Part shown: positions 1 to 22,273 of the stretch, piece by piece | How the letters are laid out: every line of letters starts with the position of its first letter | Numbering within the stretch: the first letter of the stretch is position 1 | Virus record (IMG/VR): IMGVR_UViG_3300033388_004178 | Coordinates: 881-23,153 of that record | Reading direction: 5' to 3' (one strand) | Length of the DNA stretch: 22,273 nt | From: a virus | Notes under the pieces: generated by a model | Told to the model about the DNA's origin: nothing | Databases searched by the model: none | What the model saw: only the letters and a program-made list of their open reading frames with translations | Made by a program: the position numbers and the translations under genes

Positions 1-298
1 GCGCGCCCTGCTTTGCGACGACCACGCCGGCGAACTCGACGTCGAGGGCAATCATGCCGCCGCGGCCGCTTGCGGTGCCCACGGTGCCGATCATCGTCAG
101 GAACAGCGCGGGAGCCTGAAAGCTTTTTCGCATGCTGCCCTCCTCGCGGAACTGCCCTCGCCAGCGGTCGACCGTCTTAAAAACGCCCTTCCCGTACTGC
201 TGAAACCAGTCGAGGACCCACGCCTCGAGGTTCATCAGCTCGAGGCCCGCGACGCCGTCGAGGAGGATCGGCTGCTGGACTGGTGCGCTATCCGGCAA
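1..298 (-). CDS. Phage gp37-like (DUF1834-type) tail/head-tail protein, 3' end cut off by the window
   Basis: About 99 codons are visible before the window edge. No ATG is available at the 5' end; I chose a TTG at 298 because it follows GGAGGAG with a short spacer and overlaps the upstream gpG-like gene by 11 bases. Visible segments include LEAWVLDWFQQYGKGVFKTV near residues 26-45 and RKSFQAPALFLTMIG near residues 62-76, which look like the hydrophobic strand pattern of the Mu gp37/DUF1834 family. Its position directly after gp36-like and gpG-like genes supports this, as these sit together in Mu-like morphogenesis clusters. The family is thought to act at the tail or head-tail connection; the exact role is not settled. 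The family call is inference from pattern and position, not from a strong motif. Confidence 0.6.
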   Translation of the reverse strand, partial: MPDSAPVQQPILLDGVAGLELMNLEAWVLDWFQQYGKGVFKTVDRWRGQFREEGSMRKSFQAPALFLTMIGTVGTASGRGGMIALDVEFAGVVVAKQGA

Positions 299-704
299 AG
301 TGCTCCTCCCACAAGCGTTCGGCGATGCTGCCGATCTCGGTCACGTCCTCCTCGGTCACGCCGAGCCAGGTTCGCGCAGGCATTCGAGGGGTCCCTCGGT
401 TGTGCCAAAGGCCACGCGTCAGCGGCGTTCCGACGTCGGCTTCGCCGTTTCGAGGGCGAACCTCGAGGGTGCGATACAGCTCGAGCGTCTCGCGCAGGAT
501 GCCGGGGCCTCGCTTGCGCGCGGCGTACTGTTCGGAAAGCGGTTCGAAGTCGAACCCGTCGACGTCACGCTCGGCCCTGATCCGTTCACGCGCCGAGCGT
601 CGCAGCCGTCGGCCGTAGAACCCCATCGCGCGCCGACCGATGATCGCGTTGATCGCCGAGGCGAGTTCGCGCCCGGGGTTGCCCTCGACCTCGATCTCGA
701 TCAC
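288..704 (-). CDS. Virion morphogenesis protein, Mu gpG-like (tail completion)
   Basis: This 138-residue protein resembles the phage virion morphogenesis family (Mu gpG / P2 gpS tail completion type). Supporting stretches are the opening MIEIEVEG, the basic helix RRLRRSARERIR near residues 32-43, FEPLSEQYAARK near residues 53-64, and GILRETLELYRTLEV followed by GLWHNRGTPRMPARTWLG, the typical late motif of a hydrophobic strand and a PARTWLG turn. I chose GTG at 704 because it forms a GTGA overlap with the stop of the gp36-like gene and gives the usual MIxIE start; an upstream GTG at 716 would add four residues. Proteins of this family complete the tail or its joining to the head. The neighbours are a gp36-like and a gp37-like gene, as expected for a Mu-type cluster. 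Confidence 0.85.
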   Translation of the reverse strand: MIEIEVEGNPGRELASAINAIIGRRAMGFYGRRLRRSARERIRAERDVDGFDFEPLSEQYAARKRGPGILRETLELYRTLEVRPRNGEADVGTPLTRGLWHNRGTPRMPARTWLGVTEEDVTEIGSIAERLWEEHFAG

Positions 705-1129
705 AGCACCCCGCACAATTCACGGCGCGTCAGGACCCGAGGATTGGCGCAGACCTTGGCCGACCCCTGCGCCGCTGCGGGGCCGCCGACGTTGATCTCG
801 CCGTTTGCGATGCGCTCGAGCTGTTTCATGCAGGCTTCGGCGCGCATCTTGATCAGGTCCGTCATCGTGTCCCACGTCTGCGCCATGTAGAACACGGCCA
901 GATCGCAGGTACACCGAACCACCCAATCCCACGCGGCATTTGTCCCGACGTCCGTCAGCGGGACCTCAAAACGCGTGCTCAGAAACTTGTCGATCTCGGC
1001 GCTGGCGTCTGCGAGTGCCGCCGCGACTTTCGTCGAATCGGCGAACCCGTCGCAGTTGTCGTCGGACGGGATCACGAGGTAATCGAGCCCGTAACGGTCG
1101 ACGATGTCCTGTCCTGTTGCGTACGCCAT
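701..1129 (-). CDS. Mu gp36-like head-tail connector protein (DUF1320)
   Basis: The 142-residue product has the DUF1320 pattern: an opening MAYATGQDIVDRYG, a central helix ASAEIDKFLSTRFEVPLTD near residues 42-60, a helix with CTCDLAVFYM near residues 73-82, and a late PRVLTRRELCGVL end. Family members are small helical proteins encoded after the major capsid gene in Mu-like phages, and are taken to be head-tail connector components. The ATG at 1129 has a good ribosome-binding site (GGAGGTG about 8 bases upstream). It lies about 65 bases after the capsid gene and its stop overlaps the next gene as GTGA, so gp36-, gpG- and gp37-like products are probably made from one message. Confidence 0.88.
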   Translation of the reverse strand: MAYATGQDIVDRYGLDYLVIPSDDNCDGFADSTKVAAALADASAEIDKFLSTRFEVPLTDVGTNAAWDWVVRCTCDLAVFYMAQTWDTMTDLIKMRAEACMKQLERIANGEINVGGPAAAQGSAKVCANPRVLTRRELCGVL

Positions 1130-1195
1130 GGCCTTTCACCTCCAAAGCCCCGCCGCGGCTTACCCGGGCGAGGCGAAGGAGGTTCCGTCTCGGGC

Positions 1196-2122
1196 CTACG
1201 GCTCGAGGAACGGGTTCACGACGACCTGCGCGGAACCGCGGAGGACGTTCGTTGCGCCGCTGCTGTTTCGCTCGGCCTGCATCAGCTCGAGGGCCGCGGT
1301 CTCGAGCGAGGGCGGCACCATGAGCACGTTCGGGCGAACGTTCAGCTTGCGGCCACCGTCGCCTACGTAATTGCGCATGTTGGCGCGCGCGTCGGTGAAG
1401 CTGGCGCTGTCGAGGGTCTGGTTCGACTGGTAGATCCGGTGTGGCATCGCCGGGGCGACGGCCACGCGGGCGAACGCGCCGACCAAATGCTCGCGGCGCA
1501 TGAAGCCGCGCTCGTTGTTCGGGGTGTCCGCGTTCAGGACCTCCATCATGTAATCCTCGCGGGTCTGGAACAGGATCGCGCGGTTGCTCGTGCGATTGTC
1601 CATCAGATACCAGCGAGGGCCTGCGCCGCCGGCGTCGAGGTTCGAAAAGGTCCCGCCCTTTTTGAGGGGGTGAGACGTTCCGATCAGCGGCGTTCCGTCG
1701 TAGCAGATCGCGGTGGTTCCCTGGTTGTTCAGGAAATCCCAGATCAGTTCATCCTTGTGGGATGCGGCCGACTCGCCGAGTTTGGTGATGTAGTCGCTGA
1801 TCCCCTGGATCCGCGAACGGTCTGCGAGGGCGTCGCGCTTGATCCCGAAGGTCTCCTCGAAATCATCGTTCACGACGGTGAACTCGGACCCGCTCAACTC
1901 GCGAACCTTGCGCTCGCCCTCCCACTTTTTCATGCCCATGGCCTGAGAAAGGAAGGTGTAAATGTTTTGCTCGGTGTCGCTGGTGACGTTCACGACGAGG
2001 CCGCCGGCCTGGCTGTGAACGGTCTCGGCGTTTTCGAACGCCGTGCGAAAGAGGTCGGGGAAGATCTGCGTCAAGTAGACGTCAGAGCTGAACGGCTGGC
2101 TTCCGGAAATGTTGGTTCCCAT
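1196..2122 (-). CDS. Major capsid protein, Mu gpT-like
   Basis: The 308-residue protein matches the Mu-type major head subunit (gpT) family in length and in its landmarks. These are an N-terminal QIFPDLFRTAFENAE segment, WEGERKVREL near residues 68-77, FEETFGIKRDAL near residues 88-99, PLIGTSHPL near residues 145-153, WYLMDNRTSNRAILFQTRE near residues 170-188, and ARANMRNYVGDGGRKLNVRP near residues 245-264 before VLMVPPSLE. Family knowledge says gpT forms the icosahedral shell with an HK97-type fold. The ATG at 2122 has a strong AGGAGGA ribosome-binding site. It follows the protease/scaffold and decoration genes, the usual Mu-like order, and is likely the most strongly translated gene here. 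Confidence 0.95.
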   Translation of the reverse strand: MGTNISGSQPFSSDVYLTQIFPDLFRTAFENAETVHSQAGGLVVNVTSDTEQNIYTFLSQAMGMKKWEGERKVRELSGSEFTVVNDDFEETFGIKRDALADRSRIQGISDYITKLGESAASHKDELIWDFLNNQGTTAICYDGTPLIGTSHPLKKGGTFSNLDAGGAGPRWYLMDNRTSNRAILFQTREDYMMEVLNADTPNNERGFMRREHLVGAFARVAVAPAMPHRIYQSNQTLDSASFTDARANMRNYVGDGGRKLNVRPNVLMVPPSLETAALELMQAERNSSGATNVLRGSAQVVVNPFLEP

Positions 2123-2144
2123 GGTTCTGTCCTCCTGCTACCCG

Positions 2145-2546
2145 CTAGGGGATTACGCTCCGCTGGCGAGTGTCGACCCAAACGAGGCCCTCGGCGTCGA
2201 TGGACATGATCCGGCCGACCTCGAGAAGGAGGCCAGCGGCGGGGCTGATGGTGATCGAGGTTGCATCGGCGCCGACCTTGCCCACGCCGCCGACGTCTGC
2301 CTGCGTCACGGGGGTGCTCGTGTCGTTTTCGAATCCGACAACGCCATAGGCGAATTGGACTTGTTCGCCGACGGCTGCGCTGCGCTCTGACCATCCGATG
2401 ACGGTCACGGCTGCGACGCTAGCTGCAGGGACGGCGAGGCCGGCTGCGTTCAGTGCGACGAGGTTCGACGCGTCGATCGCCTCTGCGGCCTCGACGCTTT
2501 GGGTGATTGGCTGGCCGAGCGTGGCCATGCAATACGAAACGGTCAT
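2145..2546 (-). CDS. Probable head decoration or cement protein (DUF2190-like)
   Basis: This 133-residue protein is rich in Ala, Val and Gly with alternating strands. It opens GQPITQSVEAAEAIDASNLV, has WSERSAAVGEQVQFAYGVV near residues 52-70, and ends in SIDAEGLVWVDTR. That layout resembles DUF2190-type capsid cement proteins, which are small beta-rich proteins encoded next to the capsid gene. The start ATG at 2546 forms an ATGA overlap with the protease stop, and the capsid gene begins 22 bases after its own stop. Function is inferred mainly from fold pattern and position; no catalytic motif is visible. A later GPLTLTTGEWDA-type domain in the fibre genes (10083-11156) has a similar strand rhythm but no clear identity to it. 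Confidence 0.65.
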   Translation of the reverse strand: MTVSYCMATLGQPITQSVEAAEAIDASNLVALNAAGLAVPAASVAAVTVIGWSERSAAVGEQVQFAYGVVGFENDTSTPVTQADVGGVGKVGADATSITISPAAGLLLEVGRIMSIDAEGLVWVDTRQRSVIP

Positions 2547-3085
2547 TTTTGTTGCCTTTCAAAAAGCATCTGCGCGATCTCGATGCTCATTCCGGCCGCC
2601 TTCGCAAAGGCTTCCGGGGTTTTGAACCCGGCGAGATAGCTTTGGTCGGTGCCCGTGGGCGCTTGGGTGAATTCCTCTTTGACCGTGGTCAAGCCGAGGC
2701 TCGGGGTTTTGGCGAAAAGCTCGGCCAGGCGCGTGAGCCCGTCCTCATCTTGTGCCATCGCGGTGTAAGTCTCGACCTGTGCCGGCACGCACTTGCCGGC
2801 CTTCATGGCCTCGTCGATGACGGCCGAGCGGCGAGCGGCGAAAGCCTGCGCTTTGGTCTCGGCCTGCTCGGCGCTCATGGCCTCGATCTTCTCGTGCGCG
2901 GCGGCGAGGCTGACTTTCGTTGCCTCGAGTTCTGCGGCGTTGCGCGCCATGGCCTCGAGGGCCGGATCGAGTTTGGCGGCCTGTTCTTTCAGCGCGACGC
3001 AGTGCGCAAAAAGGTCCTCTTTGGTCGTGTCTTTCGCCAGGCCGAAAAGGGAGCGAAGGCCGGTCGTGTCTTGTTCGTGGCTCAT
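2543..3085 (-). other. Possible internal scaffold start within the gpI-like gene
   Basis: An in-frame ATG at 3085 (MSHEQDTTGL) would give a 180-residue product covering only the helical scaffold half. In Mu the shorter scaffold gpZ starts inside the gpI gene in the same way. There is only a weak purine-rich AAGAAACC upstream, so this is an analogy, not a demonstrated start. Confidence 0.35.
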
Positions 3086-3664
3086 GGTTTCTTGTGCTTC
3101 GTTCAGGGCCGGCATGTTCAGGGCCGGGTTATTGGTCAGGGCCGCGGATTTGAACTGTTCGACGATCCGCGTCTCGGGGTCTGCGAAAAAAACGGGGCTG
3201 ATGTACCGGAACAGGCGCTTCGCAACAAAGCGCGCGCCCGGTTCGGTCCATTCGACATCGGCGACGACAAAACCGTCCTCGATCCGCATCGTGTCGGCGC
3301 TGAACCATCCTGCGGCCGCGCCGGCCGGAAAATCATCGTCGCCGGATGAAAACGGGTTTTTGCCCTCGGTGTCGTGCCGCAGGTCAAGCGGCATTCCCCC
3401 GGGGTAGTCTGCGGCCGTGCGTGCTCGGATGCGTTCGAACTCGCCCTCGGGCAGCCGAAAAAAGCGGCCGTCTCGAGCCTCGACGTCACCGATCGGCGCC
3501 AGCGGGATCGTGGTCGGTGCGGACGCCTCGCGCACCTCGCCTTCGCCGTCCTGAAGAGCAAACAGGGCAAGCCCGCGCCCAGCGAAATCGGCGCGGGTAA
3601 GCTCGGGGCGTGTCGGCTCGGACGGCACGGGGTAAGTGTGACCGGCCGTGCGCGGTTGTGTCAA
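2543..3664 (-). CDS. Head maturation protease and scaffold, Mu gpI-like
   Basis: The 373-residue protein has the two-part layout of the Mu gpI family. Residues 1-180 contain the protease-like part: PLDLRHDTEGKNPF near residue 91, PAGAAAGWFS near 112, VEWTEPGARFVAKRLFRYISP near 137-157, and AALTNNPALNM near 174-184. The second half is a long Ala/Glu/Lys-rich helical region, as in scaffolds. In Mu a shorter scaffold (gpZ) starts inside the same frame; here the Met before SHEQD (ATG at 3085) is a candidate. The assigned start is a TTG at 3664 without a clear ribosome-binding site; a GTG at 3628 is an alternative. It sits directly upstream of the decoration and capsid genes, overlapping the former as ATGA. 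Confidence 0.88.
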   Translation of the reverse strand: MTQPRTAGHTYPVPSEPTRPELTRADFAGRGLALFALQDGEGEVREASAPTTIPLAPIGDVEARDGRFFRLPEGEFERIRARTAADYPGGMPLDLRHDTEGKNPFSSGDDDFPAGAAAGWFSADTMRIEDGFVVADVEWTEPGARFVAKRLFRYISPVFFADPETRIVEQFKSAALTNNPALNMPALNEAQETMSHEQDTTGLRSLFGLAKDTTKEDLFAHCVALKEQAAKLDPALEAMARNAAELEATKVSLAAAHEKIEAMSAEQAETKAQAFAARRSAVIDEAMKAGKCVPAQVETYTAMAQDEDGLTRLAELFAKTPSLGLTTVKEEFTQAPTGTDQSYLAGFKTPEAFAKAAGMSIEIAQMLFERQQK

Positions 3665-3692
3665 ATGCTATCTAGCGGCGGCCGCGCGCTAC

Positions 3693-4541
3693 TTATCGTA
3701 TATTCTCGATCCGGCCGTCGACGCGCCAATTGTAGCGAATCCCGTTCGCTTTCCCGGTCCATGCGTCCGGAAGCGGCATGCCATCGGCGATTTTGAAATC
3801 GGGGGGGCCGACGTCGAGGCCGAGCTTGTCGCGCGCCCACTCGCCGCAGTTCAGCCAAATGCGTGAGCCTGGATCGCTAACTCGGTTTTTCGTGGCCTGG
3901 CGGTGGGCGTGAATGAAGGCGATCTCACCCTCGTTTTGTTCGGCCTGTTCGCAGTAGTACCGGATCAGTAGCCTGCAAGCCTCGAGTTCTGCATCGGTGG
4001 CCTCGCTGATGTGCTCGTGCGCCGTGGTCTTTCCGGCGGCGATGCGCTGGCGGATCGATTTCGGAAGCCAGGTCGTCAGGACGCTTTCGTCGGCCGCCGT
4101 CGCGGGGTCATCCTCGACGCCCGCCGCACGACAGCAGACCTCGATCCCGATGTCGCGCCGGTTGAACCCGTTTGCGTGGTACATGTAATCGGTCGGATCG
4201 TGCAGGAGGATGATCGTCGCGTCCTCGCCGTTTGGGCCGCCGTCCATCACGCACGCGTGAACGGGCACATTCAGGCATCTTTCGGGGTCGGTGATATTGA
4301 CGGCCGTCTGATGCAGCGTGATCCCGGTGACTTTCGACCACGGCCTCGACCCTTTCGAGCGGCCCCGGCTTTTCGTCTTTTTGCGCTTGCGCCAGTCGAT
4401 CCAGTGAACCGAAAACTCGGGCGCGCCCTCGTCGAGTTCATCGGCCTTTTTTGGCGGCGGTTCGATTGACTCCTGCGCGGCTTTGAACTGCGCCCAGAAG
4501 CCGATCAGGTACTCGGTGAAATCCCAGCGTGATCCGAACAT
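3693..4541 (-). CDS. N-acetylmuramoyl-L-alanine amidase (amidase_2 type), endolysin or virion lysin
   Basis: This 282-residue enzyme should cleave the bond between muramic acid and L-alanine of peptidoglycan using zinc. Expected ligands are visible: His77 in GITLHQTA, His213 in FIHAHRQATKNR, and Asp223 in VSDPG; the RRDIGIEVCC strand is also typical. The first 70 residues (PPPKKADELDEGAPEFSV, then a Lys/Arg-rich stretch) are unlike the catalytic domain, and no signal peptide is seen. I chose ATG at 4541 because it has AGGAG four bases before CACC-free spacing typical of this phage; a GTG at 4565 would overlap the gpF-like stop as GTGA but lacks a ribosome-binding site. It lies between head genes rather than beside the holin candidate, so a virion-associated role is possible. 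Confidence 0.87.
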   Translation of the reverse strand: MFGSRWDFTEYLIGFWAQFKAAQESIEPPPKKADELDEGAPEFSVHWIDWRKRKKTKSRGRSKGSRPWSKVTGITLHQTAVNITDPERCLNVPVHACVMDGGPNGEDATIILLHDPTDYMYHANGFNRRDIGIEVCCRAAGVEDDPATAADESVLTTWLPKSIRQRIAAGKTTAHEHISEATDAELEACRLLIRYYCEQAEQNEGEIAFIHAHRQATKNRVSDPGSRIWLNCGEWARDKLGLDVGPPDFKIADGMPLPDAWTGKANGIRYNWRVDGRIENIR

Positions 4542-4561
4542 GGTGCTCCTGGCGCAGCCTA

Positions 4562-5290
4562 TCACGCGAGGATCGGTTCAGCCCTGCAGCGGCAATTCGG
4601 GGGCACACCGGGCGGCCCGTCATATGGCTCCTCGTCGGGCGGATCGTCCCATGAAAACACCTGCAAATGCCGCTGTTCATGCAGTGGTCGCACGATCGGG
4701 TCATCGCGCGTGATCCACCGGTATTCGAAAAGGCCGTTCGCCAGGTTGTACACCGCAGCGAATTCGGTGTTCATGCTTTCCGACTCCCACGCCGCGATCC
4801 GGTCGGCCCGGTCTCGGGTCATCTCCCAAACAAGATCGATCTGCACTAGGGCCCGATCGATCCGCTCGTCGGTGGTGCCCGAGGTCTCGAGGGCGGCGAT
4901 GACCTTCTCGATCAGTTGCTCGGTGGCCTTTTCTCGGATGCTTTCGACTAGCTCGGCTTGACGCGCGCCGACGCTTTCGGCCGTGGGACCGGTGTCGGCC
5001 GCCTCTGCGCGTGCCCGGTACTCGGCTGCCTTGGCCGGGTCATCAGTCAGCCCCTCGATCTGCTCGGTGAACACGTCGAGGGATACCCGCTGCATGCGCT
5101 CGGTGTGCACGTCTGCAGCCTCGAGGGCGGACGTCTGCGGCTGACCGGCGTTGCCCCTGCCCGCTCGTCGAATGGCCCGTTCGATGTCGTTTCGGCTCGT
5201 CTGCGTCATCGCGCCGACCGAGTTCACCCGAAACAGATCATCGATCTGGCTCACGAGTTCCTCGCCGACCCTGCGCTCGTGATCGAACAC
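4562..5290 (-). CDS. Minor head morphogenesis protein, Mu gpF-like
   Basis: The C-terminus carries the family signature: YRWITRDDPIVRPLHEQRHL near residues 191-210, FSWDDPPDEEPYDGPPG near 213-229, and the closing PPNCRCRAEPIL with its Cys-Arg-Cys. Members of this family (Mu gpF, SPP1 gp7) are minor capsid proteins that bind the portal region and take part in head assembly. The 242-residue length is shorter than many family members, which usually have a longer N-terminus. The only standard start is a GTG at 5290, without a convincing ribosome-binding site. The frame stays open upstream for about 20 more codons of protein-like sequence (ending RVYARALRRY) but contains only a CTG and is closed by a TAG, so the true start is uncertain. 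Confidence 0.88.
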   Translation of the reverse strand: MFDHERRVGEELVSQIDDLFRVNSVGAMTQTSRNDIERAIRRAGRGNAGQPQTSALEAADVHTERMQRVSLDVFTEQIEGLTDDPAKAAEYRARAEAADTGPTAESVGARQAELVESIREKATEQLIEKVIAALETSGTTDERIDRALVQIDLVWEMTRDRADRIAAWESESMNTEFAAVYNLANGLFEYRWITRDDPIVRPLHEQRHLQVFSWDDPPDEEPYDGPPGVPPNCRCRAEPILA

Positions 5291-5331
5291 GTACCGCCGC
5301 AGGGCGCGAGCGTAGACACGCGAGGCCCGAT

Positions 5332-5514
5332 CTACTCGATCGTTGTTCCCGCGAAAGGGCTGCTAGCCCATGCCTCGGCGCGGGCCTGTACCTCGGAAGC
5401 CACAAAGCGCGAGCGGTTGCCCTGGCGGTATAGCGTCAACTCGCCGGCCGAAACGAGGCTGTAAACCTGCGTCACGCTCATTCCGAGCCGGTCGGCGGCC
5501 TGGCGTGCGCTCAT
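5332..5514 (-). other. Helix-turn-helix domain (excisionase-like) encoded at the portal 3' end
   Basis: This in-frame segment encodes the last 60 residues of the portal gene. It has the two-helix pattern SARQAADRLGMSVTQVYSLV followed by the wing-like LYRQGNRSRFVASEVQ, as in helix_turn_helix_17 proteins that bind DNA or act as recombination directionality factors. An ATG starts it, with AGGAGG very close upstream (two bases), a spacing that is short for efficient initiation. It is either a portal fusion or a nested gene; the sequence alone does not decide. Confidence 0.5.
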
Positions 5515-6846
5515 GGCCTCCTCGCCGTCTGGTAGGTCCTCCGGTTCGCCCTCGGGGCTTTCGTCGACCTCGACATCGACAGCGCTCGAGGCGGTGCCCG
5601 ATCCGAGGACCTCGTCGCCCTCGGCCGGTGGCGTCAGGCCAAAGCGCTCATAAATCTGCGCATGCGAAACGGGCAGACCGCGATCGATGAAAGGAACGAG
5701 CGACTCGGCGAGCGCCTGCAGGTCTTCGGGTTCTGAAATGTCGAACGCGAAAACGGGAAGCGAAACCTCGAGGCCGAAATTCAACTGAACCAGCGGCGTG
5801 AGGAGGTCGCCGTTGATCGTCTCGGCGAGGGCCTTTGCGTCTGCGTTTCGAATGTCGGATCGGACCTCGCCATGCACTTTCGCCTGCGCGAGGCTGGATC
5901 CGTCCTCGGTCGTCATCGTCTGACCGAGCACCACTTTCGAGATCTCCTGATTGAAAAACCGCTCGGCCTTTTCGTAGAAGTCGCCGTGCGTGGTCGTGTT
6001 GATCCCGAGGATCTCGAGTTCGGCCGCCTTGCTGATGATCATCGACGCATCCGAGCCGAGGTTTTGCAGGGCGTCGAGTAGCGCGTCCTTTTCTTCGTCG
6101 GTGGCGGCCTCGTTGTACTTGCCGTAACGCAGCGGCATTCCGAACACCTCGGAAAACGCCATCCAATCCTTCAGGACGAATGACTTGCAGATCCACAGCC
6201 CCATGACGGTGTATGCCAGGCCGGCGCGGGGGATCTTGCCGCTTTTGAGTTTCGGAATGTGCGAGACGAATTTCGACGGGGTGAGGGGTACGCCGTAGGT
6301 GGGCGCCTCGTCGGTGCGCAGTTGTACCCGCGTCATCGTCTCGAAATCAAAGCTGAAATACCGCGGATCGCGGTGGTGGTACTTGCCGGGGATCATGCGC
6401 CCGGGGTTCGCGTCGAGGGACCACTCGATTTCGGTCACCGAGTACCCTTTCGCCAGGCCGTCGAGGGCGTCGAAAAGCATCGCCTGAAACCCTCGGCGGC
6501 CGAATGTCTCGGTCACAAACTCGGCGATCTCGACGTCGCGCGGATCATCGCTCGCCGGGGTCACGTGCCAGGGCAGAGCCAAAACGCCCATCTTTCGCGT
6601 CTGCAGGACGCTGCGGTAGTGACCGTCCTTCTCTTCGACCTGTTCGGCCGCCTCCATGTACTGCTGCGGGGACCACTCGGCCGCGCGACGCATGATCTCG
6701 CCGAGGTAACCGGGGGTGATCCCGTTTGTAATGAACCGCTGAAACGGGCTGCGGATCGAGCCTCGAGACTCCTGCGAAATCTCGCCCTGCAGCTCTGACG
6801 TCGAAACGGTTTCGATCTCGCCGGTGTCGTTTGTGACCTCTGCCAT
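5332..6846 (-). CDS. Portal protein, Mu gp29-like (DUF935), with C-terminal helix-turn-helix domain
   Basis: Residues 1-415 look like a DUF935 portal: TPGYLGEIMRRAAEWSPQQY near 44-63, EEKDGHYRSVLQTRKMGVLAL near 72-92, YSVTEIEW near 134-141, FVLKDWMAFSEVFGMPLRYGK near 221-241, and KVVLGQTMTTEDG near 302-314. Portals form the ring through which DNA enters the head. An acidic linker (about residues 425-444) then joins a separate domain at 445-490, with ARQAADRLGMSVTQVYSLVS, then GELTLYRQGNRSRFVASEV. This matches the MerR/excisionase-like helix-turn-helix_17 pattern. An ATG at residue 445 follows GAGGAGG by two bases, so a separate 60-residue product is conceivable. The start overlaps the terminase stop as TGATG with GAGGG upstream. 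Confidence 0.9.
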   Translation of the reverse strand: MAEVTNDTGEIETVSTSELQGEISQESRGSIRSPFQRFITNGITPGYLGEIMRRAAEWSPQQYMEAAEQVEEKDGHYRSVLQTRKMGVLALPWHVTPASDDPRDVEIAEFVTETFGRRGFQAMLFDALDGLAKGYSVTEIEWSLDANPGRMIPGKYHHRDPRYFSFDFETMTRVQLRTDEAPTYGVPLTPSKFVSHIPKLKSGKIPRAGLAYTVMGLWICKSFVLKDWMAFSEVFGMPLRYGKYNEAATDEEKDALLDALQNLGSDASMIISKAAELEILGINTTTHGDFYEKAERFFNQEISKVVLGQTMTTEDGSSLAQAKVHGEVRSDIRNADAKALAETINGDLLTPLVQLNFGLEVSLPVFAFDISEPEDLQALAESLVPFIDRGLPVSHAQIYERFGLTPPAEGDEVLGSGTASSAVDVEVDESPEGEPEDLPDGEEAMSARQAADRLGMSVTQVYSLVSAGELTLYRQGNRSRFVASEVQARAEAWASSPFAGTTIE

Positions 6847-8309
6847 CAGAAAAACCCTCGCTTTTTCTTCTTGGGCACTCTAGCAGACGAAATCCGCCCA
6901 GCGCCGGCACGGCTGACGGTGTACATCAGGCACACCGCCACCGCGAAATCCCCGTGACGATAGGCCCCGCGGGCCCTTGTGCGGCGTTTTGCCACCCTTG
7001 GCTTCCCGTCGATCAACTCGACGAGCCGAAAATCGCCGAGGCATTCATCGTCAGCGGGAAGGTCGACGTGGCGCTCGGTGATCGCTTTGCGCAGTTCTGG
7101 CCATGACTGATCGTGCCACGTAGGCCCGAGGATGAACCCCTCGATCTGCGAGCCGAAACGCTCGGCGCCCCACTCGAAAAGGGCCTGACCGTTCCCGGTC
7201 TTGTCGACCGCGACCTTCCCGAGGCGCGGAGTGTTTCGAACCACGGCCTCGAGGATTTGCTCCTGCTGCGCTTGGGGCATGTTCCGAAGCTCGAGGGTGA
7301 TCCGCGCTTTTCGAACCTCGCCGAAGATCTGCGCGATGACCCACGAACACATATCCGACGATCGGCCGTAGTCAATCCCCGCAAAGCTCCCGCGCTGCGG
7401 GTTCAGCTTTTTGAGTTCGGGCAGGAGGACGGCCTCGATCCATGCCTCGCACTCGGCGGCGCGCTTGCCCCGTGAGAGTTCGAACCACTCGGGCCGCTGT
7501 TCCCACCTGATGACCTTGCAATCCTCGGCCCTGCATCGGTTCACCGCGTCGGGGTCAAAGTAGCCCGCGCCCTGTTTCGACGGAACGCAATCGAGTTCTT
7601 CGGCCGCCGCCTCGCCGTACGATGCACGAAGGTCGGCCTCCCACTGCTGCGCCCATTCGTCAGAGTACCGCTCGCCTTTCATCACGGCGATCCGCTCGGC
7701 CAGGCCCTGATCGATCGCGTCGCCCAGCGGGATCGAATGCAGCGACCATCCCGGGCGCGTTCCGTCTCGGACCTCTGAAAGTAGGACGTTGAAGTGGTTT
7801 GTTTCGCCGTAGTGCGTCGAGATCAGCGCGATGCGACCGCCCCACATCAGGAACGCCGTCGCGGCCTGCATGATCCCCTCGAGGTCGTCGACAAACGCGG
7901 CCTCGTCGATGATCGCAAACCCCTGCTTTCCGCGAAACTTGCGAGGCCGACCGGCGAGGGCATGGATCCGAAAGCCCCCCTCGAATTCGATCACGAGGAT
8001 TTTTACCTTGGCCTTACCGGGTCCCGTGTCTTCCTCCTCGACCCACACCTCGCCATGCAGCGCGCCGATCGCCTTTGCCCAATCCTCGCAATCTCGGATG
8101 AATTCCTTGGCGTCATCCTCGGCGTACGTCATGAAATAAACGTCCATCCCACCGGCCCCGGGCTTTTCGGTGGCGACGATGACAGCCTCGGCCGCGCTGG
8201 CCCACGTGACGCCCGTGCGCCTCGACTTCTCGCAGATTTTGACGGGCGCCCGATCGATGATCCACCGGCGCTGATACGGCAGCAGGATCGCGGCTTTCGG
8301 GACGCACAT
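6846..8309 (-). CDS. terL: Terminase large subunit (Mu gp28-like)
   Basis: The 487-residue ATPase/nuclease packages DNA into the prohead. The Walker A-like motif is CEKSRRTGVTWA near residues 26-37, the Walker B is FAIIDEAAFV with Asp135-Glu136, and a coupling-type motif LISTHYG follows near 162-168. The RNase H-like nuclease half shows GIDYGRSSD with Asp313, AVDKTGNG with Asp369, and HGDFAVAV with Asp454. The C-terminus is a basic KKKKR tail. The frame is open 43 codons further upstream, but those codons only mirror the DUF1353-like gene. I start at ATG 8309, which shares a TGATG with that gene's stop. The portal gene follows with another TGATG overlap. Confidence 0.95.
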   Translation of the reverse strand: MCVPKAAILLPYQRRWIIDRAPVKICEKSRRTGVTWASAAEAVIVATEKPGAGGMDVYFMTYAEDDAKEFIRDCEDWAKAIGALHGEVWVEEEDTGPGKAKVKILVIEFEGGFRIHALAGRPRKFRGKQGFAIIDEAAFVDDLEGIMQAATAFLMWGGRIALISTHYGETNHFNVLLSEVRDGTRPGWSLHSIPLGDAIDQGLAERIAVMKGERYSDEWAQQWEADLRASYGEAAAEELDCVPSKQGAGYFDPDAVNRCRAEDCKVIRWEQRPEWFELSRGKRAAECEAWIEAVLLPELKKLNPQRGSFAGIDYGRSSDMCSWVIAQIFGEVRKARITLELRNMPQAQQEQILEAVVRNTPRLGKVAVDKTGNGQALFEWGAERFGSQIEGFILGPTWHDQSWPELRKAITERHVDLPADDECLGDFRLVELIDGKPRVAKRRTRARGAYRHGDFAVAVCLMYTVSRAGAGRISSARVPKKKKRGFF

Positions 8310-8731
8310 CAGGGCACCGGGATCGCAGTGGTGGGGGCGACCTCGAGCTGTTCTTTCGTGGCGTGGCGCTTTCCGAACACGCGCAGCGCCCACACATACA
8401 AACGGGCGCGCCCCCTCGGCGTCCCGAGTTTTCGGCAATGCTCACCGAACAGCCGGTCGATCCGGCCTCGCAGGTTCAGCGGTAGCTGATCCTCGCGCAG
8501 CATCTGATAAAAGGCGTCGTGAACCAGCGACGCGCCGAGGTTTTCGGCCGTGTCCCTGACGCCTCCGCTCGTGCCATCCCACGCGTAACCCGAGCGGATC
8601 CACAGCATCCCTTCCCCGGTCAGGCGGTAATAAGCCGCCTCGACAACGTGCCCACGGATCGGCGTCAGGACGGCGTAATCCTCACGGGTGCGCCACCGAT
8701 AGGGGCTTAGACACTGGATCTCGAGGCTCAC
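8309..8731 (-). CDS. DUF1353-like phage protein
   Basis: This 140-residue protein has the DUF1353 core: IRSGYAWDGTSGGVRDTAEN near residues 45-64, then a helix GASLVHDAFYQMLREDQLPL near residues 66-85, and the helix RRIDRLFGEHCRKLG-like segment before a long C-terminal helix RLYVWALRVFG. Its biochemical function is not established; members are common in phages near lysis or structural genes, and some authors have suggested a tail or inner-virion role. I chose GTG at 8731, which forms GTGA with the upstream stop; the preceding open codons are shadow. The stop is shared with terL as TGATG. Confidence 0.75.
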   Translation of the reverse strand: MSLEIQCLSPYRWRTREDYAVLTPIRGHVVEAAYYRLTGEGMLWIRSGYAWDGTSGGVRDTAENLGASLVHDAFYQMLREDQLPLNLRGRIDRLFGEHCRKLGTPRGRARLYVWALRVFGKRHATKEQLEVAPTTAIPVP

Positions 8732-9597
8732 GACCAAATGTCTAGCGTTGAAAGGATCGCCGCCCTGATGCTGACGGCGCCCCCGAGTGATGCGGGCTGA
8801 TTGTCCAGCCATGCGAACTGCGCGTCGGCGGCGATGTCCGCGACGATCTGCTGACTGCTGACGTTCACGAAATCTCGAATCGCGTCGCCGTGAACCGCGA
8901 CGAGGTCGCGGCCGAGTTTCAGGGTCGCCTGAATGTCGCCGGCCTGGTTCGCTAGCTCGGTCTCGAGCAAAAGGCCCGCGACCACAAGCTCGAGATCGTC
9001 GATCACGTTCCCGCGCCGACGCTTGCCCTCCTTGATCGACGCGGCGCGGGCGTACACTTTTTCTCGCGTCTTTCTGTCGGGGTGTTCTGTTCCATCCTTG
9101 CGAAGCCAGGCGATCGTTTGCGTTCGGCTTTCGGCAAACAAAGCAGCGTCTCGCGTGTAAACAAAAGTCTCGCGCACAACCGGGCCGCCCTCGAAAAGCC
9201 AGGAGCCGTCAGCCTGTTTTGACCCGCTGGCGAAATACTCGATTTTTTGCAGCTCGCCTTTTTCGAATGTTTCCTTTTTTTTGAGGCGGATCGATAGGTT
9301 TCGCGTGTAGTCCAGATCTTTCGGTGGATCGAAAATCACAGCAGGCGCGGGCAGGTAATCGCCGATCCGCAGCGCCAGATCGTCGGGTCCGTTTTGAACG
9401 CTAACGATCTGTTCGATGCTGTCGAGGTCGGCCTGCGTCGGCTGTGACAGAAGCAAAACCTGGATCACGTCGCCGGAAACAGTGACGGCGTGGCACTCCG
9501 CGGCGATATTCTGATCGTCGCCGATCTGGCGCCGAAGTGTGAACGGATCGCAATCGCCGAGAGTGTCGGCCGACACGCTGAAAACGAGGCTCTGCAT
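8728..9597 (-). CDS. Unrecognised probable structural protein in the fibre block
   Basis: I do not recognise this 289-residue protein. The first 80 residues have alternating strands (SLVFSVSADTLG, AVTVSGDVIQVLLL, DDLALRIGDYLPAP). A charged middle follows (LSIRLKKKETFEKGELQKIE near 104-123, REKVYARAASIKEGKRRR near 183-200), and then a mostly helical C-terminal third. There is no signal peptide, membrane segment or catalytic motif. The start ATG shares TGATG with the stop of the beta-rich protein upstream, so both are probably translated together, and the product may be a fibre accessory, baseplate or head-fibre protein. The middle region is also compatible with a chaperone for the fibres. These roles are inference from context only. 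Confidence 0.7.
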   Translation of the reverse strand: MQSLVFSVSADTLGDCDPFTLRRQIGDDQNIAAECHAVTVSGDVIQVLLLSQPTQADLDSIEQIVSVQNGPDDLALRIGDYLPAPAVIFDPPKDLDYTRNLSIRLKKKETFEKGELQKIEYFASGSKQADGSWLFEGGPVVRETFVYTRDAALFAESRTQTIAWLRKDGTEHPDRKTREKVYARAASIKEGKRRRGNVIDDLELVVAGLLLETELANQAGDIQATLKLGRDLVAVHGDAIRDFVNVSSQQIVADIAADAQFAWLDNQPASLGGAVSIRAAILSTLDIWS

Positions 9598-10079
9598 CAC
9601 GACGAAAGCCTGATCCCCATTAGCCGGCGCGCCTGAACGTTGATCGTGCCGCCCGCGATATCCTTCACGCAGCCGTAAAACGTCGATCCGTCAGATACGG
9701 AAACGAAAACAGCGGTCGATCCGAGGTAGAGGGGATCGTTTGCGCTGTCCTGTTCCGCTCGCCGGATTGTGTCAGCGCTAGGCGCGGCCGGATTGTTTAC
9801 AGCGATCCCGAATTCGGCTTTGCTGTTTGCGTTTGTTCCCGCATACCAGCCCTCGAACCAGATCATCCACGTGCCACCCTTCCCGGTCGGCACGGTGTAA
9901 CCGCCGCTCGTCGCATCGACAAAACCGCCGCTCACATTCAGTGTCGACGTGATCGGAATGTTGAAATAGTCGATCGCCCCGCCAGCGCCACCACCGGGCA
10001 GCGTATCGGTCGCAGGATTGAACGCCCGATATCCTCGCTTTGTAGCGAGGTCGACGACGAGGGGATCGACGACGGCCAC
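9597..10079 (-). CDS. Fibre or decoration protein with beta-sandwich (C1q/TNF-like pattern) domain
   Basis: The 160-residue protein begins with LVVDLATKRGYRAFNPATD, almost the same motif as the neighbouring protein (residues 11-29 there), so the two probably share an attachment or assembly module. After a Gly-rich linker (PGGGAGGAIDYF), residues 40-160 form a strand-rich domain: GGTWMIWFEGWYAG, AEFGIAVNN, STAVFVSVSDGSTFYGCVKD and INVQARRLMGIRLS. The rhythm recalls trimeric C1q/TNF-like sandwich domains found on phage fibres, which bind receptors or decorate capsids. It starts with GTG three bases after the upstream stop and ends in a TGATG overlap. The fold call is inference. Confidence 0.75.
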   Translation of the reverse strand: MAVVDPLVVDLATKRGYRAFNPATDTLPGGGAGGAIDYFNIPITSTLNVSGGFVDATSGGYTVPTGKGGTWMIWFEGWYAGTNANSKAEFGIAVNNPAAPSADTIRRAEQDSANDPLYLGSTAVFVSVSDGSTFYGCVKDIAGGTINVQARRLMGIRLSS

Positions 10080-10082
10080 GGG

Positions 10083-10598
10083 CTAGAGCTGAATCGGGGG
10101 CTCGACACCGACGATCATCGTCGTGGTGGTGGCCGCGGTTCCGATCAAAACGAGGTTGTCGGGGTTGGCGAGACCGGATGCGGCGAGGTCAGACGACGGG
10201 ATCAGGCCGCCCGGGTTCGCGTCGCTCAAAAAGTAGGTTTCGCCCTTCGTCAGGCCGCCCACGGCGACGCCGTCGATGATCGCATCCCATTCGCCGGTCG
10301 TCAGCGTCAGGGGTCCGCAAGTCACAATGCCCACAGCCTCGGTGTCGGCGGCTGCGTTGCAAGCGAGGCCGACGATGCACGAGGGATTAGCGGCGTTTGC
10401 CTGTCCCTCGGCGTAGGTGTCCGCGCCTGTTGCGGTCGGGTACACGGGGGCGCCGATGGTGATCGCGCCGTCGGCGATCCCCTGAATGACGTTATCGCCG
10501 ATTCCGAGTGAATCGGTCGCAGGGTTGAAGAACCGATAACCGCGTTTGGTCGTCAGGTCCTTGATCAAGGGGATAGCGGATGCTTGGGGTGTCGCCAT
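10083..10598 (-). CDS. Fibre or head-decoration protein with shared N-terminal and C-terminal modules
   Basis: The 171-residue protein combines two modules seen in its neighbours. Near residues 11-30 it has IKDLTTKRGYRFFNPATD, shared with the 9597-10079 product. From about residue 40 it has a beta-rich domain with GAPVYPTATGADTYAE, CIVGLACNAAADTEAV, then LTLTTGEWDAIIDGVAVGGL and KGETYFLSDANPGGL, ending MIVGVEPPIQL. The last part aligns by eye with the C-terminus of the 10617-11156 product (LTTAQWDAV, GGLTPAATYFLD, AIEGDGPIPL). Such GLTxGxTYFLS domains recur at phage fibre tips, so a structural surface role is likely. The ATG at 10598 has a moderate GAAAGAAG ribosome-binding site. No enzyme motif is seen. 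Confidence 0.78.
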   Translation of the reverse strand: MATPQASAIPLIKDLTTKRGYRFFNPATDSLGIGDNVIQGIADGAITIGAPVYPTATGADTYAEGQANAANPSCIVGLACNAAADTEAVGIVTCGPLTLTTGEWDAIIDGVAVGGLTKGETYFLSDANPGGLIPSSDLAASGLANPDNLVLIGTAATTTTMIVGVEPPIQL

Positions 10599-10616
10599 GA
10601 TTGTGCTTCTTTCGGG

Positions 10617-11156
10617 CTAAAGCGGGATCGGTCCGTCTCCCTCGATTGCGAATTCGGTCGCTGAAAGCGCTCGGCCGACTTGGACCAAAAAGCCGGCATC
10701 GGTCGGTGTCCTGGTAAGCATGCCAGAAACGGGGTCGAGGAAGTAAGTCGCGGCCGGTGTCAAGCCCCCGACCTCGCCGGTCACGGCGTCCCATTGGGCG
10801 GTCGTGAGTGCGAAACAGCCGCTCGTGCGATAGCTGACGGCGAATCCTGGCGTCGCGGCGCTGACGGCGATCCCGGCGAAACACGCGTTCGGAAGGGTCG
10901 CCGAGTTGGCCAGGCCGACGCCGGCGCCGAGGGGATCGGTGTACAGGGGCTGCCCGATCTCGACGGCCTCGAGGACCGGAGCGCTGCAGACGTCATCCGT
11001 CCCCGGTGTTCCCGGTGGGCCCTGCGGTCCCCCGATCGACTTGACGACGGTCGTCGGGTTTTTGACGACGGTCGAGGACCCTGGGGTCGAGATCGGGGTG
11101 ACCTTCGTGCGGGCGTATGCTCTGACACGGCCGCGCGTGACGACCGGCGTCCCCAC
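10617..11156 (-). CDS. Collagen-like fibre protein
   Basis: This 179-residue protein has a short basic N-terminus, a Ser/Thr/Val-rich linker (TPGSSTVVKNPTTVVKSIG), a collagen-like run of four Gly-X-Y triplets (GPQGPPGTPGTD, near residues 44-55), and a beta-rich C-terminal domain. That domain (ALTTAQWDAVTGEVGGLTPA, TYFLDPVSGML, ATEFAIEGDGPIPL) repeats the one in the 10083-10598 product. Gly-X-Y runs trimerise in phage fibres and head fibres. The frame extends far upstream but those codons mirror the 11156-11530 gene; I start at GTG 11156, which shares a G with the stop of that gene (TAGTG). The product is likely a trimeric surface fibre; whether tail or head is not shown. Confidence 0.82.
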   Translation of the reverse strand: MGTPVVTRGRVRAYARTKVTPISTPGSSTVVKNPTTVVKSIGGPQGPPGTPGTDDVCSAPVLEAVEIGQPLYTDPLGAGVGLANSATLPNACFAGIAVSAATPGFAVSYRTSGCFALTTAQWDAVTGEVGGLTPAATYFLDPVSGMLTRTPTDAGFLVQVGRALSATEFAIEGDGPIPL

Positions 11157-11530
11157 TACGGCGCAGCCTCGCCGACGGTGAACCGTCCGTCCTGAATGGT
11201 CCGCAGCGGCGCCCCGCTGCCCGTGGGCTGCGCGCGTACCCGGTACATGTACTGACCGGCGGCCGGCATATCCGCATCGGCGACCGAAAGCGTCAACTGC
11301 CCGAGGGTCGGGTCGCCACCGAAGCTCGCAGTCATGTTCGCCACGGTGGCCAGCGTCAGCGCGTCGAAAACGATCGCGCTTTGAATGTCGAGGTTCGAAA
11401 AATCGCGCGGCTGGCCGCACTCGTCGACGTGGTCGAACGTCCGCTCGAAAAGCTCGCCCGTGCGGATCACATCGGTGAACCCCCCGATCGGGACGTTCGC
11501 GATCCCGGCCTCGTTGAATGTGACCGCCAC
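11156..11530 (-). CDS. Small beta-rich virion protein, fibre or baseplate adaptor candidate
   Basis: The 124-residue product has an N-terminal strand-rich pattern: RTGELFERTFDHVDECG near 23-39, FSNLDIQSAIVFDALT near 43-58, and a C-terminal AGQYMYRVRAQP with a closing RTIQDGRFTVGEAAP. This resembles the small immunoglobulin-like or BppU N-terminal-like proteins that connect fibres to the virion (gained strand, turn, then a YxYRVxA strand). Its stop overlaps the collagen-like fibre start as TAGTG, which supports a partner role. It starts with GTG at 11530 just downstream of a strong terminator, so it may be the first gene of a transcript, although no clear promoter is seen directly upstream. 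Identification is tentative. Confidence 0.7.
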   Translation of the reverse strand: MAVTFNEAGIANVPIGGFTDVIRTGELFERTFDHVDECGQPRDFSNLDIQSAIVFDALTLATVANMTASFGGDPTLGQLTLSVADADMPAAGQYMYRVRAQPTGSGAPLRTIQDGRFTVGEAAP

Positions 11531-11559
11531 GCCGAAAGCATAGCACGCGCGCAGGGCGC

Positions 11560-11600
11560 AAAAAATCCCCTACCCGCACAGCCCTGGCGGCGGGTAGGGG
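11560..11600 (-). terminator. Rho-independent terminator (minus strand)
   Basis: On the minus strand an 11-bp perfect inverted repeat (CCCCTACCCGC / GCGGGTAGGGG) is separated by a loop of about 12 bases and followed by A and a run of about six T. It lies between the small membrane ORF upstream and the fibre genes downstream, so those genes need readthrough, antitermination or their own promoter. Confidence 0.85.
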
Positions 11601-11640
11601 CACGAGCACCACACTCGCTATGTGTTCGGGATCCTAGCCG

Positions 11641-11751
11641 CTAGCAGCTTTGAAGGGCAACGACGCAGATCCAGCCCAGCAGGACCGCCCACGTGAGGGC
11701 TGATGCTGCTTTGCCAAGGTGTGAAAGGGCCTGCAGTGCTGATCGAATCAC
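11641..11751 (-). CDS. Possible 36-residue single-pass membrane peptide
   Basis: A GTG-started ORF encodes an amphipathic start (IRSALQALSHLGKAAS) followed by a hydrophobic segment ALTWAVLLGWICVVAL and ends QSC. The pattern fits a small membrane peptide such as a holin-like or pinholin-type protein, but there is no clear ribosome-binding site and no neighbour overlaps it. It ends about 40 bases before the terminator at 11560-11600, so it could be the last gene of the upstream transcript. It may also be a chance ORF; the hydrophobic segment is the only support. Confidence 0.35.
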   Translation of the reverse strand: MIRSALQALSHLGKAASALTWAVLLGWICVVALQSC

Positions 11752-11787
11752 GAGGGCATGAACCAGCCCGTCGCAGGTCTATTCCGG

Positions 11788-11864
11788 CGCCCCGGCGAGG
11801 AGTCGAACCTCGCACCGCGGGCGACTCTTCGATGACCCCGCGGACCCGTCCACCGGGCCGGGGC
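11788..11864 (-). other. tRNA-like structure with abnormal anticodon arm
   Basis: On the minus strand a 77-base segment has a perfect 7-bp acceptor stem (GCCCCGG with CCGGGGC) and a canonical T arm: CGAGG, loop TTCGACT, CCTCG. A weak D-like hairpin has a GG-containing loop. The centre instead holds a 7-bp stem (CCGCGGG / CCCGCGG) with a 15-base loop, and no 5-bp stem with 7-base loop can be drawn, so no anticodon can be assigned. The 3' end is followed by CCG, not CCA. It may be a degenerate phage tRNA, a tRNA mimic, or a tRNA-derived attachment site. The promoter-like TTGACA repeat begins at the next base (11865). Confidence 0.5.
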
Positions 11865-11896
11865 TTGACACTTTTCGTCGGCTCCGGTCCCCTATT
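11865..11896 (+). repeat. Direct repeat copy 1: TTGACAC-N14-GGTCCCCTATT
   Basis: The same bipartite sequence occurs at 21548-21579 with identical spacing (TTGACA, 15 bases, GGTCCCCTATT). Read rightward it looks like a -35 box with an over-long spacer before a TATT box; it abuts the tRNA-like structure. Its role is not clear from sequence: a phage promoter or operator, or part of an attachment or processing site. Confidence 0.6.
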
Positions 11897-11929
11897 GAAC
11901 TGTTGGCCAGGACCCCGGCCGTGTCACTT

Positions 11930-12256
11930 TCACCGTCGCTTGGCCCGGGCTGGTGCGCCATGGTGGGCGATGCGCTGATCGATTGCTCGGATCAGGTTGT
12001 CGTGATGCTGCTGCGCCCGGTCTTGTCGGCGCTTCTCGGCCTCGACCTTTTCAGCTTCGGCGGCCGCCTCGAGTTCATCGCGCTTTCGCTGCTGTTCGGC
12101 GTAGATCGGCGCCATGGCCTCGGCGTTGATCTCGGCGTACAGCTTCGGGTCGGTTTTCGCAGCCTTGCTCATCAGGGCCAGGTCCTCGCCCGTGGCGCAG
12201 TTTGTCGCGCGTCGGGTGATTGCGGCTTTCAGGGTCTCGCGTTCAGCTTTCGTCAT
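11930..12256 (-). CDS. Small coiled-coil protein of unknown function, next to terS
   Basis: The 108-residue product is almost entirely charged helix. It opens TKAERETLKAAITRRATNC and continues with a long coiled-coil-like stretch (YAEQQRKRDELEAAAEAEKV near 51-70, then EKRRQDRAQQHHDNL), ending in a basic HGAPARAKRR tail. I do not recognise a family. It overlaps the small terminase gene by 14 bases and is therefore probably translated with it, so an accessory packaging or DNA-binding role is possible. It is the last gene before about 400 bp holding the tRNA-like structure and a terminator. There is no membrane segment, signal peptide or cysteine pair motif beyond one Cys. Confidence 0.7.
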   Translation of the reverse strand: MTKAERETLKAAITRRATNCATGEDLALMSKAAKTDPKLYAEINAEAMAPIYAEQQRKRDELEAAAEAEKVEAEKRRQDRAQQHHDNLIRAIDQRIAHHGAPARAKRR

Positions 12257-12710
12257 CGTCTTTCGCTTTCGTCGCGTCGAGGGCCTCGAGGCCGAGCGCT
12301 TTCAGGGCGTAGGAGCGGCGCGCGTCCTCGGTCCCGTCATCGCCCCCGGCGAGGTCTTTCGGGGTTACTACGGTGTGGGTCGACTTGTCGCCCATGTCCG
12401 CAAGGTGTTTCGATAGATGGATCAGCACCGAGGCGGCACCCTTGGCCTCGGGGTTCCGGACGAAATCGAACATCAGGTCGACGACCTCCTCGCCCCCCTT
12501 GGCCTTGCCAGTCTCGCGGGCGAGATCGATCACTCCCTTGGGATCGTCCTTTCGCCAGCGGATCAGGGTCTTTTCGGCGACCCCCAAAAGGCCGGCGGTT
12601 CGCTTCCAACTGAACCCCATGCGGCCCGCGGCCTCGACGACGCCGAGGATTCGCTTGCGTTCGCCCTCGCTTTTGCTCTGCCATCCCGAACCGGGTTCAT
12701 TCGCTGTCAT
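12243..12710 (-). CDS. terS: Terminase small subunit candidate (helix-turn-helix)
   Basis: The 155-residue protein has an N-terminal helix-turn-helix: ERKRILGVVEAAGRMGFSWK near residues 15-34, then RTAGLLGVAEKTLIRWRKDD. This is the DNA-recognition layout of phage small terminases. A helical middle follows (EEVVDLMFDFVRNPEAKGAA, SVLIHLSKHLADMGDKSTHT), and then an acidic tail. Small terminases bind the packaging site and hand DNA to the large subunit. I chose ATG at 12710 because GAGG lies seven bases before it; an ATG at 12731 would add seven residues. It lies 3.9 kb upstream of terL, separated by the fibre block, an unusual gap for this pair. The assignment rests on the motif and location. 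Confidence 0.72.
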   Translation of the reverse strand: MTANEPGSGWQSKSEGERKRILGVVEAAGRMGFSWKRTAGLLGVAEKTLIRWRKDDPKGVIDLARETGKAKGGEEVVDLMFDFVRNPEAKGAASVLIHLSKHLADMGDKSTHTVVTPKDLAGGDDGTEDARRSYALKALGLEALDATKAKDDDES

Positions 12711-12761
12711 ACGCGGACCTCGCGCAGTCATGCTATCGCGCCCCCTTCGCGCGGTGTGCGC

Positions 12762-12893
12762 TCATCTTAGCACCGGCTTTCGCAGTCCAAAAACGCGCGC
12801 CAGTCGCGTGCGCTGGAACACCATCCCAACCCGCCAGCCGCCCCAGTGCTTAGAGGCGAGCCAGCGGTGGGCGAGTGTTTCGTTAGTACTCAC
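12762..12893 (-). CDS. 43-residue protein, paralogue of the N-terminus of the 13950-14348 product
   Basis: The product begins MSTNETLAHRWLASKHWGG and WRVGMVFQ, which matches by eye the opening of the 132-residue protein at 13950-14348 (MRTTNEKIARDWLQS, then SGWQLGMM). It then ends early in a basic ARVFGLRKPVLR. It may be a truncated duplicate. The GTG at 12893 overlaps the previous stop as GTGA and lies directly after junction repeat copy 1, whose GGTGGGGAG supplies the ribosome-binding site. It is the last gene of the small-gene accessory block; no function can be assigned. Confidence 0.65.
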   Translation of the reverse strand: MSTNETLAHRWLASKHWGGWRVGMVFQRTRLARVFGLRKPVLR

Positions 12894-13171
12894 TCCCCAC
12901 CTCCTAGCGCCTGGATAGCCGCCCATGCTGCGGTGCAGATGTCTGGACCCGCGTGAGCCAGGGTCATGCGGCCATTGTCGACTACGAAAGCGAGTTCGGG
13001 CGCCTCCATGTGAACCGCGATTAGAGTCCATCCTTTCGCCTCGGCCGCCTCGCGCACCCGCTGGGGGGCGATGAGTTCGGCGTAGGCGCGCTTGGTGATG
13101 CCGAGAATAGAGAGCGCTTTCCATGCGCCCTGCGGCAGTTCCCCCGCGATGTGCTCCCATGCTTCTTTTGT
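12890..13171 (-). CDS. 3' part of a frameshifted accessory gene, ending in the AIQALGGGE tail
   Basis: From about 13171 this frame reads as a coherent protein: KTKEAWEHIAGELPQGAWKA, then SILGITKRAYAELIAPQRVR, EAAEAKGWTLIAVHMEAPEL, and a strand pair ending in AWAAIQALGGGE. There is no ATG, GTG or TTG for it in the right place, and the frame further upstream looks like shadow. The natural 5' half is the 13021-13383 frame. Moving back one base at the AAAA run (13165-13168) joins them into one 164-residue protein. So this is either a programmed -1 frameshift, a mutation or a sequencing error in the A run. Its C-terminus is encoded by junction repeat copy 1. Function is unknown. Confidence 0.6.
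   Translation of the reverse strand, partial: TKEAWEHIAGELPQGAWKALSILGITKRAYAELIAPQRVREAAEAKGWTLIAVHMEAPELAFVVDNGRMTLAHAGPDICTAAWAAIQALGGGE
12892..12919 (-). repeat. Gene-junction repeat, copy 1
   Basis: On the minus strand the 28-bp unit reads GCWATCCAGGCGCTAGG, then RGGTGGGGAGT. It encodes AIQALGGGE at the end of the frameshifted gene, provides GGAGGTGGGGAG as ribosome-binding region, and ends inside the GTGA overlap that starts the next gene at 12893. This copy carries an A at the variable R position. Confidence 0.9.
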
Positions 13172-13383
13172 CTTGCTCGTGCCGCCAGCCTCTTTGCGCG
13201 CATGCGCTCCCGGTTCTTCCGTCGCTCCTCTTCCGGGTCGCGGCTTGCTCGCAGCCGTCGCATACGCTCCCGGTTCGCCCTCCGTCGCTCGTCCTCCGCT
13301 ATGTGTGCAGCACAGTCCGGCGCGGCCTGCTCGGTGGCCCACTCTTCGAAGTCCGCCTCGTTGTTGTCGCTAAACCGAATCAC
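13021..13383 (-). CDS. 5' part of a frameshifted accessory gene with tandem basic repeats
   Basis: The GTG at 13383 overlaps the upstream stop as GTGA and follows junction repeat copy 2. The first 73 residues are protein-like: an acidic start FSDNNEADFEEWATEQAA, then two copies of a basic helix motif, DERRRANRERMRRLRASRD and EEERRKNRERMRAKRLAARA. After RQKK the frame degenerates into SFSASPSAP-like low-quality sequence to its stop at 13021, while the -1 frame becomes coherent (see 12890-13171). The basic repeats suggest nucleic-acid contact, but this is inference. If no frameshifting occurs, a 120-residue truncated product would be made. Confidence 0.6.
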   Translation of the reverse strand: MIRFSDNNEADFEEWATEQAAPDCAAHIAEDERRRANRERMRRLRASRDPEEERRKNRERMRAKRLAARARQKKHGSTSRGNCRRAHGKRSLFSASPSAPTPNSSPPSGCARRPRRKDGL

Positions 13384-13562
13384 TCCCCACCCCCTAGCGC
13401 CTGGATTGCCTCCGATCGGTCGCGTCCGCAGCGGTTGCAGACGTACCCCCTCGGCGTCCATTTGTAGCAGTGCGGGCACTCGATAAGCTCCGGCCCAAAC
13501 ATAGGGTAGGCGTCCACGTAGTCACCCGGAGCCGGGTACTCCTTGCGTTTTAGTTTTCGCAT
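13380..13562 (-). CDS. 60-residue zinc-ribbon protein with AIQALGGGE tail
   Basis: The basic N-terminus (MRKLKRKEYPAPGDYVDAYP) is followed by CPHC and CNRCG, 12 residues apart, which form a four-cysteine zinc ribbon around residues 29-46. The end is SEAIQALGGGE, shared with three neighbours. I start at the ATG (13562) in the TGATG overlap; a GTG one codon upstream is equally possible. Zinc ribbons this small often bind nucleic acid or act as adaptors, but nothing here fixes a target. It belongs to the small-gene block between the HNH nuclease and terS, where phages often carry accessory or anti-defence genes. Confidence 0.75.
   Translation of the reverse strand: MRKLKRKEYPAPGDYVDAYPMFGPELIECPHCYKWTPRGYVCNRCGRDRSEAIQALGGGE
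13382..13409 (-). repeat. Gene-junction repeat, copy 2
   Basis: Same 28-bp unit as copy 1, with GCAATC at its start and GGGGGT in the middle. It encodes the AIQALGGGE tail of the 60-residue zinc-ribbon protein and sits on the GTGA overlap that starts the gene at 13383. Confidence 0.9.
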
Positions 13563-13783
13563 CACTCCCCACCCCCTAGCGCCTGGATAGCCGCTCTTGG
13601 GTCGGCCATGATGACATCCCAGTGTCGCCGCACCAGACGGCCAAACGACTCCAGGTCGGATTCGATGATTGCCCGGTGCTCGTCAGGGCTTGGCGAGTTT
13701 TCTCCGCGCCTCCCGCAGACCGGGCAGACATAGGTGTCAGTGCAAGGGTGCCCGCACCCTCGGCACTCGTAACGGTAGGCCAC
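13562..13783 (-). CDS. 73-residue protein with N-terminal zinc ribbon and AIQALGGGE tail
   Basis: Near residues 7-23 the pattern CRGCGHPCTDTYVCPVCG gives two CxxC pairs, a rubredoxin- or zinc-ribbon-like knuckle. It is followed by an acidic helix (DEHRAIIESDLESFGRLVRR) and the shared tail AAIQALGGGE. It starts with GTG in a TAGTG overlap after junction repeat copy 4. The zinc ribbon resembles that of the next gene only in cysteine pattern, not in the other residues, so the common tail is not explained by simple whole-gene duplication. Function is unknown; a small DNA- or RNA-binding adaptor is the simplest guess. Confidence 0.75.
   Translation of the reverse strand: MAYRYECRGCGHPCTDTYVCPVCGRRGENSPSPDEHRAIIESDLESFGRLVRRHWDVIMADPRAAIQALGGGE
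13564..13591 (-). repeat. Gene-junction repeat, copy 3
   Basis: Same 28-bp unit, with GCTATC at its start. It encodes the AIQALGGGE tail of the 73-residue zinc-ribbon protein and runs into the GTGATG that starts the next gene at 13562 or 13565. Confidence 0.9.
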
Positions 13784-13953
13784 TACTCCCCACCCCCTAG
13801 CGCCTGGATTGCCACACCGCGCGGCCTCTCGCCGCCAGACGGGTGGAGCGCCAGAACCGTGCCATCCACCATGCGCACCATGCGCACCTTGCGCTTCTTC
13901 GGTGCCTTCTTGTGATTCGGCCGGGTGTCCGGCTTCTTTGGTTTTGGTTTCAC
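13783..13953 (-). CDS. 56-residue strongly basic protein with AIQALGGGE tail
   Basis: The product begins KPKPKKPDTRPNHKKAPKKR, is followed by a short strand-like MVRMVDGTVLALHP, and ends RGVAIQALGGGE. Start choice: GTG at 13953 has GGAGG seven bases upstream and forms GTGA with the previous stop; the frame upstream of it is shadow. The Lys/Pro-rich N-terminus suggests nucleic-acid binding. It is the first of four consecutive genes that share the junction repeat. No family is recognised. Confidence 0.68.
   Translation of the reverse strand: MKPKPKKPDTRPNHKKAPKKRKVRMVRMVDGTVLALHPSGGERPRGVAIQALGGGE
13785..13812 (-). repeat. Gene-junction repeat, copy 4
   Basis: Same 28-bp unit, with GCAATC at its start. 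It encodes the AIQALGGGE tail of the 56-residue basic protein and continues into TAGTG, where the stop and the next GTG start (13783) share one base. Confidence 0.9.
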
Positions 13954-14348
13954 GGCGCCGCCTCCAAAGCAGCGATGAGGGCTGCGGCTTCGGTGCGAGC
14001 CTGGAAACGCTGCCAGTACACGACGCCCGCGTCGACGCACTCAGCCTCGCACGACCACAAGCGGGGCCTAAGCGTGCACGGCGGATGAGTGACCACGCAG
14101 CACCCCCAAGCCTTCCGCACGTCCTCTAGCAAGAAGGCGCGGGTTCCGGGGTGGTCGAGATCGGGACATCGCTCCCAAAGATCGAACTGCGCAGACTCGG
14201 GACCGGAGAAGATCGGGTAACCGTTATCCTCGCGGAAACCGCAGCAGATCTCGCCGCCGCTCGTCGCGTCCATCATGCCAAGTTGCCAACCGCTGAACCG
14301 CGGGGATTGCAGCCAGTCGCGGGCGATCTTTTCGTTTGTGGTTCTCAT
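13950..14348 (-). CDS. 132-residue cysteine-rich accessory protein of unknown function
   Basis: I do not recognise this protein. It opens MRTTNEKIARDWLQS, a stretch shared with the 43-residue product at 12762-12893, then shows GEICCGFREDNGYPIFSG near residues 32-49 and LWERCPDLDHPGTRAFLLED near 58-77. A Cys-rich part follows (WGCCVVTHPPC near 81-91, WSCEAEC near 98-104), and the end is an Ala-rich helix. The Cys and His residues could bind metal. The ATG at 14348 has no Shine-Dalgarno sequence; a GC-rich hairpin followed by CTTTCGGGTT lies directly before it. The open frame further upstream only mirrors the 14411-14791 gene. It is the first gene of the accessory block. Confidence 0.68.
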   Translation of the reverse strand: MRTTNEKIARDWLQSPRFSGWQLGMMDATSGGEICCGFREDNGYPIFSGPESAQFDLWERCPDLDHPGTRAFLLEDVRKAWGCCVVTHPPCTLRPRLWSCEAECVDAGVVYWQRFQARTEAAALIAALEAAP

Positions 14349-14390
14349 AACCCGAAAGCCGGCACGCTCGCCCGTGGGCGCGTTACCGGC
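14349..14390 (-). promoter_or_regulatory. Hairpin plus CTTTCGGG element before the 14348 start
   Basis: On the minus strand a GC-rich stem-loop (GCCGG / CCGGC outer stem, with CGCCC / GGGCG inside) is followed by CTTTCGGGTT and then the ATG. The 17245 start has the same layout. It may be a weak terminator, an attenuator or a leader hairpin that sets translation; there is only a short T run. Confidence 0.45.
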
Positions 14391-14410
14391 TGGCGTGGGG
14401 CGGTGGTGGG

Positions 14411-14791
14411 TTACGACGTGAGGGCCTCTGCGAGGTCGACGAGGGCCTCGGCCATGGTGGCGCGGGCCTTCGTGCTCACACCGGGCAGAATGCCGCGGCC
14501 GTCGTGAACGCGGGCCTTTTGCGTTTTGGGCCAGTGTTCGATCGTCAAAAGCGCGGTCGGGCCCATCTTTTCGCGGGCTAGGTCCTCGATCCAAAGCTCG
14601 AGCACTTTCACGGCGAGGCGGTTTTCGAGGTCGGGGCAATCGGTGAACGCCCCGGCGTGGTCGGGGTGCGGAAGCTGGCGCATGGCGACGGGGAAACGGC
14701 CGCGCGTGGCGCGATACCAGTCCATGAAACCGGCCGCGCGGGCGCGAAGTGCGAGGGCGTCGAGGTCTTGGCGGTGATGTGTGGTGCTCAT
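14411..14791 (-). CDS. 126-residue phage protein of unknown function
   Basis: The product opens MSTTHHRQDLDALALRARA and has a helix with ENRLAVKVLELWIEDLAREK near residues 56-75, a strand TALLTIEHWPKT, and a closing helix ARATMAEALVDLAEALTS. No family is recognised; the fold looks alpha/beta. The start has no Shine-Dalgarno sequence and lies a few bases after a promoter-like element, so the mRNA may be leaderless. It is followed, after about 60 bases with a hairpin, by the accessory block. The MSTT opening is shared with genes at 17723 and 17245. Confidence 0.72.
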   Translation of the reverse strand: MSTTHHRQDLDALALRARAAGFMDWYRATRGRFPVAMRQLPHPDHAGAFTDCPDLENRLAVKVLELWIEDLAREKMGPTALLTIEHWPKTQKARVHDGRGILPGVSTKARATMAEALVDLAEALTS

Positions 14792-14837
14792 CGGTGTGTG
14801 ATACTCGCTCGGTGACTGTTCTATTTCAACTATTTTT
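14792..14837 (-). promoter_or_regulatory. Promoter-like element, copy A (before the 14791 gene)
   Basis: On the minus strand AAAAATAGTTGAAATA is followed after 17 bases by GTATCAC and, six bases later, by the ATG. TTGAAA with GAGTAT 17 bases downstream can serve as -35 and -10, which would place the transcript start within a few bases of the ATG. A second copy with the same spacing precedes the 17723 gene. The element overlaps the HNH stop codon. Confidence 0.6.
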
Positions 14838-15189
14838 CAGAATCTTCGCCGACTGAACGCGCGATCAGTTCGGCCTCGTCGCGCCCTCCCTCGAGCACAG
14901 CCGCCCACCCCTGCGCATGCTGTCGGGTGTGGCACGGGCGGCAAAGCGGGATCAGGTTGCCCGCACCGTCGTCGAGGCGCGCGTGACCGCCTGCGCCGCG
15001 GCTTTTCACGTGGGCCGGGTCGGACGGGCCCGGGGCACCGCAGGCGCAGCAGGGAAGGGCCCTGACGTGGTCTGCGAGGGGGCCGAAATCCCGCTCGCGC
15101 CTCCTGGCCGCGCGTTCAGGGTTGCGCGAGCGCAGGCGGCCCGTCCTACGCAGCGGGGTTCGCCGTTTCAGGGGGCCGCCGCGTTTCAT
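14830..15189 (-). CDS. HNH endonuclease
   Basis: The 119-residue protein has a basic N-terminus (MKRGGPLKRRTPLRRTGRL) and a zinc-bound HNH core. The core shows PCCACG with Cys47/Cys50, SDPAHVKSRGAGG with His60, GNLIPLC with Asn78, and CRPCHTRQH with Cys83, Cys86, His87 and His91. This matches the small phage HNH type that recurs near terminase genes and can nick DNA during packaging; some relatives act elsewhere, including RecA-dependent nucleases. I start at ATG 15189, which shares TGATG with the previous stop; open codons upstream are shadow. It lies about 2 kb upstream of terS, separated by the small-gene block. Confidence 0.88.
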   Translation of the reverse strand: MKRGGPLKRRTPLRRTGRLRSRNPERAARRRERDFGPLADHVRALPCCACGAPGPSDPAHVKSRGAGGHARLDDGAGNLIPLCRPCHTRQHAQGWAAVLEGGRDEAELIARSVGEDSEK

Positions 15190-15485
15190 CAGAAGGTGAA
15201 CACTCCCCCGACCTGATGATCCCGGCTCGGCTTCGGCCCGGGCTTTGCCCCTTGGCGCGGTGGCCTCGGTCGGATCGTTGTCTCCTCGGGGATGCCCGCG
15301 GCCTCGCATGCCTGCGCGATGACGTGCTCGATCGCGGTCGAGTACCCGGGCAGCGCCTTGATCGAGATCTCGCCCTTTTCGTGCAGGTGTTCGGCCAGCT
15401 TCTCGAGGCGCTGCGCCGTCAGGCGCTTGACGCTGATCGAGACCCTCGTTTGTCGTTTTCCCATGTTTCGCTTTGCTCTTTTCAT
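15189..15485 (-). CDS. Small basic protein, ribbon-helix-helix-like regulator candidate
   Basis: The 98-residue product starts KRAKRNMGKRQTRVSISVKR, with the strand-like RVSISV followed by a helix LTAQRLEKLAEHLHEKGE and a second helix YSTAIEHVIAQACEAAG. This fits the strand-helix-helix order of small DNA-binding regulators. The C-terminus is Pro/Arg-rich (RPRPPRQGAKPGPKPSRDH). It starts with an ATG that forms ATGA with the stop of the 26-residue membrane peptide and ends in TGATG with the HNH gene. The regulator call is inference from pattern; no operator is identified. Confidence 0.6.
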   Translation of the reverse strand: MKRAKRNMGKRQTRVSISVKRLTAQRLEKLAEHLHEKGEISIKALPGYSTAIEHVIAQACEAAGIPEETTIRPRPPRQGAKPGPKPSRDHQVGGVFTF

Positions 15486-15562
15486 TGCTTCCAAATTTTG
15501 ACCATCAGCACCGCCGCGAAAGCAAACTCGGCGATCACCAGTAGGATGAAAATCGCGTTCAC
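15482..15562 (-). CDS. 26-residue membrane peptide, lysis-module candidate
   Basis: Nearly the whole product is a membrane helix: MNAIFILLVIAEFAFAAVLM and a basic VKIWKQ end. It starts with GTG in a GTGA overlap with the lysozyme-like stop, and its own stop overlaps the next ATG as ATGA, so translation of all three is coupled. A single-helix peptide directly after a peptidoglycan hydrolase suggests a holin-like or release role, but it is far smaller than usual holins. The coupling at both ends makes it more likely a real gene than a chance ORF. Confidence 0.6.
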   Translation of the reverse strand: MNAIFILLVIAEFAFAAVLMVKIWKQ

Positions 15563-16101
15563 GGTCGCCCCGCGTCCGCCAGGTTGATCGGCTGGTAGCA
15601 GTCGAACCCGCGCGCCTGCATGTAGGGGCAGATCGATCGCGTGGTCTGGTCCTGCATCCATCCCGAGCACTCGCCGACACCGGTCACGCACTCGTGACGG
15701 CCCGCGAATACCGCGTGAACGTCCCAAGGGGTCCGCGCCCCGTAGCGCTTGACCGCTCGGCGCCAGATCGAGGCGAGTTCCTCGGCCGTCTGACGCGGGT
15801 CGCACATGTTTTCGATGCGCGCCCCGAAATAGCGCTCGGACATGCCGTGCATCCCGAGGCCCGTGTTTTCGTCGTGTCGCCGGCTCGGACGCCAGCCCGT
15901 TTCGCGCTCGCCTGCGCTGTCGAGGAAGGCCAGGAACACCGGCTTCGCGCCCCGGGCTTTCATGTGCTCGAGGGCGAGTTGACGCGCTCCCTCGCGCTGC
16001 GTCTTGTTCCAGTAGATCCGCGGGCCCTCGACGGGGTCGCACGCGAACAGTTCGCTCGGGTCGACGAGCGCCGCCCAGATCCTGATCAGCCAGTAGATCA
16101 C
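15559..16101 (-). CDS. Lysozyme / transglycosylase-like (SLT-type) peptidoglycan hydrolase
   Basis: The 180-residue protein opens with a membrane or export segment (MIYWLIRIWAALVDPSELF). The core has FLAFLDSAGERETGWRPS, where Glu67 in the ETG context matches the catalytic glutamate of soluble lytic transglycosylases, followed by HDENTGLGMHG near residues 76-86, the GLMQI-like position. ASIWRRAVKRYGARTPWDVH and VFAGRHEC then form a helical end with six cysteines overall, which suits a protein that folds outside the cytoplasm. It should cut the glycan strand. Start is GTG at 16101, forming GTGA with the 24-residue peptide stop. The assignment to this class is by motif only. Confidence 0.72.
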   Translation of the reverse strand: MIYWLIRIWAALVDPSELFACDPVEGPRIYWNKTQREGARQLALEHMKARGAKPVFLAFLDSAGERETGWRPSRRHDENTGLGMHGMSERYFGARIENMCDPRQTAEELASIWRRAVKRYGARTPWDVHAVFAGRHECVTGVGECSGWMQDQTTRSICPYMQARGFDCYQPINLADAGRP

Positions 16102-16172
16102 CGGCGAAACAGCCCTTTCAGCGCGGCCTGGATCCAGAACAGCGGGGCGCATGGTGCGGGGAACCAGTACAT
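16098..16172 (-). CDS. 24-residue hydrophobic peptide coupled to the lysozyme-like gene
   Basis: The product is MYWFPAPCAPLFWIQAALKG plus a basic LFRR end: short, aromatic and hydrophobic. It starts at an ATG that shares TGATG with the stop of the DnaA-like gene, and its stop overlaps the lysozyme GTG as GTGA. The exact fit between two neighbours argues that it is translated, perhaps as a leader whose translation controls the lysozyme, or as a membrane peptide. It is too short for a family assignment. Confidence 0.5.
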   Translation of the reverse strand: MYWFPAPCAPLFWIQAALKGLFRR

Positions 16173-16501
16173 CACGGAAGCATCCTCGAGGCGCGGGTTT
16201 TCAGGTGGCTGACGACCTGACCGCGCTTTGTGTCGGTGGCGATCTTGCGCCAATAGTAGAAATTCGACCGATCGCCTGCGTTCAGGTACGCGACGACCTG
16301 CGCCGGCGCCAACCCGAGGCGCTCATGCAGCAGCATCGCGGCCGCAGCCCGGGCCGATGTGTGGCGCGAGTCTTTCGACGGACTGCGGATCGATTTCATG
16401 CTGACGGAAGCCGCCTCGGCGACCGCCTGAACGATGCGCTTTCGTTCGTCCTCGAAAATCGGGCGCCCGCACCCCTGACAGTATCGCTTGCCTTTTTTCA
16501 C
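16172..16501 (-). CDS. Orphan DnaA domain IV-like DNA-binding protein
   Basis: The 109-residue product has a CQGCG motif (Cys8/Cys11) at the N-terminus and, from about residue 35, the pattern of the DnaA C-terminal domain. SIRSPSKDSRHTSARAAAAM resembles the SpsRxRxxvxARxiAmyL helix, followed by LLHERLGLAPAQVVAYLNAG, and then DRSNFYYW at the place of the DHSTVxxA signature that contacts DnaA boxes. No AAA+ domain is present. Such orphan domains could compete with host DnaA for its boxes or mark the phage origin. GTG at 16501 overlaps the previous stop as GTGA. The DnaA resemblance is clear by eye, but the function is inferred. Confidence 0.72.
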   Translation of the reverse strand: MKKGKRYCQGCGRPIFEDERKRIVQAVAEAASVSMKSIRSPSKDSRHTSARAAAAMLLHERLGLAPAQVVAYLNAGDRSNFYYWRKIATDTKRGQVVSHLKTRASRMLP

Positions 16502-16686
16502 TTGTTTTTCAGCTCCTCGACACCGGTCACGCGCAGGACGGTGAACTGTTCGCCGCCCTGGTTCGCTCTGATGTAGCTATCCCGAACGCCGAACGCGTTT
16601 CCGCGAACGGACGTGACGAGGTACGGCGCCCGCGTCTCGGCGTGAATGACTATGAAGTACTCGCGTTTTAGATCCTGAGTGCCCAT
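16498..16686 (-). CDS. 62-residue protein of unknown function
   Basis: The product (opening MGTQDLKREYFIVIHAETRA and ending in VLRVTGVEELKNK) is a small strand-rich protein with an EYFIVI strand, an APYLVTSVRG strand and a short charged helix. No family is recognised. The ATG at 16686 has GAGGGG five bases upstream and lies inside the end of the previous gene. The longer open frame upstream is shadow. Confidence 0.7.
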   Translation of the reverse strand: MGTQDLKREYFIVIHAETRAPYLVTSVRGNAFGVRDSYIRANQGGEQFTVLRVTGVEELKNK

Positions 16687-16940
16687 TGCAACCCCTCGTG
16701 AAAAACCCGATCGGCCCCGGTGTGGCGGGTGACCTCGTCGCTCGTGATCCCGTTGATCGCCTTGAATCGCTCGAGGGCGTCGCGGCTCACTTTCAGCAGG
16801 AGGCCGCCGGTCTCGCCGCAGCCTCGCTCGGTGGCGGTGACCTCGGTCATCCCCTCGGCCGAGATCCGCTGCGTGGCCGTCTCGACCGTCAGCGCATTGT
16901 CCTGATCTAGTTGGATCACGGTGGTGATCGTGACTTTCAT
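16668..16940 (-). CDS. 90-residue protein of unknown function
   Basis: The product opens with a strand pair (KVTITTVIQLDQDNALTVET), has a Cys in TERGCGETGG, and ends with a helical part (SRDALERFKAINGITSDEVT, then HEGLQWALRI). No family is recognised. It starts with ATGA overlapping the previous stop, and its end is overlapped by the 62-residue gene for about 19 bases. Confidence 0.72.
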   Translation of the reverse strand: MKVTITTVIQLDQDNALTVETATQRISAEGMTEVTATERGCGETGGLLLKVSRDALERFKAINGITSDEVTRHTGADRVFHEGLQWALRI

Positions 16941-17245
16941 CGGCCGAACTCCTGATCGAAAGCCTCGCGGTGCGCGTCATAAGCGTCCTCGCGCAGCGCG
17001 TCGTTTTTCGAGCGCTCAAAATCAGGATCGCCGTTTCGGTGGCGTTCCTGTTCGGCCTCCTCGGCCCGATAGTTGTCGAGGCACTCGACGGCGTGATCGA
17101 ACTCCCAACCGCCGAGGACGGCCTCGAGGTCAACGTCGCATTCGTCCTCGAGGTACACGGCGAGGCGCCCGATCAGCGCGTCGCGCTCGGCGATCTTTTG
17201 CCGATAGCCCTGGATCTCGGTGATTCTGTCTTTCGTGGTGCTCAC
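16937..17245 (-). CDS. 102-residue acidic helical protein of unknown function
   Basis: The product opens MSTTKDRITEIQGYRQKIAE, a coiled-coil-like helix, continues with an acidic DECDVDLEAVLGGWEFDHAV, and ends in a charged tail with DALREDAYDAHREAFDQEFG. No family is recognised. The GTG start lies immediately after the hairpin-CTTTCGGGGT element and shows no other ribosome-binding site. It shares the MSTT opening, and the DNA around it, with genes at 17723 and 14791. Confidence 0.7.
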   Translation of the reverse strand: MSTTKDRITEIQGYRQKIAERDALIGRLAVYLEDECDVDLEAVLGGWEFDHAVECLDNYRAEEAEQERHRNGDPDFERSKNDALREDAYDAHREAFDQEFGR

Positions 17246-17281
17246 ACCCCGAAAGCCCCGTCCGCTTGCGCGGTACGGGGC
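17246..17281 (-). promoter_or_regulatory. Hairpin plus CTTTCGGG element before the 17245 start
   Basis: On the minus strand CCCCGT and ACGGGG form a stem around CCGCGCAAGCGG-like inner pairing, followed by CTTTCGGGGT and the GTG start. The same layout precedes the 14348 gene. A terminator, attenuator or RNA-processing site are all possible; the T run is too short for a strong terminator. Confidence 0.45.
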
Positions 17282-17303
17282 GGGGGTCGATTGGCGGCCG
17301 GGG

Positions 17304-17723
17304 CTACACGCGGCCCGACTGGTAGGCCATCCGCTCGCGCCATTCGTCGCGCTCGTCGATCATGCGGGCCCAATCCTCGGCGTTTTGCTCGTGACGGGCC
17401 TCGTCGATTTCGTCTTTTGCGTCACTGATGATCCGATCGAGGATCGAGAAAACGGCCTCCTCGGCGTGCGCGACGTGGCGCTCGGTCTCGCAGACGCGCA
17501 GCTCCTCGCCGTCACAAAAGAGGTCGAGTTTGACCTCCTCGCCGTAAAGCTCGATCTCGATCGTGGTGGTCGCGTAGTCCTCGGACCCCTCGCGGTCTTC
17601 GCCGAGTTCGATTTCGAAGGTCAGGCCCTTGGCGTACTTGGGGAACGCAACGGCGACGGCGACGGCCTTTGCGATCGCGGGGTGGACTTCATGGGTCTGG
17701 CTGGCTTGCTCGGTGGTGCTCAT
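17304..17723 (-). CDS. 139-residue acidic protein of unknown function
   Basis: The product opens MSTTEQASQTHEVHPAIAKA, then an AVAVAFPKYAKGLTFEIELG segment, an acidic strand pair (YATTTIEIELYGEEVKLDLF, CDGEELRVCE), and a helical end DAKDEIDEARHEQNAEDWAR. It is very acidic, which is common in phage host-takeover proteins or DNA mimics, but no family is recognised and mimicry is only a possibility. It is the first gene after the 17771-17804 terminator and lies a few bases after promoter-like copy B without a Shine-Dalgarno sequence, so a leaderless start is likely. Confidence 0.73.
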   Translation of the reverse strand: MSTTEQASQTHEVHPAIAKAVAVAVAFPKYAKGLTFEIELGEDREGSEDYATTTIEIELYGEEVKLDLFCDGEELRVCETERHVAHAEEAVFSILDRIISDAKDEIDEARHEQNAEDWARMIDERDEWRERMAYQSGRV

Positions 17724-17771
17724 CTTGTGGGGTGATACTTGCGCGCGGCCGGTCTTATTTCAACTATTTTT
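17724..17771 (-). promoter_or_regulatory. Promoter-like element, copy B (before the 17723 gene)
   Basis: On the minus strand AAAAATAGTTGAAATA is followed after 17 bases by GTATCAC and, eight bases later, by the ATG. Spacing and sequence match copy A at 14792-14837 while the bases between the two boxes differ, which argues for selection on the boxes. It lies directly downstream of a strong terminator, as expected for a new transcript. Confidence 0.65.
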
Positions 17772-17804
17772 AAAAAAGTGAAAGCCGGGGTTTTCGCCCC
17801 GGCT
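17771..17804 (-). terminator. Rho-independent terminator (minus strand)
   Basis: On the minus strand an 8-bp stem (AGCCGGGG / CCCCGGCT) with a CGAAAA loop is followed by TTCACTTTTTT. It lies 21 bases after the stop of the spanin-like gene and should end the early leftward transcript; promoter-like copy B begins where it ends. Confidence 0.9.
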
Positions 17805-17824
17805 CCGGTGTTCAGTGTGCGCGA

Positions 17825-18073
17825 CTATCGCGCGGAGCTGATACAGCGTTCGGTGCGCTCGATCAGGTCGATGGTTTCATCGATCGCCGCGTCCTCGCGG
17901 GCTCGCAGGCGAGCGGGTAGCTTGCGCAGGTACTCGACGGCCTTTTTCGGCTCTGCGAACGCTGCAGACAGCTTCCCGTCTGTCAGCGCGCACGCCGAGA
18001 CCCTGACCACCTGGCCGCGCTCGCAAGCCGCCAGGGTGGCGCACAGCGCCGCGACGAGGGCCAGCCTACGCAT
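17825..18073 (-). CDS. Small lipoprotein, outer spanin (Rz1-like) candidate
   Basis: The 82-residue product has a lipoprotein signal: RRLALVAALCATLAAC with a lipobox LAAC near residues 14-17, so it should be lipid-anchored at Cys17. The mature part is helical (EPKKAVEYLRKLPARLRARE and DAAIDETIDLIERTERC). Rz1-type outer spanins are short lipoproteins encoded with a holin, although most are proline-rich, which this is not. The ATG at 18073 overlaps the upstream membrane-protein stop by eight bases and has GGGGG nine bases before it. Open codons further upstream are shadow. It is the last gene before the terminator. Confidence 0.62.
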   Translation of the reverse strand: MRRLALVAALCATLAACERGQVVRVSACALTDGKLSAAFAEPKKAVEYLRKLPARLRAREDAAIDETIDLIERTERCISSAR

Positions 18074-18287
18074 CGGTTTTCGCCCCCTTCTCGACGCGCC
18101 AGCGGCCGAGGGCGCCCACCATGAAAGCCCCGAGGGCCTCGGCGTAGGATTCGAGCCGAACATATAGCTTCGAACCTTCCTCGAGGTCACCGAAAATCAT
18201 CGTCGCGATACAAAGGGCGGCCCCGAGGCCGGCGAGAGCCGCCCACAGCGGATCGTTTGAGACTTGGCCTTTCACCTTAGCAAGCAT
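18066..18287 (-). CDS. Two-helix membrane protein, holin candidate
   Basis: The 73-residue protein has two hydrophobic segments: LWAALAGLGAALCIATMIFG near residues 14-33 and ALGAFMVGALGRW near residues 51-63, joined by an acidic loop (DLEEGSKLYVRLE). The end is charged (VEKGAKTDA). Small two-helix proteins of this size next to a spanin-like lipoprotein are typical of class II holins, which open the inner membrane at lysis. The ATG at 18287 has AGGAT seven bases upstream. No peptidoglycan hydrolase is adjacent; the two in this window lie at 3693 and 15559. Another membrane role is possible. Confidence 0.62.
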   Translation of the reverse strand: MLAKVKGQVSNDPLWAALAGLGAALCIATMIFGDLEEGSKLYVRLESYAEALGAFMVGALGRWRVEKGAKTDA

Positions 18288-18322
18288 GCGCGGATCCTAG
18301 CATGGCGCGATCGCGCGCCGCA

Positions 18323-18820
18323 TCACCCCGGGCTCACCCCGTTGCGTTCGAACCATCCCGGATCGGCCTCGAGCGTGATCCGCAGTTGCCAGCGGTCCCC
18401 GATCACGCTGTACACATGATCGGAAACGATCTGCGCGTCGTCGAGTAGCAGGCCGGCGCGCTCGAGGGCGTCTTTCACCCCCGCGAGGCACGCATCGTTG
18501 TCGACCCCCGGAAAAAACGCCTCGGCGACTTTCCGGCGGCGGCGGGTCATCTGTTCGATCGTGAGCTTGTAGGGAAAGGCCGACGCCTCGAGGCCCGACG
18601 ACACCGCGCGGATTACTTTTCGGAAGTGGGCGTGTCGCGGGGTCACGATCTTGATCGGGACCGTTTTCACCTGGCGCCCGACGATCTTTTTGCGTCTCAC
18701 GGTTTTGTAAAGCTGATTTTTCACGGGCAGCAGCGGGTCGCGCTTGCCCTGCAGGAAATCGGCTTCCTCGACCTCGATCGTCAGCGAGCGTGGCCATCGG
18801 GTACGGTTCCAGATTTTCAC
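18323..18820 (-). CDS. rusA: RusA-like Holliday junction resolvase
   Basis: The 165-residue protein should cleave branched DNA made during recombination or replication. The RusA-type catalytic region is FFPGVDNDACLAGVKDALER with Asp107, Asp109 and Asp117, followed by AGLLLDDAQIVSD with Asp127/Asp128, the acidic residues that bind magnesium in this family. A strand with DRWQLRITLE closes the domain. The length exceeds E. coli RusA (about 120 residues) because of a basic N-terminal part. I start at GTG 18820, which has AGGAGGGGG upstream and forms GTGA with the previous stop; an ATG 13 codons upstream is possible. It follows recT and the MazG-like gene. Confidence 0.85.
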   Translation of the reverse strand: MKIWNRTRWPRSLTIEVEEADFLQGKRDPLLPVKNQLYKTVRRKKIVGRQVKTVPIKIVTPRHAHFRKVIRAVSSGLEASAFPYKLTIEQMTRRRRKVAEAFFPGVDNDACLAGVKDALERAGLLLDDAQIVSDHVYSVIGDRWQLRITLEADPGWFERNGVSPG

Positions 18821-19029
18821 CGGCGCCCCCTCCTGATCGCGTTCTTTTTGTAGAACCATGCCGGCTTTCGGCGGCCGAGCAAAACCGCGGTTCGACGCCT
18901 CGCGCCGTAGTATCCGAGTGACGGAACCTGCGATCGGAGGTCGCGTGTCCGCTGCGGTGTGCCCATGATCGCGGCGCTTGGAACCAGCGACATCGCCAGC
19001 ATAGCGGCAGCCCGTAAAAAGCCCCTCAT
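18817..19029 (-). CDS. 70-residue exported or membrane-inserted basic protein
   Basis: The first 25 residues (RGFLRAAAMLAMSLVPSAAI) look like a signal peptide or a short membrane anchor, with a possible cleavage after SAA. The rest is very basic and aromatic (GYYGARRRTAVLLGRRKPAW, FYKKNAIRRGRR). No family is recognised. It starts in an ATGA overlap with the MazG-like stop and ends in a GTGA overlap with rusA, which supports it as a real coupled gene. Its place between two DNA-metabolism genes makes an export function odd; an inner-membrane superinfection-exclusion peptide is one untested idea. Confidence 0.6.
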   Translation of the reverse strand: MRGFLRAAAMLAMSLVPSAAIMGTPQRTRDLRSQVPSLGYYGARRRTAVLLGRRKPAWFYKKNAIRRGRR

Positions 19030-19331
19030 CCATCACCCCGCATCCGGCGAACCTGTCGCTCGATTTTGAACTGAACCCGCTCGTCGATCGCGTGGCCTCC
19101 AAAGATCACGCGCAGTTGAATCGCCATGATCAGGACGTCTGCGATTTCGTCGATGACGTCCGCAGTAGCGGGGCCAACCGATGATCGGCTTTTGGCGAAC
19201 CTGTACTCGGTCAGCGCGTGGTCGAGTTCTCGCAGTTCTTCCTGCGTCTTTTTGATCTGAGCCTCGGCGCCGTAATGGCCAACCGCGTACTCGGCGAACG
19301 TCAGGGGGCGGACGAAATCAGAACCGGTCAT
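19026..19331 (-). CDS. MazG-like nucleoside triphosphate pyrophosphatase
   Basis: The 101-residue protein fits the all-alpha NTP pyrophosphatase (MazG-like) family. A helix IKKTQEELRELDHALTEY carries the EExxE metal site (Glu31, Glu32, Glu35), and a second helix TADVIDEIADVLIMAIQLRV carries the ExxD site (Glu62, Asp65). Such enzymes hydrolyse NTPs to NMP and pyrophosphate and are common in phages, where they may alter nucleotide or (p)ppGpp pools. The ATG at 19331 shares TGATG with recT; the open frame upstream is shadow. It is followed by ATGA overlap with the small exported protein. Confidence 0.82.
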   Translation of the reverse strand: MTGSDFVRPLTFAEYAVGHYGAEAQIKKTQEELRELDHALTEYRFAKSRSSVGPATADVIDEIADVLIMAIQLRVIFGGHAIDERVQFKIERQVRRMRGDG

Positions 19332-20488
19332 CACTCGCCCCCCTGGCTGGCTTCGAACTGTTCCTCGGCGCGGGCCTCCCAATCGGGCAGAGGTTCGTCC
19401 TCGAAATGCTCCTCGACCGCCTGGCCGTTCACGAAAGCCGCGAACTCGGCGCAAAGGGCGTCGCCCTCGTCACCGGCGGCCGCCCACTGATCAAGGTGAC
19501 CGATCGCGCGCTCGAGGAGTTTTAGTTGCTCGCCGCGGTTTTCGACGCCCGCGGGCCACGGGTCCGCGTCGCTCGCCAGGAACATGATCAGCGAGTAAAA
19601 GACGCCGTTCGAACGGGTCATTTCGACGCCGGCGCGCTCGCAGAATTTGATCGCCCGTCGCCATGCTTTGCCCATGGCCGCTTTGTGGGCCTCGCGCAGT
19701 TTCAGGTCGGGGTTTTCGAGCATGGCCTGACGCTGCGCCGCGTACCCGTCGACGGTGATCGTCGCCTCGTCGACGCCGGCCTCGCGGTATTCATCACGGA
19801 TGATCGCCTCCTTGGCCGCGTCCGGAATGGGCAGGAACTTTGCCAGCCGGTGAACCGCGGTTTTCAGGGCCATAGCCTCGAAATGGTCGCGCCACACATT
19901 CGAGCACTCGGCCCACTTCGTAGCTGTACGGGCCCGCGCTTTGTCGATGTCCTCACGGGTGATCGTTCGAAACGCGACCTCGCCCGTTTTCAGCTTTGCC
20001 GTGCAGTACGCGGCGATCACCTCGCCGCCCTCCTCGTGCCCCATGCAGTACCACGGGACGTGGTGGATCGATCGGCTCGTGCCTTTGCTTTCGTGGAATT
20101 CGTCATTTTCGAAAACCAATTCGGGGCTGATGTCGAGAAGCTCGCCGCCGCGTCGGGCGAGTTTCATCGCGCCGCGGTATCCGAGTTGAAAATAGGCCCA
20201 CTGGCTTTCTGTGTCGCGGTTCCACCGGGGGATGATGTAGCACTCGCCGAGGACGTTTCCGGGGGTGAGCCCCAACTGCGCAGCCTCGACGCAGGCGATC
20301 ACAAACGAGTGCCAGGGGGCTTCGCGCAGTTTGGGCGTCGAGTTGAACACGCGCGCGCAGATCGACATGAACTGAACGGGATCGAGGCTGCCCGCGAGGG
20401 CCTGTTCGATCTTTTCTTGGTTTTCCGCGAGTGATTGCATCACGGTGCGGCGTTGCTTTTCGGTTTTCTGGATCGCTGTTTCGGTCAT
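19331..20488 (-). CDS. recT: RecT-type single-strand annealing protein
   Basis: The 385-residue protein has the RecT family core: MSICARVFNSTPKLREAPWH near residues 41-60, SFVIACVEAAQLGLTPGNVL near 61-80, CYIIPRWNRD, then AYFQLGYRGAMKLARRGG near 98-115, and later KWAECSNVWRDHFEAMALKT near 191-210 and VHRLAKFLPI. RecT anneals complementary strands in recombination and replication of phages. The C-terminal 130 residues are longer than in the E. coli protein and end in an acidic tail (EEHFEDEPLPDWEARAEEQF). The ATG at 20488 has a weak AAAGAG site. No RecE-like exonuclease is seen in the window. Confidence 0.93.
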   Translation of the reverse strand: MTETAIQKTEKQRRTVMQSLAENQEKIEQALAGSLDPVQFMSICARVFNSTPKLREAPWHSFVIACVEAAQLGLTPGNVLGECYIIPRWNRDTESQWAYFQLGYRGAMKLARRGGELLDISPELVFENDEFHESKGTSRSIHHVPWYCMGHEEGGEVIAAYCTAKLKTGEVAFRTITREDIDKARARTATKWAECSNVWRDHFEAMALKTAVHRLAKFLPIPDAAKEAIIRDEYREAGVDEATITVDGYAAQRQAMLENPDLKLREAHKAAMGKAWRRAIKFCERAGVEMTRSNGVFYSLIMFLASDADPWPAGVENRGEQLKLLERAIGHLDQWAAAGDEGDALCAEFAAFVNGQAVEEHFEDEPLPDWEARAEEQFEASQGGE

Positions 20489-20555
20489 TTCTTTGCTCTT
20501 TGGTTTTTCATGGCGCCGCGCATGGCGACGGCTGCGGGCTGCGTGTGCCCGGGTT

Positions 20556-20939
20556 TCAGTTTACCACCTGCAAACCGATCAGGGCTCGCAGGATGGTCAA
20601 GTGGTTTTGAATCTCGTCGAGTTGCGCCGCGAGGGCTGGCGCCTTGGCCTCGTCGACGATGTCCTCGACGGCCTGATCGATTTCGAGGGCGCCGAGGCGC
20701 TTTCCATGGGCCCGACAGATACTGCGCAGAGCCGACAGCGCGCGAAACGTGTCCTCGGCGTATCCGGCCGCCTCGAGTTCGCGCTTTTCGTTGGCGGCCT
20801 CGAGGGCCTCGACGCGGTCGCAAAGGGCCTCGAGGAACTCGGTCAGGGCGTCGGGTTCGACGTGCGGCACATGATCGCCGGGGCCATCACGGCAAACGAC
20901 GACGGCCGCGAGGTCGCGCAGGTTCGGCTTTTCGGTCAT
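20556..20939 (-). CDS. 127-residue coiled-coil protein of unknown function
   Basis: The product opens TEKPNLRDLAAVVVCRDGPG and DHVPHVEPDALTEFLEALCD, then becomes a long charged helix (RVEALEAANEKRELEAAGY) with further helices (KRLGALEIDQAVEDIVDEAK and LAAQLDEIQNHLTILRALIG). No family is recognised. It lies directly upstream of recT after a 67-base gap in which I see nothing beyond the recT start region, and starts in an ATGA overlap with the DUF1508-like gene. A partner of recT is possible but unsupported. Confidence 0.72.
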   Translation of the reverse strand: MTEKPNLRDLAAVVVCRDGPGDHVPHVEPDALTEFLEALCDRVEALEAANEKRELEAAGYAEDTFRALSALRSICRAHGKRLGALEIDQAVEDIVDEAKAPALAAQLDEIQNHLTILRALIGLQVVN

Positions 20940-21169
20940 CGGCTCAGGACCTTGATTTCGTAGTCAAAGCCGGTGATCGCTTTGCGCGTCGTGTTCCAAT
21001 TCCGGAGCGCGCCGCCGTGGCTGGCAAAGCCTCGGGCCTGCGCACACCGGGCAAGGATGCGGCCGTTCGCAGCGCGCAGGCGCCATCGGTGCCGGCCTTT
21101 GGTCGCGTAGAATTCGAGGCGCGGCCTGCGGTCGGGCGGCAAGCGGTTGATCAGTCCGATTTCGGCCAT
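20936..21169 (-). CDS. DUF1508 (YegP-like) protein
   Basis: The 77-residue product contains RLEFYATKGRHRWRLRAANG near residues 17-36, then RILARCAQARGFASHGGALR, a good match to the DUF1508 repeat pattern (FExYxxxxGxWRWRLxAxNGxIIA). A single repeat is present, where many family members have two. The role of DUF1508 proteins is not established. It starts at ATG 21169, sharing TGATG with the regulator gene, and ends in an ATGA overlap with the coiled-coil gene. Confidence 0.82.
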   Translation of the reverse strand: MAEIGLINRLPPDRRPRLEFYATKGRHRWRLRAANGRILARCAQARGFASHGGALRNWNTTRKAITGFDYEIKVLSR

Positions 21170-21393
21170 CAGTCCAGCGCCCCCGGTAGGCCCTTGATTC
21201 TTGCGAGGTCCGCAGGGCGCAGTCGGTGGATCTCGGTCTCGACCAATGCGCGAACCCACTCGGCTGAACCCGTGAACCCGCCCTCGGCGGCAAGCTCGGC
21301 CGCGATCTCGAGCGTCCCGACAAAAAAAGAAACGTTCAGGCGCTCGCCTAGCTTAGGCGTCCGAACGATCGGTTTTTCGCTGCTGTTTTCCAT
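21169..21393 (-). CDS. Ribbon-helix-helix-like small protein, possible early regulator
   Basis: The 74-residue product has a strand RLNVSFFVG near residues 18-26, a helix TLEIAAELAAEGG and a second helix SAEWVRALVETEIHRLR. This is the strand-helix-helix order of ribbon-helix-helix repressors. The start ATG at 21393 has AGGAG four bases upstream. As the first gene of the leftward operon, directly beside the divergent control region with its inverted repeat, it could regulate its own operon. The fold assignment is by pattern and is not firm. Confidence 0.65.
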   Translation of the reverse strand: MENSSEKPIVRTPKLGERLNVSFFVGTLEIAAELAAEGGFTGSAEWVRALVETEIHRLRPADLARIKGLPGALD

Positions 21394-21486
21394 GGTGCTC
21401 CTATACCGCGCGTCTGCGGCGTGCCTGTTTGTCGCACACATTCAGACACTTGACAAGGCACGCGCGGGCGCCCTATTGTGTCCCTC
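21394..21486. promoter_or_regulatory. Divergent control region with promoter and inverted repeat
   Basis: This 93-base gap separates the leftward and rightward operons. Rightward, TTGACA (21450-21455), 18 bases, and TATTGT (21474-21479) form a good sigma-70-like promoter whose start would fall at or next to the ATG at 21487. Leftward, TTGTCA (minus strand, from about 21455) overlaps the same -35 region. An imperfect inverted repeat GCGTGCCTgtTTGTC ... GACAAGGCACGC (21419-21462) covers the -35 box, so a repressor bound there could block both directions. I did not find a clean leftward -10. Confidence 0.7.
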
Positions 21487-21705
21487 ATGGATACAGCGAA
21501 AGAAGGCAAGCCGCGTGCACGCATGCGTTCAGTGCACGGCACGCAATTTGACACGCGCGAAAAATTCGGGTCCCCTATTCCCACTTTGGTGGCCGCAGGA
21601 GCCGAGCGACACGATCAGCAGGCGAACGCTCGCCGCTGCGCATGCGCGGCCTCGACGGCCGGCTGCGTGAACTGCCCGGTTTGCGGCGAGGAGGTTCAGC
21701 CATGA
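21487..21705 (+). CDS. 72-residue protein with C-terminal cysteine cluster, first gene of the rightward operon
   Basis: The product opens MDTAKEGKPRARMRSVHGTQ and has no clear fold until a C-terminal cysteine cluster (RRCACAASTAGCVNCPVCGE) with five cysteines, likely to bind zinc. It begins seven bases after the TATTGT box with no Shine-Dalgarno sequence, which indicates a leaderless message. Its stop overlaps the next ATG as ATGA. No family is recognised. Its place beside the control region suits an early regulator, such as a Cro- or anti-repressor-like protein, but nothing in the sequence proves that. Direct repeat copy 2 lies inside it. Confidence 0.62.
   Translation: MDTAKEGKPRARMRSVHGTQFDTREKFGSPIPTLVAAGAERHDQQANARRCACAASTAGCVNCPVCGEEVQP
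21548..21579 (+). repeat. Direct repeat copy 2: TTGACAC-N14-GGTCCCCTATT
   Basis: Same bipartite sequence and spacing as at 11865-11896. Here it lies inside the first rightward gene. The bases between the two blocks differ from copy 1, so the blocks, not the whole stretch, are conserved. Confidence 0.6.
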
Positions 21706-21881
21706 GCAAAGAAACCACGCCGCCTATGGCGTCGCGGGTCGCCGTGCTCGCATCGAAACCGCAAGCGGTTCCGACACTCCCACACCGAGGAAAAAATCGA
21801 CCCCCGCACTCGCGCCGCATCGGTTTCGCGGTGCGCCTCCAATGGCGACGACCTGAAAGCCAGACCGGGGGGAAGCGATGA
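21702..21881 (+). CDS. 59-residue basic protein of unknown function
   Basis: The product opens MSKETTPPMASRVAVLASKP and ends basic (HSRRIGFAVRLQWRRPESQT). No family is recognised. The ATG at 21702 forms ATGA with the previous stop and has GAGGAGG nine bases upstream; its own stop overlaps the next ATG as ATGA. A longer frame starting at 21642 is possible but would overlap the previous gene more. Confidence 0.6.
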   Translation: MSKETTPPMASRVAVLASKPQAVPTLPHRGKNRPPHSRRIGFAVRLQWRRPESQTGGKR

Positions 21882-22090
21882 AACTTAGGATCGAGATCGA
21901 CATCGAACCCGGCGAAAGCATCACAATCGCCCGGGCGAACCAGCCGAACGCGAGCAAGTACGCTGTGAGCGTCCACCGGCACGCCGTCGGGCTTTGCGGG
22001 TTCGCAGAGCACGAGGCTTTCAGCCATCAGGACCCGAGCCAGGTCGTGACCGAACTCGGGCGCCAGGCGAAAGGGCAGGCCGATGGATAG
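21878..22090 (+). CDS. 70-residue protein of unknown function
   Basis: The product opens with two strands (MKLRIEIDIEPGESITIARA) and continues with SKYAVSVHRHAVGLCG and a helical, acidic end (DPSQVVTELGRQAKGQADG). No family is recognised. The ATG has GGGGGGAAG just upstream and forms ATGA with the previous stop. It overlaps the next gene by eight bases, so the four rightward genes are one translational chain. Confidence 0.7.
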   Translation: MKLRIEIDIEPGESITIARANQPNASKYAVSVHRHAVGLCGFAEHEAFSHQDPSQVVTELGRQAKGQADG

Positions 22091-22273
22091 ACTCGAAAAG
22101 GAGCTTTCAGAGATCGCGGCCGAGCGATTCGACGGCGACTTTGGGATCCTTGACGAATATCGCCGCCACCTCGGCGTCCGGGGGGCACTTGCAAAACTCG
22201 CTCGCGGCTGGCTGATCGAGCGGGCCCGAACTCGGCGCCTGCGCGCTCAACTTGACGACGCACGACGCGAGGC
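22083..22273 (+). CDS. Start of a charged helical protein, cut by the window end
   Basis: The 63 visible codons give a charged helical protein: MDRLEKELSEIAAERFDGDF, then GILDEYRRHLGVRGALAKLA and a basic stretch RGWLIERARTRRLRAQLDDA. No family is recognised from this part. It starts at an ATG that overlaps the previous stop by eight bases and continues past the window. Confidence 0.65.
   Translation, partial: MDRLEKELSEIAAERFDGDFGILDEYRRHLGVRGALAKLARGWLIERARTRRLRAQLDDARRE

Follow-up and report, generated by a model that had tools for sequence, protein, structure and literature searches.

The window, meaning the whole 22,273-nt stretch of DNA analysed here, covers the greater part of an uncultured virus record of 23,153 bases. 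A head module on its minus strand encodes a terminase, a DUF935 portal, a MuF-type minor head protein, an amidase, and a Mu-like protease. The features around the portal/MuF junction are listed below.

6846-8438, minus strand: terminase of the head module
5332-6846, minus strand: DUF935/Portal_Mu portal, 504-aa zero-frame product (PF06074, E 7e-101; PHROG 113 portal)
5374-5514, minus strand: HTH_17/excisionase-like domain, portal residues 445-491 (HTH_17, TIGR01764, AlphaFold2)
5363-5365, minus strand: -1-frame TAG stop immediately before the heptamer; all four relatives conserve it
4562-5362, minus strand: SPP1 gp7/Phage_Mu_F-like minor head (MuF) protein, in the -1 frame relative to the portal
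5353-5359, minus strand: putative slippery heptamer C_CCT_TTC (X_XXY_YYZ) in the portal frame, identical in relatives L178, L179, L180, and L181
5291-5352, minus strand: -1-frame coding stretch before the first possible MuF start, conserved as RGN-DR-DRA--YA--L--Y
5328-5342, minus strand: possible stimulatory hairpin CGATC-GAGTA-GATCG, located 10 nt past the heptamer and overlapping the portal stop codon (tentative)

The PF06074 match covers an ordinary portal core (residues 65-404) and places the protein in its family; the reading frame closes with a TAG codon at 5334-5332. The family and the gene order terminase-portal-MuF-protease are those of the systems that pair a DUF935/Mu gp29-type portal with a Mu gp30 (F)/SPP1 gp7 protein. 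Those relatives have a conserved C-terminal helical domain in the portal and a MuF start near the portal stop, whereas the window has an HTH-like tail and a MuF frame that lacks its own start. Elsewhere in the window, a small minus-strand ORF at 12243-12731, which weakly resembles HTH_23 and has a homologue in L179 (420-998), is a candidate small terminase far from the large subunit. Between 12890 and 14040, four consecutive small minus-strand ORFs end in one 25-bp repeat, ATCCAGGCGCTAGG(G/A)GGTGGGGAGT, which gives them identical C-termini (IQALGGGE). This repeat contains a Shine-Dalgarno (SD)-like stretch, overlaps or abuts the start of the next small ORF, and occurs in four copies against zero expected, resembling a duplicated stop/RBS/start coupling element.

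The closest phages, L178 to L181, were found through a terminase search, and their portals are 50-56% identical to that of the window (55% for L178). Together with the window they form a clade of five records and four distinct genotypes, all uncultured, with L179 and L180 a near-identical pair. The last stretch of the portal, PFA-T--E-stop, is kept by all clade members. No relative was found with a single-protein MuF query, a search for the junction DNA pattern across IMG/VR returned the same four records only, and zero further members were recovered with MuF and portal clade profiles or among about 780 sampled bacterial genomes. The amidase gene lies directly 3' of MuF in the window (3693-4565), L178, and L181. 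An unrelated ORF of similar size occupies this position in L179/L180 (8797-9774 in L179), a probable lysin swap. In L181, the MuF frame is broken near codons 124-141 (3450-3500), which points either to an error in the contig or to damage to the gene itself.

The identity of the MuF protein was supported by a PF04233 match of 39.0 bits (cut 29.6, E 1.5e-9), while TIGR01641, with a cut-off of 39.65, scored 38.8 bits in the window, 40.1 in L178, and 46.8 in L179. Among the predicted viral structures of BFVD, the MuF model matched minor head proteins over its full length and also parts of portal proteins of 696 and 817 aa; a fold search of the PDB returned helical bundles only. A separate idea, that the usual portal tail domain has been displaced and now forms the N-terminal portion of MuF, found no support, with weak hmmsearch matches and an hhalign probability of 0.4%.

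We observed that MuF in this phage group has no start codon where one would be expected. At 181 of 210 DUF935 junctions, a start codon is available by 30 nt past the portal stop. Within the clade, the first ATG, GTG, or TTG of the MuF frame lies +41, +50, +62, or +74 nt after the stop, at non-homologous positions, and in the window it is the GTG at 5290 (residue 25). No near-cognate start upstream of these codons is common to the clade members. The stretch that precedes them nevertheless looks like coding sequence: its differences across three lineages fall 8/13/26 on codon positions 1/2/3, and its pN/pS is 0.2-0.6 in the MuF frame, compared with mostly >1 in the other two frames. This pattern of selection indicates that the stretch before any MuF start is translated in the MuF frame. 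In the predicted MuF structure, residues 7-43 form one continuous helix (pLDDT 82-97), the first half of which is encoded by the start-less stretch. Therefore, initiation at GTG 5290 would cut this helix in the middle.

These observations bear directly on an alternative in which MuF has its own initiation, coupled to termination of the portal, at an internal or non-canonical codon (GTG 5290, another near-cognate codon, or an ATG at 5095), with the heptamer a by-product of overlapping codons. Coupled starts in overlapping genes are the rule among relatives, and candidate codons are available: the window has its GTG, and all four lineages share the ATG, which lies at MuF codon 90 and could provide an additional short MuF product. 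However, codon 90 has no SD before it, the earlier candidates are at different positions from one relative to the next with no shared near-cognate codon upstream, and purifying selection in the MuF frame extends upstream of every canonical start and into a helix that such initiation would cut. We therefore regard an independent start as unlikely. The simplest account is that ribosomes leave the portal frame through a -1 slip and so reach the MuF frame.

A candidate site for such a slip is present at the required place. The portal frame contains the heptamer C_CCT_TTC, placed 28 nt ahead of the end of its stop codon; the window and its four relatives agree in both frame and distance. The MuF frame, open for 266 codons, opens only after the conserved TAG 3 nt before the heptamer, and the -1 frame reads the heptamer bases as CCC TTT. 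Sharma et al. (PMC4066793) include C_CC.U_UU.C in their list of motifs that frameshift at a high level in E. coli. As a control, we inspected 71 unrelated -1-overlap junctions and found an X_XXY_YYZ heptamer in the overlap in only 4 (6%), all of which also give the next gene a start codon. A +1 shift was rejected because MuF sits in the -1 frame. One further CCCTTTC, near the portal end of L045, where the usual portal tail is also absent, was set aside as a coincidence, the next gene there being an unrelated ORF with its own ATG.

DNA identity across the clade peaks at the junction, reaching 84-86% at -45 to -1, compared with 34-60% just upstream and about 50% further downstream. Part of this peak needs no frameshift signal, because a double-coding overlap itself raises DNA conservation, and the excess of identical synonymous codons at the overlap was marginal per pair (Fisher p 0.02-0.11). 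Hairpins are predicted in the window and its relatives with the portal stop codon in or beside the loop, at a slightly long spacer of 8-10 nt from the heptamer; their stability does not exceed that of shuffled sequence (z -0.2 to -0.8). Inspection of the clade by eye revealed no conserved upstream SD-like stimulator. Stimulatory elements are not always found in prokaryotic frameshift cases (PMC4066793).

We consider it highly probable, from the sequence comparisons, that a programmed -1 frameshift at C_CCT_TTC produces a minority portal-HTH-MuF fusion and is the main or only route to the start-less MuF. Ribosomes finishing the portal would slip back one base at the heptamer and continue into MuF, yielding a product of about 761 aa (portal residues 1-498 followed by MuF residues 4-266). 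The majority of ribosomes would not slip and would produce the 504-aa portal, whose C-terminus is the HTH-like tail. The HTH-like module would thus be present in both products, positioned between portal and MuF in the fusion. This junction to the next gene, which we regard as the main feature of the locus, was absent from an earlier sequence-only reading of the same DNA, which had centered on the portal tail.

That reading had proposed that the portal carries a C-terminal excisionase-like helix-turn-helix domain, and here profile searches and structure prediction agree with it. HTH_17 scored 29.3 bits against residues 445-491 alone (cut-off 27) and 25.4 bits in the whole protein, while TIGR01764, "excisionase family DNA-binding protein", scored 33.4 bits alone and 29.0 in the whole protein (cut-off 28.8). 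AlphaFold2 predicted a helix-helix-two strands-helix order for residues 442-494 (pLDDT about 66-73), a winged-HTH-like arrangement. Because the domain alone scores above both cut-offs and the predicted fold is that of a winged HTH, the resemblance is more than chance. The domain shares sequence and predicted fold with the excisionase-type DNA-binding domains, but it differs from them in being fused to a portal, in having no basic residue in its recognition helix (SVTQVYSLVSA), and in being divergent or lost in relatives.

To place this tail among other portals, we compared it with 176 other DUF935 portals, which came from IMG/VR, bacterial genomes, and phage records. A profile built from the C-terminal regions found a helical C-terminal domain of ~90 residues in 173 of them; the three exceptions are L079, where the contig end cuts it, and L045 and L160, which have short tails. 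This usual domain lies outside PF06074 and is not required for membership of the portal family. In the window portal it scored 2.2 bits and is absent, with the HTH-like tail in its place. None of the 176 portals has a resembling tail, and a query with the tail itself found no fused relative in IMG/VR or phage records. Two other variations were seen behind the portal core of DUF935 proteins. The closest portal outside the clade, L018 (1353-3260, 45% identity), has ~80-100 extra residues between the core and the usual C-terminal domain, which makes the region after residue 415 look like an insertion hot spot, and many DUF935 portals, including L032, L033, L053, L109, and L136, have Cys-x2-Cys zinc-finger-like motifs between the same two parts.

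Within the clade, the portals of L181 and of the near-identical pair L179 and L180 carry a divergent version of the tail, so the fusion that had been suspected in the window has counterparts in other DUF935 proteins. In L178, the recognition helix and wing are lost, while the first helix and the last residues remain. Judged from these sequences, the HTH fusion is real and shared among the clade, yet its DNA-reading part is not kept in every member. This limits how far the tail can be read as a working DNA-binding module that recognises the packaging site or the packaged DNA end, a role that would be compatible with a frameshift. The window domain is above both the HTH_17 and the TIGR01764 cut-offs with a predicted winged-HTH fold, and some form of the tail is retained in three relatives, but the copies of L179 and L181 score under the HTH cut-offs, the recognition helix of the window has no basic residue, L178 has the junction without recognition helix or wing, and the separate HTH_23-like ORF at 12243-12731 is already a candidate small terminase. 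We consider such recognition unlikely, and a DNA-binding role for the tail is doubtful. DNA binding is probably not essential, because the copies in three relatives are divergent and L178 has lost most of its own. Since L178 has nearly lost the tail, we take it to be an accessory linker or docking module at the portal C-terminus and not an essential DNA-binding device.

The sequence-only reading had also suggested that a 60-residue excisionase-like regulator or recombination directionality factor could be translated separately from the Met at 5514. Both this Met, exactly at the start of a domain that matches TIGR01764, and the AGGAGG upstream of it do exist. The spacing does not suit initiation: ribosome-binding sites are normally ~5-9 nt from the start, and the gap between AGGAGG and the ATG is 2 nt in L181 and in the window (where it consists of CC), while in L179 GAGGAG touches the ATG. 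We take the 2-nt gap as an argument against a nested gene. The same AGGAGG letters also form the Glu-Glu codons of an acidic linker, the start is absent in L178, and the Met lies inside a head operon, which together leave a nested gene very improbable. Finally, a sequencing or assembly error behind the fusion or the frame break, conceivable for an uncultured contig and with an apparent frame break later in the MuF ORF of L181, was refuted by independent assemblies and deserves next to no credence, because L179, L180, and L181 share the tail in separate metagenomic records and the same -1 junction occurs in four genotypes from separate records.

Returning to the frameshift, several known systems resemble parts of what we propose. 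In SPP1, the portal gp6 binds gp7/MuF strongly and brings few copies into procapsids (PMC6316719). Single-frame portal-MuF fusions occur in Microbacterium phage subclusters EA3, EA5, and EA8 and in cluster EB (PMC7302621). In those phages, as in the fusion proposed here, portal and MuF are covalently joined, but every portal is fused, whereas here only a minority of portals would be fused, in a proportion set by how often ribosomes slip. A slip near the gene end with an extended minority product is likewise found in the lambda gpG/gpGT tail chaperones, in SPP1 gp17.1/17.1*, and in the major head protein of phage A2, although those are tail or capsid genes and the present site is at the portal/MuF junction. 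Literature searches aimed at such a junction surfaced frameshifting in other genes only (tail chaperones, tail tube, capsid, and a hydrolase). No report of frameshifting at a portal/MuF junction was found in the open-licence papers searched, which does not by itself prove novelty.

MuF/gp7 proteins are found at the portal in few copies, and to our knowledge there is little explanation of what keeps their number so low. We infer that fusion and normal subunits could co-assemble in the 12-subunit portal ring, with the slip rate determining how many MuF copies stay at the portal and enter the head. With moderate confidence, we favor a hybrid ring with a covalent HTH-MuF extension on a few of its 12 subunits, the amount of MuF held and delivered per virion then following from the slip rate. 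Gene callers would place the MuF start wrongly in this window, at GTG 5290, and overlook the fusion. If the proposal is true, frameshifted portal-MuF subunits would offer a simple, testable answer to the low MuF copy number, and a portal ring would be able to mix two products of one gene. The junction would then represent a new location for phage recoding and a new way of tethering a minor head protein, in a few copies, to the DNA gate.

Follow-up and report, generated by a model that had tools for sequence, protein, structure and literature searches.

A 28-bp joint repeated at four consecutive small-gene junctions of a phage with a Mu-type head: a putative element for translational coupling and gene exchange

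How does a run of very small and apparently unrelated genes come to be connected by almost the same piece of DNA at each of its junctions? The question is raised by the IMG/VR virus record IMGVR_UViG_3300033388_004178, which is 23,153 bases in length and of which we have analysed a stretch of 22,273 nucleotides, referred to here as the window. The minus strand of the window encodes a Mu-type head module comprising terminase, Mu-type portal, Mu F-like protein, protease and gpT-type capsid, and upstream of this module lies an accessory stretch that includes a gene for a RecT-family protein. Five small genes, designated A to E, are found between the gene at 13950–14348 and that at 12243–12731, and a 28-bp sequence recurs at the junctions that connect them. 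No family was found in a record-wide Rfam scan at the gathering threshold, and a tRNA scan of the record found nothing. The features required for the discussion are as follows.

19331–20488, minus strand: RecT-family annealing protein, the proposed helper of recombination (Pfam RecT, E = 5.2e-36)
13950–14348, minus strand: gene upstream of the array, with its own tail IAALEAAP; its N-terminus is related to that of gene E
13783–13953, minus strand: gene A, Lys-rich protein of 56 aa ending AIQALGGGE
13785–13812, minus strand: joint copy 1, end of gene A and Shine-Dalgarno sequence of gene B, ...GAGTAGTG, running into TAGTG
13562–13783, minus strand: gene B, 73 aa with two CxxC pairs, ending AIQALGGGE
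13564–13591, minus strand: joint copy 2, end of gene B and start of gene C, ...GAGTGATG, running into GTGATG
13380–13565, minus strand: gene C, 61 aa, likewise with two CxxC pairs, ending AIQALGGGE
13382–13409, minus strand: joint copy 3, end of gene C and start of gene D, ...GAGTGATT, running into GTGA
12890–13383, minus strand: gene D, in the frame from 13383 and then in the −1 frame to 12890 (codon-usage scan), ending AIQALGGGE
12892–12919, minus strand: joint copy 4, end of gene D and start of gene E, with a perfect AGGAGGT, running into GTGA
12762–12893, minus strand: gene E, encoding 43 aa and started from joint copy 4; its N-terminus is related to that of the gene at 13950–14348
12243–12731, minus strand: gene adjoining the array, weakly similar to HTH proteins and terminase small subunits, 61% identical to positions 3052–3546 of the related locus L006

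The original prediction of four near-identical 28-bp copies at consecutive junctions is borne out, with pairwise identities of 26–28/28. The 40 bases upstream of the copies match at 14–17/40 and the 40 downstream at 8–14/40, which is the level of chance, and thus the edges of the joint are sharp. None of 100 shuffles gave a match to the repeat, and a search of the entire record with the first 20 bases of the unit finds just four occurrences, even when three mismatches are allowed. In the frame of the upstream gene the unit reads GCW ATC CAG GCG CTA GGR GGT GGG GAG T. Its two variable sites are both synonymous, and all four copies encode the tail AIQALGGGE in frame, followed as predicted by GTGA, GTGATG or TAGTG, so that at each of the four joints the stop overlaps or abuts the GTG start of the next gene. 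The inner three copies have exact common runs of 25–29 bp; those shared by the copy at 12892 with the others are only 14–20 bp long.

The same DNA contains a strong Shine-Dalgarno sequence, AGGRGGT, which lies 5 bases before the GTG in three copies and 8 before it in that at 13785. With the anti-Shine-Dalgarno it is predicted to pair at −10.6 to −11.5 kcal/mol. Such energies were computed for 36 positions, comprising 35 starts assigned by hand and one position that is not a start; the joints rank among the strongest of these, and the copy at 12892 is the strongest of all. A ribosome-binding region extending over GGxGGTGGGGAG had been proposed; the site itself is present, with its core confined to AGGRGGT and the start-adjacent GGGGA acting as spacer. 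The anatomy of the joint is observed, and from it we infer translational coupling between the genes on either side.

The proteins that end in the common tail have little else in common. They were compared with the tails removed and with D in its two parts: for every pairing of A, B, C and these parts, more than 5 of 500 shuffles scored as well as the real pair, in keeping with the claim that they are otherwise unrelated. B and C had been described as zinc ribbons; by eye each has two CxxC pairs, and their matches to Pfam zinc-ribbon families all fall below the cut-off. The description of D as a frameshifted protein holds, as codon usage places a switch of frame between about 13220 and 13160, near CAAAAGAAG; the shift could be programmed, or it could reflect decay of the gene or an error of sequencing. 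Searches of Pfam and PHROGs gave no convincing match for any array protein. A tblastn search of 50,697 phage records gave none for A, the two parts of D, E or the gene at 13950, and weak matches only for B and C, and in the viral_contigs collection there was no relative of the gene at 14411 or of the second part of D. Codon adaptation is 0.52–0.64 for the array genes against 0.65–0.77 for the core genes, on a measure trained on the core genes themselves. Several genes outside the array are equally low, and we give low adaptation little weight as a sign of recent gain.

One route to such an array is an old tandem duplication of a gene-plus-joint unit, after which the genes diverged or were replaced through decay, the joints being kept similar by gene conversion and no genes passing between phages. 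The four copies do lie within a single 0.9-kb run and in one orientation. Moreover, the genes that flank the array (12762–12893 and 13950–14348) share the N-terminal motif TNExxAxxWLxSxxxxGWxxGM, matched as well by none of 500 shuffles, and thus some duplication has occurred around the array. Against this, A, B, C and D are mutually unrelated, and conversion would need to halt exactly at the edges of the joint. A simple tandem duplication had been named at the outset as a finding that would speak against a modular joint, and the sequence is unlike one, given the unrelated genes and the sharp edges. Conversion acting on older copies would leave the same picture as exchange. We judge the duplication account as a whole to be unlikely.

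Alternatively the joints might have converged on an optimal coupled start, with AGGRGGT, spacer and GTGA selected at each junction, the LGGGE tails arising independently and recombination having no role. To see how far this can reach, the unit is best divided into two layers. The right half (LGGGE) is whatever a strong Shine-Dalgarno sequence beside a stop encodes in this frame, in any gene. In the window itself the RecT protein ends in QGGE, at a junction that reads GTGATG, and an 88-kb phage record (L129, minus strand 2471–2489) has the 19 bases of the right half, GCTAGGAGGTGGGGAGTGA, with the tail RLGGGE and a coupled open frame starting at GTGA. This record lies outside the terminase relatives of the window and was the only match to the joint pattern in viral_contigs. 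It is an apparent case of convergence: with these 19 bases present at a coupled junction there too, the right half can arise by itself, although in a collection of this size a single 19-base match might also be due to chance. Convergence accounts for no more than the right half. All four copies also have the left half, GCWATCCAGGCG, in common, codon for codon, and it adds nothing to the ribosome site. CTA, the Leu codon of the unit, is rare, accounting for 12 of 228 Leu codons in the core genes. From the codon use of the core genes, agreement at the seven invariant codons of the nine has a probability of 1.3e-6 if the four tails are independent and their residues are taken as already given. 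Because it has the same codons four times and no role in the ribosome site, the left half, which the Shine-Dalgarno sequence leaves unexplained, points to copying. Convergence on its own is in our view quite improbable. More improbable still is the earlier suggestion that the tail itself serves as a tag, recognised by a shared partner or protease, with selection acting on the peptide to keep it: both variable sites are indeed synonymous, an outcome that we estimate at about 1 in 10 by chance, but two such changes say little, third positions are conserved as well, half of the tail follows from the Shine-Dalgarno sequence, none of the three matches to AIQALGGG(E/D) in viral_contigs ends at the tail, and the analogous tails of the related phage L006 differ at three of eight residues.

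On balance we favour a joint that serves both as an element of translational coupling and as a short homology for the in-frame gain and loss of small genes, perhaps helped by RecT. This phage with its Mu-type head has an accessory stretch ahead of the packaging genes, and there the 28-bp unit would have been copied together with small genes. At the level of RNA, a strong AGGRGGT at the end of the reading frame, with the stop placed on the next GTG, would allow ribosomes ending one gene to start the next, and the tail peptide would be mainly a by-product of placing a Shine-Dalgarno sequence within the upstream frame. At the level of DNA, about 25–29 bp of homology would be held in fixed register with stop and start. 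Annealing between copies, within one genome or between two phages, might then insert, delete or swap whole small genes and leave their neighbours intact, and the RecT protein is the proposed helper of that annealing. When the copies were combined in silico in all 16 ways (12 exchanges and four unchanged joints), every product kept the tail, the stop and the start at the right distance. Minimal pairing lengths of 23–27 bp for Red-beta and 31–34 bp for RecA are quoted in the available part of PMC3945230. The exact runs of 25–29 bp in the inner copies are in the range of or above the former and below the latter, though neither figure is for this RecT. A search for RecT in seven other records, all of them possibly partial, gave no match. 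We infer recombination between the copies by analogy, the gain and loss of genes at such joints being seen in analogues only. In the collections searched, no genome turned up that combines this joint with different genes; exchange in the lineage of the window is therefore put forward as a hypothesis, and the pool of joints on which it would draw is hypothetical. The reading of the repeat as a modular joint thus stands as far as unrelated genes on near-identical joints, with all 12 exchanges in frame, and for exchange within the lineage it leans on the analogues.

Is the joint a known kind of element? Morons are genes with their own promoter and terminator; simple consensus scans revealed no promoter-like site in 11500–18000 and no minus-strand terminator-like site in 12762–13953. 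Integron cassettes are recombined at attC-type sites, which have the core GTTRRRY on a foldable strand, and this core is absent from all four copies. Neither do the joints have a common RNA fold, the folding z-scores of the junctions being 0.47, −2.68, −0.30 and −1.14. The start-associated motif of Cluster K mycobacteriophages is GGGATAGGAGCCC. A scan allowing up to three mismatches gave seven matches against 7.06 expected, and the sole match overlapping a joint is on the other strand. The likeness to these sequences that had been noted thus lies in position, the repeat occupying the ribosome-binding position before several unrelated genes, and does not extend to this motif. In Cluster K the start-associated sequences likewise occupy the ribosome-binding position of several genes and sometimes hold the upstream stop; they differ from the joint in being spread over many sites in six related genomes, with no shared tail described in the part of the paper available (PMC3203893).

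The closest precedent is provided by the mycobacteriophage Island3, in which gp67 and gp68 share a C-terminal tail and the DNA that encodes it, 60 bp in common, at a stop/start overlap. Brujita is without gene 68 and keeps a single recombinant copy, and the authors proposed recombination between the Island3 copies, which they likened to boundary sequences (PMC3029335, available text). On realignment 61/81 bases of the Island3 joint are alike. Just as at Island3 67/68, the same DNA is present in the window at the 3′ ends of adjacent genes with unrelated bodies. In contrast to the two longer and less similar copies of Island3, the window has four of 28 bp, nearly identical and with a strong Shine-Dalgarno sequence inside. 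In Corndog a 17-bp direct repeat flanks the extra gene 14 and is single at the corresponding junction of relatives; there are two copies, with no shared protein tail described in the accessible text, compared with four tail-encoding copies here (PMC4351075). Among the matches listed, the titles and abstracts of open-licence papers yielded two-copy precedents and start-associated repeats, and none with at least three tail-encoding copies of a joint. As far as the available texts go, we call the joint an already known type, that of the two-copy tail joints, and four near-identical copies are what is new.

How unusual is this? In a census of 126 sequences (2.1 Mb), ORFs of 40 codons or more were called mechanically and gave 27,913 tails. 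Of 1,958,663 same-sequence pairs of tails, 10 share at least 19/24 tail bases although their bodies are unrelated, defined as at most 33/60 upstream bases alike; the sequences include near-duplicate phages and bacterial contigs and so are not all independent. Six of the ten pairs are the copies of the joint (23–24/24) and one is a pair in the Mu-like phage L087; the remaining three (L046, L059 and L078) look by eye like spurious ORFs. The upstream filter removed 11 of 21 pairs, namely Island3 gp67/68 and repeats that run on upstream, and thus the screen recovers the known case once the filter is lifted. Among 3262 coupled RTGA junctions from 117 loci, pairs from the window score 26–27/27, and the next best, leaving aside a long repeat in L067, are from L087 (23 and 21) and L006 (21). 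As a yardstick, the P-nin-Q junctions of lambda have a longest shared run of 10 bases. A repeat census of the 117 loci gave rows from L021, L045, L078 and L081 that on inspection were not like gene joints, and rows from L037, L038, L053, L054, L056, L067 and L071 that were not inspected singly.

The original prediction had looked to other phage DNA for the 28-bp unit and for proteins ending in AIQALGGGE, and viral_contigs gave no second case. Exact and relaxed joint patterns in that collection, and the exact pattern in genome_contigs, revealed no second joint of this kind; no near copy is present in the comparison loci, and no relative with the same array was found in viral_contigs or the phage records.

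The nearest relatives of the window by terminase are 56–64% identical, and L006 alone among them covers the homologous stretch (L007 looks to be the same phage or one very close to it, but begins inside that stretch). In L006 a 127-nt unit is present four times, at 138–264, 1309–1435, 1737–1863 and 2067–2193, each copy running into the start of a small gene. The copies are 84–108/127 alike with exact runs of 23–32 bp, and three of the four genes begin METTQ. Without their first eight residues the four proteins are unlike at the cut of 5 in 500 shuffles, one pair being borderline at 7. L006 thus resembles the window in having repeated joints in the small-gene stretch of a terminase-related phage, and differs in that its main unit has another sequence and enters the first codons rather than encoding a tail. 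There are also two tail joints, NELLEACE and DELLGASE, 21/27 alike, on consecutive genes just before the terminase-small-like gene. One of these matches the joint of the window at 18/27, both containing CTAGGGG and GGAGTGA, a link that is suggestive only, given that two other junctions (L092 and L093) score 19 and 18. At this genomic position, then, both phages are made up of repeated joints, which differ in sequence between the two. L006 also contains three copies (1085, 1694 and 2406) of a 44-nt unit that looks by eye like a hairpin.

A number of further repeats were observed. The 127-nt repeat of L006 is promoter-like by eye, with a −10-like box near the start codon, and its mRNAs are possibly near-leaderless. 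In the window, 14798–14842 and 17732–17776 are 45-nt copies, 78% alike and promoter-like by eye (TTGAAA ... TATCAC), and the genes directly after them both begin ATGAGCACCAC (MSTT); a consensus promoter scan gave no site at either. A second start-type repeat, 77% alike over 39 nt, is found at 14322–14360 and 17219–17257, with GGCTTTCGGG just before ATGAG/GTGAG starts, and a similar sequence precedes the start at position 510 of L006.

The analogue that comes closest to gain and loss is a pair of Mu-like phages, L087 and L090, with related terminases and largely syntenic small genes that are 53–97% identical. In L087 a gene for 170 aa, whose start at 3311 was chosen by hand inside a longer mechanical ORF, lies exactly between the tail joints EDAKAGAA and LVTKAGAE, which are 18/27 alike; 0.12% of random cross-locus junction pairs reach that score. 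At the corresponding place L090 has one joint (QQLQAGAK), 15 and 18/27 like the two of L087. The neighbours of the gene are 53 and 91% identical to their L090 counterparts, and the gene itself was not found anywhere in the 35,555-base L090 record. This presence and absence resembles that of Island3 and Brujita. Elsewhere L087 has three genes where L090 has two others. One of the five junctions there is GTGC-CTGATG rather than of ATGA type, and its tail aligns poorly (10–13/27 against the other L087 junctions); the remaining four junctions have the tails GDAGAGEE, GNAKAGAA, AQRRAGAA and RHIDGGTA. Over the eight junctions of the two phages, pairwise identities are 7 to 23/27, much weaker than in the window. 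Like the window, the pair has repeated joints in small-gene stretches; unlike it, the joints have other sequences and are shorter and weaker. By analogy the comparison supports joint-bounded gain and loss as a class, rather than as an event in the window. The joints of L006 and L087 give no sign of needing RecT, since RecT was not found in those possibly partial records. By eye alone, a small gene at 2474–2728 of L090 looks like an acyl carrier protein (MTRAEILTEVAALL...LGMDSLDIVE).

A bolder and more doubtful form of the favoured reading is a cassette system free of any integrase, in which a pool of tiny genes, each carrying the 28-bp joint, would be strung together in any order and number by RecT annealing. 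If so, translation would be coupled by construction in any gene order, and lineages would differ in the joint that they use (the start-codon type of L006, the KAGAA type of L087) and follow the same logic. How phages gain and lose many tiny accessory genes without wrecking their operons is an open question. The tail census offers a simple screen for further joints, and a four-copy joint with sharp edges, with stop, ribosome site and start in register and a RecT of the phage's own, would provide a clean model in which to test it.
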